Source: Bordetella parapertussis (GTDB lineage Bacteria; Pseudomonadota; Gammaproteobacteria; Burkholderiales; SG8-41). From it: a stretch of DNA of 64,000 nucleotides. The translations under genes were made by a program, and so were the position numbers. Positions 1 through 64,000 of this stretch are shown here, piece after piece. The stretch spans positions 62,001-126,000 of the forward strand of contig CAMATZ010000008.1 in assembly GCA_945861275.1 (NCBI GenBank), read 5' to 3'. The notes under the pieces were generated by a model that saw nothing but the letters and a program-made list of their open reading frames with translations, did no database searches and had not been told where the DNA came from. The stretch's first letter is position 1. Every line of letters starts with the position of its first letter.

Positions 1-172
1 CTGATTCCGCCCTTGGTGGCATCGTCATGTGGTTTTGTCGTGCGCGCAGCGCACGCTACGAGCGCGGCAACCGCTTAAGATAGCGCCATTGGTTTCTGAG
101 TGTTGTTTTTGGGCGGGCTGTAGTGCGGGAAATCATTGCATTCGAGCCGGTGTGGATGCCCTCCACCGCAAA
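1..172. other. Window-edge intergenic sequence, nothing recognised
   Basis: No convincing gene is seen between the left edge and the stop of the SDR gene. The short ORFs here are in both strands, lack ribosome binding sites and resemble no family I know. A small inverted repeat (gtgcgcgcagcgcac) sits near position 38, but without a T-run it is not a clear terminator. Confidence 0.4.
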
Positions 173-877
173 TCAACTGAGGGAGGTCACCGGTACCGCA
201 GCGCCATGCACGGCGCGTGCGGCATCCGACGCGAGGAACACGATCACGTTTGCCAAATCCGCCGGCGCGACCCACTTCGCCGGATTGGCCTTGGGCATCG
301 CCGCGCGATTTTCGGGCGTGTCGATAATGGTCGGCAGCACGCAGTTGACGTTGATGTTCTTCTCACGCAGTTCCGCAGCCATCGCTTCGGTCATGCGGAT
401 CACCGCGCCCTTCGACGCGGTGTAAGCGCCCATCTGCGCCACGCCCTTTTGCGCGGCAAAGGCGCCGACGTTGACGATCTTGCCGCCGCCCGCCGCTAGC
501 ATGTGCGGCACCACGGCACGCACCGCGTGAAGCAGCGTGCGGGTGTTGATGTCGAACAGGAAGTTCCAGTTCTCGTCCGAGGTCTCATGCACTGTCTCGC
601 CCATGCGGAATCCGCCGGCGATGTTGCACAGCACGTCGATGCGCCCGAAGCGCGCGAGTGCGGCTTGCGCAACGCCGGTCGCCCCGGCCATCTCGAGTAG
701 ATTCGCGGGCGCGAACGAGCGGTGTTCGCCCTCCTCTCCAAAGGCCGCCTGCAGACTCTCGCGTTTGAGATCCACCAGCATCAGGTTTGCGCCCAGATCG
801 GCAAACGCCTTGGCCGCAGCCTTGCCCAGATTGCCGGCCGCGCCGGTGACGATGACAGTTCGATTGCCGAAGCTCAT
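173..877 (-). CDS. SDR family NAD(P)-dependent oxidoreductase
   Basis: A 234-residue short-chain dehydrogenase/reductase, probably cytosolic, oxidising or reducing an unknown alcohol/ketone. The N-terminus carries the Rossmann motif TGAAGNLG and the centre the YTASK catalytic Tyr/Lys pair. The ORF track begins 15 codons further upstream; I chose the ATG at 877 because it follows a strong GGAGAAGGAAC ribosome binding site and begins directly before the first beta strand (MSFGNRTVIV). Oddity: the residue thirteen before the catalytic Tyr, normally Ser, is Ala (NVGAFAA), so the classical Ser-Tyr-Lys triad is incomplete. It stands alone downstream of mutM on the same strand. The family is certain, the substrate unknown. 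Confidence 0.88.
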   Translation of the reverse strand: MSFGNRTVIVTGAAGNLGKAAAKAFADLGANLMLVDLKRESLQAAFGEEGEHRSFAPANLLEMAGATGVAQAALARFGRIDVLCNIAGGFRMGETVHETSDENWNFLFDINTRTLLHAVRAVVPHMLAAGGGKIVNVGAFAAQKGVAQMGAYTASKGAVIRMTEAMAAELREKNINVNCVLPTIIDTPENRAAMPKANPAKWVAPADLANVIVFLASDAARAVHGAAVPVTSLS

Positions 878-935
878 GTTCCTTCTCCCAAATACGGTGT
901 GGACAGTGTGTGCAGATTGCATTTTGCCACGCCGA

Positions 936-1751
936 TCAGCGTTGGCAGGTAGAGCAATAGAATGTCGACCGCTGCCCTTGCAGCAAGCGCTTAATCAGTG
1001 TGCCACAGCGGTTACACGGTTGCTCCTCGCGGTCATATACCGCGAAATTACTCTGAAAATTTCCTGCCATGCCGTCGCCGCCGACATAATCGCGAATGCT
1101 GCTGCCGCCCGCAGTGATGGCTGCGCTTAAGGTTTCCCGAATCGAACTGGCCAAAGCGTCACAGCGCGCGCGCGTGAGCCGGCGCGCGGCGATGCGTGGG
1201 CCAATGCCAGCACGGAACAGCGCTTCGCTGGCGTAGATGTTGCCCACGCCCACCACCACGTGGCTGTCCATGATGACGAGTTTGATGGCGGCGCTGCGCT
1301 TGCGCGTGGCCTTGAACAGCGCGGTACCGTTGAAATCTGCGGATAGCGGTTCGGGACCCAGGCGCGCGAACAACTTGTGCCGCAACACGTCGCCGCTATG
1401 CCACAGTACCAGGCCGAAGCGCCGCGGGTCGCGCAGGCGGACGGCTTTGCCGTTCGACAGCACCAGATCGAAGTGATCGTGTTTTTCCGGCGGCGTGTCG
1501 CGATCCACCAGCCACAAGCGCCCCGACATGCCCAGATGCACAATCAAGGTACCGGTGCCGCAATCGATCAGCAAATATTTTGCACGGCGTGTCAGTGCGT
1601 GTATGGTCAGGCCTGCTACGCACCGGGGCAATGCGCGCGAAATCGGCTGTCGCATGCGCCGCTCGCGCACCAGGGCGTGTTCGATGCGCACGCCTACCAT
1701 CGCCGCGAGCAGGCCGCGGCGCGTGGTTTCGACTTCAGGTAGTTCGGGCAT
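936..1751 (-). CDS. mutM: Formamidopyrimidine-DNA glycosylase
   Basis: A 271-residue bifunctional DNA glycosylase/AP lyase of base-excision repair that removes 8-oxoguanine and formamidopyrimidines. The mature N-terminus PELPEVETTRRG supplies the catalytic Pro (Schiff base) and Glu, the conserved Lys lies at about residue 58 (RRAKYLL), and a CxxC...CxxC zinc finger (CNRCG...CSTC) closes the protein. The ORF track starts 34 codons earlier inside a GTGAAG repeat, but the enzyme must begin at MPELPEVE, so the start is 1751. Length is normal for the family. It lies downstream of the ABC exporter operon, separated by a large hairpin repeat. Confidence 0.97.
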   Translation of the reverse strand: MPELPEVETTRRGLLAAMVGVRIEHALVRERRMRQPISRALPRCVAGLTIHALTRRAKYLLIDCGTGTLIVHLGMSGRLWLVDRDTPPEKHDHFDLVLSNGKAVRLRDPRRFGLVLWHSGDVLRHKLFARLGPEPLSADFNGTALFKATRKRSAAIKLVIMDSHVVVGVGNIYASEALFRAGIGPRIAARRLTRARCDALASSIRETLSAAITAGGSSIRDYVGGDGMAGNFQSNFAVYDREEQPCNRCGTLIKRLLQGQRSTFYCSTCQR

Positions 1752-1760
1752 TTGCTTGCT

Positions 1761-1886
1761 GTGAAGAGTGAAGGGTGGAGGGGAGGAAAGGGCAAGGGCG
1801 TGAACGGGTGTAGGAGTGAAGGAGTGAAGGAGTGAATGGGGTATCTCTTTCACCCCTTCACTCCTTCACTCCTTCACGGATTCACA
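1761..1886. repeat. GTGAAG/CTTCAC palindromic repeat, copy 1
   Basis: A low-complexity stretch built of GTGAAGG/AGTGAAGG units followed by its inverse CACTCCTTCAC units. The arms at 1816-1836 and 1857-1877 are perfect 21-base complements with a 20-base loop. It separates the DUF4340-like gene from mutM on the minus strand. Related palindromes occur near 11.93 kb and 58.2 kb. There is no T-run, so it is not a classical intrinsic terminator. Confidence 0.85.
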
Positions 1887-1888
1887 CC

Positions 1889-2722
1889 TCACCGCCCTAC
1901 AGGCGGCGACATCATTTGCTTGCCGATGTCTGCGGTGAAAACGAACTGCAGGCCGAGATCCGCGCGGCGCACGATGAGTTCCGGTTCGGATCGCACTATG
2001 CCGAGCGTGACCCTGGCGCCGTGTTTGAGGGTGATATAAATTTCAGCGGCCACTTTGCGCGCATCACTCACTTCAGTACGCAGCGCACTGCCGTCGCGCC
2101 ACTGCGCTACCCAGCGGTTGTAATCGTCTTGCGAGAGTTCGCCGGCAGGCGGCGTGGTGCTCCATTTTTTTTCGTCGGTGGCGACAGTGAATGCGCCAAA
2201 CTCAAAGCGCAGCGGCACGTCATTGGGCGCCAGCACGCTGCGCCGCAACAGCGCCTGCGCATTTGCTGGCACGGCAGCGGCGAAGCGCAATTCCAGCGGG
2301 AAAATCTGATTTTGCGTGAGCATGTATTGTTCGCGTGTGACGGTGTTGATGGCGCCGAACGCAAAGCGTTGATCGTTGATGAGGAGTTCTGTTGCTGGAT
2401 GGTCGAGCTCGAACTTCGCGGCTTCCGACGCCGGGTACTGCAACGCGCTTTTGGCTTCGAGCACCGCCAGCAGCCGCAGTACCTGAAAATCGTCCGCTGG
2501 CGCTTTGATCGGTTCGGTCATGAACCATTCCGCATTGCGCTTTTCCAGCGCCGCCAGCATCTTGCCATTGCGCTGCACACGCAGCGTGCGCGCGTCAGCG
2601 GGCTTGAGTGTCGAGACCGCATGCGCAGGGCCTTGCGGCTGGGGCGGCTTTAGCCACACCAACAAGCCCAGCGCGATGACGCAGGCGAACAGTGCGCCGA
2701 GGGTAATCCAGCGTTTGCGCAC
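1889..2722 (-). CDS. DUF4340-like membrane-anchored protein of ABC exporter operon
   Basis: A 277-residue protein with one N-terminal hydrophobic segment (ITLGALFACVIALGLLVWL) followed by a large, presumably periplasmic, domain resembling the DUF4340 proteins found next to GldG-like ABC components. The GTG at 2722 is chosen as start: it overlaps the TAG of the preceding gene by one base (TAGTG), typical translational coupling, and places the basic VRKRW just before the membrane segment. It is the last gene of the four-gene operon. Precise function unknown; it probably assists the ABC complex at the membrane. Confidence 0.75.
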   Translation of the reverse strand: MRKRWITLGALFACVIALGLLVWLKPPQPQGPAHAVSTLKPADARTLRVQRNGKMLAALEKRNAEWFMTEPIKAPADDFQVLRLLAVLEAKSALQYPASEAAKFELDHPATELLINDQRFAFGAINTVTREQYMLTQNQIFPLELRFAAAVPANAQALLRRSVLAPNDVPLRFEFGAFTVATDEKKWSTTPPAGELSQDDYNRWVAQWRDGSALRTEVSDARKVAAEIYITLKHGARVTLGIVRSEPELIVRRADLGLQFVFTADIGKQMMSPPVGR

Positions 2723-4083
2723 TAGAACGCCTTGCGCCGCCGCCACCACACTACGATGCCGGTAATGGCGAACACCAGCGGCAGCACCAGCAGAAATGTA
2801 AACGCGATCGTATACAGCAAGGTCTGATCGATGTTGATCTGCACATCGGCGGCTGGACGCGGCGGAATCGCGATCAGCTTGTCGTCGCCGCTGAGCCAGT
2901 TGAGCATCGCCACGCCCAATTGCAGATTGCCGCCATTGCCCAAAAACGAATTCGACAAAAACGCGCCGTTGCCTACCACCACCACGCGCTGCTGCCGGTC
3001 GCCCGCGGTGCGTTCGAACGCGGTGGCAATATTAATCGGGCCCTGAAAATCACGATCCTTGTCAAACACGGGCTTGTCGTCGAGCTTGCCGGTTTCGACC
3101 CATCCGCGTTGTGCGACCTCAATCAGCGGTGTCATGCGCCAGCCTTCGCGCTCGTCCGCGCCGATCTGGCGGCTGCCGGGAAACAGCGTGTTCAGGCGAA
3201 ACGCGCCGGTGATGGCATGGCGCGCATAGTTCGAACCAACCGCGAGCGTGGGCGGGCCGCTGCGCGGTTTCAGCGACGGATCAACCACCGTGCCGGGTGT
3301 CAACACCAGGCCGAGAAATTCCGCCACCGGCTCCAGGCCGCGCAAAGGTTCAGGATCGATCAACCACAGCAGGTTGCCGCCGCTTTCGACATGTGCGCGC
3401 AGTTTCGCGACTTCACTCTCCTGCAAATTCGCTTGCGGGCTGGCGATGATCAAGGCGGCGGCATTGCGCGGCACATCCTGCGCGATCGACAGATTCAAAC
3501 TGGACAGTTTGTAACCTTTCAATTGCAACTGGCGGCCGAATTCGCCGAGATCGTGATTGGCGACGCCATCGAGTTTGCGCTCACCGTGGCCATCGAGCCA
3601 GTACACCACCGTGTTGCCGGTGCGCGTGAGACGTATCAGCGCGTTGACGAAATTCTGCTCGTTGAATTCACCCAGCGGCAGATGTTCGGTGCGGCGCTTG
3701 TGCTCAATCACCAGTTCGTTGGGCGAACGCAGCCCCGCCGCATTGGCGCGCTTGGGGTCGTCGCGCGGATCGACCAAAGCCAGCGAGAGATCGGGTTTTA
3801 TGCGTTGCCATGGGCGCAATTTTTCCTGCACCAGTTTGTGGACATCGTTGCCGCTGCCGTCTTTGGCCATCGCGTACGCGGTGACGCTCACCGGACCGTC
3901 GAATTGCTTGAGCGCATCCTGCGTGCCTTGTGACAGCGTGTTGCGCGCGTTGGCGGTGACATCCCGCTCGACGCGATACTCGCGCGCCACCCACGCCAGC
4001 AGCATCACCAGCGCGAGCAACAGCACCGTGTAGATCCAGCCTTGCGCGAGCAACTGCGCGCGGACTTTGCGGGTGATGTTCAC
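2722..4083 (-). CDS. GldG-like ABC transporter auxiliary protein
   Basis: A 453-residue protein with an N-terminal transmembrane segment (YTVLLLALVMLLAWVA), a large extracytoplasmic domain and a C-terminal transmembrane segment followed by WWRRRKAF. This layout and motifs such as DPRDDPKRAN and VYWLDGHGE match the ABC-transporter auxiliary/GldG family, known from Bacteroidetes gliding genes but widespread elsewhere. The ORF track starts at 4119, inside the permease gene; I prefer the GTG at 4083, just after the permease stop. It probably partners with the upstream ABC-2 permease. The exported or sensed substrate is unknown. Confidence 0.82.
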   Translation of the reverse strand: MNITRKVRAQLLAQGWIYTVLLLALVMLLAWVAREYRVERDVTANARNTLSQGTQDALKQFDGPVSVTAYAMAKDGSGNDVHKLVQEKLRPWQRIKPDLSLALVDPRDDPKRANAAGLRSPNELVIEHKRRTEHLPLGEFNEQNFVNALIRLTRTGNTVVYWLDGHGERKLDGVANHDLGEFGRQLQLKGYKLSSLNLSIAQDVPRNAAALIIASPQANLQESEVAKLRAHVESGGNLLWLIDPEPLRGLEPVAEFLGLVLTPGTVVDPSLKPRSGPPTLAVGSNYARHAITGAFRLNTLFPGSRQIGADEREGWRMTPLIEVAQRGWVETGKLDDKPVFDKDRDFQGPINIATAFERTAGDRQQRVVVVGNGAFLSNSFLGNGGNLQLGVAMLNWLSGDDKLIAIPPRPAADVQINIDQTLLYTIAFTFLLVLPLVFAITGIVVWWRRRKAF

Positions 4084-4093
4084 GCCCGAACCA

Positions 4094-4864
4094 TTAGCCG
4101 CGCAGCCGCCGCGCTTCAAGCTGGCGCACGGTGAGCGCGAGAAACAGCGCGGTCAGCAACAGCAGGCAAATGATGGCGTAACTGTCGATCAGGCCGCGTC
4201 CCAGCGGTTCGAAATTTTTTACCGGCGAAAACACCTGCGCGAACGCGGCCAGCACACCGAGGCCGCGCGCGTGCAGGTTGTCGGCCACGTGTTCACCCAT
4301 GAACACCATCGCCAGCAGCGCGCCGAACGAGCCCAGCGCCGCCACGATGGGCTGCGCGGTGAGACTCGACACATACAAACTCACTGCCGAAAACGCCGCC
4401 GCGGTTAGTGCAAGGCCAAGCACGATGCTGCCGATCAGACGGTAGTCGAGTTTCGTAGCCACACTAAGCGATAGCGGCATTACTGCTATTAAACACAATA
4501 TAATCAATAACATACCGAATAACGCAAAAAACTTTCCCAGCACGATATCGAGCATCGAAATGGGCGCCGAGGTGAGCAGCACCATGGTTTGGTTGCGGCG
4601 CTCTTCGGCGATCAAGCGCATCGCCAGCAGCGGCACGGCGAACAACAGGATCGCCGCGGTGATGGAAAACGTCGGTGCCGCGACCAATTCGGTGAAGCCG
4701 GGCGGGCTGGGCAATTGCAGCAACTGCGGTTGTATCTGCAAAAAATCATCGAAGCGTTTGAGAAAGCCGTAACCGACGATGACCTGCACAAACGTCAGCA
4801 CCACCCACGCGGTGGGCGAAATAAACAGCGACTTCAGATCCTTGCCGGCGATGGTGAAGATCAC
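4094..4864 (-). CDS. ABC-2 type transporter permease (GldF-like)
   Basis: A 256-residue integral membrane protein with several strongly hydrophobic segments (for example WVVLTFVQVIVGYGF, ITAAILLFAVPLLAM and LLLTALFLALTV) and the ABC-2 permease motif region MRLIAEERRNQTMVLL. It would form the membrane channel energised by the ATPase encoded 21 bases upstream. The gene order ATPase-permease-GldG-DUF4340 matches the Gld-like exporters of many proteobacteria. The start at 4864 gives a short cytoplasmic N-terminus (MIFTIAGKDLKSLF) typical of the family. Substrate unknown. Confidence 0.88.
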   Translation of the reverse strand: MIFTIAGKDLKSLFISPTAWVVLTFVQVIVGYGFLKRFDDFLQIQPQLLQLPSPPGFTELVAAPTFSITAAILLFAVPLLAMRLIAEERRNQTMVLLTSAPISMLDIVLGKFFALFGMLLIILCLIAVMPLSLSVATKLDYRLIGSIVLGLALTAAAFSAVSLYVSSLTAQPIVAALGSFGALLAMVFMGEHVADNLHARGLGVLAAFAQVFSPVKNFEPLGRGLIDSYAIICLLLLTALFLALTVRQLEARRLRG

Positions 4865-4885
4865 GGCCGCGCATCCTGTCGTGCT

Positions 4886-5854
4886 TTAGTCATTTTCGTC
4901 ACGCCGCGTGAGGTTGACAAACACATCTTCCAGATTGGTTTGCGCCGGGCCGATCTGGCGCAGCCCCCACTGACGCTCCGCGGCCAGCGCCACGATGCGC
5001 GCGGTGGGGTCCGCCGCCGCCGTGACGCGCACGCGAAACAGGTTTTCAGCGGCAGGTCCAGCCTGTTCGACGTGCTCGACGCCGGGGATCGCGAGCAATT
5101 CTTCCACTGCCGGTGGTTGGTTCAACCCTACCAGCAGCGTGCGCCCGCTATGCAACTGTTTGAGCGCGCTGATGGTATCGGCATACACCATTTTGCCGTG
5201 ATGCATGATTTGCACGCGGTCGCAGATGGCTTCGACTTCGGACAGGATATGCGTGGACAGAATCACGCTGTGCGCGCTGCCGAGCTCGCGTATCAAAGCG
5301 CGGATATCGCGAATCTGATTGGGATCAAGGCCCACGGTCGGCTCATCGAGAATAATCACATCGGGTTCGTGCACAATGGCTTGCGCGATGCCCACACGCT
5401 GCTGGTAGCCTTTGGACAGCGTGCCGATCAGTTTGCGGCTGACGTCACCGAGACCGCAGCGTTCGCGCGCGCGATTGACCGCCGCGGTGCGCTGCGCTCT
5501 GGGCACGCGATGCAGGCGCGCCGCGAGTTCGAGATATTCGACGACGTTAAGGTCGCGGTAGAGCGGCGGTATTTCGGGCAGGTAACCGATGTGCGCCTTG
5601 GCGGCTACCGGGGCTTCGAGCATATCAACGCCGCAGATACTGACCGACCCCGTGGTGGGCGCCAGATTGCCGGTCAACATCTGCATGGTGGTGGTTTTGC
5701 CTGCGCCGTTGGGACCCAGAAAACCGAGCACTTCGCCCTGCCGCAGGTGCAGATCAATGCCATCCACGGCGGCATGTGCGCCGAAGCGGCGGGACAAATC
5801 GCTGGCGTGGATGGTCGCCGCCGCAGCGATCGGAGAGGGCGCTGAAGATGACAT
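4886..5854 (-). CDS. ABC transporter ATP-binding protein (GldA-like)
   Basis: A 322-residue ATPase, first gene of the four-gene exporter operon. The Walker A motif GPNGAGKTT is near residues 47-55, the signature LSKGYQQRV near 146-154 and Walker B VIILDEPT near 166-173, followed by the switch His region STHILSE. The C-terminal 90 residues resemble the extension seen in CcmA/NodI-like exporters. It would hydrolyse ATP to drive the adjacent ABC-2 permease. Expression probably begins in the 148-base gap shared with the divergent TPR gene. The substrate cannot be read from sequence. Confidence 0.92.
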   Translation of the reverse strand: MSSSAPSPIAAAATIHASDLSRRFGAHAAVDGIDLHLRQGEVLGFLGPNGAGKTTTMQMLTGNLAPTTGSVSICGVDMLEAPVAAKAHIGYLPEIPPLYRDLNVVEYLELAARLHRVPRAQRTAAVNRARERCGLGDVSRKLIGTLSKGYQQRVGIAQAIVHEPDVIILDEPTVGLDPNQIRDIRALIRELGSAHSVILSTHILSEVEAICDRVQIMHHGKMVYADTISALKQLHSGRTLLVGLNQPPAVEELLAIPGVEHVEQAGPAAENLFRVRVTAAADPTARIVALAAERQWGLRQIGPAQTNLEDVFVNLTRRDEND

Positions 5855-6002
5855 TGATAATGTGGCTTTATAAGCGTCGCTTGTGGAGTGTGCGAAATAT
5901 ACCTAAACTGTGAAACTTAATGAAGCGATGTTGCTCAAAACGCTCGAATAATCATTTGCTTATTTCATATTTATTGCTGTTGTCGCGAAACGCCTCGTCC
6001 TT

Positions 6003-7757
6003 ATGACCTTACACAAAAACTGGCTTATTACAGCGCTGATAGTGGCATGGGCTGGCGCCGCGCCTGCCTTTGCGCAGGCGCCCGCCCCGTCGGCGCCCGC
6101 GGCGCCACGCGTGAAGCCCCAGTCACCCACAGCATCGGCGCTGCCGCTGCTGGATCTTTCGCCGGAACTGCTCTACAAAATAATGCTGGCGGAAATCGCC
6201 CTGCAACGCGGTTCGCCGCAGTTGGCGGCGCAAACCCTGCTTGAAGTCGCGCGCGCAACGCGCGATCCGCGGGTGGCGCAGCGTGCCACCGAAGTGGCGT
6301 GGAACGCGCGTTTAATGAAAGAGGCGCTCGAAGCCGCCAGTCTGTGGTTGAACCTTGTTCCGCAATCGCCCCAGGCGCGGCAAGTGGTGGCGTCATTGCT
6401 GGTGAATCAGGAAAATCTAGCCGAGGCGAAGGCGCCGCTGGAGCAATGGCTCGCCGGCGACAAGGCCAATGTGGCGCGCAACTTCGCGCAAGTGGCGCAG
6501 TTGCTCACGCGCCACAAAGATAAAAAAGCGGTGTTTGAGTTGCTGCGCGGGCTGGCGCGCCCGTATAACAGCAACGCCGAGGTGCGCCTGGCGGTGGCGC
6601 AGGCGGCGTGGAACGCCAATGATGTCGATGCCTCGCTGGCGGAATCGCGCGCGGCACTTAGCCTCCAGCCTGATCTCGAACTGGCGGCGTTGTTTCACGC
6701 GCAGGCGCTCGCGCGCCGTTCCCCGGCCGAGGCGTTGACCTATCTCGGCGATTACCTTAACCGTTTTCCGCAGGCAAAAGACGGGCGGCTTGCCTATGCG
6801 CGTTTGCTGGCGAGCGAAAAGCGTCAGGCGGATGCACGCCAGCAGTTTGAAATTCTGGTGAAGGAAGCCCCCAACAATCCGGATATCGCGATGGCGGTGG
6901 CTTTGCTGGCGCTGCAGACCGGCGACCCGGAATCCGCTGAAAAGCATTTCAAAGGCGCACTCGACGCGGGCCACAAAGAGCCCGACGCCATCTGGTTGTT
7001 TCTGGGCCAGATCAACGAAGATCGCAAAAATTATGAGGAAGCGCTTAAATGGTACGGCGGCGTCAGCAGTGGTGATCGCTATTTGAGCGCGCAGGCGCGT
7101 TACGCCAATGTGCTGGTCAAACAAGGCAAGCTGGACGCGGCGCGCAAGCACTTGCAATCGATAACACCGACCGACAACGCGCAGCGCATCCAGTTGGTGC
7201 AGGCCGAGGCCAATCTGCTGCGCGAGTCGCAGGCCTACAATGACGCCTATGATTTGCTGGGCAAGTCGCTCGAAGGCACGCCGGATTCGGTGGATCTGCT
7301 CTACGACCAGGCGATGATCGCGGAGAAGCTCGACAAGCTCGATGTGCTGGAGCGCAATCTGCGCAAAGTTATAGAGATCGACCCCAAACATGCGCACGCC
7401 TACAACGCGCTCGGCTACACCCTGGCTGATCGCAACCAGCGCTTGCCCGAAGCGCGCAAACTCATCGAAAAAGCGCTTGAGCTATCACCGCAGGACGGCT
7501 ACATCATCGACAGCTTGGGCTGGGTGCTGTATCGCATGGGGCGCACGGGCGAGGCTGTGACACAGTTGCGCCGCGCCTTCGAGCTGCGGCCCGAGGCCGA
7601 AGTCGGCGCGCATCTGGGTGAAGTATTGTGGGCCGATGGCAAGCGTGAAGAAGCGCTAAAAATCTGGTCTAACCTGTTAAAGGATGGCCCCGCCAACGAC
7701 ACGTTGCAAAGCACGGTAAAGCGTCTGGCGCCTTCGCTGCTGCCTGCTGTTAAGTAA
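6003..7757 (+). CDS. Tetratricopeptide-repeat protein, exported
   Basis: A 584-residue protein with a Sec-type signal peptide (LITALIVAWAGAAPAFAQA) and a proline/alanine-rich linker, then many TPR helices; the clearest repeats are NALGYTLADRNQRLPEARKL and DSLGWVLYRMGRTGEAV near the C-terminus. TPR proteins act as protein-interaction scaffolds. This position immediately upstream of lolB and ispE is typical of betaproteobacteria, which suggests a role in outer-membrane biogenesis, but that is inference. It probably forms an operon with lolB (9-base gap) and is divergent from the ABC exporter. Confidence 0.88.
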   Translation: MTLHKNWLITALIVAWAGAAPAFAQAPAPSAPAAPRVKPQSPTASALPLLDLSPELLYKIMLAEIALQRGSPQLAAQTLLEVARATRDPRVAQRATEVAWNARLMKEALEAASLWLNLVPQSPQARQVVASLLVNQENLAEAKAPLEQWLAGDKANVARNFAQVAQLLTRHKDKKAVFELLRGLARPYNSNAEVRLAVAQAAWNANDVDASLAESRAALSLQPDLELAALFHAQALARRSPAEALTYLGDYLNRFPQAKDGRLAYARLLASEKRQADARQQFEILVKEAPNNPDIAMAVALLALQTGDPESAEKHFKGALDAGHKEPDAIWLFLGQINEDRKNYEEALKWYGGVSSGDRYLSAQARYANVLVKQGKLDAARKHLQSITPTDNAQRIQLVQAEANLLRESQAYNDAYDLLGKSLEGTPDSVDLLYDQAMIAEKLDKLDVLERNLRKVIEIDPKHAHAYNALGYTLADRNQRLPEARKLIEKALELSPQDGYIIDSLGWVLYRMGRTGEAVTQLRRAFELRPEAEVGAHLGEVLWADGKREEALKIWSNLLKDGPANDTLQSTVKRLAPSLLPAVK

Positions 7758-7766
7758 CTTCGGTAA

Positions 7767-8351
7767 ATGATCGTTTTTAATCGACGCCGCGCTGTACTGG
7801 CGGCCGCTGCCGGCTTACTCACCCTGGCGGGTTGCGCCAGTGTGCAGCCGGTGCCGGAAATGGCGGGGCGCGCAGCACCCTTTGATGTCTTGGGCCGGGT
7901 GTTGGTGCATTACGACGGCCGTGCATTTAGCGCCAATGTGCGCTGGCTGCACGGGGCAGATGCCGATGAGTTATTTCTGATGACGCCCACCGGACAAGTG
8001 CTGGCGCAATTGCGCGAAGATGCCGAGGGGGCGGTATTTACCAGCGCGGACAAAAGGGAGTATCGCGGCGCGCGCGCGGAGTCGCTGACCAAACAGGCGC
8101 TGGGTTGGGAGTTGCCGCTGGCGCGCATGCAGCACTGGGTGCGCGGCGTGCCCGTGCCCAACTATCCTGCCGTGATTGATGAGCGCGATGCCGCCGGCAA
8201 AATCCGACACCTGACGCAAGACGGCTGGAAAATCACCTACGAGTATTATGCTGCCGCCGAAAACGACGGTCTGCCGCGGCGCATGGAGATCGTGGGCGAA
8301 AAACAAACGATGCGGCTGGTGATTGATACCTGGCGCAAAGAAACACCTTAG
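7767..8351 (+). CDS. lolB: Outer-membrane lipoprotein insertion protein LolB
   Basis: A 194-residue lipoprotein with a type II signal peptide (LLTLAGC lipobox, Cys near 23). LolB receives lipoproteins from the periplasmic carrier LolA and inserts them in the outer membrane. The mature part has the expected small beta-barrel size and features such as GRVLVHYDGRAFSANVRW and WELPLARMQHWVRG, which match the LolB lipoprotein-binding fold. The gene follows the TPR gene by nine bases and precedes ispE, the usual order in betaproteobacteria. Sequence conservation of LolB is low, but context and size make the call firm. Confidence 0.92.
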   Translation: MIVFNRRRAVLAAAAGLLTLAGCASVQPVPEMAGRAAPFDVLGRVLVHYDGRAFSANVRWLHGADADELFLMTPTGQVLAQLREDAEGAVFTSADKREYRGARAESLTKQALGWELPLARMQHWVRGVPVPNYPAVIDERDAAGKIRHLTQDGWKITYEYYAAAENDGLPRRMEIVGEKQTMRLVIDTWRKETP

Positions 8352-8405
8352 GGCCTGTCAACAATTAATTCGCGAGCGCGCCAGGGAGGGAGTTAATTTC
8401 GCGCC

Positions 8406-9296
8406 ATGATGGATTTTTCAGCACCCTACCCCGCCCCCGCCAAACTTAACCTGATGCTGCGCGTAGTGGGCCGTCGTGCCGACGGCTACCACCTGCTGCA
8501 AACGGTATTGCGCTTCATTGATTATGGCGACACGCTGCGTTTTCGTGTGCGCGGCGACGGCGTGATCGCGCGCGTGAACGAGGTGCCCGGCGTGCCTGCG
8601 GATGCGGACCTTTGCGTGCGCGCCGCGCGCTTGTTGCGCGAGGTGAGCGGCACTGCACTGGGCGCGGATATTGCGCTTGAAAAGCGCCTGCCGCTGGGCG
8701 GTGGCTTGGGCGGCGGCAGTTCCGACGCTGCGACCACGCTGCTGGCCTTAAACGGTCTTTGGAAAACGGCTATTCCTCGATTACAACTTATTGATTTAGC
8801 AGTAAAAATTGGCGCCGACGTGGCGGCATTCGTGTTTGGTAAAAACGCTCTGGCCGAAGGCATCGGCGAGCAACTGACGGCGCTGGAATTGCCGCCGGCA
8901 TGGTATGTGGTTTTATGTCCGCCGGTGGTGGTATCCACGGCTGCCGTTTTCAGTCACCCGGAATTGAAAAGGGACTCCAAAAAGGCTATAATTCTAGGCT
9001 TTTCTGGGGCTGCTGGCCGGTTACTTGCGGTTAACGATTTACAGCCGCTGGTGGTAAAACACTATCCCGAAGTCGCACAGCATTTAGCCTGGTTAGAACA
9101 AAAGTTAGCACAAAAGTTAGCGCAAAATAGCGCGCAACACGGCGGCGCTTTGATGACAGGTTCGGGGGCGTGTGTGTTTGCGTCGTTTGAGACTGAGGAC
9201 GCCGCGCGCGCAGTGTTCGCGCAACGGCCTCCGGGCATGCAGGGCTTCGTCGCGCAGGGGTTGCCGCATCATCCGCTGCACGATCTGGGAGTGTAG
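8406..9296 (+). CDS. ispE: 4-diphosphocytidyl-2-C-methyl-D-erythritol kinase
   Basis: A 296-residue GHMP kinase of the non-mevalonate isoprenoid pathway that phosphorylates 4-diphosphocytidyl-methylerythritol with ATP. Evidence is the N-terminal PAKLNLMLRVVGRRADGYH block and the ATP-binding PLGGGLGGGSSDAA motif near residues 96-108, plus the C-terminal MTGSGACVF glycine loop. Two ATG codons are adjacent at 8406 and 8409; either may be used. A GGGAGGGAG ribosome binding site lies upstream. An unusual local KLAQKLAQN repeat near the C-terminal third reflects a short duplication of the aaaagttagcac unit. Confidence 0.96.
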   Translation: MMDFSAPYPAPAKLNLMLRVVGRRADGYHLLQTVLRFIDYGDTLRFRVRGDGVIARVNEVPGVPADADLCVRAARLLREVSGTALGADIALEKRLPLGGGLGGGSSDAATTLLALNGLWKTAIPRLQLIDLAVKIGADVAAFVFGKNALAEGIGEQLTALELPPAWYVVLCPPVVVSTAAVFSHPELKRDSKKAIILGFSGAAGRLLAVNDLQPLVVKHYPEVAQHLAWLEQKLAQKLAQNSAQHGGALMTGSGACVFASFETEDAARAVFAQRPPGMQGFVAQGLPHHPLHDLGV

Positions 9297-9325
9297 TTGT
9301 AAGTCATTGTTTTTATAATTGTAAT

Positions 9326-9400
9326 TGGGGAGTCGCCAAGTGGTAAGGCACCGGATTTTGATTCCGGCATTCGTAGGTTCGATCCCTACCTCCCCAGCCA
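9326..9400 (+). tRNA. tRNA-Gln (anticodon TTG)
   Basis: A 75-base gene with encoded CCA. The acceptor arms TGGGGAG and CTCCCCA pair perfectly, the anticodon arm CCGGA-TTTTGAT-TCCGG presents TTG at 9358-9360, and the T arm GTAGG-TTCGATC-CCTAC is standard. The weak first pair (T-A) and G73 are typical of glutamine tRNAs. A TATAAT box lies at 9314-9319 but no good -35 box matches, so it may also be co-transcribed from ispE. Its place between ispE and prs is common in betaproteobacteria. Confidence 0.97.
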
Positions 9401-9456
9401 GAATTTGCGTATGCCGCTGGATCTATCAACCGTGAACCAATCGAGGTTGCGCCGCA

Positions 9457-10404
9457 ATGCTTGATCGTCTGATGGTGTTTACCGGGAACTCGATTCCGAA
9501 GCTGGCGGTGGAGGTGGCGGAGCATTTGCACGTGACCATGGGCCGCGCCAAAGTCGGGCGTTTTTCCGACGGCGAGGTGATGGTTGAAATTCTCGAAAAC
9601 GTGCGTGGACGCGACGTCTTCGTGTTGCAGTCGATTTGCCAGCCCACCAACGACACGTTGATGGAACTGCTGGTCATGGTCGATGGCTTAAAGCGCGCCT
9701 CGGCCGGGCGGGTTACGGCGGCGATACCCTACATGGGCTACGCGCGGCAGGACCGGCGGCCCAGTTCAGCGCGGGTGCCGATTACCGCCAAAGTGGTGGC
9801 AAATATGCTGACCACGGTGGGCGTGGATCGTGTGCTGACGATGGATTTGCATTCGGAACAGATACAGGGCTTCTTTGATATACCGGTGGACAATATTTAT
9901 TCGGGCCCGATTTTGCTCGGCGATATCTGGAAAAAGAATTTCAGCGGTTTGGTAGTGGTGTCGCCCGACGTGGGCGGCGTGGTGCGCGCGCGCGCGCTGG
10001 CGAAGCGTCTTGAAGCAGATCTGGCGATTATCGACAAGCGCCGTCCACGCCCCAATGTGGCAACGGTGATGAATATCATCGGTGAAGTCGAGGGGCGCAC
10101 CTGCGTCATCGTGGACGATCTGGTGGACACCGCGAACACCTTGTGCGAGGCGGCCGGCGCGCTGAAAAAACGCGGCGCCGCGCGGGTGCTGGCGTATTGC
10201 ACGCACCCGGTGCTGTCGGGCAAGGCTATAGAGCGGATCATGAGTTCAGAGTTGGATGAACTGGTAGTCACCGACACCATCCCGCTGCGCGAAGACGCCC
10301 AGGCCTGCAGCCGCATACGGGTGCTCAGCATCGCCGGCTTGTTTGCCGAGACGGTGCGGCGTATTAGCGCGGAGGATTCGGTGAGTTCGTTGTTTGTAGA
10401 GTAA
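9457..10404 (+). CDS. prs: Ribose-phosphate pyrophosphokinase
   Basis: A 315-residue class I PRPP synthetase that transfers pyrophosphate from ATP to ribose 5-phosphate, feeding purine, pyrimidine, histidine and NAD synthesis. The N-terminal MVFTGNS strand, the [10 protein letters not shown] region, the flexible catalytic loop KRRPRP near 194 and the PRPP-binding loop [12 protein letters not shown] near 218-229 are all present. Length and motifs are normal. The start five residues before MVFTGN agrees with relatives that carry a few extra residues there, and GAGG lies upstream. Confidence 0.97.
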
Positions 10405-10503
10405 TTTGTCGTAACGCGTAATTTTTTGCTTGGCGGGTGAACGCACCCGTTTTTAAACCCGGAACGATCTGGTCGCGGACGTTTCGAATTTCAGGAGAAT
10501 GTA

Positions 10504-11232
10504 ATGAAGATTGCTGTAACAGCCTACCCGCGTACGCTACAAGGCACGAGTGCGAGCCGCCGCCTGCGTACCAGCGGGCGCGTCCCCGGCATTATTTACG
10601 GGGCCGATCAACCGGTGCAAAAAGTGGAGCTCGATCAGGCCGCCGTATTGCGTCATCTCAAGCTGGAAGTGTTTCACGCATCGGTACTCGATTTGACCGT
10701 GGACGGTGTAACCACCCCTGCGTTGCTGCGCGATTTCCAGATGCATCCGTTCAAGCCGATAGCGCTGCACGTGGACTTCCAGCGCGTTGACAAGAACAAG
10801 AAAATCCACATGAAAGTGCCGCTGCATTTCGTCAACACCGACATTTGCGTAGGTGTGAAAGTGGGCGGCGGCGTGGTGCAACACATCATCAACGACCTTG
10901 AGATTTTGTGTCTGCCGGACGATCTGCCGGAATACATCGAAGTCGATGTCACGAACCTGCAGGTTGCGCATTCGATGCATGTCAACGACATAGCGTTTCC
11001 CGAAGGCGTGGAGCCGATTCCGCGCTGGAAAAAAGAGAACCCTGGCGTGGTGACCGTGCAGTTGCCGAAAGAAGCACCGGCCGAGGAAACCGAAGTCGTC
11101 GCCAAAGCCACCGAGATCACCGGTCAGAAACCGGAAGACCTTGCTGCGGCAGCGGGGGGCAGCACCAAAGATGGTGTCAAGAAAGAGGCGCCCAAAAAAG
11201 AACCAGCGGCGAAAAAAGAGGCTGGAAAGTAA
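10504..11232 (+). CDS. rplY: 50S ribosomal protein L25/general stress protein Ctc
   Basis: A 242-residue long-form L25 that binds 5S rRNA. The N-terminal L25 domain (RRLRTSGRVPGIIYG) is followed by the TL5/CTC beta domain (VPLHFVN...GVKVGGGVVQH) and a charged, alanine/lysine-rich tail (KKEAPKKEPAAKKEAGK), as in other betaproteobacterial long forms. A strong ribosome binding site (AGGAGAATGTA) precedes the ATG. It follows prs by 99 bases and is closed by an intrinsic terminator. Confidence 0.96.
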   Translation: MKIAVTAYPRTLQGTSASRRLRTSGRVPGIIYGADQPVQKVELDQAAVLRHLKLEVFHASVLDLTVDGVTTPALLRDFQMHPFKPIALHVDFQRVDKNKKIHMKVPLHFVNTDICVGVKVGGGVVQHIINDLEILCLPDDLPEYIEVDVTNLQVAHSMHVNDIAFPEGVEPIPRWKKENPGVVTVQLPKEAPAEETEVVAKATEITGQKPEDLAAAAGGSTKDGVKKEAPKKEPAAKKEAGK

Positions 11233-11285
11233 GCAGCAAGTCACCGCTGCGCCTTTCCGGATAGTAACGATTGCCGCTTACCGGC

Positions 11286-11323
11286 AAGCCCGCTTTGTCT
11301 TATGGATAGGGCGGGCTTTTTCT
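11286..11323 (+). terminator. Intrinsic terminator after rplY
   Basis: The stem AAGCCCGC (11286-11293) pairs perfectly with GCGGGCTT (11311-11318), with an 17-base loop, and the second arm runs into a T-rich tail (TTTTTC). It lies 53 bases past the rplY stop and 28 bases before pth, so pth probably has its own promoter or is expressed by readthrough. Confidence 0.85.
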
Positions 11324-11351
11324 TTCACGCTTTCTCATCACGCAGCACTTC

Positions 11352-11942
11352 ATGAAACTCGTCGTCGGCCTCGGCAACCCCGGCAGCAAATACGAAAAAA
11401 CGCGTCACAACGCGGGTTTCTGGTGGCTGGACAGAATCGCCCATCAGGAGCGCGCGCAGTTCCGGCGCGAATCGCGATATCAGGGCACGGTGGCCAAAAT
11501 TTCCACGCGCGCGGGGGAGCTTTGGCTGCTTAAACCGGAAACCTTCATGAACAACTCCGGTCAAGCCGTGGCGGCACTGGCGGGTTATTACAAGATTGGC
11601 GCGCAGGAAATTCTCGTTGCGCACGATGAGCTTGATCTGCCGCCCGGCGGCGCGAAGCTCAAATTCGGCGGTGGCTTGTCGGGGCACAATGGACTGAAAA
11701 GCATCGCCGCGAACCTCGGCACGCAGGATTTCTGGCGGCTGCGCCTGGGCATAGGGCATCCGCGTGAAACGGTCGCATCGGAACAAGAAGTGGTTGACTA
11801 CGTGTTGCATGCCCCGCGTGTGGAGGAGCAACAAGCCATTGAAGACGCCATGGCGCGCACGATGGATATCTGGCCGCACATCATCGCGGATGAGATGGAA
11901 GCGGCAATGCTTGCCTTACACACGGTGAAGCGTGAAGGGTGA
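11352..11942 (+). CDS. pth: Peptidyl-tRNA hydrolase
   Basis: A 196-residue enzyme that frees tRNA from peptidyl-tRNAs dropped by ribosomes. The N-terminal [20 protein letters not shown] block contains the catalytic His near residue 19, and later FMNNSGQAV and [11 protein letters not shown] are also standard. The last residues (HTVKREG) and the stop codon are encoded by the left arm of a GTGAAG palindromic repeat, so the C-terminal tail has been set by the repeat. Located in its usual place between rplY and ychF. Confidence 0.96.
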
Positions 11943-12036
11943 AGGGTGAAACGTAACGGCGGTTAAGCTAACGCGCGCCTTCCCCTTCCCCTTCCCCTTC
12001 CCCTTCACCCTTCACCCTTCACTGTTCACCCTTCAC
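11925..12036. repeat. GTGAAGGG/CCCTTCAC palindromic repeat, copy 2
   Basis: Units of GTGAAGGG on the left and CCCTTCAC on the right form perfect 19-base complementary arms at 11932-11950 and 12004-12022. Between them is a tandem CCTTCC tract (11978-12001). The left arm overlaps the last codons of pth, and the right arm ends 21 bases before the ychF start. A large hairpin in the pth-ychF transcript is expected. Confidence 0.87.
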
Positions 12037-12057
12037 CGACAACTCGCGAGAAACCCC

Positions 12058-13152
12058 ATGTCCCTAAAATGCGGCATCGTCGGTCTGCCCAATGTCGGCA
12101 AATCCACGCTTTTTAACGCGCTGACCAAGGCCGGCATCGCGGCGGAAAACTATCCGTTCTGCACCATCGAGCCTAACGTCGGCATCGTCGAGGTGCCCGA
12201 TCCGCGGTTGGCAAAACTCGCTGCACTCGCCAAGCCGCAGAAGGTGCTGCCGGCGATTGTAGAGTTTGTCGACATCGCCGGGCTGGTGGCGGGGGCGTCC
12301 AAGGGCGAGGGTCTTGGCAATCAGTTTCTGGCGAACATCCGCGAGACCGATGCCATAGCGCATGTGGTGCGCTGCTTCGACGATGAAAACGTGGTGCATG
12401 TGTCGGGCAGGATTGATCCGGTTTCCGATATTGAAACCATCAACACCGAACTGGCGCTCGCCGATTTGTCGGCGGTGGAGCGCCACATCACCAAATACGC
12501 CAAGCTGGCGAAGGCGGGGGGCGATAAGGAAGCGCAACGCATGATGGCGGTGCTGGAAAAATGCCAAAAGGTGTTGAACCAGGCCAAGCCGGTGCGCTCG
12601 CTCGATCTCTACGAAGAGGAAAAAGCCATCCTCAAGCCGCTGTGCCTGCTCACCGCCAAGGCCGCGATGTTCGTCGCCAACGTCAAGGAAGATGGCTTTG
12701 AAAACAACCCGCATCTCGATGCGGTGCGGCGCTACGCCGAAAGCGAACACGCGCCGGTGGTGGCGGTGTGCGCCGCGATCGAAGCCGAAATCGCCGACAT
12801 GAGCGACGAAGACAAGAATGTATTTTTGTCCGATCTCGGCATGACCGAGCCGGGTCTCGAGCGCGTGATCAACGCGGGCTATGCGCTGCTTGGTTTGCAA
12901 ACCTACTTTACCGCCGGTCCGAAAGAAGTGCGTGCCTGGACCATCCACAAAGGCGACACCGCGCCCAAAGCCGCCGGCGCGATACATACCGATTTTGAAA
13001 AAGGCTTCATCCGCGCCGAAGTGATCGCGTTTAACGACTACATCGCGTGCAAGGGCGAGCACGGCGCGAAAGAGGCCGGCAAGATGCGCTTGGAGGGCAA
13101 GGATTACATTGTGAAAGACGGCGATGTAATGCATTTCAGGTTCAACGTATAA
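12058..13152 (+). CDS. ychF: Redox-regulated ATPase YchF (Obg-like GTPase family)
   Basis: A 364-residue P-loop protein, ribosome-associated and ATP-preferring. The P loop GLPNVGKST is near residues 9-17, switch/DIAG motif FVDIAGLV follows, and the specificity motif is NVKE rather than NKxD, which explains ATP preference in the family. The C-terminal TGS domain is present ([20 protein letters not shown]). Length and position after pth are standard. The long antisense ORF across this gene is a shadow. Confidence 0.97.
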
Positions 13153-13221
13153 CGCAAAGCCCGCCGCCGGGCGCAAAGTTTGGCTATACTCAGCCGCCAG
13201 GTTCATTCAGAGAGACTTAAA

Positions 13222-14001
13222 ATGCGCAATAAATTAAAAAGCCTGTATCGTCCTATCCCGCTGCTGGTGGTGCTGACCGCGGTGGTCGCGATCACCGGTT
13301 GTGCATCCAATCCCACCGGCTCGCTGGATACACAGGCGCTGGGTGGCGCGATTGCGATTGACGATGTGAGGCGAGTGCGCGCACTGGTAGAGTCGAACAC
13401 GATCACGGTAAACGATGTGGCCCCGGGCATCGGTTATGCGGCGGCGCCGTTGATTACCGTGGCCGCGCGCAATGGTTCACTCAATGTGTTGCGTTACCTG
13501 ATCGCTGCCAAGGCGGATTTGAACGCGCGCACGCCCGATCGCGACACGGCGTTGATGCTCGCTGCTTTTTTCAGCGAAGAAGATCGCGAACGCAACAGCG
13601 TTTTAACCCTGCGCTACGATCAAGCCGCGCGCCTGCTGGTGGAAGCCGGCGCGAGCCTTGAAAACATCGAAGCCAACGCCTATACGCCACTTGCCTACGC
13701 CGCCTATGCGGGCCGTGAAAATACCGTGACCTATCTACTGCAAAAAGGCGCGCAGCCGAACGCGGCGGCGCAGGGCCGCGCCGCCTACGTCAACACACCG
13801 CTGATGATGGCCGCCCTGCAAGGCCATCGCAGCGTCGTGCTGCAACTGTTGCGCGCGGGCGCGGACGCCTCGGTGCGCGTGCAAAGCGGCATGACCGCGC
13901 TGGAGTTCGCGCTGAAAAACAAGCACACCCACCTGGAGAAAGTGCTGCGCTGCGCGGAAGCGCTCAAACCAGGCGAGACTTTCCGGCAGCGCTGCGAATA
14001 G
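13222..14001 (+). CDS. Ankyrin-repeat lipoprotein
   Basis: A 259-residue predicted lipoprotein: basic start MRNKLKS, hydrophobic core LLVVLTAVVA, lipobox ITGC with Cys at 27. The mature part has ankyrin-type repeats, for example ARNGSLNVLRYLIAAKADLN, YTPLAYAAYAGRENTVTYLL and TPLMMAALQGHRSVVLQLLR, which mediate protein binding. The ORF track starts 14 codons earlier, but the internal ATG at 13222 begins the signal peptide. It follows ychF by 69 bases. Partner and role unknown; location should be the periplasmic face of a membrane. Confidence 0.85.
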   Translation: MRNKLKSLYRPIPLLVVLTAVVAITGCASNPTGSLDTQALGGAIAIDDVRRVRALVESNTITVNDVAPGIGYAAAPLITVAARNGSLNVLRYLIAAKADLNARTPDRDTALMLAAFFSEEDRERNSVLTLRYDQAARLLVEAGASLENIEANAYTPLAYAAYAGRENTVTYLLQKGAQPNAAAQGRAAYVNTPLMMAALQGHRSVVLQLLRAGADASVRVQSGMTALEFALKNKHTHLEKVLRCAEALKPGETFRQRCE

Positions 14002-14041
14002 TCGATTACGGCAGTCGCGCCGCAACGCGCGGCCCCGCAAG

Positions 14042-14467
14042 CTATTTTATGCCCGAAAAATTCGTCGGGTCCATGAACACCGATTGCACTTTGGCGACCA
14101 GCGGTCCATTAGCCTCGGATGCGGCGCGTGCGCCGATCCAGTCTGCGTCCTTGCGGAAGGCATCCCAATTCCCGGTTGCGGCATCGCGGCTTGGGTGTGC
14201 GATCATATAGATAAGCGTATTCGGCTGCTCGCGCGGCACCCAGTAACCGATGTTGGTGAGGCCGTGCTTCTCGAATAACTTGATGGTGTGATTGCGAAAG
14301 CGCGCCACCACCTCGTCAAGTTTGCCTTCGTGCGAAGTGTAGGTGCGCAATTCAAAAACGCGCGTGCCGGCTTGCGCCGGTGCTTCCGGCACCATGCTGA
14401 GATTGCCGGTGAAAACGCCCGTAGTGAGCCGTGCGATGGAGGCGATGGATGGCGGCCAGTGCTTCAT
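14042..14467 (-). CDS. NIPSNAP-family protein
   Basis: A 141-residue protein of the NIPSNAP/dimeric alpha-beta-barrel group. FELRTYTSHEGKLDEVVARF and LIYMIAHPSRDAA are characteristic; such small proteins occur in many catabolic operons but their reaction is unclear. The ATG at 14467 has a good AAGGAG site. It is the last gene of the minus-strand catabolic operon, 54 bases after the MmgE/PrpD gene. The N-terminal 30 residues are not conserved-looking and might be an extension. Confidence 0.82.
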   Translation of the reverse strand: MKHWPPSIASIARLTTGVFTGNLSMVPEAPAQAGTRVFELRTYTSHEGKLDEVVARFRNHTIKLFEKHGLTNIGYWVPREQPNTLIYMIAHPSRDAATGNWDAFRKDADWIGARAASEANGPLVAKVQSVFMDPTNFSGIK

Positions 14468-14521
14468 GGTGAATCTCCTTGTTGAAAGATGGAATTGGAT
14501 TTCGTGTGTGCCGCCAGCATA

Positions 14522-15925
14522 CTACGCCGCGCGCAGCCGTTGGCTCAATTCGCGAAGGGAGGCGCTGGTATCGAGTTGACCGACCGCGCGTGCAATGGCT
14601 GCGCTATCGACTTTCAGCGGCGACAATGCCGCCAGCCGCGCGAATTTAGCCGCCAGTTCGTCGTCGGAACACGGATCGGCGGGCGTGCCATGCGGGTCCA
14701 GCGTCAGCGCTTCTTTTACCTCGCCGCTGGCAAGATGCAGTTGCACGCGCGAGCCGAAGCGCTGCGGGTATACCGCTTCGCAGGCCTCATCGACACAGGT
14801 CTCCACGCGCGCGGCGAGGCTGAGCAATTCCGGGTTGTTGTAGCCGGCGGGTTCGAAAGCGCGCGGGTCGCCGGGGTCGCGCGTGAGCGCCAGTGCGGCG
14901 CAGTAGGGGATGCTGTACTGCGCATCCATGGTGTCGGCGGGCGTGGCGTTGCTGTTGCTGTTGACGGCAAAGCGGCTGGTGCCCACGATGACTCGCTTGA
15001 TCTGATTCCCGGCCAGAGGCTGTGAGCCGCCGATGTCACCACGCATGGCGCCCAACAGCTGCACCACGCCCTGTATCCAGCCGCAAATCGGATAGACTTT
15101 GAACCACACGGCGTTAATGGCCCAGCTATCGCCCAACCCTTGCGTCAGTGATTCGGGATGAGCTGCTACACCGCCGAACACCTCGAGCAGCCCGTAACGT
15201 CCATCCACGGCGCCGCTGGGCCCGGTGAAACCGTCGCGCGCCAGCAAGGCTGCGCGCACGCCCGATGATGCAGCCCATCCCGCGTGCATGCGCTTCACCA
15301 TGCCGCCGCCGCCACTGGCAACATAACTTTTAATGCCCGATGCCATGGATGCTGCGATGCCCGCCGCGCAAGTGAGTTGCGCATGGTTTAATCCCAGTAC
15401 GCAACCGGCGGCAATGGCCGAGGCGACCGGCCCCACCACACTGGTTTTGTGAAAGCCGTGGTGTGAAGCCTGCGTGCCCATCGCCACGCTGATGCGCGCG
15501 GTGACTTCGTAACCGATGACGATGGCGCGCAACAGTTGTTCGCCGCTTGCATCAACGCTTTGCGCAGCGGCCAGCACCGCGGGAATAATCACCGTGCCAG
15601 GATGAACAATCGCCGCAGGCAACAAGTCGTCGAGTTCAAAGCCGTGTATCGCTGTGCCGTTGCACAATGCCGCTGCGCACGCCGCCAGCGGGGCGGCATG
15701 ACCGAACACGCTGGATGTGCCCTGCGATTTTTCCGCGAACATTTGCGCGGCCATGATCGCCGACCACGGCTGGCTCGCGCCGAATAAGCCGCAGCCGATG
15801 GCATCGAGCAGGCAGCGTTTGGCGTTGACGAATGCCGAGTGCGGGATTGCCGCAGGCGTCAGCGTGCTCGCGAATTCAATCAATTGAGCCGTGTGACCCG
15901 CGTTGAGGGTGTCTTTAATTATCAT
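14522..15925 (-). CDS. MmgE/PrpD family protein
   Basis: A 467-residue protein of the family that includes 2-methylcitrate dehydratase PrpD and cis-aconitate decarboxylase. Typical features are KRCLLDAIGCGLFGA near the N-terminus, the GYEVTARI helix, and GFHKTSVVGPVASAIAAG. Members dehydrate or decarboxylate branched di- and tricarboxylic acids. In this operon it follows an Ldh-family dehydrogenase and a FAD reductase, so a carboxylic-acid degradation pathway is likely, but the actual substrate is not readable. Confidence 0.88.
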   Translation of the reverse strand: MIIKDTLNAGHTAQLIEFASTLTPAAIPHSAFVNAKRCLLDAIGCGLFGASQPWSAIMAAQMFAEKSQGTSSVFGHAAPLAACAAALCNGTAIHGFELDDLLPAAIVHPGTVIIPAVLAAAQSVDASGEQLLRAIVIGYEVTARISVAMGTQASHHGFHKTSVVGPVASAIAAGCVLGLNHAQLTCAAGIAASMASGIKSYVASGGGGMVKRMHAGWAASSGVRAALLARDGFTGPSGAVDGRYGLLEVFGGVAAHPESLTQGLGDSWAINAVWFKVYPICGWIQGVVQLLGAMRGDIGGSQPLAGNQIKRVIVGTSRFAVNSNSNATPADTMDAQYSIPYCAALALTRDPGDPRAFEPAGYNNPELLSLAARVETCVDEACEAVYPQRFGSRVQLHLASGEVKEALTLDPHGTPADPCSDDELAAKFARLAALSPLKVDSAAIARAVGQLDTSASLRELSQRLRAA

Positions 15926-15943
15926 AAAAACAGATAGTTACGA

Positions 15944-16927
15944 CTATTCCCCGGTGAGCTCACACAAGCAAGCATAGACTTTCTCGTCAAGGTTGATCAC
16001 GCCCTTCTCAAGATTCGCGCGGCGCTTTTGCTGGCTGCTGTCGCCCGGCACGCGCACCGTGCCGCCCCCTGCGACCGGTCGATTCGACGCGATGACCTGA
16101 CGAAATGCCGATACACGCGCTGGAAATTGATCACTGGGCATGAACAATTTCGGATCAATCACCATGAAAAACAAACCGTAGTTGCTCACATCATCGATCA
16201 CCAGTTCACTGCCGGCGAGGATGCCGAGCAACTGCACCGCCAGCGCGAGTCCGCTGCCGCGTGGCCCGCCCCACGGCAGAATCGCGCCTTCGAGCGCCGC
16301 ATCGGGATCGGTGGTGGGATGCCCCGACGGATTCACGGCTACGCCTTCGGGCAATGGCTGGCCCCTGGTGCGTGCAAGCACCACGTCGCCCCAGGTCGTT
16401 TGCGAGGTGCCGATGTCGATGATGATCGGATCGTCTTCGCCCGGAAACGCAATCGCAAACGGGTTGGTGCCCATCAACCGGTCGACGCCGCCGTAAGGTG
16501 CGACACGTGCTGTGGCATTGGTGGTGTGCATCGCGATAAAACCCTGACGCGCAGCGCGCTCCACGTAATACGCCAGGCGCCCGCTGAACCAGGTGTTATT
16601 GGCGCACACCACCGCGACACCGTTGTTGCGCGCGATTTCCATGGCCTTGTCGATGGCATGCAGGGAGACCACATAGGCGACGTTGTCGCCGCCGTCGAGC
16701 AGGGCTGAACAGTGATTTTCGCGCACGATGCGCGTTGCGCCGGCGGGCGCTTTATCGCGCAGAGCTTCCGCCAGCGCGATTACCCGCGGCAAGCCCGCAA
16801 ATTCATGGCCACACAGCGCGGCATCGACCAGGTGATCGGCGGTGATGCGCGCGTTTACGGCGCTCATGCCTGCACCGGTAAGTGCGCGAACAGCAAGATT
16901 GGTGGCGTTGGCAATCGTAAGCTGCAT
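15944..16927 (-). CDS. Ldh family oxidoreductase (malate/lactate/sulfolactate type)
   Basis: A 327-residue NAD(P)-dependent dehydrogenase of the malate/L-sulfolactate/ureidoglycolate family, not homologous to classical LDH. Family landmarks are the helical start, GHEFAGLPR, the segment TNPFAIAFPGEDDPIIIDIGTS, and ILPWGGPRGSGLALAVQLL. These enzymes reduce or oxidise 2-hydroxy/2-keto acids. It lies 18 bases from the MmgE/PrpD gene and 34 bases after the FAD oxidoreductase, so a shared transcript is likely. Confidence 0.88.
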   Translation of the reverse strand: MQLTIANATNLAVRALTGAGMSAVNARITADHLVDAALCGHEFAGLPRVIALAEALRDKAPAGATRIVRENHCSALLDGGDNVAYVVSLHAIDKAMEIARNNGVAVVCANNTWFSGRLAYYVERAARQGFIAMHTTNATARVAPYGGVDRLMGTNPFAIAFPGEDDPIIIDIGTSQTTWGDVVLARTRGQPLPEGVAVNPSGHPTTDPDAALEGAILPWGGPRGSGLALAVQLLGILAGSELVIDDVSNYGLFFMVIDPKLFMPSDQFPARVSAFRQVIASNRPVAGGGTVRVPGDSSQQKRRANLEKGVINLDEKVYACLCELTGE

Positions 16928-16961
16928 AACGCTCTTGCGCTGGGATCAAGTCCGCGTCTTG

Positions 16962-18374
16962 CTACCGCGCGCGATGCGCCGCAATATGATTCGCCGCCTG
17001 AAATCCGGTCACCGACGATTTGCTCAAGCCGCCGACGTAGCCCACGTGTTCGCCGCCTTCTAGACCACCGGTGGCACAACCCGCCGCATACAAGCCGGTG
17101 ATGGGATTGTCATTGGCGTCAAGTACCCGGCTGTCGCCGTCGATGGCGATGCCGCCCATGGTGTAGGTGATGCCCGCGGCAAGGCGCACGGCGTAGAACG
17201 GCGCGCTGCGGATGGGCCACGCTTTGTGGGCATCGGTGCTGCGCGTGGGAGTGAGTTGCGCGGTGGCGCGCGCGTCGACCGCGGCATTGTATTGCGTGAT
17301 CGTGTCTTCGAGCACACCGGTAGACAGCCCCAGCTTTTGCGCCAGCTCACTAATCGAGCCAGCCTTATGCACCGTACCGCCGTTGCTGACGATCAACGGG
17401 TTTGCCGGCGCGATGAACTCCTTGCCCGGTCCTTCCCAAATGGGATGATCGAAAATCACAGTGGCCGACAGCGGATCCTGCATGCCTGCCATGTAATTGG
17501 CGAGGTAGACGCCGCCCAAACCTTCATCCACGAAGCGGCGGCCAGCAGCATCCACCATCACGCCGCCACAGCACAAATCGTCCATCAGCGGGAACGGCCA
17601 CAGGTCATCGTTGGTCATCGCGTCCTGGATCAGCACATGGCCGTAAAAGCGGTTCATGCCGACCAGTTTCGCGCCGACGGCGCGTGCCATTTTCAGACCA
17701 TCGCCCATGGCGGTCTGCGCGTTGCGCTGGCGGATTTTGGCGGGTGCGGCCGTGATGTATTCCTTCAACAGCTCGTGATTGGCCTGAAAGCCGCCGTCGC
17801 TGATGACGACATTGCGGGCATCAAGATTCACCCGCGAGCCTTTTTGATCGGCTTCGACGCCCACGCATTGGCCGCCCGCCATGCGCAGACTCAGTGCGCG
17901 CGTGCCGAGCAGCAGTGTGGCGCCGGCTTTTTTCAGTTCCGCATGCAGCGTGCGCAGCATCACGTCGCCGCCACGCCCGTGCCAGTAGTCGCGGCCCTTG
18001 GTGGCGATGGGCGGAGCCAGTGTGGTGCGGCGGTGTGGCGCGTCGCCTACCTTGATAAAGCGCAGGCCCTTCGATCGCAGCCACTGCACGGTGCTGCCCG
18101 CCTGATGGGCCATCACGTCCAGAAAGCTCTGGCGAGAAAAGCCTTGCGTCTTGCCCTTCATCGCGTCCATCAGCACTTCGGGCGGCTCGGCGACATCGCG
18201 ATACGACACGTGAAACGCACCGCCGCAGATGCGCGAGTTGCACAGGTATTTATCGGTCTCGCCTTTTTCGAGGATGGCAACTGTTACGCCCTGCTCGGCG
18301 AGCCGCAGGCCGCAGGTGAGGCCGGCGATTCCGCCGCCGATGATGAGGGTTTCGTAGGACGTGGCTGCGTTCAT
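16962..18374 (-). CDS. FAD-dependent oxidoreductase (fumarate reductase/tricarballylate dehydrogenase-like)
   Basis: A 470-residue flavoprotein. The FAD-binding motif IIGGGIAGLTCG is at the N-terminus and the C-terminal FAD segment ITGLYAAGCATGG is clear. The middle shows substrate-domain features of the fumarate reductase/TcuA/KstD group (GGVMVDAAGRRFVDEG; TYTMGGIAID). It probably introduces or removes a C=C bond next to a carboxylate. There is no signal peptide, so the protein should be cytosolic. Downstream of a Bug receptor gene and upstream of dehydrogenase and PrpD-like genes. Confidence 0.87.
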   Translation of the reverse strand: MNAATSYETLIIGGGIAGLTCGLRLAEQGVTVAILEKGETDKYLCNSRICGGAFHVSYRDVAEPPEVLMDAMKGKTQGFSRQSFLDVMAHQAGSTVQWLRSKGLRFIKVGDAPHRRTTLAPPIATKGRDYWHGRGGDVMLRTLHAELKKAGATLLLGTRALSLRMAGGQCVGVEADQKGSRVNLDARNVVISDGGFQANHELLKEYITAAPAKIRQRNAQTAMGDGLKMARAVGAKLVGMNRFYGHVLIQDAMTNDDLWPFPLMDDLCCGGVMVDAAGRRFVDEGLGGVYLANYMAGMQDPLSATVIFDHPIWEGPGKEFIAPANPLIVSNGGTVHKAGSISELAQKLGLSTGVLEDTITQYNAAVDARATAQLTPTRSTDAHKAWPIRSAPFYAVRLAAGITYTMGGIAIDGDSRVLDANDNPITGLYAAGCATGGLEGGEHVGYVGGLSKSSVTGFQAANHIAAHRAR

Positions 18375-18459
18375 GAGGGCCTTAGGGTGAATCCAGCGGC
18401 TGCGCTATTGGAACATAGCGAGTTCGGGCATGTCCAGAAACCGCCCACATGCTACAAGT

Positions 18460-19437
18460 TCAGTCTGCTTTAAGTCCCGTTTCCTTGACCACGCGCGTCC
18501 ATTTCGCGTAATCGCGTTTGACGGTCTCACCCAGTTCTGCCGGCGTGCTGCCGACGAAATCCATGCCGCCGGCGATCAGGCGTTCTTTCAATTCGCTATC
18601 GTTCACTGTTCTGGCGAGCTCGCTGTAGAGTCTGTCGATCAACGGCTTGGGCAGGCCCGCCGGCGCAAATACCGAGAACCATTCGCCGGCTTCATAACCC
18701 GGCGCCACGGTTTCGGCGAGCGTCGGCAGATCGGGCGCGTCGGCGCGCCGCTTCAGACTGGTGACCGCCAGCGCGCGTATGCGTCCCGATTTCACGTGGG
18801 GCGCGGCGGACAGCGTACCCGCAAACATCATCTGAATTTGCCCGGCGATCAAGTCGGTAATGGCCGGCCCGGTGCCTTTATACGGCACATGCACCATGCT
18901 GATGCCTGCCTGCATGCGAAAGAGCTCGGCGGCCAAATGGATGGCGGTGCCGGAACCGGCCGAGCCGTACGACATAGCGCCTGGCTTTGCCTTGGCCAGT
19001 GCCACCCACTCCTGCATGGTATTAGCCGGCAATCCAGGAAATATCACCACGCGGTATGGCGAGCGCGCGATCAGCATCAGCGGTGTGAAATCGCGCACGG
19101 GGTTATAAGTAGTATGCGGATTTACCGCGGGGTTGGTCACCAGTGCGCTGATAGCGACCATCAGCGTGTAGCCGTCCGGCGCCGCGCGCGCGGCAAGTTC
19201 ATGCGCCACGCTGCCCGCGCCGCCCGCGCGATTGTCGACCACGATCTGCTGCCCGAGATGCGCCGCCAGCTTCACGCTGACGGTGCGCGCGATGATGTCC
19301 GCGCCGCCGCCGGGCGGATAGGGCACCAGCACGCGTATCGGGCGTGACGGATAACCCGCAGCGGGTTGCGCAAGCACAACGCCGCTCAGCGACCATAGCA
19401 ACGATGGAAAAACAATAAACAAATGCCTGGAATTCAT
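18460..19437 (-). CDS. Bug/TctC-type periplasmic receptor (A)
   Basis: A 325-residue solute receptor of the tripartite tricarboxylate transporter family. Landmarks of the family, seen here: cleavable signal peptide (LLWSLSGVVLAQP), the ligand-loop VPYPPGGGADIIAR, VVDNRAGGAG, APDGYTLMV, and MVHVPYKGTGPA. These proteins bind carboxylates or similar small acids in the periplasm. It is the second gene of the operon, 17 bases after the racemase-like gene, so it probably captures the substrate degraded by the neighbouring enzymes. No TctA/TctB membrane partner is nearby. Confidence 0.92.
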   Translation of the reverse strand: MNSRHLFIVFPSLLWSLSGVVLAQPAAGYPSRPIRVLVPYPPGGGADIIARTVSVKLAAHLGQQIVVDNRAGGAGSVAHELAARAAPDGYTLMVAISALVTNPAVNPHTTYNPVRDFTPLMLIARSPYRVVIFPGLPANTMQEWVALAKAKPGAMSYGSAGSGTAIHLAAELFRMQAGISMVHVPYKGTGPAITDLIAGQIQMMFAGTLSAAPHVKSGRIRALAVTSLKRRADAPDLPTLAETVAPGYEAGEWFSVFAPAGLPKPLIDRLYSELARTVNDSELKERLIAGGMDFVGSTPAELGETVKRDYAKWTRVVKETGLKAD

Positions 19438-19454
19438 TTTTTGAAGTTCACGGC

Positions 19455-20261
19455 CTAACCGTTTTTGGGCGCATCAGGATAAACATCCGCACCATAAAAC
19501 GCCCGTGTACGCTCAAGATAATCTCCGTTGGGTGGCGCGTAGGACAGGCGCTTGCTGGTAAAGCGGCCGGTGATTTTGCGCAGCTTCACCGCCATCTCGC
19601 CCATTTTTACCAGTTCCACGATGCCGTTGACGATGGGTGCGCGCTCGATTTCGTAGGTATGTGATTCGGCGAGAAACACAATGATGTCGCCGCCGGCGGG
19701 GATGATGATTTCCGCGCCTTTGTCGAGCAGCTTTTTTGCCGCCACGTTGAATTGCTCGATGATGCCCTTACGAAACGGCAGGTCGATCATTGCGCGTTTA
19801 AGTTCGATCGGCGAGGTGTTCATCGGCTCCATGCCGGCAAAGCGACGCTCAAGGCCGTAGCGTTGCACGTTTTCCAGGATGCGCAGATTCCATTTCGGGC
19901 TGATGGTCACCAGGCCGAAACTCGCGCCCATGATGCTGGACACATGCAAACTGGTTTCACACAGCCCCAGCACGGGAATGTTCACGCACTCGCGCGCCTC
20001 GCGGATGCCAGCGTCGCTGATATTGCCGATGAGAAAAGCGTCGTAGCCTTCGCGCTCGGCCTGCATGGCATTGAACATCACTTCGCGCATATCGTGATGT
20101 TCGAGAAAACGATAGTGCACCCCGATGCCCGCGGATTTGGATACACCGCGCATGTCTACGCTGGTGCCGGGGTCTACCGCCGCGGCAATGGTCGCGCGCA
20201 GGATTTCGCCGTAGGGCGTGGATTCGGTTTGGCGTGCGAGACTTTGGTACCAGAGTTTCAT
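19455..20261 (-). CDS. Asp/Glu/hydantoin racemase-family protein
   Basis: A 268-residue protein with the two-Cys-domain fold of aspartate/glutamate racemases, hydantoin racemases and maleate isomerases. The second catalytic region can be recognised as IPVLGLCETSLHVSSIMG, with Cys as usual; the first half has YDAFLIGNISDAGIREAREC. The partner motif near IIIPAGGDIIVF lacks an obvious Cys in the usual place, so chemistry may differ. First gene of the operon that includes Bug receptor A and the FAD, Ldh and PrpD-like enzymes. Confidence 0.8.
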   Translation of the reverse strand: MKLWYQSLARQTESTPYGEILRATIAAAVDPGTSVDMRGVSKSAGIGVHYRFLEHHDMREVMFNAMQAEREGYDAFLIGNISDAGIREARECVNIPVLGLCETSLHVSSIMGASFGLVTISPKWNLRILENVQRYGLERRFAGMEPMNTSPIELKRAMIDLPFRKGIIEQFNVAAKKLLDKGAEIIIPAGGDIIVFLAESHTYEIERAPIVNGIVELVKMGEMAVKLRKITGRFTSKRLSYAPPNGDYLERTRAFYGADVYPDAPKNG

Positions 20262-20376
20262 ACGGGTTCCCGTAATGTTAGGACGAGCGGGTTTGTGTGA
20301 CGCAGGCGCGTGTATCGCAACGCAGGAATGTTAGAGCATATCCGCTGCCGATAGTGTAGAACGCTGGTGGCGCGGA

Positions 20377-21060
20377 TCATACAATTTCAGGATCAATCAG
20401 CGTGGCATCGTCATCCCGCGGGCGCTTGTCGCTGCGCACCCGGTGTGCGGTGATCATGTCAGCGGGCGGTGGCGTGAGCAGCGCTTCCAGTGCGTTTGTC
20501 GCCTCGATTTTGGTATCCAGCCAGAATGCCTCATCCTTGGGTTCGATAATCACCGGCATGCGGTCATGCACCTGGCGCATGGCGGTGTTGGCCTCGCCCA
20601 CGATGATAGTGCATGACTCGATCACCTCGTCGCCGCGATGCCAGCGATCCCACAGCCCGGCAAAACTGACCATGCCGCGATCCGGGCGATGCAGCCACCA
20701 TTTCATCTTGCCCTGCGCCGTGGCCTGCCACTCGAACCAACCCAATGCGGGAATCAAACAGCGGCGCTTGCGAAACGGCACGCGATAACTCGCAGCACTC
20801 GCCACGGTGTCGGTGCGCGCGTTGAAGGTGCTGAACTTGACGCGCGATTCTTTCGACCAATAGGGCAGCAGCCACCACTGCACTGTCGCAAGCTCCGTTT
20901 CGCCATCCGCGCGGTGACGGATCACCGGCACATAGGCGGCAGGATTGCCCTGCTGCGGCGTGACGTTATAGCGCGCTGTGAACGGATTATTCTGTCCGCG
21001 ACCGAGGTGGTAGTAGCGCTCGATGGCGGCCTGATCAGGCGTTACGTAGCGGCCGCACAT
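20377..21060 (-). CDS. SOS response-associated peptidase (SRAP/HMCES/YedK family)
   Basis: A 227-residue SRAP protein that shields abasic sites in single-stranded DNA by a thiazolidine bond to Cys2. The start MCGRYVTP gives Cys2 after Met removal; the partner residues occur in LGWFEWQ and in HDRMPVII. Length is normal. It stands between the catabolic operon and the FMN-dehydrogenase gene, with 115 bases upstream of the racemase stop side. A LexA box was not identified. Confidence 0.93.
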   Translation of the reverse strand: MCGRYVTPDQAAIERYYHLGRGQNNPFTARYNVTPQQGNPAAYVPVIRHRADGETELATVQWWLLPYWSKESRVKFSTFNARTDTVASAASYRVPFRKRRCLIPALGWFEWQATAQGKMKWWLHRPDRGMVSFAGLWDRWHRGDEVIESCTIIVGEANTAMRQVHDRMPVIIEPKDEAFWLDTKIEATNALEALLTPPPADMITAHRVRSDKRPRDDDATLIDPEIV

Positions 21061-21073
21061 TTTGCGTCGGTGA

Positions 21074-22342
21074 TTATTGGCGCAGGAAATCCGCCCCCGT
21101 GGCCGGCATCAAAAACGCCCGGGTCATTTCCTTGGTGGAGTTGATGCCCATCATCGCCATGTCGCGATCAATTTCGTCCATCAATAATTTGATGGCGTGT
21201 TCAACGCCGGGTTGTCCCGCAACGGCGGACGCACACAGGAACGGGCGCCCGATGAAGCAGAAATCGGCGCCCAGTGCGAGCGCTTTGAGCACGTCGGTGC
21301 CGCGGCGAAAGCCGCTGTCCATGATCACCGCCATGCTGCCCGCGGCTTCGCGGATGCCGGGCAGCACGCGCAGTGGCGAAACCGTGCCGTCGAGCTGACG
21401 CCCGCCGTGATTGGAAACCATCACGCCGTCGAGTCCGTGCTCGCGTGCCATGCGCACCACGTCCTTGTCCAGCACGCCTTTGATCAGCAGATTGCCCTTC
21501 CAGATCTTGCGCATGTGCGCGACGTGTTTCCACGTGAGCCGGTCACGACGGCCGTAGCCGCGCAAGGCGGTGCTGGAAATCAGCGGCACGCGCGGGCCCA
21601 TGTTTTCGACATGCGGCATGCCATCCTTGATCAGGGTTTTGAGAAACATGCCGAACAGCCACTTGGGACGTATCATGCAGTCCCACGCCAGGCGCGGTGT
21701 CGGCCGCAGCGGGTTGTTATAGCCGGCGCGCACGTTGTTTTCCCGGTTGCCCGCGACCTGCACATCCACGGTGACGGCGATGGTTTCGAAGCCTGCTTTC
21801 GCGGCACGCTCGAAAGTTTCGCTGATGCGATCCTCGTCGCCCGGCAGATACGCCTGAAACATCGCGGTTCTGCCGGCGGCTTTGACATCTTCCATACGCA
21901 TCAACGAAGCGCCGCTCATCATCATCGGAATGTTGGCGTCGGCGGCGGCGCGCGCGAGCGCCAGATCGCCCTGATACGATGCGATGGAGGTGCCGCCCAT
22001 CGGCGCAAAACCGAAGGGCGCGTTGTAGGTATGGCCGAAGAGTTGTGTCTTCATGGTGCGCATGGTGGTGTCCACCAGCGGCTTGGGCACGAAAGCAATC
22101 TCTTCAAACACGTCGCGGTTGCCGCGCAGCGACATGTTGTTTTCCACGCCGCCGGTGACATAGCCGTAAATCGGACGCGGCAAGACTTTGCGCGCTTGGT
22201 CGATAAAATCCTGCAACGACAAATAAGTGCGCATGCCGCGCGGCAGCGTGCGTTTGTCGACTAAGGAGAGACCTCCGGCGGTGTCGGGTTTGGGCGCGAG
22301 GTCAGTGACGGTGGTGGTGGGAACTGTGGCGGCGGTGTCCAT
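21074..22342 (-). CDS. FMN-dependent alpha-hydroxy-acid dehydrogenase/oxidase
   Basis: A 422-residue TIM-barrel flavoprotein of the L-lactate dehydrogenase/glycolate oxidase/mandelate dehydrogenase family. The catalytic motif SNHGGRQLDG and the FMN-binding FGFAPMGGTS, plus FIGRPFLCASA near the C-terminus, are clear. I place the start at 22342 (MDTAATVP); the ORF track runs 48 codons further upstream through a low-complexity basic region with no conservation. Substrate is a 2-hydroxy acid; lactate is plausible but not proven. Downstream of it, 13 bases on, lies the SRAP gene. Confidence 0.9.
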   Translation of the reverse strand: MDTAATVPTTTVTDLAPKPDTAGGLSLVDKRTLPRGMRTYLSLQDFIDQARKVLPRPIYGYVTGGVENNMSLRGNRDVFEEIAFVPKPLVDTTMRTMKTQLFGHTYNAPFGFAPMGGTSIASYQGDLALARAAADANIPMMMSGASLMRMEDVKAAGRTAMFQAYLPGDEDRISETFERAAKAGFETIAVTVDVQVAGNRENNVRAGYNNPLRPTPRLAWDCMIRPKWLFGMFLKTLIKDGMPHVENMGPRVPLISSTALRGYGRRDRLTWKHVAHMRKIWKGNLLIKGVLDKDVVRMAREHGLDGVMVSNHGGRQLDGTVSPLRVLPGIREAAGSMAVIMDSGFRRGTDVLKALALGADFCFIGRPFLCASAVAGQPGVEHAIKLLMDEIDRDMAMMGINSTKEMTRAFLMPATGADFLRQ

Positions 22343-22411
22343 GATGTGTGGTGATGCCTCGGTTGTTGTGAATGGAATCTGGATGCGCCAATTATAATCA
22401 CGCCATGAATT

Positions 22412-22435
22412 CGTAAGGCGCGCTTGCGCCCTACG
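22412..22435. repeat. CGTAAGGCGC..GCGCCCTACG small hairpin
   Basis: A short inverted repeat of the GTAGGGCGCAA type, overlapping the last codons of queD. Stem about ten pairs with one mismatch and a four-base loop. It resembles the larger element at 35.1 kb and may end the queD transcript, but no T-run follows. Confidence 0.5.
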
Positions 22436-22856
22436 CGCTGCTCGCGCGCGGACCGCTATAACTGCAAGCCTGCCCCAGTGAATCACGGCGCACGCTGACG
22501 CGTGCCAACCCGGGCAGCTTGGTGGCGAGACGCTGCCATATCCAGAGCGCCAGATTCTCCAGGCTAGGTGATGCTAACTGTTTGATTTCATTTAATAATT
22601 TATGATCGAGTTGCTTGCGCAGCGCAAGGCATATGCGTTCCACCTGCGCCAGATCGGCGACAAAGCCGTGCGGCGCGCGCGGCGTGCCGCGCAAGGTGAC
22701 CTGACACTGAAACGAGTGCCCGTGCACGCCGCGATACTTGTGGCCGCGCGGCGAGGCAGTGAAGCGATGCGCGGCGTCAAAGCCGAAGGCATAGGAAATT
22801 TCCACTTCCTGTGCCGCGGGCACGCGCGTTATTTTTTGGGCAGGGCGCTTGCTCAC
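22431..22856 (-). CDS. queD: 6-pyruvoyl/6-carboxy-tetrahydropterin synthase family protein (QueD-like)
   Basis: A 141-residue T-fold protein expected to convert dihydroneopterin triphosphate to 6-carboxytetrahydropterin in queuosine synthesis. Zinc-ligand histidines are visible in FDAAHRF and VHGHSF. The catalytic Cys, normally four residues before HGH (KCxxLHGH in E. coli QueD), is replaced by Tyr (GHKYRGVHGH). The start is a GTG whose last two bases form the queE stop (GTGA), a four-base overlap showing coupling with queE. The context is strongly queuosine-type, but the missing Cys leaves true QueD activity open. Confidence 0.82.
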   Translation of the reverse strand: MSKRPAQKITRVPAAQEVEISYAFGFDAAHRFTASPRGHKYRGVHGHSFQCQVTLRGTPRAPHGFVADLAQVERICLALRKQLDHKLLNEIKQLASPSLENLALWIWQRLATKLPGLARVSVRRDSLGQACSYSGPRASSA

Positions 22857-23485
22857 GGAATGCCGATCAGCTTGTGGGTTTGCAGCGACAGGCGCCAGCG
22901 CGGCTGCGCTTTGCAGTAAGCCACCGCGAGCCGTGTGTTATGCACGCGGCGCGGGCCGTCCATCGGTTGCAGAAAAAAATTGTCAAAACGCAGTTTTTCA
23001 AAGCGTTCGGGTTCTGCGCCCTGCTGCGGGAACACCAGTTTCAGTTCGTCGCCGCGTTTGAGTGCGAGCGGCGCGCGCGCCTTGGGGCTGACGCAAATCC
23101 AGTCGATGCCCGGCGGCGGTTGCAACGTGCCATTGGTTTCGATGGCGATGCGAAAGCCCTTCGCGTGCAGTGCGGCAATCAGCGGCGGGTCGAGTTGCAG
23201 CAGCGGTTCGCCGCCGGTGCACACCACGAAGCGCATCGCCTGGATACGCTTTGGCCATAGCGCAAGCACCGCGTTCGCCAGTGCCGCCGGCGTGCGGAAC
23301 TTGCCGCCGCCGGGGCCGTCCACACCGACAAACTCAGTATCGCAAAAGCGGCACACGGCACTGGCGCGATCCTTCTCCCGGCCCGACCACAGATTGCAGC
23401 CCGCAAAGCGCAGGAACACCGCAGGCGTGCCCGCGTTGGCGCCTTCGCCTTGCAAGGTGTGGAAGATTTCTTTTACCGAGTACAT
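22853..23485 (-). CDS. queE: 7-carboxy-7-deazaguanine synthase
   Basis: A 210-residue radical-SAM enzyme that rearranges 6-carboxytetrahydropterin to 7-carboxy-7-deazaguanine. The cluster motif is C-x14-C-x2-C (GCNLWSG...AVCRFCDTEF), the spacing known from Burkholderia QueE rather than the usual CxxxCxxC. The N-terminal YSVKEIFHTLQGEG is standard, which puts the start at 23485, not 23599 as in the ORF track. CTGGEPLLQ supplies the SAM-binding GGE motif. Coupled with queD downstream. Confidence 0.95.
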   Translation of the reverse strand: MYSVKEIFHTLQGEGANAGTPAVFLRFAGCNLWSGREKDRASAVCRFCDTEFVGVDGPGGGKFRTPAALANAVLALWPKRIQAMRFVVCTGGEPLLQLDPPLIAALHAKGFRIAIETNGTLQPPPGIDWICVSPKARAPLALKRGDELKLVFPQQGAEPERFEKLRFDNFFLQPMDGPRRVHNTRLAVAYCKAQPRWRLSLQTHKLIGIP

Positions 23486-23496
23486 CTTGCGCAGAG

Positions 23497-23697
23497 TCAG
23501 CGCGTCGATGGCGTGCGCTGCCGTGCCTTTTTGCGGGTTGGCGCAGCCGCGGAAAGAGGATTGGCCGGAGCCTGCCTGACCATCTTTGTAAAAATACAAA
23601 TTTCCTCCAGCCAGCGTAAGCGATCAATTAACGGAACTTGCTGGTAGCGCAGCACCTGCGCTTCGGTGGCGTGATACGCATAGTCGATTTTCGCCAT
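23497..23697 (-). CDS. Small protein paired with nucleotidyltransferase
   Basis: A 66-residue basic protein. MAKIDYAYHATEAQVLRYQQ begins it, and VPLIDRLRWLEEICIFTK is like the short partner proteins next to AbiEii-type nucleotidyltransferases (an RLRWLEE helix). The start at 23697 is one base after the stop of the nucleotidyltransferase gene (TAGCATG), so the two are translated together. The end lies 11 bases before queE. Could be an antitoxin or a cofactor of the pair; this is inference. The C-terminal third (PTRKKARQRTP) is basic and low complexity. Confidence 0.65.
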   Translation of the reverse strand: MAKIDYAYHATEAQVLRYQQVPLIDRLRWLEEICIFTKMVRQAPANPLSAAAPTRKKARQRTPSTR

Positions 23698-23698
23698 G

Positions 23699-24199
23699 CT
23701 ATTTCTCCTTTGCCGCCAGCCGCAGAACAATTTTCAGCGCCTTGATATCGGAGGCATCCTGTTGGCGACCGGTTCCCGTCTTGAGCGCGATCAGATCGTT
23801 AACAGACGCAAAGCACACTGCTACGCCGCTTAAGTTCTTTTCGATGCGATCACGATGCATCTTCTTGAACGATACCTTAGGCCGCACAATGATATCCACG
23901 GTGGGCAGCGTGCCGGAAGGCGAGTGCAACGAAAATGCGATGAGGTGCTTGGTTCGTATCCACTCATTAATCTGCTTTTCGTCACATAGCGCGGAGAGTG
24001 GCACGGGCAAAGTGGGCTTGAGTTTGAGCTTGGTTGCAGCTTTCAAGAACCGCTGCAGGTTAGTGTTATCCATCGCAAGCGTAAGGTCAACATCCATCGT
24101 AGCGCGTTCGACGCCATGAAAGTTGACGGCAAGCCCACCCACCAGCACGTATGCCACGCGTTCTTTGTGCAGCGCTTTGAATAGATCAAGGTAAAACAT
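23699..24199 (-). CDS. AbiEii-like nucleotidyltransferase
   Basis: A 166-residue protein with the minimal nucleotidyltransferase start VLVGGLAVNFHGVERATMDVDL, where the GG motif and the DxD metal site are as in AbiEii/DUF6036-type proteins. The C-terminal DLIALKTGTGRQQDASDI is also characteristic of this group (KxxxxRxxDxxD). Relatives act as toxins that modify tRNA or protein, or as regulators. The gene lies between glnS and queE, both tRNA-related, with a small downstream partner protein. Whether it is a toxin-antitoxin pair is not established by sequence alone. Confidence 0.82.
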   Translation of the reverse strand: MFYLDLFKALHKERVAYVLVGGLAVNFHGVERATMDVDLTLAMDNTNLQRFLKAATKLKLKPTLPVPLSALCDEKQINEWIRTKHLIAFSLHSPSGTLPTVDIIVRPKVSFKKMHRDRIEKNLSGVAVCFASVNDLIALKTGTGRQQDASDIKALKIVLRLAAKEK

Positions 24200-24202
24200 C
24201 GT

Positions 24203-25978
24203 CTATTTTTTCCACGAATCCCGCAGTGTCACCGCGCGATTGAACTTTGGCGCGCCAGGTGCCGTATCCACGCGGTCGGCGACAAAATAGCCGTGGCGCT
24301 CAAACTGGAAGCACGCTTCCGGCTGGGCGTTTTTGAGCGCGGCTTCGAGTTGTGCGGTAACTACGTGTTTGGAATCGGCGTTGAGATCGAGCAGAAAATC
24401 GCGATCACCCGCGCCCGGGTGAGCGGTCTTGAACAGCCGGTCATAGAGCCGTACTTGCGCCGCAAAGGCGTGCTTGACGCTGACCCAGTGGATGTTGCCT
24501 TTAACTTTGACTGTGTCCGCGCCCGGCGTGCCCGACTTGGTGTCCGGGAAATATTCGCAGCGGACAGCGATGACATTTCCTTGCGCGTCTTTGTCAAAGC
24601 CCGTGCATTTCACCACATAGCCATAACGCAGGCGCACGCTGTTGCCCGGAAATAAGCGGAAGAAACCCTTTGGCGGCGTCTCAGCGAAATCATCACGCTC
24701 GATCCACAATTCGCGCGTAAGCGGCACCACGCGTTTTCCCAGCTCCGGTTTCTGCGGATGGTTGGGCGCGAAACAATCTTCCTGCTGGTTTTCGGGATAG
24801 TTGTCGATGATGAGTTTGACTGGATTGAGCACGGCGATGCGGCGTTCGGCCACCGCGTTCAGGTGTTCGCGCATGCAGTCTTCGAGCACGCTGTAGTCGA
24901 TCCACGAATCGGCTTTGGAGACACCGATGCGCTCGGCAAACAAACGCAAACCATCGGCGGTATAGCCTCGGCGGCGCGCACCGGCCAGCGTGGGCAGGCG
25001 TGGATCGTCCCAGCCTGCCACGTGTTTTTCGCTAACCAGTTGAATCAGCTTGCGTTTGGACAGCACCACGTAGGTCAGGTTGAGCCGCGCGAACTCGATT
25101 TGCTGCGGCAGTGGTTTATCGAGCAGACCGCCATCGGCGAGACGCAGCAACAACCAGTCATAGAACGGCCGCTGATCTTCAAACTCCAGCGTGCAGAGCG
25201 AGTGCGTGATACGTTCCAGCGCGTCCTCGATCGGATGCGCGTAAGCGTACATCGGATACACGCACCAGCGGTCGCCGGTGCGGTGATGTGTGGCTTTGCG
25301 AATTCGATAAATTGCCGGATCACGCAGATTGATGTTGGGCGAGGCCATGTCGATTTTCGCGCGCAGCACCATGCTGCCGTCGGCGTGGTTGCCGTCGCGC
25401 ATTTCGCGAAAACGTTGCAGTGATTCGGCGGCCGGACGTTCGCGCCACGGGCTGCCTGTGCCCGGCTCGGTCAGCGTGCCGCGATTGCTGCGCATCTGTT
25501 CGGCCGACTGTTCATCGACGTAAGCGTGTCCCGATTCGATCAGATATTGCGCCGCCTGGTACATGAAATCAAAGTAGTCGCTGGCGAAAAAAATATTCTC
25601 GCGCCAGTCGAACCCCAGCCACTGCACGGCATGAATGATGGCATCGACGTATTCCTGTTCTTCCTTTTCCGGATTGGTGTCGTCGAAACGCATGTGGCAC
25701 GCGCCGCTGTAATCGTGCGCCAAGCCAAAGTTCAGGCAGATCGATTTGGCGTGGCCGATATGCAGATAGCCGTTGGGCTCCGGCGGGAAGCGCGTGCGGA
25801 TTTTCGCCAGATCAGGCGGCGTATGGGCGTGCACCTTGGCCGGGCCGGGTTTGCCGCCCCAGCCGCGTCCGGCGTACTTGCCGCTCGTCACATCCGCTTC
25901 GATGGCCGTGCGGATGAAATTACCGGCGGCCATGGTGGCTATGGCAATTGCGCCGGCGGGCTTGTTCTTTTCGCTCAT
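24203..25978 (-). CDS. glnS: Glutaminyl-tRNA synthetase
   Basis: A 591-residue class I synthetase that charges tRNA-Gln. The HIGH motif is YLHIGHAK near residues 71-78, in the typical FPPEPNGYLHIGH, and the KMSKS equivalent is VLSKRKL. The N-terminus has an additional alanine-rich and glycine-rich segment of about 50 residues before the catalytic core. The protein ends in the usual anticodon-binding beta barrels (FVADRVDT). Its stop is four bases from the nucleotidyltransferase start. Confidence 0.96.
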   Translation of the reverse strand: MSEKNKPAGAIAIATMAAGNFIRTAIEADVTSGKYAGRGWGGKPGPAKVHAHTPPDLAKIRTRFPPEPNGYLHIGHAKSICLNFGLAHDYSGACHMRFDDTNPEKEEQEYVDAIIHAVQWLGFDWRENIFFASDYFDFMYQAAQYLIESGHAYVDEQSAEQMRSNRGTLTEPGTGSPWRERPAAESLQRFREMRDGNHADGSMVLRAKIDMASPNINLRDPAIYRIRKATHHRTGDRWCVYPMYAYAHPIEDALERITHSLCTLEFEDQRPFYDWLLLRLADGGLLDKPLPQQIEFARLNLTYVVLSKRKLIQLVSEKHVAGWDDPRLPTLAGARRRGYTADGLRLFAERIGVSKADSWIDYSVLEDCMREHLNAVAERRIAVLNPVKLIIDNYPENQQEDCFAPNHPQKPELGKRVVPLTRELWIERDDFAETPPKGFFRLFPGNSVRLRYGYVVKCTGFDKDAQGNVIAVRCEYFPDTKSGTPGADTVKVKGNIHWVSVKHAFAAQVRLYDRLFKTAHPGAGDRDFLLDLNADSKHVVTAQLEAALKNAQPEACFQFERHGYFVADRVDTAPGAPKFNRAVTLRDSWKK

Positions 25979-26012
25979 AGGGGGCGTATTTTAACGTGCA
26001 AGGCGCGCCGCC

Positions 26013-26717
26013 CTAACGCGTGCCAAGATAATGCGTAGTCAACGCTGCTTCGATCGCGCGGCGGCCTGAATTCGTTACACGATACGCCTTCGCGCGCGGC
26101 CGGCTGGCCACTGCACGCAGCAATTTGCCGTCAACATAGTGCAACGCCGCGCCATCGTCGGCTGCGACACCTTCGATGATTTTTCCAGCGGCGACGAATT
26201 TCTGGTAGGTCGGACGGCGCAGCCGCTCGCTGTCGTAGTGCGGGCAGTTGCTGCCAGGTAAAAAACCCAGGCAGTCGAGCGTGGTCAGCGGTCCGGCGAT
26301 GGAATCGGTAACACCCTGTTCGAACCAGCAGATCGATCCTGCGCTTGCGCCGCCAAGCACCACGCCGCGCGCCCACGCTTTGCGCAGATAGGTATCGAGG
26401 GACCATTCACGCCACACCGCCAGCAGACTGCGCGTGTTGCCGCCGCCGACGTAAATCGCATCGTGTTCCAGCACAAACGATTCGAGGTCGCGCGGCGTGC
26501 GCGCGAACAGTGGCAGATGCGTGGGGGTGCAATTAAATTGACTAAAGCCCGCGTAAAAGCGCAGCCGTCCCGCTTCCGCGTCGCCGTGTGCTGTGCCGAT
26601 GAAACACACGCGTGGTTTTTTCTTTTTCGTGAGGGACAAAAAATATTTAATCAGCAGCAGGTTATCGAGATTTTCGGGCAGTGCTGCGCCGCCTATGGCA
26701 AGGATTTGGCTTTTCAT
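26013..26717 (-). CDS. Peptidase E-like S51 family protein
   Basis: A 234-residue serine hydrolase of the peptidase E/cyanophycinase superfamily. The nucleophile elbow GGASAGSICW is near residues 122-131 with Ser at about 125, preceded by the YVGGGNTRSLL motif. Members cleave Asp-X dipeptides or related amide bonds in the cytosol. There is no signal peptide. It is 34 bases upstream of glnS on the same strand but probably independently regulated. A 249-base gap follows, which I could not assign. Confidence 0.85.
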   Translation of the reverse strand: MKSQILAIGGAALPENLDNLLLIKYFLSLTKKKKPRVCFIGTAHGDAEAGRLRFYAGFSQFNCTPTHLPLFARTPRDLESFVLEHDAIYVGGGNTRSLLAVWREWSLDTYLRKAWARGVVLGGASAGSICWFEQGVTDSIAGPLTTLDCLGFLPGSNCPHYDSERLRRPTYQKFVAAGKIIEGVAADDGAALHYVDGKLLRAVASRPRAKAYRVTNSGRRAIEAALTTHYLGTR

Positions 26718-26966
26718 TTTCTTAAATGTAAGTGTTTGTTTTTAAATACATTTTTATTTCCTCAGTGAAATGCAGAATTAATCCGACACGCGCACCGGTG
26801 ATCGTGACAACCTTACCGCAGTTCGCGACTTCGGTGCGGATAGTATGGGGTTAATGGCTGCACATAAGACAAACATAAAACCATCCGCGCCCATCACGCT
26901 GCAGCGATCAGGTGTTGGTGTAGCATCGGCGCTGCCCACGATCCGCGCCCGACGCAAGGAGACGCC

Positions 26967-27851
26967 ATGCACGCCCTGTTGCCCCGAACGCTCGCCAAAT
27001 TTGTGATTGCCTTTGCGCTCGCCGTTTGCATCGGCAGTTGCGCTACTACGTCTTCGCAATTATTCACGCAAGCGAGCGGCGTGCAACGCATGTTTGTGTT
27101 CAATTGCGGCGAATCGACAGTCAGCGATGTGTCGCGCTGGACACCCGGCGTCAACGTGGGCAAGCCCGGTGAATTTAGCGCCAACTGCTATCTGATCCAG
27201 CATGCACGGGGCTGGATGATGTTCGACTCCGGCATTAATGACAACGTGGCCACCATGCCCAAGGGTTTCCAGCGCGGCAAAGATTCGCCGCGCTACATCC
27301 TGCGCAAACCGCTGCGCGTGCAGCTTGCGGAAGCGGGGGTTGATCCCAAACAAATCACGCATGTCGCGTTTTCGCACACCCACGGCGACCATGTGGGCAA
27401 CGGCAATTTGTTCAGCAACGCGACGCTGTATATCCAGCAGGCCGAATACGATATCGCGTTCGGGTCCGAGGCCGTGTCGAAATGGAATTTTGAGGTTAGC
27501 AGCTACGACAAACTGCGTGCGAACCCGATGCTGCGGCTTAACGGCGACCATGATGTCTTCGGCGACGGCACGGTGGTGCTGATTGCCACACCGGGGCACA
27601 CACCCGGCCATCAATCGCTGCTGGTGCGGCTACCCAGGCGCGGGCCGGTGATACTGTCCGGCGACATGGTGCATCTGCAGGATAACTGGGCGCAGCGTCG
27701 TGTGCCCGCGTTCAACTTCAACCGCGAACAAAGCCTGCAGTCGATGGAAAAAGTAGCCGCACTGATGAAAAAAACCGGCGCGCAACTGTGGATCAATCAC
27801 GACAAGGCGCAGAGCGACCAGATTCCCAAGGCGCCAGCCTATATCGAGTAG
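26967..27851 (+). CDS. Exported MBL-fold hydrolase (N-acyl homoserine lactonase-like)
   Basis: A 294-residue metallo-beta-lactamase-fold protein. The metal site SHTHGDHVGNGN is near residues 136-147, and later TPGHTPGHQSLLV and LSGDMVH give the remaining ligands; this set matches the AttM/AiiB-like lactonases. The N-terminus is a signal peptide with a possible lipobox (IGSC, Cys 25), so the protein should be periplasmic or a lipoprotein, unlike most lactonases. An AAGGAG site precedes the ATG. Substrate (lactone or ester) unknown. First gene of a three-gene run. Confidence 0.85.
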   Translation: MHALLPRTLAKFVIAFALAVCIGSCATTSSQLFTQASGVQRMFVFNCGESTVSDVSRWTPGVNVGKPGEFSANCYLIQHARGWMMFDSGINDNVATMPKGFQRGKDSPRYILRKPLRVQLAEAGVDPKQITHVAFSHTHGDHVGNGNLFSNATLYIQQAEYDIAFGSEAVSKWNFEVSSYDKLRANPMLRLNGDHDVFGDGTVVLIATPGHTPGHQSLLVRLPRRGPVILSGDMVHLQDNWAQRRVPAFNFNREQSLQSMEKVAALMKKTGAQLWINHDKAQSDQIPKAPAYIE

Positions 27852-27904
27852 TCAATGAATCCAGTCTTTGCAGAAACTTAACAGACACAATACGGGAGAT
27901 CAAC

Positions 27905-28924
27905 ATGCGCTATCTCGATTTACTTGCCCGCTTGAGCGCCTGTGCCGTGCTCGCCGTCGCCGCGTCATCTGCCCAGGCACAACAGAAATTCCCGCTCGCC
28001 GCGCCCGCTGGTGTCGACAGCAATGCGCGGCAAGCAGCGCCCCCCGGTGCGGTGAATCAGGGGCCATTCGACATGTCCACCTGGAAATATGGCGGCGCAT
28101 TTAACGCGCCGGCGGGCGCGAAAATCTGGAATCCCGCCAAGATCAAGCTGCTGCAGGGCGGCAAGGTGGTTGGCGGCACGGTGCGCGGCGTGCGCGATCC
28201 GAGCACCTATTGCACGATGGCGAATGCCGGCTATGATTTCATCTGGACTGAAATGCAGCACGAGCCTTCGAGCTGGCGCGACGTGGCGAACGCGTGGCGC
28301 ACCTGCCCGCGCGCCAAGGCCGTACCTGGCGTGCGCATCGCCTACACCGATGAACGGGAAATCGCGCATGCGCTCGACAGCGGCGCGCTGGTGCTGGTGG
28401 TGCCGACGGTCGATACGGTAGAGGAAGCCAAAGAGGCGGTGAAATGGGCCTACTTCCCGCCACTGGGCAGCCGCAGTCAGGGCGGCGGCCCGGCGTTTGA
28501 ACCCGACATGTGGGGCAGCGTCCCCGGCGGCTACCGCAACACCATCAACGACAATCTGGTGCTGATCGTTATGATCGAAACGCTTGAAGGCCTCAGGAAC
28601 GCGGACGAGATCGCCAAAGTGCCCGGCATCCACGCCGTATTCGCGGCCAGCGGTGACCTCAGTAATTTCTCCGGCTACCGGCAGGGCGACCCGGATTATG
28701 AGCGCGCTATCAACATCGTTCACGATGCGGCGATCAAAGCGGGCAAAAAGCTCTGCGGGCCCTTCGCCTGGAAGGATCGCCCGGATTTCACCTGCTTTCA
28801 GGCGGGGCACGAAATGACGCAGATCACACGCGGCGCGCGGGCCGAATTGGGTGATCTCGCCAACACACAAGGCAAGCCTGAAGTGGGGCCGTTTGCGGCT
28901 CCCGCACCTGCTGCGCCCAAGTAG
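27905..28924 (+). CDS. HpcH/HpaI aldolase-like protein with signal peptide
   Basis: A 339-residue protein with a class II pyruvate-aldolase core after a signal peptide (SACAVLAVAASSAQAQQ). Core signatures are VRIAYTDEREIAHALDSGA, VPTVDTVEEAKEAV, the metal Glu in VMIETLEGL and the metal Asp in ASGDLSNF. Such aldolases are normally cytosolic; export is unusual and suggests periplasmic or outer-membrane action, or a changed function. About 60 extra residues (including a Pro/Ala-rich tail) surround the core. The chosen start follows GGGAGATCAAC. It is 53 bases after the lactonase gene. Confidence 0.85.
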   Translation: MRYLDLLARLSACAVLAVAASSAQAQQKFPLAAPAGVDSNARQAAPPGAVNQGPFDMSTWKYGGAFNAPAGAKIWNPAKIKLLQGGKVVGGTVRGVRDPSTYCTMANAGYDFIWTEMQHEPSSWRDVANAWRTCPRAKAVPGVRIAYTDEREIAHALDSGALVLVVPTVDTVEEAKEAVKWAYFPPLGSRSQGGGPAFEPDMWGSVPGGYRNTINDNLVLIVMIETLEGLRNADEIAKVPGIHAVFAASGDLSNFSGYRQGDPDYERAINIVHDAAIKAGKKLCGPFAWKDRPDFTCFQAGHEMTQITRGARAELGDLANTQGKPEVGPFAAPAPAAPK

Positions 28925-28934
28925 CCAGTCAATC

Positions 28935-29936
28935 ATGCAACGCAGCGCCTTTACGGCTCTCGAAGGAGCATTCGCGAAGCGCTCATGGGCTGCGGGCCTG
29001 GTGTTGAGCGCCGCCTGCTGCGCGCAAACAACGCTGGCGCAAGGTTATCCGTCGAAGAGCATCCGGCTTATCGTGCCATTTCCGCCCGGTGGCGGCAGCG
29101 ATTTCATCGCACGCGTGTGCGCGCAAAAACTGGCCGCATCCGCCGGGCAACAGGTGATCGTGGACAATCGTCCCGGCGCCGGCGGAACCCTGGGCGTGGA
29201 ATTGGGCATGAGGGCGCCGGTGGACGGTTACACGTTGACTTTGATCGCCACCAGCTACAGTGTCAATCCGAGCGTGTACAAGCTCCCCTTCGATCCGGTA
29301 AACGACATCACACCCGTCATTCAGCTTTCGCAGGGACCCTTTCTGCTGGCGGTTCATCCCTCGCTGCCGGTGAAAACGGTGCAGGAGTTGATTACGCTGG
29401 CGCGCGCGCGGCCCGGCCAACTGAGCTACGCATCCAGCGGCACGGGCAGTGGTGTACATCTCGCGTCCGAGTTATTCCTCGAACGCGCCGGCATACGCGT
29501 GCTGGGTGTGCCCTACAAAGGCACCGGCCCGGCGCTCAACGACACCGTTGCCGGACATGTACAGATGCTGTGGGGCAGTGTCGCCACAACGCTGCCGCAG
29601 GTCAAGGGAGGGCGGCTGCGCGGCATCGCGGTGAGTACTGCGCGGCGCATCCGCACTGCGCCTGATATTCCTACGGTCATGGAATCGGGTTTCAAGGATT
29701 ACGACGTGGTGTTGTGGCACGGGATCATCGCGCCCAAAGGCCTGCCACAACCGATCGTGAGCCGGCTCAACACCGACTTGAACAACGCGCTGCGCGAAAA
29801 GGACATGGAAGACCGGCTCGCCGCCGATGGCGTGTCACCCGCGGGTGGAACCCCGGCGCAGTTTCTGGAGGAAGTCAGAAAGGCCATCGACATGTGGGGC
29901 GGCGTGGTGAAGCGGCTGGGGATTAAGGCCGAGTGA
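28935..29936 (+). CDS. Bug/TctC-type periplasmic receptor (B)
   Basis: A 333-residue receptor with signal peptide (VLSAACCAQTTLAQG), ligand loop VPFPPGGGSDFIAR, VIVDNRPGAGG, and VLGVPYKGTGPAL. The ATG at 28935 lies 10 bases past the aldolase stop; the longer frame in the ORF track overlaps the aldolase gene and is rejected. Linkage to two predicted exported enzymes suggests that it captures the product or substrate of those enzymes in the periplasm. It ends convergent with receptor C, 30 bases away. Confidence 0.92.
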   Translation: MQRSAFTALEGAFAKRSWAAGLVLSAACCAQTTLAQGYPSKSIRLIVPFPPGGGSDFIARVCAQKLAASAGQQVIVDNRPGAGGTLGVELGMRAPVDGYTLTLIATSYSVNPSVYKLPFDPVNDITPVIQLSQGPFLLAVHPSLPVKTVQELITLARARPGQLSYASSGTGSGVHLASELFLERAGIRVLGVPYKGTGPALNDTVAGHVQMLWGSVATTLPQVKGGRLRGIAVSTARRIRTAPDIPTVMESGFKDYDVVLWHGIIAPKGLPQPIVSRLNTDLNNALREKDMEDRLAADGVSPAGGTPAQFLEEVRKAIDMWGGVVKRLGIKAE

Positions 29937-29966
29937 AGGATCGACCGCCGCGGCTCCGTTGGTGAC

Positions 29967-30971
29967 TCAGTTCGCAGTTATGCCCGCTTCGCGAATAATG
30001 CGGCCCCATTTTTCAACCTCGGATTTGATGTAGCCGGCAAAAAATTCCGGCGTACTCGTCAACGTTTCAAGGCCGACCTTGAGCAGCGTTTCACCGGCAT
30101 CGGTGCGCCCGAGTATCTGCACGATTTCCTTGTTGAGCCGGGCCACAATGTTGTGCGGCGTTTTCGCCGCCACCACAAAGCCGTACCAGCTATGCGCCTC
30201 GTAGCCCGGCACACCTGCTTGCGCGATCGTCGGCAATTCCGGCAATAGTTTCGAGCGTTGCGCGGTGCTCACCGCCAGTGCGCGCAATCGGCCGGAGCCG
30301 ATGTTGGGCACTGCCGTCGGCGTCGAAGCAAACGAAAGTTGCACTTGCCCCGCCAGCAGATCAATCATCGCGGGCGCGCCGCCTTTGTAGGGCACATGCA
30401 GCAGATTAACTTTCGCCATCGACTGAAACAGCGCGCCCGCCAAATGTCCCGCGCCGCCGACGCCTGATGAACCGTGCGCCAGCGCACCCGGGCGCGCCCG
30501 CGCCAGTGCGAGCAATTCTTTCACCGATTTCACCGGCACCGACGGATGCACTACCAGCACGCTGCTGCTCGATACCGCCAGCGTCACCGGCGCGAGCTCG
30601 GTGAATGGGTCGTAATTCATTTGCTTGATGAAAAATTTGTTGACGCCAAGATTGCCCACCGCGCCGAGCATCAGGGTGTAACCATCCGGCGGCGATTTGG
30701 CGGTGAGTTCGGCTGCCAGCGAGCCGTTGGCGCCGGCGCGGTTGTCGACGATTACAGTCTGTCCGACCGCTTCGCTCAACCTCGACGCCACCAGGCGCGC
30801 GACGGTATCGACGCCGCCACCGGCTGATTGCGACGCGATCAGGCGCAGGGTTTTCACCGGGTAGGCCTGTCCTGAGCCCGTCGCAGCGGGCGGTTGTTGC
30901 GCCTCTGCGAATTGCGCAGCGACCAACAACGCGCACGTGAGCGCCCATTTCAATCCACTTCCTGCAACCAT
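29967..30971 (-). CDS. Bug/TctC-type periplasmic receptor (C)
   Basis: A 334-residue receptor: signal peptide (ALTCALLVAAQFAEAQQ), ligand loop IASQSAGGGVDTVAR, VIVDNRAGANGS and LLHVPYKGGAPAM. The loop is of the 'SAGGG' type rather than 'PPGGG', so ligand choice may differ from receptor B. It is transcribed away from the deleted SDR remnant at 31038 and convergent with receptor B. No enzyme gene is attached on its strand, so it is an orphan. Confidence 0.91.
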   Translation of the reverse strand: MVAGSGLKWALTCALLVAAQFAEAQQPPAATGSGQAYPVKTLRLIASQSAGGGVDTVARLVASRLSEAVGQTVIVDNRAGANGSLAAELTAKSPPDGYTLMLGAVGNLGVNKFFIKQMNYDPFTELAPVTLAVSSSSVLVVHPSVPVKSVKELLALARARPGALAHGSSGVGGAGHLAGALFQSMAKVNLLHVPYKGGAPAMIDLLAGQVQLSFASTPTAVPNIGSGRLRALAVSTAQRSKLLPELPTIAQAGVPGYEAHSWYGFVVAAKTPHNIVARLNKEIVQILGRTDAGETLLKVGLETLTSTPEFFAGYIKSEVEKWGRIIREAGITAN

Positions 30972-31037
30972 TTGGTATCCTCCGCTCCTGAGCGATAATA
31001 CAACGCAACGCCACCCAACAAATACGGAGAGAACATC

Positions 31038-31193
31038 GTGGACATGGAACTTCGCGGCAAAAAAGTATTGATCACCGGTGGCTCAAAAGGCATAGGCCTC
31101 GCCTGCGCGCAGGGCTTTGCGGCTGAAGGCGCAATCCCCAGCGGCACCATTGTCACCATCGACTGCGGTGCGTCGCTGCGGGCGCGGGCGTGA
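31038..31193 (+). pseudogene. Internally deleted SDR gene (51-codon remnant)
   Basis: An in-frame mini-ORF that begins as an SDR, with MELRGKKVLITGGSKGIGLA and the TGGSKGIG cofactor motif, reads on to QGFAAEGA, and then jumps directly to the C-terminal SDR signature IPSGTIVTIDCGASLR. About 190-200 residues of the middle, including the catalytic Tyr/Lys, are missing. The GGAGAG site and GTG/ATG start are kept, and its TGA overlaps the ATG of the next Bug gene (TGATG). It may now serve only as a leader for that gene. Too short for the ORF track. Confidence 0.85.
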
Positions 31194-32173
31194 TGCGTTT
31201 GATCGCCGGCGTGTGGGTGTGTCTGGCCGCGGCAGCCGTCGCCACCCCGGCGTACGCGCAATCCGCCTGGCGTCCGGAGAAGCAGGTTGAGATTGTTCTG
31301 CCCACCGCGCCCGGCGGCGGCAATGACACGGTGGCGCGTCTGATGCAAAAAGCGCTGCAGGACCAGAAACTGGTGACTACACCGATCCTCGTTCTTAACA
31401 AGGCCGGCGGCAATCAGACAGTATCGGTGGCGTACCACGCACAGCATGGCGCAGACCCGCATTACCTGCTGTTTGCAACATCGACGTTGTTCACCAACCA
31501 GATACAGGGACTGATGCAGCACAGCTACCGCGATTTTCCGCCGCTCGCGCTGGCCTTTGTCGATTACAGCGCCTTCATGGTGCCCGCAAATTCTCCGTTC
31601 AAGAACTTCGGCGATCTGGTGGAGCGGCTGAAAGTCGATCCCGAATCGGTCGCGTTCAGTGTGGTCGCGCGCGGGGGCACCTCCCACGCGGTGGGGGCGA
31701 TGGCGGCCAAGGCCGCGGGAGTGGATATCAAGCGCCTGAAAATAGTGGTTTTCAAAACCAGTGCCGAAGCAACGACCGCGATGATGGGCGGGCACATACA
31801 GGCTGCCATATCCTCGGCCGCGGGCTCCACGCCGCCGGTGGTCGCGGGCCAGTTGCGCATGCTGGCGCTCGGCGCGCCGCAACGCCGCCCCGGTGCGCTC
31901 GCCGCGGTGCCGACGCTGGGCGAACTGGGGCTGGACGCTCCCGTATTGGCTACCTGGCGCTGCATTTTTGGCGCCAAAGACATCACACCCGCGCAAATCA
32001 CGTTCTGGCAAGACGCCCTGGCGCGCGCTTTTCAGGGCGAAGAATGGAAGGCATGGATGAGCAAGAACGACGTGACAGCACCATCACTGCGCGGCGCGGC
32101 ACTCGCCAAGTATCTCGAAGGCCAGTTCAACCACACGCGCGGCGTGCTGGTCGAATTGGGGTTGGCGAAGTAA
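31193..32173 (+). CDS. Divergent TctC-type periplasmic receptor (D)
   Basis: A 326-residue receptor with signal peptide (VCLAAAAVATPAYAQS) and the ligand loop PTAPGGGNDTVARLM. Unlike the other receptors it lacks the HVPYKG and DNRPGA forms, having instead VLNKAGGNQTVS and IVVFKTSAEATTAMM; this is more like classic TctC than Bug. The ATG at 31193 overlaps the stop of the SDR remnant. The original operon was probably an SDR plus receptor catabolic unit. It ends before a 30-base inverted repeat. Confidence 0.88.
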   Translation: MRLIAGVWVCLAAAAVATPAYAQSAWRPEKQVEIVLPTAPGGGNDTVARLMQKALQDQKLVTTPILVLNKAGGNQTVSVAYHAQHGADPHYLLFATSTLFTNQIQGLMQHSYRDFPPLALAFVDYSAFMVPANSPFKNFGDLVERLKVDPESVAFSVVARGGTSHAVGAMAAKAAGVDIKRLKIVVFKTSAEATTAMMGGHIQAAISSAAGSTPPVVAGQLRMLALGAPQRRPGALAAVPTLGELGLDAPVLATWRCIFGAKDITPAQITFWQDALARAFQGEEWKAWMSKNDVTAPSLRGAALAKYLEGQFNHTRGVLVELGLAK

Positions 32174-32275
32174 ACGCTATGGCGCTCAATGAACCCATAA
32201 AAAGCAATTCGCCACGGTCAATGTCACAATTTCAAGCAGGCGAATGCTACGCCGTCATAACGGCCCATAGAAGTT

Positions 32276-32385
32276 GTAGGTTGGGCTGAGCTTGCGAAGC
32301 CCAACGTAACCACTCGCGGCCATGCGGCACAATAATGGGTCGCGACGCTTATGTTGTTGGGCTTCGCAAGCTCAGCCCAACCTAC
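32276..32385. repeat. GTAGGTTGGGCT inverted repeat (30-base perfect arms)
   Basis: Arms at 32276-32305 and 32356-32385 are exact 30-base reverse complements, each beginning or ending with GTAGGTTGGGCTGAGC, and are separated by 50 bases. The element lies between the converging receptor D and TauD-like genes. A related but imperfect copy occurs between converging genes at 63.1 kb. It could stop transcription from both sides. Confidence 0.92.
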
Positions 32386-32412
32386 GAAAAATTATCATTT
32401 AAAAACAAATTG

Positions 32413-33327
32413 TTATGATAGTTCTTCAGACTGGCGTCTCGCACCCAGCGTGGTCTGTAGAAAGCCGGGATCGAAAACTTTGTTCGCCAGAACCTGACAG
32501 CGCTTCATCAACCGCAGTTCATCGGGCTGGTAGTCGGCTACTGCACAGTGCCACGTGCCGAGGTGATCCCACATCAGCACATCACCCACCGTCCAGTGGT
32601 GGGTGTAGCGATACTTCGGTTGCAGCACATGCGCGAACAAGGTGTCGAGCATCTTCTGACTTTCATCAGGTCCCAGTTCGTTGATGCGCACGGCAAAACC
32701 GGGGTTCACATAAATCACCTTGCACCCGCTGATGGGATGGGTGAGAAATACCGGGTGCGACACCGGCGGGCGTTTGCGGCGCTCCTCTTCGCTTAACGGC
32801 GGACGTTTGCTGCCCTTGCGCCGCATGAGCTCGTGAAAGTTGTTCCAATCGTGCAACGCGGTTGCGTTCGCGAGCTGTGCTTTTAGCGCGGCGGGCAGGT
32901 CTTCGTAAGCGGCCTGGGTATTGGTGAAGTCGGTGGCGCCCAGCGGCTTGCCGTCTCTCACCGGCACTTTGTGCGCCACCAGTACATTGACGAAGCCCGG
33001 TGTCTGGTTGTAGGTCATGTCGGTGTGCCAATCCTGCCCCGCGTCCGGGGTGCCGATATAACGGCCATTCTCCACGACATTGGAAAGGATGGAGACTTCG
33101 GGCATGCCCGGCTCCGAATTTCGCGACAGCACCTGCAGTTCGCCGAAGCGCGCCGAGAACGCTCGCAATGCGTTGGCGTCAATCGGTTGCCTGGGAAAAC
33201 ACAGCACACCATATTGCCCGAGCGCGCGCATAACGCACGCATGATCGGCATCCGCGAGCGGATGAGCGAGATCAACGCCGGTGACCGTGGCGCCCAGTAT
33301 GGCGTTGCCGGGTTCGATTTTGAGCAT
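32413..33327 (-). CDS. TauD/TfdA family dioxygenase (1)
   Basis: A 304-residue Fe(II)/2-oxoglutarate-dependent dioxygenase. The iron ligands are in the motif DWHTDMTYNQ (His-x-Asp) and in GTWHCAVADYQ (distal His), with Arg for 2-oxoglutarate in RLMKRCQ. The start at 33327 follows GGAAGGACAGCCCT, and the protein begins MLKIEPGNAILGATVTGVDL, as usual for the family. The ORF track runs 60 codons further through non-coding sequence. Substrate unknown; sulfonates and aryloxyalkanoates are known family examples. It is transcribed away from receptor E. Confidence 0.9.
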   Translation of the reverse strand: MLKIEPGNAILGATVTGVDLAHPLADADHACVMRALGQYGVLCFPRQPIDANALRAFSARFGELQVLSRNSEPGMPEVSILSNVVENGRYIGTPDAGQDWHTDMTYNQTPGFVNVLVAHKVPVRDGKPLGATDFTNTQAAYEDLPAALKAQLANATALHDWNNFHELMRRKGSKRPPLSEEERRKRPPVSHPVFLTHPISGCKVIYVNPGFAVRINELGPDESQKMLDTLFAHVLQPKYRYTHHWTVGDVLMWDHLGTWHCAVADYQPDELRLMKRCQVLANKVFDPGFLQTTLGARRQSEELS

Positions 33328-33438
33328 AGGGCTGTCCTTCCGCTTTGTCGGTCCACATGCGCATCGGCAAACTGACGCAGCCGAATGACGTAATATTAGC
33401 AGACACACCGGCACCCGGTCCGGTGAAGGAAATGATTC

Positions 33439-34449
33439 ATGGCTATACACTCTCGCATTGCGGCGCTCGCATTGCTGACAGCAACGGCATTCCCGATCGC
33501 GCTGCATGCGCAGACCGCTTCGCCCTTCGACAAGAGCTCAGGAGGCGCAGGACAGGCCTTTCCCGCGAAGCCGATACGCGTGCTCATTGGCTTCACGCCA
33601 GGTGCGGGTGTGGATATCGCCGTGCGCCTGATCGGGCCTAAAATGAGCGATGCGCTGGGCCAGTCCATCCTCGTCGATAACCGGCCCGGCGCCGGCGGCA
33701 ACATCGCCGCGGAATTAGCCGCACGCGCGCCGGCCGATGGTTATACGCTGCTGGCCAACGGCGCCCCCGCCGCAATCGCGCAGACGCTGTATGCGAAGTT
33801 GTCCTACGACCTGCTCAAGGATTTCGAGGCCGTCGCGCTGGTCGCGAGCGTGTCGCAACTGCTGGTCGTGCATCCGTCACTACCGGCGAAGAGCGTGAAG
33901 GATTTTGTGGCGGTAGCCCATGCCCGCCGCGGCGAACTGAGCTATGCCACCACCGGCAGTGGCAGCACGCCGCACCTGACCGCGGAAATGCTCAGGATGC
34001 AAACCGGCATCCAGATTCTGCATGTGCCGTACCGCGGCACGCCGCCCGCGCTCACCGATCTCATCGCGGGTAATGTGACCTTCATGTTTGCAAACATTCT
34101 TTCGGTGCTGCCACAGGTGCAGAACGGCCGCCTGCGCGCGCTGGCCATCACCAGCGCAAAACGCAACGCCATCACGCCCAACCTGCCCACCATCGCGGAG
34201 ACCTATCCGGGTTTTGAATCAGGAAGCTGGTATGCGCTGTTTGCGCCCAGCGGCACACCCAAAGAAGCCGTGGCGCGACTGCACGACGCGGTGACCCGCG
34301 CCATGCAGTCGCCCGAGGTGCGCGACAAATTCATCGCGCAAGGCGCGGAACCGCTGTCCGGCACGCCGCAGGACGCCGCCGCCTACACCCGCGCCGAAGT
34401 CGCGAAGTGGGGCAGGGTGGTGAAGGCTTCGGGCGCGCGGGTGGATTGA
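33439..34449 (+). CDS. Bug/TctC-type periplasmic receptor (E)
   Basis: A 336-residue receptor: signal peptide (LALLTATAFPIALHAQT), ligand loop GFTPGAGVDIAVRLIG, LVDNRPGAGG and ILHVPYRGTPPAL. The 'GAGVD' loop departs from the usual 'GGxxD'. A GAAGGAAATGATTC site precedes the ATG. It is divergent from the dioxygenase gene at 33327 with a 111-base shared promoter region, an arrangement that suggests joint regulation of uptake and attack on one substrate. Confidence 0.91.
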   Translation: MAIHSRIAALALLTATAFPIALHAQTASPFDKSSGGAGQAFPAKPIRVLIGFTPGAGVDIAVRLIGPKMSDALGQSILVDNRPGAGGNIAAELAARAPADGYTLLANGAPAAIAQTLYAKLSYDLLKDFEAVALVASVSQLLVVHPSLPAKSVKDFVAVAHARRGELSYATTGSGSTPHLTAEMLRMQTGIQILHVPYRGTPPALTDLIAGNVTFMFANILSVLPQVQNGRLRALAITSAKRNAITPNLPTIAETYPGFESGSWYALFAPSGTPKEAVARLHDAVTRAMQSPEVRDKFIAQGAEPLSGTPQDAAAYTRAEVAKWGRVVKASGARVD

Positions 34450-34542
34450 ATGGTGGAATTCGTGGCTTGATCTGACGGGCTATGCGAGCGCCTTGGCGGC
34501 TTTCACACGTAAGCCCTTCCCGCTTGGCGACCGGTAGTTACG

Positions 34543-35070
34543 CTACCAGGTTGGCGCTTTGGGGTTGTCGCGTGCGGCCTCCAGGGTCTCGTGGCGCGGC
34601 CCGGGAGTCATGGGGCGCGAGCGTTGATCCGGCCCGAGCTGGTCCATGTCGCAGAACAACTCCACGTGATAGCCGTCCGGATCGAGAAACTCCACGCTGG
34701 TGTGACCGCCGAGCCGCCGGCGTCCCTGGAAGGTGATCGGCACCCCGCGCTCTTGCAGGTAGGCCCGGACGTCGAACAGCTCCTCTAGCTCGCCCACCTG
34801 CATCGCGAAGTGATTGAGACGCACCGCGTCTTCGGCAGGCTTTTCGGCATGCGGGCCAGCCGACGGGAAAAGCCCGATGGTATGGTGGTCGCCCACTGCG
34901 GTGAGAAAAGCCCCGCCGGTTTCCTGCCGGTCTGACACCCGGAAATTCAAGACTTCGGTGTAGAACTTGATGGAGCGCTCCACGTCGCCGACCTGGAGGA
35001 CGATGTGGCCCAGTTTCCGGATGCGGACCGGACTCGGCCGTATGGCTGGCCTGGCTTTGACTTGTTCCAT
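34543..35070 (-). CDS. VOC family protein (1)
   Basis: A 175-residue vicinal-oxygen-chelate protein of the glyoxalase/extradiol dioxygenase/fosfomycin-resistance type. The first metal-binding strand is KLGHIVLQVGDVERSIKFYTEVL, followed by RLNHFAMQVGELEELF and VEFLDPDGYHVELFCD, the usual betaalphabetabetabeta repeats. The start is moved to 35070 (MEQVKARPA) after AAGGAGAAGAG. It probably acts on an aromatic or methylated metabolite in the cytosol, but the reaction is not set by sequence. Followed by a hairpin repeat upstream. Confidence 0.87.
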   Translation of the reverse strand: MEQVKARPAIRPSPVRIRKLGHIVLQVGDVERSIKFYTEVLNFRVSDRQETGGAFLTAVGDHHTIGLFPSAGPHAEKPAEDAVRLNHFAMQVGELEELFDVRAYLQERGVPITFQGRRRLGGHTSVEFLDPDGYHVELFCDMDQLGPDQRSRPMTPGPRHETLEAARDNPKAPTW

Positions 35071-35088
35071 AAGACTCTTCTCCTTAGC

Positions 35089-35189
35089 GCGTAGGGCGCA
35101 ATGCTTCGCTTCAAGTGTTCCCTTGTCCCATTGCGCCGCATGATTACTTTGCAAACCGCATTCGGCGCAATAGGGATTGCGCCCTACGC
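35089..35189. repeat. GTAGGGCGCAAT inverted repeat
   Basis: GCGTAGGGCGCAAT at 35089-35102 and its exact reverse complement ATTGCGCCCTACGC at 35176-35189 flank about 73 bases that hold further half-sites (ATTGCGCC, GGCGCAAT). It occupies the gap between the VOC gene and the enolase-superfamily gene on the minus strand. This is a common intergenic repeat style in proteobacteria. Confidence 0.85.
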
Positions 35190-35217
35190 ACTGTTAAGTT
35201 ATCTAAGTGACACTACA

Positions 35218-36306
35218 CTAGCCGTACTTCTCCAGCAGATCGCGGTTGATCTCGATGCCGAGCCCCGGACCCTGGGGCACGCTCACTATCCCGTCGGTAT
35301 GGGAAATCGGTTCCTTCGCCAGCCCGGTGCGCAACGCGTTTTCGCTCATGTCGTACTCGAGCAACGCCGGGAAAGGTTCAAGTGCGCGCGGGGCATCGGG
35401 CAACACCGCGAGCAAATGCAGCGTTGCGGCGAGCCGGATCGCGGTGCCGAACATATGGGGGATCACTCTGACGTGGTTGGCGCTCGCCATCGCGGCGATT
35501 TTCCTGAACTCGGTGAAACCGCCGCACACGCACACGTCAGGCTGGATGATGTCCAGTGCGCCTTGCTGAATCATGCGGCGAAAAGCCCAGCGGCCGCGCA
35601 GTTGCTCTGCGCCGGAAATCCGCATGTTCAGGGCGCGGCGAATCTCCACGTAGCCTTCCACGTCATCGGCGGCAATCGGCTCTTCGAACCACAGCAGGTT
35701 ATTTTCCGCGAGCCGCTGGCCGACCGCTATGGCAGCGCCGCGGTCATAGCCGCAATTGGCATCCACCGCGAACAGTATGTCGTCACCGATGGCGCGGCGC
35801 ACTGCTGCCACATTTTTGATGTCGTAGTCCGCGCCAAAGCCAACCTTCATTTTCATCGCCTTGAAGCCCTGGTCGGCATAGCCGCGTGCTTCCGCAACCA
35901 GGGCGCCGGTTTCATCCGCGCTTTTGCGGCGGAAGAGGCCGGTGGCGTAGGCCTGCACGCGATCGCGAAAAGCACCCCCCAGCAAGTGGTGGATCGGCTG
36001 ATCAAGTGCCTTGCCCATGATGTCCCACAGAGCGATGTCGATGGCGCTGATCGCCGCGGTGTCAGTGCCCTGCTTGTGCAGTCCTTCCCAGATCACTTCG
36101 TTGTGAAACGGATTGCGGCCGATGACATGCGCCTCGATCGCGCGGCGCGCCGGCACGATGGCGCCTTCGCCCCATCCGGTAATCCCGTTGTCGGTGATGA
36201 CTTCGACCACGCCGAACGCGCGCTCGCGGGTGGTGCGCATCGCGTTGGAGAAAGGTTGTTGCACCGGATAGACCAGCGAGTAGGTCTTGACGTCAACGAT
36301 CTTCAT
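35218..36306 (-). CDS. Mandelate racemase/muconate lactonizing enzyme family protein (1)
   Basis: A 362-residue enolase-superfamily enzyme. The N-terminal cap (MKIVDVKTYSLVYPVQQPF) leads to the barrel with a KMK motif (FKAMKMKVGFG), and the metal ligands occur in FAVDANCGYD, WFEEPIAADD and ISGAEQLRG. Such enzymes abstract an alpha-proton from carboxylate substrates (racemisation, dehydration, cycloisomerisation). A single barrel Lys pair suggests the MLE subgroup. Genes for a Gfo/Idh oxidoreductase and two VOC proteins are on the same strand. Confidence 0.9.
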   Translation of the reverse strand: MKIVDVKTYSLVYPVQQPFSNAMRTTRERAFGVVEVITDNGITGWGEGAIVPARRAIEAHVIGRNPFHNEVIWEGLHKQGTDTAAISAIDIALWDIMGKALDQPIHHLLGGAFRDRVQAYATGLFRRKSADETGALVAEARGYADQGFKAMKMKVGFGADYDIKNVAAVRRAIGDDILFAVDANCGYDRGAAIAVGQRLAENNLLWFEEPIAADDVEGYVEIRRALNMRISGAEQLRGRWAFRRMIQQGALDIIQPDVCVCGGFTEFRKIAAMASANHVRVIPHMFGTAIRLAATLHLLAVLPDAPRALEPFPALLEYDMSENALRTGLAKEPISHTDGIVSVPQGPGLGIEINRDLLEKYG

Positions 36307-36318
36307 GTCTGACTCCGA

Positions 36319-37425
36319 TTACAGCACCACCTTCTGCCGCTGCCCGGTTTCCGACGCGCGCACGATGGCATCCAGCATGCGGTGACGGCGCACTGCGTGA
36401 TCGAAGTCGGCTTCAATGGGCGCACCGCTGCGTATCGCCTCGGCGAACTTCACCCACATCTGTCCCACATCGTATGAAGGGCCCAGGCCACGCACTTCTT
36501 CGGGCACGGTTTTCAAGCGATCCGGCACCGGCAATTCCTGCAGCGCCTTGTCGTCCTTTTTCCCGCCCATGATTTTGCGTCTCACTTCCTGCCCGGCCTC
36601 GCCGCCGCCGATCATCGCCAGCGTGCCTTCGGTGCCGTAAATTTCAAAACGGTAGCCGGTGCCGTGATACGGATGAACACCGAGATTGGCGCTGACTACG
36701 GCGCCGCCTTCGAGCCTGCCCGTGAGCATGATGTTGTCGGGTGAAGTGACATCCACGTATTTTTTGGTGTCGGTCTCGAACCACCGCGGCACCTGGGTGC
36801 TGACCACGGCGGCCACTTCGGTCAGTTCGCCCGCCACCATGCATAGCGCATCCATCGAATGGCCGAAGGTGATGGTCAGCGTGTTCGCTCCCAGGGTGAC
36901 ATCCTTTTGCCAGGTGCGGTCCGAGGTGCGGGTCAGCACGCCGCTGCCCATGTGCGTCATGTTCACCGACAGCACCTGTCCGACGTAACCGTCCTTGATC
37001 AGCTCGCGCATGTACAGATAGGCGGGCGACGCGCGCCGTTGCAAGCCCACCATGGTGCGCACGTTTTTCTTGCGCGCCAGTGCCGCCATCTCTTCGGCTT
37101 CCCTGGTGTTGGCGCCGAGCGGCCATTCGCAGTAGACATGCTTGCCGGCTTCCACCGCCGCATTCGAGATTTTGTAGTGCGCCGGCACGCGCACCGCGAC
37201 CAGCGCGGCTTCGATCTGCGGATCAGCACCCATGGCGGTCAGATCGCTGTAGGCTTTCTTCACGCCATACTTGTCGGCCGCCGCCTGCGCGGTGTCGGCG
37301 TGCGCGGTACAGACCGCATGGAGATTAATTTCCGGCAGCTTTTGCAACGCGGGGGCGTGGGCACTAGGCCCCCAGCGGCCGCCCGCACCGATAAACGCAA
37401 CTCGCAGAGGATCAGATATAGCCAT
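36319..37425 (-). CDS. Gfo/Idh/MocA family oxidoreductase
   Basis: A 368-residue NAD(P)-dependent oxidoreductase typically acting on sugars, inositols or pseudo-sugars. The Rossmann motif VAFIGAGGRWG is at the N-terminus, and the EWPLGANTREAEEMA segment with the CEWP variant of the EKP motif follows. The ATG at 37425 is chosen because GGAG is six bases upstream; the ORF track starts at a TTG inside this site. It is 12 bases upstream of the enolase-superfamily gene, so the two probably form an operon. Confidence 0.9.
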   Translation of the reverse strand: MAISDPLRVAFIGAGGRWGPSAHAPALQKLPEINLHAVCTAHADTAQAAADKYGVKKAYSDLTAMGADPQIEAALVAVRVPAHYKISNAAVEAGKHVYCEWPLGANTREAEEMAALARKKNVRTMVGLQRRASPAYLYMRELIKDGYVGQVLSVNMTHMGSGVLTRTSDRTWQKDVTLGANTLTITFGHSMDALCMVAGELTEVAAVVSTQVPRWFETDTKKYVDVTSPDNIMLTGRLEGGAVVSANLGVHPYHGTGYRFEIYGTEGTLAMIGGGEAGQEVRRKIMGGKKDDKALQELPVPDRLKTVPEEVRGLGPSYDVGQMWVKFAEAIRSGAPIEADFDHAVRRHRMLDAIVRASETGQRQKVVL

Positions 37426-37497
37426 AGGTATCTCCAAAAAATCTTGTTTAAAAACGATGGTTTACGTTCAATTTGGGCGCTGGAATTTCCAGCCCCA

Positions 37498-37851
37498 TTA
37501 CTTTATTTCGAGAAACTCAAGCTGCACGCCATCCGGCCCCTCGAAAAAACACACGCGGCGGTTGCCGGTAACCACGGTCTCTTCAAGAATGCCGATGCCC
37601 TGCGCCTTGAGCCTGGCGACCACCGCATCGAGTTCGTCGGTGTCGATGGCAATATGTTCCATGCCGTACTTTTGCTCGCGTTTTTGCGTCGGGTGCAGGT
37701 CGGTGATATTCAGCGACAGGCCGTCGAGATCTACGCGATAGCCGCTCGCCGACTGGCTGGTGATTTTTGCGCCGAAGGTGTCAACGTAAAACTTCGCGGT
37801 CTTTTCCGGGTTCTTGGTCTTTAGATGCAGGTGGTTGAGTTTTATGGTCAT
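37498..37851 (-). CDS. VOC family protein (2)
   Basis: A 117-residue single-unit vicinal-oxygen-chelate protein. KLNHLHLKTKNPEKTAKFYVDTFG holds the first metal ligand; GMEHIAIDTDELDAVV and VCFFEGPDGVQLEFLE complete the set. Length fits glyoxalase I-like and methylmalonyl-CoA-epimerase-like proteins. It lies 72 bases upstream of the Gfo/Idh gene on the same strand and may belong to the same pathway. Reaction not determined. Confidence 0.88.
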   Translation of the reverse strand: MTIKLNHLHLKTKNPEKTAKFYVDTFGAKITSQSASGYRVDLDGLSLNITDLHPTQKREQKYGMEHIAIDTDELDAVVARLKAQGIGILEETVVTGNRRVCFFEGPDGVQLEFLEIK

Positions 37852-38034
37852 GGGTGTCTCCGTCAGTAAGGAAATTCTGGAATTCGGATGTTCACTTCCT
37901 GTGGCACTTTACCACTTCAAAGCGTTTACATTTGCCCGTATGAAACACACGGACGCCGCGCATCTTGCGTGCCGTGGGGCGTAGAAGTACCGCGCTAATT
38001 TTTTGATTCTAAATGAATAATCAGGATTGTCCGC

Positions 38035-39054
38035 TCACTCCGGCTTAAACCCGCCGACCCGGATGATCGACTGAAAGCGCAGATACTCCTCCTGCATATG
38101 CCGCATAAATCCATCCGGCGTGCTGTCGGGCGTTGACTCCGCCCCCTGACGCACAAAGCGCGCACGCAGCGCCGCTTTGCGCAGCGCGCGCGCGATATCG
38201 CTGTGCAACTGCTCGACGATGCGCCGTGGCGTGCCGATGGGCGCGACGATCCCGCACCAACTGTCGAACTGCGCTTCGGGCAGCCCCACTTCGGCGATCG
38301 CAGGCACGTCTGGCAGCGTGGGGCTGCGCTGCGGCGTCATCACCGCCAGCGCGCGCAGACGCCCCTCGCGCACCGGTCCCAGCGCCGCCGGCAGCGTATA
38401 GATGGCGTAGTGCACGCGCCCCAACGCCATCTCGACAAAAGAATCCGACGCCATCCTGAACGGCACATGCACGGCTTCGATGCCGAGCGCGCGCGAAAAA
38501 ACTTCCGCCGCGAGATGCGACGCCGAGCCTATGCCCAGCGATGCATAGTTCAACTCGCCGGGACGCACCCGCGCGTAGGTGACGAAATCGCGCGCCGTGC
38601 TCACTGGCAGCGTGCGCGTGATCGCCAGCACATTGGTGATCGACGCCACATGCGCCACGCCGACGATATCGGCCAGGGCGCGGTACGGCGCTTGTTCGCG
38701 CATCAGCTCGGTGATCAGCCGTGTGACGCCGATCATACCCAGCGTGTAGCCATCGGGGCGCGCTTGCGACACGCGCTTGTTGCCGATCAGCCCGCCCGCA
38801 CCCGGACGATTTTCGATCAGCACTCTGCGCTGATAAGTGGTCTCAAGCTCGTCGGCCAGCAAGCGCGCAAAGAAGTCGTCTGCCGCACCCACCGACGACG
38901 CCACGATGACGCGAATGGGCTTGACGGGATAGTCGTTCTGCGTCGCCCAGGTTACGGCGATACTCTGCACTGCGGCAAGCCATACGCCGAGCGTGCAAAT
39001 TGCTCGGCGCAATACGCTGTTCGATAAGAAACGCGGAATAGAGGCTGCAAACAT
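38035..39054 (-). CDS. Bug/TctC-type periplasmic receptor with variant ligand loop (F)
   Basis: A 339-residue receptor that still shows IENRPGAGG, ARPDGYTLGM and EAVHVPFRMASDS. The ligand loop reads VASSVGAADDFFAR in place of the usual VPFxPGGxxDxxAR, and the HVPYKGxxPA loop is changed to VPFRMASDSF, so both ligand-contacting loops differ. The N-terminus is a long, basic signal peptide. Ligand class may therefore be unusual. Transcribed in a row of minus-strand receptors without enzymes directly attached. Confidence 0.88.
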   Translation of the reverse strand: MFAASIPRFLSNSVLRRAICTLGVWLAAVQSIAVTWATQNDYPVKPIRVIVASSVGAADDFFARLLADELETTYQRRVLIENRPGAGGLIGNKRVSQARPDGYTLGMIGVTRLITELMREQAPYRALADIVGVAHVASITNVLAITRTLPVSTARDFVTYARVRPGELNYASLGIGSASHLAAEVFSRALGIEAVHVPFRMASDSFVEMALGRVHYAIYTLPAALGPVREGRLRALAVMTPQRSPTLPDVPAIAEVGLPEAQFDSWCGIVAPIGTPRRIVEQLHSDIARALRKAALRARFVRQGAESTPDSTPDGFMRHMQEEYLRFQSIIRVGGFKPE

Positions 39055-39150
39055 GGTCTGGGGAAACTACCGGGTCGCCTGCGTGGCTGCGGGCATTAAG
39101 CACCAAATACCAAGGCGCCGCAACCGCAAAACTTAAACCTGGAAAGACGC

Positions 39151-39240
39151 ACCGCAGAGGCGCAGAGGAAACCCAGAGAAAATTTTTGCCTGCGTTTCCT
39201 CTGCGTTTCCTCTGCGTGTCGTTCTCTGCGCCTCTGCGGT
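39151..39240. repeat. ACCGCAGAGGCGCAGAG inverted repeat
   Basis: ACCGCAGAGGCGCAGAG (39151-39167) is the exact complement of 39224-39240. The loop contains two tandem TTTCCTCTGCG units. On the plus strand, GAGGTTTTTT follows directly, giving a terminator-like end (a weaker AAACCT lies before the left arm). It separates receptor genes F and G. This CGCAGAGG repeat style is widespread in bacterial genomes. Confidence 0.85.
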
Positions 39241-39256
39241 GAGGTTTTTTGCCGGG

Positions 39257-40294
39257 TTATCGCAGATGCTCGGCAAAGCCCGGCAGTTTCACCAGCTTCT
39301 CCCAGCTTTTGATCTCCTTTTCCAGTAAGGCCGCGAACGCTGCGGGCGAGGGGGAGGGCATGGCCTCCGCGCCATCTTTGGCGAACGCCGTCTGCACTTC
39401 GGGCGTGGTCAGGCTTTGCGCGATTTCGCGATGCAGCGCGGTGACTATCGGGCGCGGCACTGCCTTCGGCCCGAACAAGCCGTACCAGTTGATCAGCTCA
39501 AAGCCCGGCACGCCCGCTTCGTCGAGAGTGGGCACATCGGGAAAAGCCTGCACCCGCCGCAGACTCGTCACGCCGAGCGCTTTTAACCTGCCGGCGCGCA
39601 CGTGCGGCATGCCGGAAATCGTCGCGGTAAATCCCATGTGAATCTGGCCTCCGATCATGTCAGCCAGTACCGGTCCGCCACCCTTATACGGCACATGCAC
39701 CATGCTGACGCCCGCCAGTTCGCACAGCAGCGCACCCGCCAGATGGCCGGCGCCGCCCACGCCGGAAGAGCCATAGACGAGCTTGTTCGGCCGCGCCTTC
39801 GCATAGGCGATGAGTTCCTTGAGCGTGCCCGGCGGCAAGCCCGCGTTGAGCATCAGCACGTAGGCTACCGTGGTTAGTTGTGTGACCGGCGTGTACGCCG
39901 CGCGCACATCGAAGCCGACTTTCTTTTGCACGCTCGCGCTGGCGAAAAGACTGCCCGGAATCACCAGCAGCGTGTAACCATCGGGCGCGGCCTGCGCGGT
40001 GACCTCCATCGCGATGATGCCGCTGGCGCCGGGGCGGTTATCCACCACCACCGGGCGTCCCCAGCGTTCGGTTAGCTTCTGTCCCACCGAACGCGCGGTA
40101 ATGTCGATGCCCCCGCCCGGCGCGTTGCCCACCACAAAGCGAATCGGCTTGACGGGGTAACCCCCGGGCCGCTCGGCAGCAGGCTGCGTGTAAGCCGTAA
40201 CCGGCGCACACGCCGCCATAACCAGTAGCGCTCGCACCCGGTGTGCCTGCTCGCCGTCACGCGAGCGTCTGACCGGCGGCAATTTTGCGCTCAC
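39257..40294 (-). CDS. Bug/TctC-type periplasmic receptor (G)
   Basis: A 345-residue receptor with ligand loop VGNAPGGGIDITAR, VVVDNRPGASG and MVHVPYKGGGPVL. The true start is uncertain: I use GTG at 40294, which follows GAGG with a six-base gap and gives a basic stretch before the hydrophobic core VRALLVMAACAPVTAYTQ. The ORF track starts 27 codons upstream within a separate small ORF. Next to the 38-codon ORF at 40303 on the same strand. Confidence 0.88.
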   Translation of the reverse strand: MSAKLPPVRRSRDGEQAHRVRALLVMAACAPVTAYTQPAAERPGGYPVKPIRFVVGNAPGGGIDITARSVGQKLTERWGRPVVVDNRPGASGIIAMEVTAQAAPDGYTLLVIPGSLFASASVQKKVGFDVRAAYTPVTQLTTVAYVLMLNAGLPPGTLKELIAYAKARPNKLVYGSSGVGGAGHLAGALLCELAGVSMVHVPYKGGGPVLADMIGGQIHMGFTATISGMPHVRAGRLKALGVTSLRRVQAFPDVPTLDEAGVPGFELINWYGLFGPKAVPRPIVTALHREIAQSLTTPEVQTAFAKDGAEAMPSPSPAAFAALLEKEIKSWEKLVKLPGFAEHLR

Positions 40295-40302
40295 GAAAAA
40301 CC

Positions 40303-40419
40303 TCAGGCCGCCGAGCACTCGAACCCGGCAACGGCTTCGGGATGATCGAGCGCCCACGCCGCCTTCATCTGCCACATGCGCTGCTTATCCGTCAGGAAAA
40401 CCGGAACGGCGCCATCCAT
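40303..40419 (-). CDS. Possible 38-residue ORF upstream of receptor G
   Basis: ATG at 40419 after AAGGACAC opens a 38-residue frame starting MDGAVPVFLTDKQRMW and ending FECSAA, with the stop eight bases before the GTG of receptor G. I recognise no family. It could be a leader peptide, a short protein of its own or the debris of an enzyme gene. Reported because it has a plausible ribosome binding site, and it is too short for the ORF track. Confidence 0.3.
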   Translation of the reverse strand: MDGAVPVFLTDKQRMWQMKAAWALDHPEAVAGFECSAA

Positions 40420-40512
40420 GAGTGTGTGTCCTTGGGGTGATCAGTAGTGTGTCCGCACTTTGCCATGAAATGCGCGTGTGTGCCGGGCCTGAAAATCGCA
40501 AAACCTGCGCGC

Positions 40513-41529
40513 TTACTCTCCGCGAATTCCGGCGGCCTTAACCACCCTGGCGTACTTGCTGATCTCGCTGCGGATAAAGCCGGCGAAATCTTCAGGCGAG
40601 CCGCCGCCCGGCTCCTGCCCTTCGCTCACCAAGCGCTTGTGCACCTCGGGCAGGGCGATGACGCGTGCCACATCGGCGTTGATGCGCGCAACAATGTCCA
40701 CTGGCGTCGCCGCCGGCGCGAGTAGCCCGAACCACACACTGGTGGTCATCTCCGGGTAGCCTGCTTCGATGAACGTCGGCACGTTAGGAATCATGGGTAG
40801 ACGCTTTTCGCTGCCGGTGGCAAGCGGGCGCAGCCTGCCCGCCTCGATCAATTGCAAAATCGACGAGACGCCGACGAAGATCATCTCCACGTGGCCGCCG
40901 ACGCCATCGGTGATCGCCGGTGCGCTGCCCTTGTAAGGCACATGCACGATGTTGATGCCCGCCGTCAGCTTGAGCAGCTCGCCGGCCATGTGATTCGCAG
41001 AGCCTTGCCCGCCCGAGCCGAAGTTGAGCTGCCCCGGCCGTGCCTTGGCGAGCGCGATCAACTCGCGCAGATTGCGCGCAGGCACCGAGGGGTGCACGCT
41101 CATCACATTGGGCACGCGCGTGCACAGGATGATCGGTGCGAAATCCGTGAGTACGTCGAACGGTAACTTGCGGAACAGCGACTTGTTGACCGCGATCGGC
41201 GGCGCCACCAGCAGCAAGGTGTAACCATCCGCAGGCGCACGTGCTGCCAGCTCTGTGCCGATATTGGTCGAGCCACCAGGCCGATTGTCCAGCAAAACCG
41301 GTTGCCCCCACATCGGCGACACGCGTTGCGCGACGATGCGGCCGATCAAATCCGCGTTCGCGCCCGGCGCGAAGGGGACGATGATGCGCACCGGCCTGGC
41401 TGGATACGACGGTGCCAGGCCTGTCGACGCGGGCTGCGCCCCTGCCGCAGTCGCCAGCGCGCAAAGGACGACCGGCCATACGCTGGCGGATGGCCGCACG
41501 ACACATAGCGTTGAGACGGTGCGTGGCAT
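40513..41529 (-). CDS. Bug/TctC-type periplasmic receptor (H)
   Basis: A 338-residue receptor: signal peptide (WPVVLCALATAAGAQPA), ligand loop VPFAPGANADLIGR, LLDNRPGGSTN, and IVHVPYKGSAPAI. The GGxxD element is changed to 'GANAD'. An ATG and an immediately upstream GTG are both possible starts; I use the ATG. It begins 17 bases after the stop of the second enolase-superfamily gene, so these two are very likely in one operon, and the receptor probably delivers the enzyme's substrate. Confidence 0.91.
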   Translation of the reverse strand: MPRTVSTLCVVRPSASVWPVVLCALATAAGAQPASTGLAPSYPARPVRIIVPFAPGANADLIGRIVAQRVSPMWGQPVLLDNRPGGSTNIGTELAARAPADGYTLLLVAPPIAVNKSLFRKLPFDVLTDFAPIILCTRVPNVMSVHPSVPARNLRELIALAKARPGQLNFGSGGQGSANHMAGELLKLTAGINIVHVPYKGSAPAITDGVGGHVEMIFVGVSSILQLIEAGRLRPLATGSEKRLPMIPNVPTFIEAGYPEMTTSVWFGLLAPAATPVDIVARINADVARVIALPEVHKRLVSEGQEPGGGSPEDFAGFIRSEISKYARVVKAAGIRGE

Positions 41530-41546
41530 CACGTAGCTATTTATCT

Positions 41547-42638
41547 TTACACGCGCATGCGCGCAATGATCGCGGGATCGGGGTCTTTGCCCAGGCCGGG
41601 CTCCTGTGGTATCGCGAAGTCGCCGTTCCTGGGGATGATCTGTTCGCCAAAAGGGGTCTCGGCGAAGTCGCAGTAATAGCGTTCAATCCACACCTCGCGT
41701 GCGGCTGCGGCGCATACGTGTATCGAGGCCAGCAGCCCCGGACCAAAGTACGGTGAATGCGGCACCACCGTCACACCAAACGCTTCACCCAGCGCGAAGA
41801 TCTTGCGCATTTCGGTAACGCCGCCGATTTTGGTCACGCTGGGTTGCGCAAAACTCACTGCGCCCGCTTCCAACAGCCGCTTGAATTCAAAAAAATTGGA
41901 GATGTTTTCGCCAGCGGCAATCGGCGCCGGGCTGGCAGCGCGCAGGCGCGCGAGGCCGTTGTGGTCGTCAGGCGGATAGACCGGCTCTTCGATCCACGCG
42001 AGTTTCATATCCGCCCATTCGCGCGACACGGCAATCGCTTCATCCACCGTCCACGGGCATGAGCAATCCACCATCAGCGGCACAGTGGGACCGCAGGCTT
42101 TGCTGGCAGCGCGCACGATATCGCTATTGTTTTCATGCAGCTTGATCAGCCGGTAGCCGCGCCCTAGCGCCTCGGCAATTTTATCCACCACCATTTTTTT
42201 GTTGCCATAACGCAGCAGGCTGGCGTACGCGGGCAGCGTGGCACGCGCGCTGCCGCCGAGCAGTTTGTAGAGCGGCAGCCCCGCGCGTTTGGCGGCGATA
42301 TCCCACAGCGCGATATCCAGCCCCGAAATCGCGAACACCACCGCGCCGCTGCGGCCGGTGTTGTAGAGACCGCGGTGCAGGTCAGCCTGGATCTGCGAAA
42401 TCTGCGCGGGGTCTTTGCCGATGACGCGCGGCGCGACGATTTGTTCGACGGCGGTGCGCGTTGCCAGCCAGCCTGCGTTGGAAAAAGCCTCGCCCCAGCC
42501 GGTGACGCCCTCGTCGGTTTCCACCTTGACCAGCAAGGTATGAACATCATTCTTCGGTGCGCCGCTGGCGTGCGGTACGGCAGCGTCGAGCACCAGCGGC
42601 GTGCGGATGAGTATGGGTTCGATGCGGGTAATTTTCAT
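41547..42638 (-). CDS. Mandelate racemase/muconate lactonizing enzyme family protein (2)
   Basis: A 363-residue enolase-superfamily protein. Metal ligands are seen in LMVDCSCPWT, WIEEPVYPPDD and IAAGENISNF, with a likely general-base His in VVPHSPYFG. The first barrel Lys motif is IKLHE (KxH) rather than the KxK of the MR/MLE protein at 36.3 kb, so the two paralogues probably use different chemistry. N-terminal cap MKITRIEPILIRTPL is normal. The gene is between receptors I and H on the same strand. Confidence 0.89.
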   Translation of the reverse strand: MKITRIEPILIRTPLVLDAAVPHASGAPKNDVHTLLVKVETDEGVTGWGEAFSNAGWLATRTAVEQIVAPRVIGKDPAQISQIQADLHRGLYNTGRSGAVVFAISGLDIALWDIAAKRAGLPLYKLLGGSARATLPAYASLLRYGNKKMVVDKIAEALGRGYRLIKLHENNSDIVRAASKACGPTVPLMVDCSCPWTVDEAIAVSREWADMKLAWIEEPVYPPDDHNGLARLRAASPAPIAAGENISNFFEFKRLLEAGAVSFAQPSVTKIGGVTEMRKIFALGEAFGVTVVPHSPYFGPGLLASIHVCAAAAREVWIERYYCDFAETPFGEQIIPRNGDFAIPQEPGLGKDPDPAIIARMRV

Positions 42639-42682
42639 AGTCCTGCTCCTGAAGGTTACTTATCCATCAACGCGCCGCGCCA

Positions 42683-43672
42683 TCAATCCAGTGTTACACC
42701 GGCGGCCTTGATGATCTTGCCCCAGGTGGCGGTTTCCTGGCGGATGAAAGCGGCGAATTGGTCCGGCGTGGTTACCGTGGTTTCAGCGCCTTGCGACAGC
42801 AGTCGTTCCTTGGTCTCTGGCGCGTCCAATGCTTTGGCCAGCGCGGCATGCAGCCTGGCGGAAATGTCCTTCGGTGTTGCGGACGCGATGACCACACCAT
42901 ACCAATTGTCGGCACGAACGCCTGGATAACCTGCCTCCGTCATCGTCGGCACATTGGGTAGTGTGGCCTGGCGTTTGGCGGTGGCCACCGCGAGCGGGCG
43001 CAGCTTGCCCGACTTCACATGCGGCAGCAGCACCGGCACATCGAGAATGGTCAGCGACACATGCCCGCCCAACAGATCAATCACCGCGGGCGCGGCGCCC
43101 TTGTACGGCACATGCACGAGTTTGATGCCGGCGGCGGCGCGCAGCGATTCCACCGCGAGATGCGGCATGCCGCCGTTGCCGGTCGAACCATAAACGATCT
43201 GATCCGGCTTTGATTTTGCCAGCGCGACGAGTTCTTTGGTCGTTTTCACCGGCAGCGACGGATGCACCACCAGCATTTCAGGTACTGTGACCGCAAGTGT
43301 CAACGGCGCCAGTTCGCGGCCTATATCAATCGGCAACCTGGCGTACAGGTTCGGCGCAAACACCAGCACGCCGGTGCCGGCGAAATACACCACATAACCG
43401 TCGGCGGGCATGGTCCTGGCGACATATTCGGCGGCAATCATGCCGCTGACGCCGGCGCGATTTTCAACAATCACCTGCTGGCCTATGACTTCTGTCATTT
43501 TTTGTGCAATGCTGCGGGCGAAGAAATCCGCCGGGCCACCCGCCGGAAATCCCACCACCATGCGTATCGGCTTGGTGGGAAAATTCGTGGCGCTGCCCGG
43601 TGCTTGCGCGAACGCAGGCGTGGCGCAGGACAAGGCCGCGGCCAACACGACAAGGCGCAACGGGGTATGCAT
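42683..43672 (-). CDS. Bug/TctC-type periplasmic receptor (I)
   Basis: A 329-residue receptor: signal peptide (LVVLAAALSCATPAFAQA), ligand loop GFPAGGPADFFAR, IVENRAGVSG and LVHVPYKGAAPAV. The ATG at 43672 follows GGAGACGTTC; the ORF track's start 18 codons upstream is rejected. It is 44 bases upstream of the second enolase-superfamily gene, so receptors I and H bracket that enzyme in one run. It is divergent from receptor J. Confidence 0.92.
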   Translation of the reverse strand: MHTPLRLVVLAAALSCATPAFAQAPGSATNFPTKPIRMVVGFPAGGPADFFARSIAQKMTEVIGQQVIVENRAGVSGMIAAEYVARTMPADGYVVYFAGTGVLVFAPNLYARLPIDIGRELAPLTLAVTVPEMLVVHPSLPVKTTKELVALAKSKPDQIVYGSTGNGGMPHLAVESLRAAAGIKLVHVPYKGAAPAVIDLLGGHVSLTILDVPVLLPHVKSGKLRPLAVATAKRQATLPNVPTMTEAGYPGVRADNWYGVVIASATPKDISARLHAALAKALDAPETKERLLSQGAETTVTTPDQFAAFIRQETATWGKIIKAAGVTLD

Positions 43673-43892
43673 GAACGTCTCCGGTTCTGTTTTTGAACAA
43701 GGGTAAGGGATAGCGCGGAACGGCAAAACATATCATACCTGCCGCCCGCGATCAGCGGGCGTATGCAAACACTGGAGAAAAATCAGCCCTCACGCGTCTG
43801 GCTGCTCAAACATTGGGTAGACTTGTTGTACCGGCGGGCACAGGCAGGGCCTGAACTAATCCACACCCGCGCGAACGTTGGAGGCGGCAAAC

Positions 43893-44975
43893 ATGAAACC
43901 ACCAGCACCTCGGCGCCAGGTCGCTGCCTGCGTCGGCATCGATACGGGTTGCGCGCACTGTTTAAACGAGCGCAACAAGACTTTCCCGGCACCTATCGCC
44001 GGCATAGCCGCGCTGCTCGCAAGCGGCGCGGTTGGCGTGGTATTTACCTGCGCCGTCCACGCGCAACGCGCCGACGACTACCCCGCGCGCGCGGTGCGCG
44101 TGGTGATTCCGTTCGCGCCCGGCGGGCCACCGGATGTCATCGGCAGGCCATTGTTGCAAAAATTGTCGGAGGCTTTCAACCAGCCGTTCGTGTTTGACAA
44201 CCGCCCCGGCGCGAGTGGCTCGCTGGGCACGGACACGGTGGCGAAAAGCGCGCGTGACGGCTACACCCTGCTCTACACCACGGGCTCGCACAACACCAAC
44301 ACGCTGCTGATCCGCAAGCTGCCGTATGATGCGCGCCGCGATTTTGCGCCGATCTCGCAGATCACCCTGTCCTACGGCCAGGTGCTGGTGGTGCATCCTT
44401 CAGTGCCGGCGAAAACACTGCCGGAATTTATCGCTCTGGCGCGCGCCCGTCCGGGCACCCTGCATTTCGGCTCCGCCGGTGTTGGCAACATTACGCACTT
44501 GTCGGGTGAGATGCTGATGGCGGCGGCCAGGATAAAACTTACGCATGTGCCCTATAAGGGCGCCGGCCCCGCGCAGAACGATCTGCTCGGCGGCCACATC
44601 GAATTGATGTTTCCCAGCATTTCTCAGGTGGGGCCGTATATACAGGCACGGCGTGTGCGTGCGCTGGCGCTCGGCGGCCCCGTGCGTGCGCCGGTGCTGC
44701 CGGACGTGCCGACCTTTGCCGAGCACGGCTACCCGGCGGTGGACACGCCGGGCTGGCAGGGGATGTGGGCGCCCGCCGGCACGCCGCAGGAACGCATCGC
44801 GCGCCTGCACACCGAAATCGCACGCATACTTAGAGCGCCGGACATGCGCACACGCATCGAAGATTCCGGTCTGCGGCCCATCGGCAACACGCCGGAGGAG
44901 TTCTCCGCTTTTATCGAACGCGATTACGCGTTTTTCGAGAAGGCTATTCGGGCGGCCAAAATTGAACCACAGTGA
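43893..44975 (+). CDS. Bug/TctC-type periplasmic receptor (J)
   Basis: A 360-residue receptor, longest of the set because of about 40 extra N-terminal residues (MKPPAPRRQVAACVG...) before the hydrophobic core AALLASGAVGVVFTCAVHAQ. Ligand loop FAPGGPPDVIGR, VFDNRPGASGS and LTHVPYKGAGPA are standard. GGAGG eight bases before the ATG at 43893 supports this start. The stop lies in the first copy of a 15-base tandem repeat. Next gene (receptor K) follows on the same strand. Confidence 0.9.
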   Translation: MKPPAPRRQVAACVGIDTGCAHCLNERNKTFPAPIAGIAALLASGAVGVVFTCAVHAQRADDYPARAVRVVIPFAPGGPPDVIGRPLLQKLSEAFNQPFVFDNRPGASGSLGTDTVAKSARDGYTLLYTTGSHNTNTLLIRKLPYDARRDFAPISQITLSYGQVLVVHPSVPAKTLPEFIALARARPGTLHFGSAGVGNITHLSGEMLMAAARIKLTHVPYKGAGPAQNDLLGGHIELMFPSISQVGPYIQARRVRALALGGPVRAPVLPDVPTFAEHGYPAVDTPGWQGMWAPAGTPQERIARLHTEIARILRAPDMRTRIEDSGLRPIGNTPEEFSAFIERDYAFFEKAIRAAKIEPQ

Positions 44976-44992
44976 GTTGAACCACAGTGAGA
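44963..44992 (+). repeat. Perfect 15-base tandem duplication at receptor J stop
   Basis: TTGAACCACAGTGAG occurs twice in direct succession (44963-44977 and 44978-44992). The first copy contains the last codons and TGA stop of receptor J. It looks like a simple replication-slippage duplication and also supplies GTTGAACC half-sites resembling the palindrome at 45058. Confidence 0.8.
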
Positions 44993-45057
44993 TTGGCGTT
45001 CATGAACGGAGTACGTTTTGACACCACGTTTCGCGGCCACAACGCGCTGTTCACCAG

Positions 45058-45078
45058 TGGGTTCAACGGTTGAACCCA
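45058..45078. promoter_or_regulatory. 10+1+10 palindrome before receptor K start
   Basis: TGGGTTCAAC-G-GTTGAACCCA is a perfect palindrome that ends five bases before the ATG of receptor K, exactly where a ribosome binding site should be. It could be an operator for a dimeric regulator or a hairpin that blocks translation. No strong Shine-Dalgarno is seen outside it. Confidence 0.5.
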
Positions 45079-45083
45079 TTTTT

Positions 45084-46073
45084 ATGATTGACTTGAATCC
45101 GGTGCGCGGGACAGTCGCGGTTGCCGTCTTGTTGCTGGCGTGCGGCACGCCACCCGCGCTCGCACAGACCTACCCTGCACGTCCGATCCGCCTGATCATC
45201 CCGTTGCCGCCGGGCGGCGGTGCTGACTTTATTGGCCGCGTGGTCGGCCAGAAGCTCTCTGATCAGCTCGGACAGGCCGTGATCGCCGATAACCGTGGCG
45301 GCGCAAGTGGTGCAATCGCGGGCGAGATCGCCGCGCGCGCAGCGCCTGATGGCTACACGCTTTTTCTCGCGTACGCCGCGTCGCACGGCATCAATCCGTC
45401 GCTGAGCAAGTTGCCGTACGACGCGCTCAACGATTTCACCGCCATCACGTTGATGGCGGCCACGCAGAACATTGTCACGGCACACCCTTCGTTCGCAGCG
45501 GGCTCGATAAAAGAGCTCATCGCCGCGGCCCGCGCCAAGCCCGGCCAGATCGCTTACGCGTCGGCTGGATTCGGCAGCGCGACCCACCTCTCGGCGGTAT
45601 TGCTGTCGCAGATGGCCGGCGTCACTTTCAACCACGTGCCGTACAAGGGCGCAGGCCCCGCGCTGGCTGATCTGCTGGGCGGCCACACGCAGTTCATGTT
45701 CTCAAGCCTGCCAGCCGCGCTGCCTCACGTGCGCGCAGGCAAGCTGCGGGCACTCGCGGTGAGCGGCCTGAAACGTTCATCGATAGTGCCCGACATCCCT
45801 ACAGTCGCCGAAGGCGGGCTCGCCGGCTTTGACACCAATCAATGGTACGCGCTGCTCGGTCCGGCACGGCTCCCCGCCGCTATCGTGCGCCGTCTCAACC
45901 ACGAAACGCTGCGCGCGTTGAACATCACCGAGGTGCGGGCGAGGCTCGAACAACAGGGTTTCGATATCGAGGGGTCAACCCCCGAAGCCTGCCGTGAATA
46001 CATCCGCGGCGAGCTCGCAAAATGGGCCAAGCTTGTCGCTGCGGCGGGAATCAAGGCTGAGTCGTTGCGCTGA
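45084..46073 (+). CDS. Bug/TctC-type periplasmic receptor (K)
   Basis: A 329-residue receptor: signal peptide (VAVLLLACGTPPALAQT), ligand loop PLPPGGGADFIGR, VIADNRGGASG and FNHVPYKGAGPAL, a textbook member. The start at 45084 (MIDLNPVRG) is used; the ORF track begins 22 codons upstream, across a palindrome. It is the second of two receptors in tandem with J, with 108 bases between. Convergent with the lectin-like lipoprotein gene. Confidence 0.92.
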   Translation: MIDLNPVRGTVAVAVLLLACGTPPALAQTYPARPIRLIIPLPPGGGADFIGRVVGQKLSDQLGQAVIADNRGGASGAIAGEIAARAAPDGYTLFLAYAASHGINPSLSKLPYDALNDFTAITLMAATQNIVTAHPSFAAGSIKELIAAARAKPGQIAYASAGFGSATHLSAVLLSQMAGVTFNHVPYKGAGPALADLLGGHTQFMFSSLPAALPHVRAGKLRALAVSGLKRSSIVPDIPTVAEGGLAGFDTNQWYALLGPARLPAAIVRRLNHETLRALNITEVRARLEQQGFDIEGSTPEACREYIRGELAKWAKLVAAAGIKAESLR

Positions 46074-46105
46074 CCCGGGCGTAATCCCTGCCGCCCATGC
46101 GGCTG

Positions 46106-46786
46106 TCAGTTCGCCGCGAAGCAATAAAACAAGCCATCACCACCGGTAGCGACCAACGCCTTGTGGCTGCAGCCGCCGCGCGACTGGTGCGATGAGTTCC
46201 ACGACGTCGCCCACGGGTCAGTCGTGGGGCCATTGCGATCATGATGGCCCATCACGACCGCGCCTTCGGCGCCGCTGCGCGTCCAGTTGCCGCAGGTCAT
46301 GTCCGGGTCTCCCGGACCGAACGCGGAACCATCGGTGCGCGAGCCGGTGAGTATGTCGTGGCGGTTCGGCTTGTCGCCGCGCCCCGAGACCACTTCGCCC
46401 TTCTCGTTGAGCGCGGTTGCCTTGGTTACGTTGTTGGACGGGCCGTGCAAATCATCGACGTTGCTCGCGATAAACGCACCTTTGACGTTTCGCCACGGTC
46501 CGTTGCCGATGCGGTCGCGCGCGTTCACGGTCTGCGCGCCATCCTTGCCCTGCGTGCTGAGATAGGCACGCCAGGTCTTGCCGCTGCCGCCCACCGCTGA
46601 AGCGAGCTTTTGGCAATGCTGGTCCGCGCCCGCCAGTCCGCCAAGATTCGCCCCGTTACCCATGCTGGTGCTGGTAACGAAGAAAGACATGTGATTGCCG
46701 CCGCCGACCATGCCCGCACACGCGGTAATGACGACCGCAACGCCAGCCATCGTGGCCGACAACAGCCATTTTTTTGAACTACGCAT
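46106..46786 (-). CDS. Lectin-like (DUF1554-type) lipoprotein
   Basis: A 226-residue protein with type II signal peptide (ATMAGVAVVITAC lipobox) and a lectin-like domain: SFFVTSTSMGNGANLGGLAGADQHCQ, WRAYLST and the closing GGDGLFYCFAA are typical of the DUF1554/endostatin-like group. Several Cys probably form disulfides, fitting an outer-membrane or periplasmic site. The ATG at 46786 follows CAAGGAG. Similar lipoproteins are widespread in betaproteobacteria with unknown role, possibly glycan binding. Confidence 0.83.
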   Translation of the reverse strand: MRSSKKWLLSATMAGVAVVITACAGMVGGGNHMSFFVTSTSMGNGANLGGLAGADQHCQKLASAVGGSGKTWRAYLSTQGKDGAQTVNARDRIGNGPWRNVKGAFIASNVDDLHGPSNNVTKATALNEKGEVVSGRGDKPNRHDILTGSRTDGSAFGPGDPDMTCGNWTRSGAEGAVVMGHHDRNGPTTDPWATSWNSSHQSRGGCSHKALVATGGDGLFYCFAAN

Positions 46787-47029
46787 AATTACGCTCCTTG
46801 CAGGTTGTGAAATGGCGCTCATTCTTTATGGGTTTGCCCTTGGTGCGCCGTGGAAAGCCGCCAGACCCGCGACGCGACCCTGGCGGCGGAAAAAAACACC
46901 GGCATCAATATCACATGAAAAACTGCTTTGGTAAAGCATAGCAAAAATGCCAGCGGCTCATTTTGACTTACGCGTGGACGAAGCCCGCAAATCGAGGCGG
47001 CGTCCTTGCGCCGACCGGCACGGCAGGGC

Positions 47030-48007
47030 TTATTCGGGTTGAATCTTTGCCGCGGCGGCAACCTGCGCCCACTTCTGCTTTTCCGCCATGACATAGGTTC
47101 TGAATTGTTCCGGCGGCTCGCCTCCGGCAGTGCCGCCCAGTTCGGCAAAACGCGCTTTGATCTCCGGTGCTGCAAGAACATTCTTCGCAGCGCGATAAAT
47201 CCGGTCGATCGCGGGACGCGGTGTTCTGGCCGGGGCAAACAGGCCAAACCAGCCGGTGACCTCAAAATCGGTATAGCCCGCCTCCGTCATCGTCGGCACA
47301 TCGGGCAACTCGGGGCTGCGTTGCCGCGCCGTTACTGCAAGTGCGCGCAGCCTGCTGCTACGGATGTAACCCATGGCGCTCGGCAGGCTGCTGAATATCA
47401 TGTTGACCTGCCCGGCCAGCAGGTCGATGAGGGCCGGGCCCGCGCCTTTGTAGGGAACGTGCACGATGTCGATACCTGCTTTGATCCGGAACAGTTCTCC
47501 CGACATATGAACAGACTGGCCGCGCCCCGATGAGGCAAAGGACAGCTTGCCCGGACTGGCTTTCGCAAGCGCTACCAGTTCGCCAACGGTTTTCGCGGGC
47601 ACAGCGGGATTGACCACCAGCACATTGGGATTGGAGATCACCCTGGTGATGGGAATCATGTCCTCCGGCTTGTAACCCGGGTTCTTGTAGAGCGCGTAGT
47701 TGATCGCATTGGGGCCGATGTTGCCCATCATGATGGTGTAGCCGTCGGGCGCTGCGGCGAGCAGAGCCTGCACGCCGATGATGCCGCCAGCACCCCCCCG
47801 GTTCTCCACCACAATATGCTGGCCTAATTCGGCGCCCATTTTGTCGGCGAGCAGCCGCGTCGCGATGTCAGCGGTGCCGCCGGGCGCGGCGGGAACGATG
47901 ATGCGTATCGGCCGGCTCGGAAAAACATCCGCCGCCCGCGCGAAGGTTCCATGCAATACCGCGATCGCGAGGAGCGCCTGTGCGAGGTTGAGCCGCTGAT
48001 TTGTCAT
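47030..48007 (-). CDS. Bug/TctC-type periplasmic receptor (L)
   Basis: A 325-residue receptor: signal peptide (ALLAIAVLHGTFARAAD), ligand loop VPAAPGGTADIATR, VVENRGGAGG and IVHVPYKGAGPAL. It follows the hydrolase and small zinc-finger-like genes on the minus strand (27-base gap after the small gene), so those three may be co-transcribed. Its ligand may thus be an acid released by the alpha/beta hydrolase. Confidence 0.92.
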   Translation of the reverse strand: MTNQRLNLAQALLAIAVLHGTFARAADVFPSRPIRIIVPAAPGGTADIATRLLADKMGAELGQHIVVENRGGAGGIIGVQALLAAAPDGYTIMMGNIGPNAINYALYKNPGYKPEDMIPITRVISNPNVLVVNPAVPAKTVGELVALAKASPGKLSFASSGRGQSVHMSGELFRIKAGIDIVHVPYKGAGPALIDLLAGQVNMIFSSLPSAMGYIRSSRLRALAVTARQRSPELPDVPTMTEAGYTDFEVTGWFGLFAPARTPRPAIDRIYRAAKNVLAAPEIKARFAELGGTAGGEPPEQFRTYVMAEKQKWAQVAAAAKIQPE

Positions 48008-48034
48008 GAAACCCGCCTTCTATGGCCAAGCCGT

Positions 48035-48253
48035 TTATGACGTGCCCTGGCGCATCTGTTGCAATCGATAGGCGCAATCCTCTGCATGGTTTTCCAGGCG
48101 CCCGTTGATTTCCGTGGTGATTTTTTTGCAGAATTTACAGCGGTACTTGTACATCTCACCTTCCAGATTTTCCTGGGGATACTCAATATCAAACGCATCC
48201 CGATAAGGTGAGCTCTCGTAGTAGTTTTCGCCGTTCGGCAATTTCGTCGACAT
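48035..48253 (-). CDS. Small C2HC zinc-finger-like protein
   Basis: A 72-residue acidic protein with CKFCKKI and, 15-20 residues on, a HAEDC ending (Cys-x2-Cys...His-x3-Cys), a plausible metal-binding knot. I do not recognise a named family. I prefer the ATG at 48253, which has GAGGAG ten bases upstream, over the one at 48262. It lies between the hydrolase and receptor L genes. It may be a regulator, but there is no direct sign of DNA binding. Confidence 0.6.
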   Translation of the reverse strand: MSTKLPNGENYYESSPYRDAFDIEYPQENLEGEMYKYRCKFCKKITTEINGRLENHAEDCAYRLQQMRQGTS

Positions 48254-48314
48254 CTTCAGCATGCTCCTCAAGTTTTCCGCAGGCAAAACAGGGTTGCTTT
48301 CCCTTTGCGCTCCC

Positions 48315-49160
48315 TCACTTGCCACGCGGCCGCCACTGCCCCGATTCGACAAGCGCAAAAAAGTCTTCGCACAGCAGGTGCATCAGGTCCGGTTCCTCCA
48401 GATTCACCAAATGGCCGGTCGCGGGCGCTATCGAAAGCCGCACTGCCGGGCTGACCTGTTTCATGAACAGTCCCGAATCGATCGCGCCGGGATCCTCATC
48501 ACCGACGATCACATGCGAGGGCACCTTCAGCGCCCGTAACGGCTTTTCCATGCTGAAGAGCGAAACCCGGCGTCCCTGCACCCGGCGCGTGATATTGGCG
48601 CAGCCCTGTGCCGAGTGCTGCATGAAGCGCCGGCAAAAGTCCTCGAACGCCCGCGGATTCTTGCGTTTCAACTGAATGCGATTGTCAGCCTTGCGCAGGC
48701 CCTTCAACACCTCAGCCAGGCCATCTTCCTCGTACCGGCGCGCCCTCACTTCGGTGTGCCGCAGGAAAGCGGCCTTGTTGCGCGGATCGCCGCCGCTGCC
48801 GATGCCGATCATGGTGAGCGACATCGCCATGCGCGGATAGGTGAGTCCGAAATCCAGCGTCGTTCGCGAGCCCATCGAACAGCCGATGATGTGCGCTTTG
48901 CTCACACCCAGGTGGCGCATCACCACCGCCACGTCGTCGACGGCATGCTTGTGCGAATATCGCGACAGTAACGTGGGTACTTCCGACGGCGGATAGCCCC
49001 GGGCGTTGAAGGCGATGCAACGATGGTGGCGGCTGAAATGCTGTATCTGTTTCTCCCAGCTCCACAGATCGCCGGAGAACTCGTGGGCAAATACGATCGG
49101 TGTTCCGGTGCCGGCTTCTTCGTAGTACAGCCGCGCGCCGTCAGACTGGACATAGGGCAT
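48315..49160 (-). CDS. Alpha/beta hydrolase
   Basis: A 281-residue alpha/beta-hydrolase-fold protein. The nucleophile elbow is GCSMGS, the oxyanion region VFAHEFSGDLWSWEKQI replaces the more usual HGxxG, and the acid/His part is VIVGDEDPGAID and PATGHLVNLEEP. Members hydrolyse esters, lactones or C-C bonds (3-oxoadipate enol-lactonase is a close example). No signal peptide. It is first in a run with the small zinc-finger-like gene and receptor L, and it is divergent from the DASS transporter. Confidence 0.9.
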   Translation of the reverse strand: MPYVQSDGARLYYEEAGTGTPIVFAHEFSGDLWSWEKQIQHFSRHHRCIAFNARGYPPSEVPTLLSRYSHKHAVDDVAVVMRHLGVSKAHIIGCSMGSRTTLDFGLTYPRMAMSLTMIGIGSGGDPRNKAAFLRHTEVRARRYEEDGLAEVLKGLRKADNRIQLKRKNPRAFEDFCRRFMQHSAQGCANITRRVQGRRVSLFSMEKPLRALKVPSHVIVGDEDPGAIDSGLFMKQVSPAVRLSIAPATGHLVNLEEPDLMHLLCEDFFALVESGQWRPRGK

Positions 49161-49411
49161 GTTGTGTTCCTCGCTTGATGGAAGTTATTACTATAGCAGT
49201 TTGGTGCCTGCATACCGGGAATGCAGACGCTGGCGCAGTTTGTTCATATAGTGTTCCACCTTTTTCGCATGCAAATTTGGCGGAGGTTTAGAATGTGCCG
49301 CATGACTTTCCCGAGTCGTTGCCGGGAGACCCGCTGCTGGACTTTGAAAATAAACACGGGCGCCATGACGTTCTTTTTCACGCTTAATCAACCGCGCCAC
49401 CGCTGCCCGTC

Positions 49412-50824
49412 ATGTCCGTAACTCCGCCATCCGGCGCGACCGACAAACGCGCGCCACTGACGATAGCCATTCTCGTGGCCGTCTGCGCCGGACTGATCGC
49501 CATGCCCGCACCGGCGGGGCTGCCCGAGGCCGGCAAGCGCGTCATTGCGGTGGCAGTGCTGGCGATTGGCCTGTGGTGCAGCGAGGCGCTGCCGGCGGGC
49601 GTGACCGCCATCGTGCTGATTGTTGCGCTGGTGTTGACCGGTTCAGTGTCCGGTTTGCCCGAGGCGTTGTCGGGCTTTGCCGAACCGGTCGCCTACTTTC
49701 TCATCGGCGTGCTCACCATCGGGCTGGCCGTGCAAAAGAGCGGGCTGGCGGAACGGGTGGCGCGCTTTTTCCTGCACCGTTCGCGCGGCAGCGCGCGCTC
49801 GCTTTACCTGCAACTGCTGCTCTCGTTTCCGCTGCTCACCTGCATCCTGCCCTCGGCCACCACACGCACCGGCATTCTCGTTCATGTCTACGAGCAGGCG
49901 CTCGACATGGCCGGCGTGCCGCGCCAGGCGCCGCTCGCCAGCGCCGTGATGATGGCGCTCAATTCGATCAACCGTCTTGCCTCCACCGTGCTGATGACCG
50001 GCGGCATCACGCCGATGGTCGCTGCGGCGCTGATCGGCGGCATCGGCTGGAGCCAATGGCTGCTGCTGATGAGCGTGCCTTTCCTCGTGCTGCTGGTGAT
50101 CGGATCTGCACTCATCTATCACCGCTACCGCAGCGGGTTCGCGCAGCGGCTGCCGGCGCTGCCGGATGAACCCGCGAAAAAATTCGCACCGGTGGAAATC
50201 CGCACGCTCGCCATCACGGTGGGCGCTTCCGTGCTGTGGCTCACCGATGGCTGGCACCACTGGCATCCGGCGATACCAGCGCTGCTGGCGTGGATACTGA
50301 TACTGATGCCGCGATTCGGCGTGCTGACCTGGAAAGAGTTTGAACGCGACATCGGCTGGAGCAGTTTCTTTGTGCTGGCGTCTTCGCTCTCGCTCGCGCG
50401 TGCGCTCAAGTCCAGCGGCGCCAGCGACTGGATCGCCGGCGTTATCACCGCAGCCGTGCCCGCGTTTCAGGGTGAGCCCTACTACGTCGTCGCGACGCTG
50501 CTTGTCGCCTCGGTGCCGGTGCGGCTGATCATCCCCAACATCACCGGATATCTCGCCACCACCATTCCGATTGCGATGGCTATCGGCACCGCCACCGGTG
50601 TCAATCCGATGATCTGCGGCCTCGCGGTGATGATCGGCGGCGATGCGGTGCTCTACTATCCGGCGCAGAGCGTATCGTCGCTCGCGGTCTACGAGCGCGG
50701 CTACCTGAGCGCGCCGGAAATTTTTAAATTCGGGGTATGGATGACGCTGATCGCGTTTGTGGTGGTGCTGGCCGTGGCATTGCCGTATTGGTCGGCGGTG
50801 GGTGTATCGCTGCAGGTGCGGTAG
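49412..50824 (+). CDS. SLC13/DASS family carboxylate:sodium symporter
   Basis: A 470-residue inner-membrane carrier with many hydrophobic segments. The first SLC13 ligand/Na motif area is LLTCILPSATTRTGILVHV, and the second is LIIPNITGYLATTIPIAMAIG, the expected pseudo-repeat. Members import di- and tricarboxylates or sulfate. In this receptor-rich region it is the only clear carboxylate permease, but it needs no periplasmic receptor. It is 35 bases upstream of the erythromycin-esterase-like gene. Confidence 0.88.
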   Translation: MSVTPPSGATDKRAPLTIAILVAVCAGLIAMPAPAGLPEAGKRVIAVAVLAIGLWCSEALPAGVTAIVLIVALVLTGSVSGLPEALSGFAEPVAYFLIGVLTIGLAVQKSGLAERVARFFLHRSRGSARSLYLQLLLSFPLLTCILPSATTRTGILVHVYEQALDMAGVPRQAPLASAVMMALNSINRLASTVLMTGGITPMVAAALIGGIGWSQWLLLMSVPFLVLLVIGSALIYHRYRSGFAQRLPALPDEPAKKFAPVEIRTLAITVGASVLWLTDGWHHWHPAIPALLAWILILMPRFGVLTWKEFERDIGWSSFFVLASSLSLARALKSSGASDWIAGVITAAVPAFQGEPYYVVATLLVASVPVRLIIPNITGYLATTIPIAMAIGTATGVNPMICGLAVMIGGDAVLYYPAQSVSSLAVYERGYLSAPEIFKFGVWMTLIAFVVVLAVALPYWSAVGVSLQVR

Positions 50825-50859
50825 GCTGAACTGACGATGCGTATGGCGGCTGTTCGAAC

Positions 50860-52155
50860 ATGAAATCATTCGCCCTCATGATGGTTTTTTTTCTGAGCAC
50901 GTCGGTATTCGGCGCCCTTCCTGGCGTCACTGAATTCAGCGCCAGTCCTGAACAAGTCACGGAGGCTGAACTTTCAGCTTTGCTGCGTGCGCAGGTCGTC
51001 GCGGCCGACGTTATTGCCATCGGAGAAAGCGTGCATGGTTCTTCGGGGTTTTTGAGAATTCAGACACGGCTCATTCGTTACCTGGTGGTAAACCATGGCT
51101 TAAGGTTAATCGTCTGGGAAAATCCGGCGCTGCGCAGCCTTGAATTTGCACGATGGGTTTCATCGTGCACGACAGCCGCGACGCCGCCACCGATAGCCGT
51201 GCTGTATATGCCCACCTCAGCGGATTTGCCCTTGTGGGACTGGGTGTGTAAATTCAATCTTGCGCATCCCGGTGACCCCATCGTCTTTCGCGGCATGGAT
51301 GTTTGGGATCGCCCGTGGGAACACTACGCGAGGATCCGCGCCCTGGGCCTGCGTGCGGGCATTGATCCGCGACTGATCAATAGCATGGCAACTTCCTGCC
51401 CGGCGTATGAAACCTCGTCGTGGCCTGAGGTTGAGTTGGTTTTTGCAACATCACAACACGACGGGAAGTTCCTGCCCCAGGCCGATTACGAAAAATGTCG
51501 CGCCCATTTGACCACGCTCCTCAATACCGCAACACTATCGGGCATCGAAAAGCAGAAGAAAAAAGAGCCGCATTCCGATGAGGCTTTTGAACTTGCGATC
51601 TCGGCTTCAACCCTGCTGGGATGGCTGGGGTTTTACAACCACGAACGCTCAGACGATATTCTGAGCTGGAACGAGCGCGACAAAGCTCAAGGCAGAAATT
51701 TAATGTTGCTGATGGCTAAACATGACGCCCCACGCGCCATCTTGTCCGCCCACACCAGCCACGTGTCACACAATCGATCACGCGCTGACTGGTGGGGCTA
51801 TGGCGATCTTAAATCCGGCGTTTTCTTTTTTACCGAGATGACCCGGAAGAAGGTCTTCAATATCGCACTCACCGCCTATAGCGCGACGGGAACGCAGGGA
51901 GACTGGTCGCTTCCCGCCGCCAGCAACTCGCTGGATAAGAAACTGCATGATGTTGGGCACAGGTTTTCATACTTTGCATCCCATGCCGCTTTTTTGTCAG
52001 AACATTCAAAATGGTGGATGCAGAATCAGAATTTCCCCGGGCCTTTTGAAAGCGGCGTTGAAATCACGCCAGGGGATCACTTCGATGCCTTTATCTTTAT
52101 TGATCGCTCGGCCCTGGACAAGGCGTTACCCCAAAGACCCATGTGGCAACCTTGA
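50860..52155 (+). CDS. Exported erythromycin esterase-family protein
   Basis: A 431-residue protein with a signal peptide (FALMMVFFLSTSVFGA) and the erythromycin-esterase/EreA-like catalytic motif VIAIGESVHGSSGF, plus SAHTSHVSHN for the second His set. Known members hydrolyse macrolide lactones, but many homologues have other or unknown esterase roles. Secretion is unlike classical cytosolic EreA/EreB. It immediately follows the SLC13 gene, with lower-GC, less biased codons than its neighbours, possibly a later arrival. Confidence 0.83.
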   Translation: MKSFALMMVFFLSTSVFGALPGVTEFSASPEQVTEAELSALLRAQVVAADVIAIGESVHGSSGFLRIQTRLIRYLVVNHGLRLIVWENPALRSLEFARWVSSCTTAATPPPIAVLYMPTSADLPLWDWVCKFNLAHPGDPIVFRGMDVWDRPWEHYARIRALGLRAGIDPRLINSMATSCPAYETSSWPEVELVFATSQHDGKFLPQADYEKCRAHLTTLLNTATLSGIEKQKKKEPHSDEAFELAISASTLLGWLGFYNHERSDDILSWNERDKAQGRNLMLLMAKHDAPRAILSAHTSHVSHNRSRADWWGYGDLKSGVFFFTEMTRKKVFNIALTAYSATGTQGDWSLPAASNSLDKKLHDVGHRFSYFASHAAFLSEHSKWWMQNQNFPGPFESGVEITPGDHFDAFIFIDRSALDKALPQRPMWQP

Positions 52156-52292
52156 GAAAATAAAAGACCGCGTCCTCGCGGCGCACCGCGAAACTAAAGA
52201 TCGTCAACAACGGCGAATGCCGCCCGCTTGACACAGCCGCGCGCGGCACTGCACGATACTTCGCTCACCGCAACGTTTCATCCGCAACCCGC

Positions 52293-54071
52293 ATGCTTGC
52301 TCAAATCGCCATATTTCTGCTTGCCGCCATCATCGCCGTGCCCTTGTCACGTAAGCTGGGGCTGGGCGCGGTATTGGGTTACCTCGGCGCAGGCATGATC
52401 ATCGGGCCTTGGGGCCTGAAGCTGATCGACAACGTTGATGCGATGCTGCATATCTCGGAGTTCGGCGTCATCCTGCTGCTGTTTATCATCGGGCTGGAGT
52501 TGCAGCCGTCGCGCCTGTGGGTGTTGCGCAAGCAGGTGTTCGGTCTCGGTTCCGCACAGGTGGTGATCACGGGTCTGGTGCTGGGCGGGATTGCCCTCAT
52601 CATCGGCTTTACCTGGCAGGCGGCGCTGGTGGCCGGCGTGGGGCTGGCCATGTCCTCCACCGCGTTTGTGTTGCAAACGCTGGCGGAGAAAAAACAGCTC
52701 ACTGCCCGCCACGGCCGCGAGAGTTTTGCCATTCTGCTGTTTCAGGATGTGGCGGTGATTCCGCTGCTGGCCGCGCTGCCGTTTCTCGCGTATTCCCTGG
52801 GCGCAACCGGTGCGGCGACGCAAGGCCACGGCGGCTGGCTCGACGCCGCCAAGGCGATTGGCATCATCGGTGCGCTGATCGTATCCAGCCGTGTTCTGCT
52901 GCGCCCGCTGTTCCGGCTGGTGGCCACACTCGGGGGCCGCGAGATATTTACCGCCACGGCGCTGTTCATCGTGGTTGGCGTGACGTTGCTGATGGATGTT
53001 GCGAGCCTCACGGCGTCGCTCGGCGCATTCCTTGCGGGCATGCTGCTCGCCGATTCGGAATACCGCCACGAACTTGAAGCCGATATCGAACCCTTCAAGG
53101 GCTTGCTGATGGGCTTGTTTTTCATCTCCGTCGGCATGTCGGCCAACCTCGGTCTGCTGGCAAAGCAGCCGCTGATCATCGCCGCTATTGTTGCCGGTTT
53201 GATCGCCATCAAGTTCGCGGTGCTCTACGCCATCGGGCGCATGGCCGGCAGCGGGGCGCCAAGCGCGCGCAAACTGGGGCTGGCGCTGGCACAAGGAGGC
53301 GAATTCGCCTTCGTGCTGTTCGGTTCCGCCGCCGGTGCCGGCATATTCACCGCGCCGATTGCGCAAACGCTGGTGGTCGCGGTGACGGTATCCATGCTGA
53401 TCGCGCCGTTCTTGTTCATGCTGGAAGAGAAAGTGCTCGCGCCCGCGCTGGATCCCGAGGCGATCCGTGAATTCGACACCATCGAAGCGCCGCAGGGCCA
53501 TGTGGTGATTGCCGGTTACGGCCGTGTGGGGCAGATCGTCACGCGCGTGCTATCGCTCAAAGGCATTCCTTTTGTGGCACTTGAAAAAGACGCGGATCAG
53601 GTTGACAGCGTGCGCCGGTTCGGCGGCAAACTGTATTTCGGTGATGCCACACGCCTTGAACTGCTGCGCGCGGCCAATGTCGGCGGCGCGCGCTTGTTCG
53701 TGCTCGCCATTGACGACCCGGAAGACTCGGTTAAATGTGCGCAATTGGTGCGCCATCATTTCCCCAACCTGCCGATCATTGCGCGTGCGCGCAACCGCAC
53801 GCACGCGCATCGGCTGGCTGAAATGGGCGTGACACGCTACTACCGCGAAACCTGGCACACCAGTATGGAAATGGCATTGCAAAGCCTGCTGCAATTGCGG
53901 ATTGCGCCTTCGGAAGCGGCTATCGCGATTTCAAAATTCCGCGACCACGACCTCGCATTGCTCAAACGCCAGCAAGCCATTTACCTGGACGAAAACAAAC
54001 TGATGCAGACCACGCGCGAAGCCAGCGAGGAGTTATTGACCTTGTTCGAGGCGGATCGCGAGGAAAGCTGA
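52293..54071 (+). CDS. CPA2-type cation:proton antiporter with RCK domain
   Basis: A 592-residue Kef-like protein. The N-terminal antiporter part has GYLGAGMIIGPWGL and ASLTASLGAFLAGMLLADSEYRHE, and the C-terminal RCK/TrkA-N domain has VVIAGYGRVGQIVTRVL, the NAD-binding glycine motif. It should exchange K+ or Na+ for H+ across the inner membrane, gated by NAD(H) or glutathione adducts as in KefB/KefC. No KefG/KefF ancillary subunit is adjacent. Stands alone. Confidence 0.93.
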   Translation: MLAQIAIFLLAAIIAVPLSRKLGLGAVLGYLGAGMIIGPWGLKLIDNVDAMLHISEFGVILLLFIIGLELQPSRLWVLRKQVFGLGSAQVVITGLVLGGIALIIGFTWQAALVAGVGLAMSSTAFVLQTLAEKKQLTARHGRESFAILLFQDVAVIPLLAALPFLAYSLGATGAATQGHGGWLDAAKAIGIIGALIVSSRVLLRPLFRLVATLGGREIFTATALFIVVGVTLLMDVASLTASLGAFLAGMLLADSEYRHELEADIEPFKGLLMGLFFISVGMSANLGLLAKQPLIIAAIVAGLIAIKFAVLYAIGRMAGSGAPSARKLGLALAQGGEFAFVLFGSAAGAGIFTAPIAQTLVVAVTVSMLIAPFLFMLEEKVLAPALDPEAIREFDTIEAPQGHVVIAGYGRVGQIVTRVLSLKGIPFVALEKDADQVDSVRRFGGKLYFGDATRLELLRAANVGGARLFVLAIDDPEDSVKCAQLVRHHFPNLPIIARARNRTHAHRLAEMGVTRYYRETWHTSMEMALQSLLQLRIAPSEAAIAISKFRDHDLALLKRQQAIYLDENKLMQTTREASEELLTLFEADREES

Positions 54072-54190
54072 GCCGGCACGTTAACAAAATTATCGTAACT
54101 ATTCAGCGTGAACGAAAAGGCAAAAACCCCTCTCACGCGGCGCTTTGCGCCACCCTTGCCTGTCACCGCAGGCGCCCGGACCAGCGGCGC

Positions 54191-55603
54191 GTGAATCGCC
54201 CTACCCATTCCCCGTTGCCGGGCCTGCTGATCATTGGTCTGGGCGCATCTATTGCGCCGATGGATTTCGCGGTTAACGTAGCCTTTCCCGCGATCACCGC
54301 GGCCTTCGCTCTCGATGTAGAGTCGATACGCTGGGTGGTGATCTGCTACGTCATTACCTACGCCAGCCTGATGCTGGCCTTCGGCAAACTCGGCGACATC
54401 GTGGGGCACCGCCGCGTATTTCACGCCGGCCTGCTGACCGGCACGCTTGCGTTTGCCGCGTGCGGGTTGGCGCCAACTTATCCGTGGCTGCTGGCGGCAC
54501 GTGTGTTGCAGGGCGTCGCGACCGCTCTGGTGCTCAGTTGCGCGCCGGCGCTGGTGGTGGCAGTTTGCGGCGAACAGCGGCGCACCTGGGCGCTCAGCCG
54601 CTATGCCATGATCGCCGCGCTGGCCGGCATCCTGGGGCCCATCATCGGTGGCGCCGCAATACAGTGGCTGGGCTGGGCGGGTGTGTTCTGGTTTCGCCTG
54701 CCGGTTGCGTTGCTGGCGTTGGTGCTGCTGGCGCGCTTGCGCGCAGTGCCGGTTCCGGCGGATGCGCCGCGACGCTTCGATACCGTTTCCTCAGGGTTGC
54801 TTGCAGGCGGACTGGCGCTGTTGCTGTTAAGCCCCAGCCTCTGGTCCGGCGTCACGCACGTCGAGTTGCCGCTCGCGGCGGGTTTCGCCGGCATAGCACT
54901 GCTCGTCATTTTTGCGCTGCGCGAGCGCCGTGATGCGGAGCCAGTGCTGCCGCCCTCAGCCGTGCGCGATCCCGTCATGCTGGCAGCCAATGCCGCCAGT
55001 GTCATGGTCAATTTCGTCGCCTTTGCGATTCCCCTGCTGGTGCCCTACTACCTGGCGCGCATCGGCGGCTTCAGTGCGATCACGATGGGCCTGCTGCTGG
55101 CGATGTCTGCGGTCGGTGTGTTTGCGGCCTCTACCGTCACACCGCGCGTGGTGCGTGCGCTCGGACAGCGCCGTGCCGCCCTGCTGGGCGCTGCGCTGGT
55201 TGCACTGGCGCAAGCGCTCATCGCGCTCTGGCCGCTGACGCCGCTGGTGGCCGCACTGATGGTCGGGCTACTGCTGCATGGTCTTGGTGTGGGACTGTTT
55301 CAGGTCAGTTATACCGATCTCATCGTCGCCACGCTGCCGCAGAAAAATCGCGGCATCGCCGGCAGCCTCACCATGCTAACCCGCACCATCGGCGTCATTC
55401 TCGCCGCAGTGATTTTGAGCAGCGCAGTGCAGGCACTCGAAGCCCGCCACCTGGCGGCAGGGCACGCAGCGGCCGAGGCGTTTCATGCAGCCTTCAGTAG
55501 CGTGTTTCTGTATACCGGACTGTTGCTGTCCGCATCGCTGCTGCTGGCTGCCGTGGTGCCAGTCCTCTGGCGCAAAGCTAAAACCCGTTCTTCGCGGAAG
55601 TAG
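54191..55603 (+). CDS. MFS transporter (DHA2/EmrB-QacA type)
   Basis: A 470-residue major facilitator with about fourteen hydrophobic segments. The motif A region LGDIVGHRRVFHAG lies after the second segment, and the motif C-like VLSCAPALV follows. Members export drugs and toxic organics using the proton gradient. GTG is used as start at 54191. Seen downstream is a stretch before the CoA transferase gene with no partner membrane-fusion protein, so it probably acts alone. Confidence 0.9.
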   Translation: MNRPTHSPLPGLLIIGLGASIAPMDFAVNVAFPAITAAFALDVESIRWVVICYVITYASLMLAFGKLGDIVGHRRVFHAGLLTGTLAFAACGLAPTYPWLLAARVLQGVATALVLSCAPALVVAVCGEQRRTWALSRYAMIAALAGILGPIIGGAAIQWLGWAGVFWFRLPVALLALVLLARLRAVPVPADAPRRFDTVSSGLLAGGLALLLLSPSLWSGVTHVELPLAAGFAGIALLVIFALRERRDAEPVLPPSAVRDPVMLAANAASVMVNFVAFAIPLLVPYYLARIGGFSAITMGLLLAMSAVGVFAASTVTPRVVRALGQRRAALLGAALVALAQALIALWPLTPLVAALMVGLLLHGLGVGLFQVSYTDLIVATLPQKNRGIAGSLTMLTRTIGVILAAVILSSAVQALEARHLAAGHAAAEAFHAAFSSVFLYTGLLLSASLLLAAVVPVLWRKAKTRSSRK

Positions 55604-55694
55604 TATCAGTTCGATCAACTATTGAATAAAACAAATAAAACAAACGCCTATGAACATCGTCGAACGGCGAAGATGAATGGTATAGGATCACGGC

Positions 55695-56951
55695 ATGTCC
55701 CCAACTACTACAGCCCAGTCCCGCGCTCCGGCTCTTGCCGGGTTGCGCATCATCGACCTTGCGCGGGTGCTCGCCGGCCCGACCTGCGCGCAGACGCTGG
55801 GCGATCTTGGCGCTGATGTGGTCAAGATTGAGCGCCCCGGCGTCGGTGACGACACGCGCCCGTGGGGCCCGCCGTGGCTGCCGGACGAGCACGGCGAACC
55901 CACCCGCGATTCGACCTACTTCAGCAGCGCCAATCGCAACAAGCGCTCCATCGCGATCGACCTCGCCAACGATGCGGGCGCAGCGCTGGTGCGCCGGCTC
56001 GCGTGTGAGGCCGACGTAGTGATCGAGAACTACAAGGTCGGCGACCTCGCGCGGCGCGGGCTCGATTATGCGACGTTGTCCGCGCTTAACCCGCGGCTGA
56101 TCTATTGCTCGATCACCGGCTTCGGCCAGACCGGGCCGTTGCGCGAGCGGCCGGGCTACGACTATATTTTTCAGGGTGTCGGCGGGCTGATGAGTGTGAC
56201 CGGGCTTCCTGACGGTGTGCCCGGCGGCGGGCCGATGAAGATCGGCGCGTCCATCGTCGATCTTTCGACCGGGCTCTACGCAGGCATCGCCATTCTGGCG
56301 GCACTACGCGAGCGCGATGCGAGCGGGCTCGGCCAGCATATCGACATGGCGCTGTTTGACACTGTCGCAGCACTCAGCACGCACCAGGCGGCGGGTTATT
56401 TCCAGACCGGCAAAGTGCCGGGTCGCATGGGCACCTCCTCCGGCGGCATCATGATGCCGTACGAGACCTTCAAGTGCGCGGACGGACACCTCATCGTCGC
56501 TTGCGGCAACAATTCGCAATGGCAATCCCTGTGCAAGGCACTCGCGCGCGACGATCTCGGGCGTGACCTGCGGCTCGCCACGCCGTCGACGCGCCAGATC
56601 AATCGCGATTTCGCACTCGGCGAACTGCGCCGCACATTCGCGGAGAATAAGGTCGATGATCTCGCGGCGAAGCTCGATGCGCACGGCGTGCCGAACGGAC
56701 CGATCAACGATCTGAAACAGGTGTTCGAGATGGAGCAGGCGCGCGAGCGCGGCCTCAAAATCGATCTCCAACGCAGCGACGGCACCAAGGTCGCCGGTGT
56801 CGGCAATCCGATCCGCCTGAGCGCAACACCCGTGCAGTATCGCAGCGCAGCGCCGAGACTCGGTGAGCATGCCGTTGCCGTGCTCACGGACTGGCTCGGC
56901 GCCGGAACAGAAGAGATCGAACAGTTGCGCGCGGCGGGAGCGCTGGGTTAG
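55695..56951 (+). CDS. CaiB/BaiF family CoA transferase
   Basis: A 418-residue class III CoA transferase. The N-terminal RIIDLARVLAGPTCAQTLGDLGADVVKIERPG is a family hallmark, and the catalytic Asp lies in SIVDLSTGLYAG. It shifts CoA between carboxylic acids, activating a substrate for degradation. Neighbour 57236 is a receptor, followed by cupin, amidase and dioxygenase genes, so it may activate an imported acid. The end has the usual LGEHAVAVLTDWLG. Confidence 0.93.
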   Translation: MSPTTTAQSRAPALAGLRIIDLARVLAGPTCAQTLGDLGADVVKIERPGVGDDTRPWGPPWLPDEHGEPTRDSTYFSSANRNKRSIAIDLANDAGAALVRRLACEADVVIENYKVGDLARRGLDYATLSALNPRLIYCSITGFGQTGPLRERPGYDYIFQGVGGLMSVTGLPDGVPGGGPMKIGASIVDLSTGLYAGIAILAALRERDASGLGQHIDMALFDTVAALSTHQAAGYFQTGKVPGRMGTSSGGIMMPYETFKCADGHLIVACGNNSQWQSLCKALARDDLGRDLRLATPSTRQINRDFALGELRRTFAENKVDDLAAKLDAHGVPNGPINDLKQVFEMEQARERGLKIDLQRSDGTKVAGVGNPIRLSATPVQYRSAAPRLGEHAVAVLTDWLGAGTEEIEQLRAAGALG

Positions 56952-57010
56952 TTACATGGTTTCATCAGACGTTTGTACAGGCGGAACCTTCTAGAAAGAA
57001 AAATTTTCCG

Positions 57011-57118
57011 TGTCGTTCCCGCCCCCGATTAAAGCATTCGAGGGCAGGCTGCGGCGGGAACCCATAACACAGTGCCCTATGGAACAATGTATAGATTCCC
57101 GCCTGCGCGGGAATGACA
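57011..57118. repeat. Composite TTCCCGCC repeat with ATTCCC-N8-GGGAAT core
   Basis: TGTCGTTCCCGC at 57011 is inversely repeated by GCGGGAATGACA at 57107, and inside are GTTCCCGCC/GGCGGGAAC (57015/57053). At 57095-57114 there is ATTCCC-N8-GGGAAT, the exact form of the neisserial dRS3 element. The element lies in the leader of receptor M. It resembles mobile intergenic repeats of beta- and gammaproteobacteria. Confidence 0.82.
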
Positions 57119-57235
57119 GGGGAAAGATTGTCGCTCTCATCAAACAATGCGAGCGATTTGGCCCACACAAAAATCTGATAAACGATAATGCGAGACTTGG
57201 CCTCGTTAATCGCCACGAACAGAGGATTGAATACG

Positions 57236-58207
57236 ATGAATAAACTTTTCGCCTGGATACCCGCCTTAATCGCGCTGGCTTGCAGCTATGCCGCCAACGC
57301 CCAGACCAGCTATCCGAACCGCCCGCTGCGCGTGGTGGTTTTTATTCCGCCGGGCGGCGGTGCGGACCTGCTCGCGCGCGTCATGGGACAGAAGCTCGGT
57401 GACGTGCTCGGGCAGACCGTCGTGATCGACAACCGCGCCGGCATGGGCGGGGTGATCGGCACCAACCTTGTCGCCAAAGCGGCGCCCGATGGCTATACGC
57501 TGCTGCAGGGTGGCATCACCACGCACGGCATCGGCCCGCACATTTATGCTAATTTGCCATACGATCCGCTCAAGGATTTCGCGCCGGTCATCCTCTCTGC
57601 GACCTTGCCGATATTCCTCATCGCCAACGCGCAGGTGCCGGTGAAATCGGTGAGCGAGCTGATCGCGCTCGCCAAGGCGAAACCTGCCAGCGTCAGCTTT
57701 GCCTCGCCCGGAACGGGCAGTGCGCCGCACCTTGTCGGTGAGTTGTTCAAAATCGTCACCGGCATTCCGAGCCAGCACATCCCGTACAAAGGCAGCGGCA
57801 CCGGCGCGCCCGCGCTCGCGGGCGGGGAAGTGCAATTCATGTTCGACGCCATCGCCGGCCATCAGCCGCACATCCAGTCGGGCCGCAGCAAGGCCCTCGC
57901 TGTCACCAGCCCCGCACGCCTCAAGGCATTCGCCGACATCCCGACGATGAAGGAAGTTGGGCTGGCGCGCGTCGATGGCGAAGTCTGGTACGGGCTGCTG
58001 GCGCCGGCCGGCACGCCGAAGACTATCATCGCGAAACTCAATGCCGATTCGCAGCGTGTGCTTGCCATGCAGGAAGTGAAGGACCGGCTAACGGGCGCGG
58101 GGATCAATGCCGCCGGCAGCACGCCGGAGGAGTTCGGCAAGTTTATCCGCGCCGAGCTCGACAAATGGGGACCGGTGGTGAAGGCCGCGGGGATTAAGGC
58201 GAACTAA
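57236..58207 (+). CDS. Bug/TctC-type periplasmic receptor (M)
   Basis: A 323-residue receptor: signal peptide (IPALIALACSYAANAQT), ligand loop FIPPGGGADLLAR, VIDNRAGMGG and SQHIPYKGSGTGAPAL. The ATG at 57236 is used, with GAGG upstream; the ORF track starts 16 codons earlier. Unlike the others the last motif has an insertion (SGTGAP). It follows a CoA transferase gene and precedes a cupin gene separated by the third GTGAAG palindrome. Confidence 0.91.
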   Translation: MNKLFAWIPALIALACSYAANAQTSYPNRPLRVVVFIPPGGGADLLARVMGQKLGDVLGQTVVIDNRAGMGGVIGTNLVAKAAPDGYTLLQGGITTHGIGPHIYANLPYDPLKDFAPVILSATLPIFLIANAQVPVKSVSELIALAKAKPASVSFASPGTGSAPHLVGELFKIVTGIPSQHIPYKGSGTGAPALAGGEVQFMFDAIAGHQPHIQSGRSKALAVTSPARLKAFADIPTMKEVGLARVDGEVWYGLLAPAGTPKTIIAKLNADSQRVLAMQEVKDRLTGAGINAAGSTPEEFGKFIRAELDKWGPVVKAAGIKAN

Positions 58208-58215
58208 TGTACTGC

Positions 58216-58291
58216 GTGAAGGGTGAAGGGTGAAGAGTGAAAAGGTACCCCACTAATCAGGGCTGCCCCTTCACCCTTCACTCTTCACCCG
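58216..58291. repeat. GTGAAGGG/CCCTTCAC palindromic repeat, copy 3
   Basis: GGGTGAAGAGTGAA (58228-58241) is exactly complementary to TTCACTCTTCACCC (58277-58290), with further GTGAAGGG units flanking. It begins nine bases past the receptor M stop and ends before the cupin start, matching the style at 1.8 kb and 11.9 kb. Confidence 0.85.
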
Positions 58292-58319
58292 TCACGTTTT
58301 TAAATCGGAGAAACAAACC

Positions 58320-58727
58320 ATGGCTACAAACGGAACCGTTCAGTCACTTAACATCAATGACCTGACGCGGTATGCGCCCGAAGCGCGGGTCAATCAGCCT
58401 TTGCTGGATTCGAAAGACCTCGTCACGCGCATGAATTGCTACGAGCCGGGACAGGTCACGCCCTTCCACGTGCACCCCAACGACGATGAAGTCATTTTTT
58501 GTGTCGAGGGACGCGGCGCGATTACGTTCGAGAAGTTGGACGCTGTGCCGATCGGGCCAGGCAGCCTGGTGAGTCTGCCGGCCGGACTCCCGCACGGGAT
58601 AAAGGCTGCCGACGATAGTCGCATGATCGTCATCTACACCACCAACGCCGGTTACACCAGCGAGCGCCCGCAGTCGATTGCCGCCGAGGCGGGCATACCG
58701 TTGCCCGGAGAGCATCCGCGCGAATAA
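58320..58727 (+). CDS. Cupin-domain protein
   Basis: A 135-residue single cupin barrel. PGQVTPFHVHPNDDEVIFCVEG gives the first cupin motif with His-x-His...Glu metal ligands, and SLVSLPAGLPHGIKAADD the second with His. Small cupins act as isomerases, dioxygenases or sensors. GGAG precedes the ATG. It is downstream of receptor M and may be in the same transcript. No specific substrate can be named. Confidence 0.86.
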   Translation: MATNGTVQSLNINDLTRYAPEARVNQPLLDSKDLVTRMNCYEPGQVTPFHVHPNDDEVIFCVEGRGAITFEKLDAVPIGPGSLVSLPAGLPHGIKAADDSRMIVIYTTNAGYTSERPQSIAAEAGIPLPGEHPRE

Positions 58728-58742
58728 TAGTCAGAAGTCCCT

Positions 58743-58778
58743 GTAGGATGGGTACTGGCCAATGGCCGTAACCCATCA
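58743..58778. repeat. GTAGGATGGGT..ACCCATC hairpin
   Basis: GATGGGT (58747-58753) pairs with ACCCATC (58771-58777) around a further TGGCC/GGCCG hairpin. It is 15 bases past the cupin stop and probably a repeat of the GTAGGxTGGG family, perhaps used to end the transcript. Confidence 0.6.
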
Positions 58779-58810
58779 CAACCAATCTCACCTATCCCCC
58801 AAGACTATGA

Positions 58811-59127
58811 GCCAACGCCCAAGGTTTCAGCCTGCACGCAGGCGTGCGCTGCGATGCCAATGACCGCCAAGGCATCGAACAACTGTGCCGTTATCTCACG
58901 CGCCCGGCCATCTCAAACGAACGCCTGAGCATCAACTACGAAGGCAACGCCGTGCGCAAACTCAAAACCCCGTGGCCTTGGTACCAATAGGGCGCCACCC
59001 ACTTCGTGCTTACACCGATGGAATTCATGTAGCGGCTGGCGGCTCTGGCGCCGTGCCCACGGCTGCACCTGATCCGCTTTCATGGGGTGGTCGCGCCGAA
59101 TGCCAAACTCAGATCAACGGTAGTGCC
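58811..59127 (+). pseudogene. IS91-family transposase fragment
   Basis: In one reading frame the sequence gives [36 protein letters not shown] and, past a stop, GATHFVLTPMEFM*RLAALAP and LHLIRFHGVVAPNAKLRS. These are the conserved blocks of the IS91/IS801 Y2-transposase C-terminal part. TAG stops at 58988 and 59030 interrupt the frame, and the N-terminal catalytic part and the C-terminal end are missing. It is a dead remnant of a rolling-circle element; no terminal sequences were recognised. Confidence 0.88.
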
Positions 59128-59399
59128 CGTATCGCCGCAACCAACAGTGACGAAGCGGCTGATTTTACGTGAGCTGAGGGCACGGCGCGGCTGGTGCTTG
59201 CGTAAACAGGGAAATCAGCGGATTTTGTGCGCAGATCGAGCCGGGATGTGCGGGGAAGCAGCGTGGTTCGGAGAAAATTACGCGAAAAGTCGAAGTTGAC
59301 TGCCTGCGGCACGGCGGATACATTGGGCGTCATGCAGAAACAGCGTTTAAAATTCCTATACCCCGAGCCGTCAGGGCACCAAGTCATAGGGGGACGGGC
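59128..59399. other. Non-coding stretch after transposase remnant
   Basis: Between the end of recognisable transposase homology and the amidase start I see no gene, RNA or clear repeat. The plus-strand frame past the remnant is open for a while but matches no IS91 end. The amidase promoter is probably inside. Confidence 0.4.
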
Positions 59400-60935
59400 A
59401 TGAATCGCAGGTCGTTCGTGAAGACGGCTGCGAGCGCATTGGCCGCTGCTCCGTTCGTGAGCCGGATTCCCCGGTCCGCCGCGGCCACGTCGAAATTCGA
59501 CCCGGGTTTTGCGACGGCCAGCAATGCGGTGCGCGCGCTTCGCAGCGGCGTCATCTCCGCGCGCGAGCTGACCGAGCACACCTACCGCCGCATCAGTCAG
59601 CACAACCCCAAAGTGAACGCGTTCGTCACGCTGATCGAAGAGCAGGCGATGGCGCGTGCGCGGGAAGCCGACGAGGCCCTTGCCGCCGGAAAAGTGTGGG
59701 GGCCGCTGCACGGGCTGCCGATCGTCATCAAGGATAATTTCTCGACTGCGGGCGTGCGGACGACCTCGGGCTCGAAGAAATTCGAGAACCGCATTCCTCG
59801 GGAAGACTCGGTGGCGGTGGCCCGGTTGAAGCGGGCGGGCGCCATCATCATCGGAAAAACGAACCTGCCGGAGTTCGCGCGCGACAACCAGACCCATAAC
59901 GAAGTAGCCGGCACGACGAACAATCCGTGGGATCCGCGCAGGACATCGGGCGGGTCCACCGGCGGCGGCGCGGCCGCACTGGCGGCAGGGCTCGGGTTCC
60001 TCGAGCTCGGCAGCGATATCGCGGGGTCCATCCGGAATCCGAGTCACTTCTGCGGCGTCTACGGCCACAAGTCGACACTGGACGTCGTCCCGGGTCCCGG
60101 CGCCATCGGGACCGGACTCGGGGCGAGCACGCCCAGCTTTCTGAGCGTCGCCGGCCCGATGGCGCGCGGCGCGGAAGACTTGAGAATGATGCTGGAAATC
60201 ATCGGCGGTCCCGTGCCGGCCGAGGCGGTGGCGCTGCAGTGGAAGTTGCCTCCCCCCCGCCGTGCGCGCTTCAGGGACTATCGCATCGGCTACGTGCAGG
60301 ACGATCCGTTCTGTGCCGTGACCGCGGACGTGCGGGATGTTCTCACGAATGCCATCGATGCGCTGCGCAAAGCGGGCGTGAATTTGAGCGAGGGGTGGCC
60401 CACAGGCGTCGACCCCGAAGCCCAGTTCGACGCTTACTACTTCCTGCTCGCGGCGCGTCTTGCTGGAACGGTGAGCCCGGGCGGCAAGCCGGAAAGCGCT
60501 GACGGACCCTGGGAGTACTACGTGAAAAGGAACCGTGGGGCGCTCGCCGCGTCCCACGGGGACTGGATCACGCGAACGGCGGCCCGGTTGCGCGCACGCG
60601 CCGTATGGCAGGAGTACTTCAAGACGTACGATGCCTTTCTGCTGCCCTGCAATTTCGTCGCGGCTTTTCCCCACGTCCACGAGATGCCCGCGTCCAGGCG
60701 CGTGCTCGATACACCCGAGGGTAGGCGCCTGTACAACGACGTCATGAAATGGACTTCGCTTGCAACGCTCAGCGGCTGCCCTGCGACCGTCGCGCCCGTC
60801 GGCCGCACGCGCGGCGGTCTGCCGGTGGGGCTGCAGATCATGGGGCCCTATCTCGAGGACGCGACGCCCATCGATATCGCGCGCCTCATGGCAGACATCG
60901 TGGGCGGTTTCGAGGCGCCGCCCGGATATGCATGA
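59400..60935 (+). CDS. Amidase-signature family protein with Tat-like signal
   Basis: A 511-residue amidase. The catalytic triad can be placed: Lys in PIVIKDNFST, cis-Ser in GGSTGGGAAAL and nucleophile Ser in GSDIAGSIRNP. The start MNRRSFVKTAASALAAAPFVS looks like a twin-arginine signal, so the folded enzyme is probably exported to the periplasm, which is uncommon for this family. A GGGGGACGGG site precedes the ATG. It may hydrolyse an amide whose acid is taken up by a neighbouring receptor. The long antisense ORF is a shadow. Confidence 0.9.
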   Translation: MNRRSFVKTAASALAAAPFVSRIPRSAAATSKFDPGFATASNAVRALRSGVISARELTEHTYRRISQHNPKVNAFVTLIEEQAMARAREADEALAAGKVWGPLHGLPIVIKDNFSTAGVRTTSGSKKFENRIPREDSVAVARLKRAGAIIIGKTNLPEFARDNQTHNEVAGTTNNPWDPRRTSGGSTGGGAAALAAGLGFLELGSDIAGSIRNPSHFCGVYGHKSTLDVVPGPGAIGTGLGASTPSFLSVAGPMARGAEDLRMMLEIIGGPVPAEAVALQWKLPPPRRARFRDYRIGYVQDDPFCAVTADVRDVLTNAIDALRKAGVNLSEGWPTGVDPEAQFDAYYFLLAARLAGTVSPGGKPESADGPWEYYVKRNRGALAASHGDWITRTAARLRARAVWQEYFKTYDAFLLPCNFVAAFPHVHEMPASRRVLDTPEGRRLYNDVMKWTSLATLSGCPATVAPVGRTRGGLPVGLQIMGPYLEDATPIDIARLMADIVGGFEAPPGYA

Positions 60936-61010
60936 TGACGCGACCCCAAGATCACGCACGGGGACAGGTCTTGCAATATAGCATCGCAACCGTGACGCCC
61001 GTCTTTTAGC

Positions 61011-61091
61011 AAGCCCGGAAGGAGCGCAGCGTATCCCCTTGGGCGGGAAGCTGTTCCCCGGATTACGGCCTTCGGCCTTCATCCGGGCTAC
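61011..61091. repeat. CCCGGATTACGGCCTTCGG repeat hairpin
   Basis: CCCGGAT-TACGGCC-TTC-GGCC-TTCATCCGGG forms a strong hairpin at 61056-61091, preceded by a related half (GCCCGGAAGGAGCGCAGCG). This is a common intergenic repeat in beta- and gammaproteobacteria. It fills most of the 299-base gap between the amidase and dioxygenase genes; nothing else was recognised there. Confidence 0.8.
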
Positions 61092-61234
61092 TCATGCCGC
61101 TCAATCGCGTACGAGTACGGGCTTTCAGGTGAGGTGGTTGTCGTTCCCTACACCCGCATTTCTCTACAAGTTGCGTTCGCGGGCGAATCGGGTGGAGAAT
61201 CAGGCTCGGGATCGAACACTGAGGAGAGCTGGCC

Positions 61235-62179
61235 ATGTCAGTACAAGCGGTGCGGGAAGTGGTAGCGCAGCAAGCTGGGGCGGTCGAAGTCGTTCCGATG
61301 GCCATACACATCGGCGCCGAGATCCGCGGTGTCGATCTGTCGCGTCCGCTGCCGCCGGCGCAGGTGAGTGCAGTCCGTGCTGCGCTGCTGCGCTGGAAGG
61401 TGGTGTTCTTTCACGATCAGACGCTCGATCACCGCAAGCATATCGCCGCCGCGCGCCAGTTCGGCGAAACCACCGCCGGCCATGTCGTCTACGGCAGCGA
61501 CGGCGAGTACCCGCAGATTTATTCCGTGGCCAAGAACCGCAAGGCCAACCGCTTCCAGGGTCAAACCCTGTTCCGCGCGTGGTCAGGTTGGCACACCGAC
61601 ATCACGGCGGCAATCAATCCGCCTGCGGCGTCTATCCTGCGCGGCGATATCGTGCCGCCCTACGGCGGCGACACCCTGTTCACCAGTCTGGTCGCGGCCT
61701 ACAACGCGCTATCGCCGGTGATGCAGAAATTCGTCGATGGCTTGCGCGGCGTGCATCGATTCGCACCGCCGTCTGGCGTGGACGAAACGCCGGAGTATCG
61801 GGAATTGATGCGCAAGCGCATCCTGGTGAGCGAGCACCCCATTGTGAGAGTACATCCGGAAACCGGCGAGCGGGCGCTGTTCGTGAGCCCGTCGTTCCTG
61901 AAGTCGATTGTCGGCTTGTCGCCGCGCGAGAGCCAGGTGCTGCTCGAATTCCTGTGGGAGCATATCGTGCGCCCCGAATTCACTGTGCGCTTTCGCTGGG
62001 CGCCGGGCAGCGTTGCGTTCTGGGATAACCGCGCCACCGCGCACCTGGCACCCAGGGATATCTTCGATTCGGACTTCGACCGCCAGTTCTATCGCGTCAC
62101 GCTGGTCGGTGATGTGCCGGTCGGTGTGGACGGCAAGCCCTCGAAGGCGGTTGAGGGCGAGCCCATCGGCGCGTTATAG
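61235..62179 (+). CDS. TauD/TfdA family dioxygenase (2)
   Basis: A 314-residue Fe(II)/2-oxoglutarate-dependent dioxygenase. Iron ligands occur in GWHTDITAA (His-x-Asp) and ATAHLAPRD (distal His), with Arg for 2-oxoglutarate in FYRVTLVGD. The start follows GAGGAGAGCTGGCC. A conserved EIRGVDLSRPL is near residue 30, after a 25-residue N-terminal extension. Just upstream of an FAH-family hydrolase by 54 bases, so ring or chain oxidation followed by C-C cleavage is plausible, though not shown. Confidence 0.91.
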   Translation: MSVQAVREVVAQQAGAVEVVPMAIHIGAEIRGVDLSRPLPPAQVSAVRAALLRWKVVFFHDQTLDHRKHIAAARQFGETTAGHVVYGSDGEYPQIYSVAKNRKANRFQGQTLFRAWSGWHTDITAAINPPAASILRGDIVPPYGGDTLFTSLVAAYNALSPVMQKFVDGLRGVHRFAPPSGVDETPEYRELMRKRILVSEHPIVRVHPETGERALFVSPSFLKSIVGLSPRESQVLLEFLWEHIVRPEFTVRFRWAPGSVAFWDNRATAHLAPRDIFDSDFDRQFYRVTLVGDVPVGVDGKPSKAVEGEPIGAL

Positions 62180-62233
62180 CGCGGTCATCACGGGGCGACG
62201 TCGCCTTCGTTTGAACACAAAGGGAGATAAAGA

Positions 62234-63022
62234 ATGAGCACGAAATGGTGCAGGTTTCAGGCAGGTGACAAGGTGTCCTACGGCAGGATCGACGGTGACA
62301 GCGTCATCGCGGTGGACGGCGCGCCCTGGGGCGCTCACACGGATACGTCGACGCGGCATGCGCTGTCGTCGGTGAAGCTCTTGATTCCGACGGTGCCGTC
62401 GACGTTCTACTGCGTGGGCATCAATTATCGCGAGCACATCATCCAGGCGGCCAAGCGCCGAGGCGTCGAGCCGGTATTCCCGCAAAGACCGGACATCGGT
62501 TACCGCGCCAACAACGCGCTGTGCGCGCACGACGACCCCATCGTCAAGCCGAAAGACGCCGGCGACATCTTTCAGTACGAAGGCGAACTCGTCGCTGTGA
62601 TCGGCAAGCAGGGCAAAAAGATCCCCGCGGACAAAGCGCTGGACCACGTGTTCGGCTGGACCATCGGCAACGATGTCAGCGAGCGCACCTGGCAGCGCGG
62701 CGATCGCACCCTGTGGCGCGGGAAAAACGCAGACAGCTTCAAGCCGATGGGGCCGTGGATCGTCACCGGCGTTGACTACCGCAAGATGACCACCGTGGTG
62801 CGCCTGAACGGCGAGGAAGTCGATCGCTTCGGCACCGCTGACATGATCCACGACGTCGAGACCTACATCGCCGAGGTGAGCAAGTACTGCACACTCTACC
62901 CGGGCGACGTGATGTGGATGGGCACCGACGGCTCGCCGCGCAACATGAAACCCGGCGACGTGTGCGAAGTCGACATCTCCGGCATCGGCACGCTGCGTAA
63001 CAAGGTGGTCGCAGAAGTCTGA
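62234..63022 (+). CDS. Fumarylacetoacetate hydrolase (FAH) family protein
   Basis: A 262-residue FAH-fold protein. The metal ligands are in FQYEGELVAVIGK (Glu) and WTIGNDVSERTWQ (Asp), with the substrate region FYCVGINYREHI. Members cleave C-C bonds or decarboxylate/isomerise oxo-acids from aromatic catabolism. GGGAG precedes the start. It follows the second dioxygenase gene closely and is probably co-transcribed. Actual reaction undetermined. Confidence 0.93.
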   Translation: MSTKWCRFQAGDKVSYGRIDGDSVIAVDGAPWGAHTDTSTRHALSSVKLLIPTVPSTFYCVGINYREHIIQAAKRRGVEPVFPQRPDIGYRANNALCAHDDPIVKPKDAGDIFQYEGELVAVIGKQGKKIPADKALDHVFGWTIGNDVSERTWQRGDRTLWRGKNADSFKPMGPWIVTGVDYRKMTTVVRLNGEEVDRFGTADMIHDVETYIAEVSKYCTLYPGDVMWMGTDGSPRNMKPGDVCEVDISGIGTLRNKVVAEV

Positions 63023-63072
63023 GACAAGCGGGTAATTGAACAGTACATGGAAATCGGCATAGCAATCACGCC

Positions 63073-63152
63073 GTAGGTTGGCGGTGAGCATAGCGAACCC
63101 CAACGTTCGCATGTCGTACACCGCTGATGTTGGGCTTACCAGCCCAACCTAC
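63073..63152. repeat. GTAGGTTGG inverted repeat between convergent genes
   Basis: GTAGGTTGGcggtgagc at the left and agcccAACCTACC at the right are related to the 30-base-arm element at 32.3 kb but have diverged in the centre. Its position between convergent genes again suits a bidirectional transcription stop. Confidence 0.8.
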
Positions 63153-63192
63153 CGAACTGGACCTTAAGGTTCTCGTCTGGGCGGTATCGAAA

Positions 63193-64000
63193 TCAGGCGG
63201 GCGCCGCGCCGCGCACACAGGTACGCTGCAGCACCCGTGGGAAACGCGCCGCGTCGAAATTGGTGTTGGCGCGGTGCAGAAGGCAGCGGTTATCCCACAT
63301 CAGCAGGTCGCCCGCCATCCATTTGTGGCGGTAGACGAAACGTTCCTCCACCGCGTGCGCGTTCAGTTTTTCCAGGCGTGCGCGACCCACTTCCTCCGGC
63401 TGGCCTTCGAAGTAAGCGGCGTGCTCGCCCATGAACAGCGCCTTGCTACCGGTTTCCGGGATCACGCGCACCAGTGGATGCGGCATAGGCGGGGCATCGG
63501 CGATTTCTTCCGGCGTGGCCTTGCTCCCCATGCGTGCCCGGGAAATTTCCCAGCTATGCACCACGCGCACACCTTCGAGTTCCGCCTTTTCGTCCGCCGG
63601 CAGCGCCTCGTACGCAGCGATCATGTTGGCGAAACACGTTTCTCCCCCATCCGGCGGCATCACCAAAGCGTGGAGAATGGTTGCGAGCGAGGGCTGGGGA
63701 CGGAACGATTTGTCGGAATGCCAGCGGGTGGATGCGACCTTGCCGCTGGGTTTCCCGTCAGCGCCGAGATTGCTGACAATATGCACCAGCGGGTTTACCG
63801 TGCCGCGGTTGACGGCCATGTGGCGCTCCAGCGTGCCGAATTGTTGCGTGAAGGCAATCTGCTGGTCGTGATCCAGATGCTGATCGCGAAAGCACAGCAC
63901 GTGGTATTGAACGAAGGCATCGTAAACCGCGCGTTTCGTGGCCTCTGCCAGCGGCTGGCGCAGATCCAGGCCCACAATCGCAGCGCCGAGGACGGGAGAC
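63193..64000 (-). CDS. TauD/TfdA family dioxygenase (3), 5' end beyond window
   Basis: At least 269 residues of a third Fe(II)/2-oxoglutarate dioxygenase. Reading on past the ORF track start gives SPVLGAAIVGLDLRQPL, the usual family N-terminus, so the start codon lies beyond the right edge. Iron ligands are in TRWHSDKSFRP (His-x-Asp) and CLLHRANTN (distal His), with a C-terminal Arg in RVLQRTCVRG. Its similarity to the protein at 32.4 kb is limited. Convergent with the FAH gene. Confidence 0.92.
   Translation of the reverse strand, partial: SPVLGAAIVGLDLRQPLAEATKRAVYDAFVQYHVLCFRDQHLDHDQQIAFTQQFGTLERHMAVNRGTVNPLVHIVSNLGADGKPSGKVASTRWHSDKSFRPQPSLATILHALVMPPDGGETCFANMIAAYEALPADEKAELEGVRVVHSWEISRARMGSKATPEEIADAPPMPHPLVRVIPETGSKALFMGEHAAYFEGQPEEVGRARLEKLNAHAVEERFVYRHKWMAGDLLMWDNRCLLHRANTNFDAARFPRVLQRTCVRGAAPA

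Follow-up and report, generated by a model that had tools for sequence, protein, structure and literature searches.

Three consecutive genes on one strand raise the question of whether neighbouring exported enzymes form a pathway or merely share an address. The initial annotation described an MBL lactonase-like protein, an HpcH/HpaI aldolase-like protein and a Bug receptor, all with signals, and proposed periplasmic ring opening and aldol cleavage feeding the receptor. HpcH/HpaI aldolases are textbook enzymes of the cytosol, where they serve the breakdown of aromatics and sugar acids. The window is the whole stretch of 64,000 nucleotides that was analysed, and the relevant features are as follows.

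26967 to 27851, forward strand: MBL-fold hydrolase, predicted lipoprotein (Pfam Lactamase_B, 75.5 bits)
27905 to 28924, forward strand: HpcH/HpaI-fold protein, predicted to be exported (Pfam HpcH_HpaI, 73.4 bits)
27905 to 27979, forward strand: predicted signal peptide of the aldolase, residues 1-25 (...SAQA25^QQ, SPase I type), assigned with the N-termini of relatives
28250 to 28261, forward strand: EMQH motif of the aldolase, residues 116-119, where cytosolic enzymes have DGEH/DMEH
28935 to 29936, forward strand: TctC/Bug receptor BugA with signal peptide (Pfam TctC, 223.6 bits)

Gene run and export signals

The MBL and aldolase genes are separated by 53 bases, and the aldolase and BugA genes by 10 bases, all on the same strand. 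The sequences AAGGAG and GGGAG lie directly 5' of the starts of the MBL gene and the aldolase gene, respectively. All three Pfam scores exceed the curated cut-offs, with a gathering score of 25 for PF03328 in the aldolase and a cut-off of 27 for TctC in BugA. N-terminal export signals, scored by eye and with a simple hydrophobicity score, are seen in all three products, that of BugA ending in ...TLAQ. Judged from its sequence, BugA is an ordinary TctC receptor. Open reading frames, Pfam matches and N-termini agree, and the description of three consecutive genes with export signals stands.

Distribution of the exported aldolase group

The aldolase comprises the signal peptide, an N-terminal extension, conserved and about 50 residues long, and a TIM barrel spanning residues 77-320 approximately. 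Scanning genome contigs retained 80 aldolase loci out of 120 relatives, mostly from Acidobacteriota and also from Alpha-, Beta- and Gammaproteobacteria, some record names being misleading bin labels. The N-terminus is readable at 77 of these loci, two being cut before it and one lying at a contig edge. A signal-like N-terminus is present in 77/77, a degree of conservation well beyond chance; start codons were picked by a signal-rating score, which biases this count towards signals, and the cytosolic paralogs of the window's own genome, scored identically as a control, failed (0/7). In the relatives the N-terminus usually opens with charged residues and has a hydrophobic segment, behind which a proline-rich linker often comes; L113, which is among the 77, carries a frameshift further inside the gene. 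Divergent relatives (about 35-60% identity), drawn from genomes reached via the acidobacterial and alphaproteobacterial loci, show a signal-like N-terminus in all 11 that were read. An HpcH/HpaI protein with an export signal is indeed unusual, as had been suggested.

The group is commonest in Acidobacteriota and patchy in the host betaproteobacterial family. Matches at E up to 1e-60 occur in 32 of 297 genomes sampled from the phylum of one acidobacterial locus. The gene is present in 7 of the 74 genomes of the host family, the window's own counted; in an order sample (399 genomes drawn) it appears in the same genus only, and in a phylum sample (399 genomes drawn) in the window's own genome only, at E up to 1e-60. 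Scanning viral contigs confirmed no aldolase relative, and no plasmid record covered at least 80% of the aldolase protein.

In a quick tree the exported sequences all lie to the same side of a starred branch, and the seven betaproteobacterial sequences, including that of the window, form a starred group within a tree that is mainly acidobacterial. These placements suggest transfer of the aldolase gene between phyla. The cytosolic rows of the tree are few, long and from one genome, so a single origin of export, or monophyly against all HpcH/HpaI proteins, is unproven. Divergent exported HpcH/HpaI subgroups with 35-50% identity were also encountered (L123, L124, L125, L127-L130, L132 and L133), most of them shorter and all devoid of the C284/C297 pair.

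Comparison with four relatives gives dN/dS values of 0.06-0.10 for the aldolase. A search of open-licence papers for HpcH/HpaI aldolases that are exported or located in the periplasm found nothing relevant. The exported group is widespread and apparently undescribed.

Fold and active site of the aldolase

All 71 sequences of the alignment match PF03328 at E up to 0.001. The AF2 model built from these 71 sequences is a confident TIM barrel (pLDDT 88.5, pTM 0.83), which Foldseek matches with a probability of 1.00 to YfaU, HpaI and HpcH; the best match is 2vws, and SbnG and macrophomate synthase are also matched.

Residue roles were taken from HpaI, in which Glu149 and Asp175 are metal ligands and Arg70 and His45 are catalytic (E. 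coli numbering; PMC8560999). The residues that correspond to them, E225 and D251 for the metal and R144 and H119 for catalysis, are invariant in 82/82 exported sequences, as is D158. E116 and Q118 of the EMQH motif are equally invariant. At position 116 the genome's seven cytosolic paralogs all have Asp, as do HpcH and YfaU, and the Asp42 of the D-x-E-H motif is absent from the exported group, with Glu116 in its place in every one of the 82 sequences. Position 118 is Glu in HpcH, YfaU and 5/7 paralogs. Relative to HpcH, the active-site changes are D to E, E to Q and Q to M, and they could reflect another kind of chemistry or a role in binding.

Four cysteines further distinguish the exported group. 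C103 is found in 82/82 sequences and C134 in 81/82, while C284 and C297 are both present in 73 and both absent in 9; none of the four occurs in the genome's own cytosolic paralogs. This paired presence and absence fits two disulfides.

The altered motif bears on the possibility that the exported group is catalytically unlike aldolases, acting as a synthase, decarboxylase or hydrolase through its EMQH site. The invariant Asp to Glu and Glu to Gln replacements point in that direction, as does the fold itself, which also hosts SbnG (4tv5) and macrophomate synthase (1izc). The aldolase likewise misses the HpaI NCBIfam equivalog cut-off by a wide margin (95.1 vs 368.8 bits) and scores far below those of GarL and YfaU. 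However, the barrel remains HpaI-like, neither the metal ligands nor the catalytic Arg and His are lost, Gln at position 118 also occurs in some cytosolic paralogs, and Met at position 223 occurs in most of them. Such a departure in catalysis is a tentative alternative and rather unlikely.

Predicted MBL lipoprotein

The N-terminus of the MBL protein is of the lipoprotein type (...CIGSC25ATT), with the lipobox IGSC25 and Ala at +2, and the protein is probably membrane-anchored. The lipobox Cys is present in 11/11 proteins, comprising that of the window and ten orthologs read. Together with the N-termini of the aldolase relatives, this bears out the statement that both enzymes carry export signals.

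The HxHxDH motif is present, and the zinc ligands are H137, H139, D141, H142, H211, D233 and H278. The best PDB match is 9khq (E 3e-34), and His236 aligns with the Tyr of 9khq at the active-site Tyr position after the bridging Asp. The gene at 26967-27851 and its counterparts at L022-L032 form a conserved lipoprotein family in which His replaces the lactonase active-site Tyr. The protein shares the MBL fold, the HxHxDH motif and the zinc ligands with the AttM/AiiA-type N-acyl homoserine lactonases, and differs from them in its lipoprotein signal, in His236 and in scores far below the equivalog cut-offs (AttM, 132.7 bits vs 390; AiiA, 122.5 vs 375). Of the lactonase-like label, the fold and zinc ligands hold up, but every lactonase cut-off is missed, and "lactonase" can be taken as a lead only.

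Gene neighbourhood and Bug receptors

The MBL gene is carried by 12 of the 74 host-family genomes; linkage to an intact aldolase is confined to the window and G073. The intact MBL-aldolase-Bug order exists in the window only. In G073, a 46-base gap separates MBL and aldolase, and a DedA-like gene and a hydrolase come next, the receptor being missing; the order is absent from the other five aldolase-bearing genomes of the family. There the aldolase neighbourhoods read BugC-aldolase (G004), BugB-BugC-aldolase-TauD-BugD (G064), Bug-Bug-aldolase (G044) and TAXI-Bug-aldolase (G043), with G065 lacking an adjoining Bug. MBL genes without a linked aldolase are found in G004, G064, G043 and others, and the genomes G065 and G044 carry the aldolase without any MBL ortholog.

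The nearest relative, G068, retains an intact MBL gene whose product is 95% identical to that of the window. Two deletions remove the counterparts of window positions 27877-28121 and about 28243-29316, leaving an aldolase remnant of 42 residues joined to a BugA without its N-terminal part (L114, 8709-9439); these deletions may be an assembly error in a draft genome. The MBL gene of G068 is still constrained after loss of the aldolase (dN/dS 0.14). The two close species probably inherited the three-gene order from their common ancestor, and it decayed later. A three-gene operon was rejected on grounds of synteny: the window alone has the complete order, G068 a decayed one and G073 two of the genes.

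Outside the host family, flanks of up to 8 kb around the recovered aldolase loci contain no Bug and no recognisable MBL relative. Clustering the neighbours of the 80 loci showed that no family turns up at over 10 of them or keeps a constant position.

Two further arrangements were seen near the aldolase. A divergent pair of a TauD-type dioxygenase and a Bug gene lies at window positions 32413-34449, and such a pair is found near the aldolase in four genomes (the window, L015, L016 and L017), where it is more stable beside the aldolase than MBL or BugA. In G044, the strand opposite the aldolase encodes a distinct, signal-bearing MBL-fold protein nearby (L019, 8304-9215).

The window contains 13 Bug open reading frames between 18463 and 58204, BugA among them, and the genome has at least 150 TctC/Bug matches vs 8 TctA matches, a large expansion of orphan Bug receptors. 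Bug genes are so common in this genome that Bug adjacency to any gene says little. Rhodoplanes sp. Z2-YC6860, with 434 Bug/TctC copies, shows a similar receptor expansion (PMC5994714); it belongs to another lineage, and the count given here is a lower bound.

These observations weigh on the single periplasmic pathway that had been proposed, in which a lipoprotein lactonase would open a lactone, the aldolase would cleave the resulting hydroxy-oxo acid and the Bug receptor would take up the product. The short gaps, the common strand, the export signals of all three products, the MBL-aldolase pair of G073 and the joint damage to aldolase and receptor in G068 are in its favour. Against it stand the restriction of the intact order to the window, the separate occurrence of MBL and aldolase genes in family members, the continued constraint on MBL in G068 and the bare flanks outside the host family. 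The pathway is highly unlikely, and the conservation of gene order expected in relatives did not materialise, an intact copy being found in none of the other genomes searched. Pathway logic drawn from neighbours is unsafe in genomes full of Bug receptors.

Proposed function

The preferred reading, to which a probability of about 0.7 is assigned, is that of a distinct, conserved, Sec-exported HpcH/HpaI-fold group acting alone as a periplasmic metal-dependent enzyme of the C-C lyase type, with unrelated neighbours. The gene, the signal-like N-termini, the modelled fold, the residue conservation and the absence of linkage are observed; the periplasmic location, the disulfides, the use of metal and the catalysis are inferred. 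The aldolase would be exported by Sec, lose its signal and then fold in the periplasm, where disulfides C103-C134 and C284-C297 would stabilise it. As a metal-dependent TIM-barrel enzyme it would break (or make) the C-C bond beside a 2-oxo acid, its substrate being a 2-oxo acid or hydroxy-oxo acid, with an acid-base region altered from D-x-E-H to EMQH. It would work without pathway partners, the MBL gene upstream and the Bug gene downstream having presumably been placed by turnover in a Bug-rich region. That the exported protein is instead a non-catalytic binding or structural protein on an aldolase fold, as the altered motif and the lack of conserved enzymatic neighbours might suggest, is scarcely credible given that the tested metal-ligand and catalytic positions are invariant in 82 sequences from several phyla.

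For the exported metal-dependent enzyme, the broader proposal is that an HpcH/HpaI-fold clade moved to the periplasm, acquiring disulfides and the EMQH site and serving extracytoplasmic C-C chemistry in Acidobacteriota and Proteobacteria, which appears slightly better than an even bet. The exported branch is conserved, is subject to strong purifying selection and occurs mainly in bacteria of soil and freshwater that are poorly cultured. If the proposal is true, C-C chemistry of 2-oxo acids is also extracytoplasmic. Thanks to its conserved sequence signature, the exported group is easily recognised and easily tested.

Comparison with known enzymes

The exported aldolase shares with the 4-hydroxy-2-oxoheptanedioate aldolases HpaI/HpcH (4b5s, 2v5j and 7et8) the TIM barrel, the PF03328 domain and the equivalents of the metal ligands, Arg and His. 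Unlike them it has a signal peptide, the conserved N-terminal extension and the conserved pairs of cysteines, and it replaces Asp42 by Glu and the following Glu by Gln; the identity is about 26%. The enzyme of 2vws is its top structural match (E 9.8e-18) and its second-best PDB sequence match, and is set apart by the same differences, with an NCBIfam score of 81.9 vs a cut-off of 441. The SbnG citrate synthase and macrophomate synthase have the same fold and perform other C-C chemistry; at 21-26% identity in the structural match, their likeness to the exported aldolase is one of fold alone.
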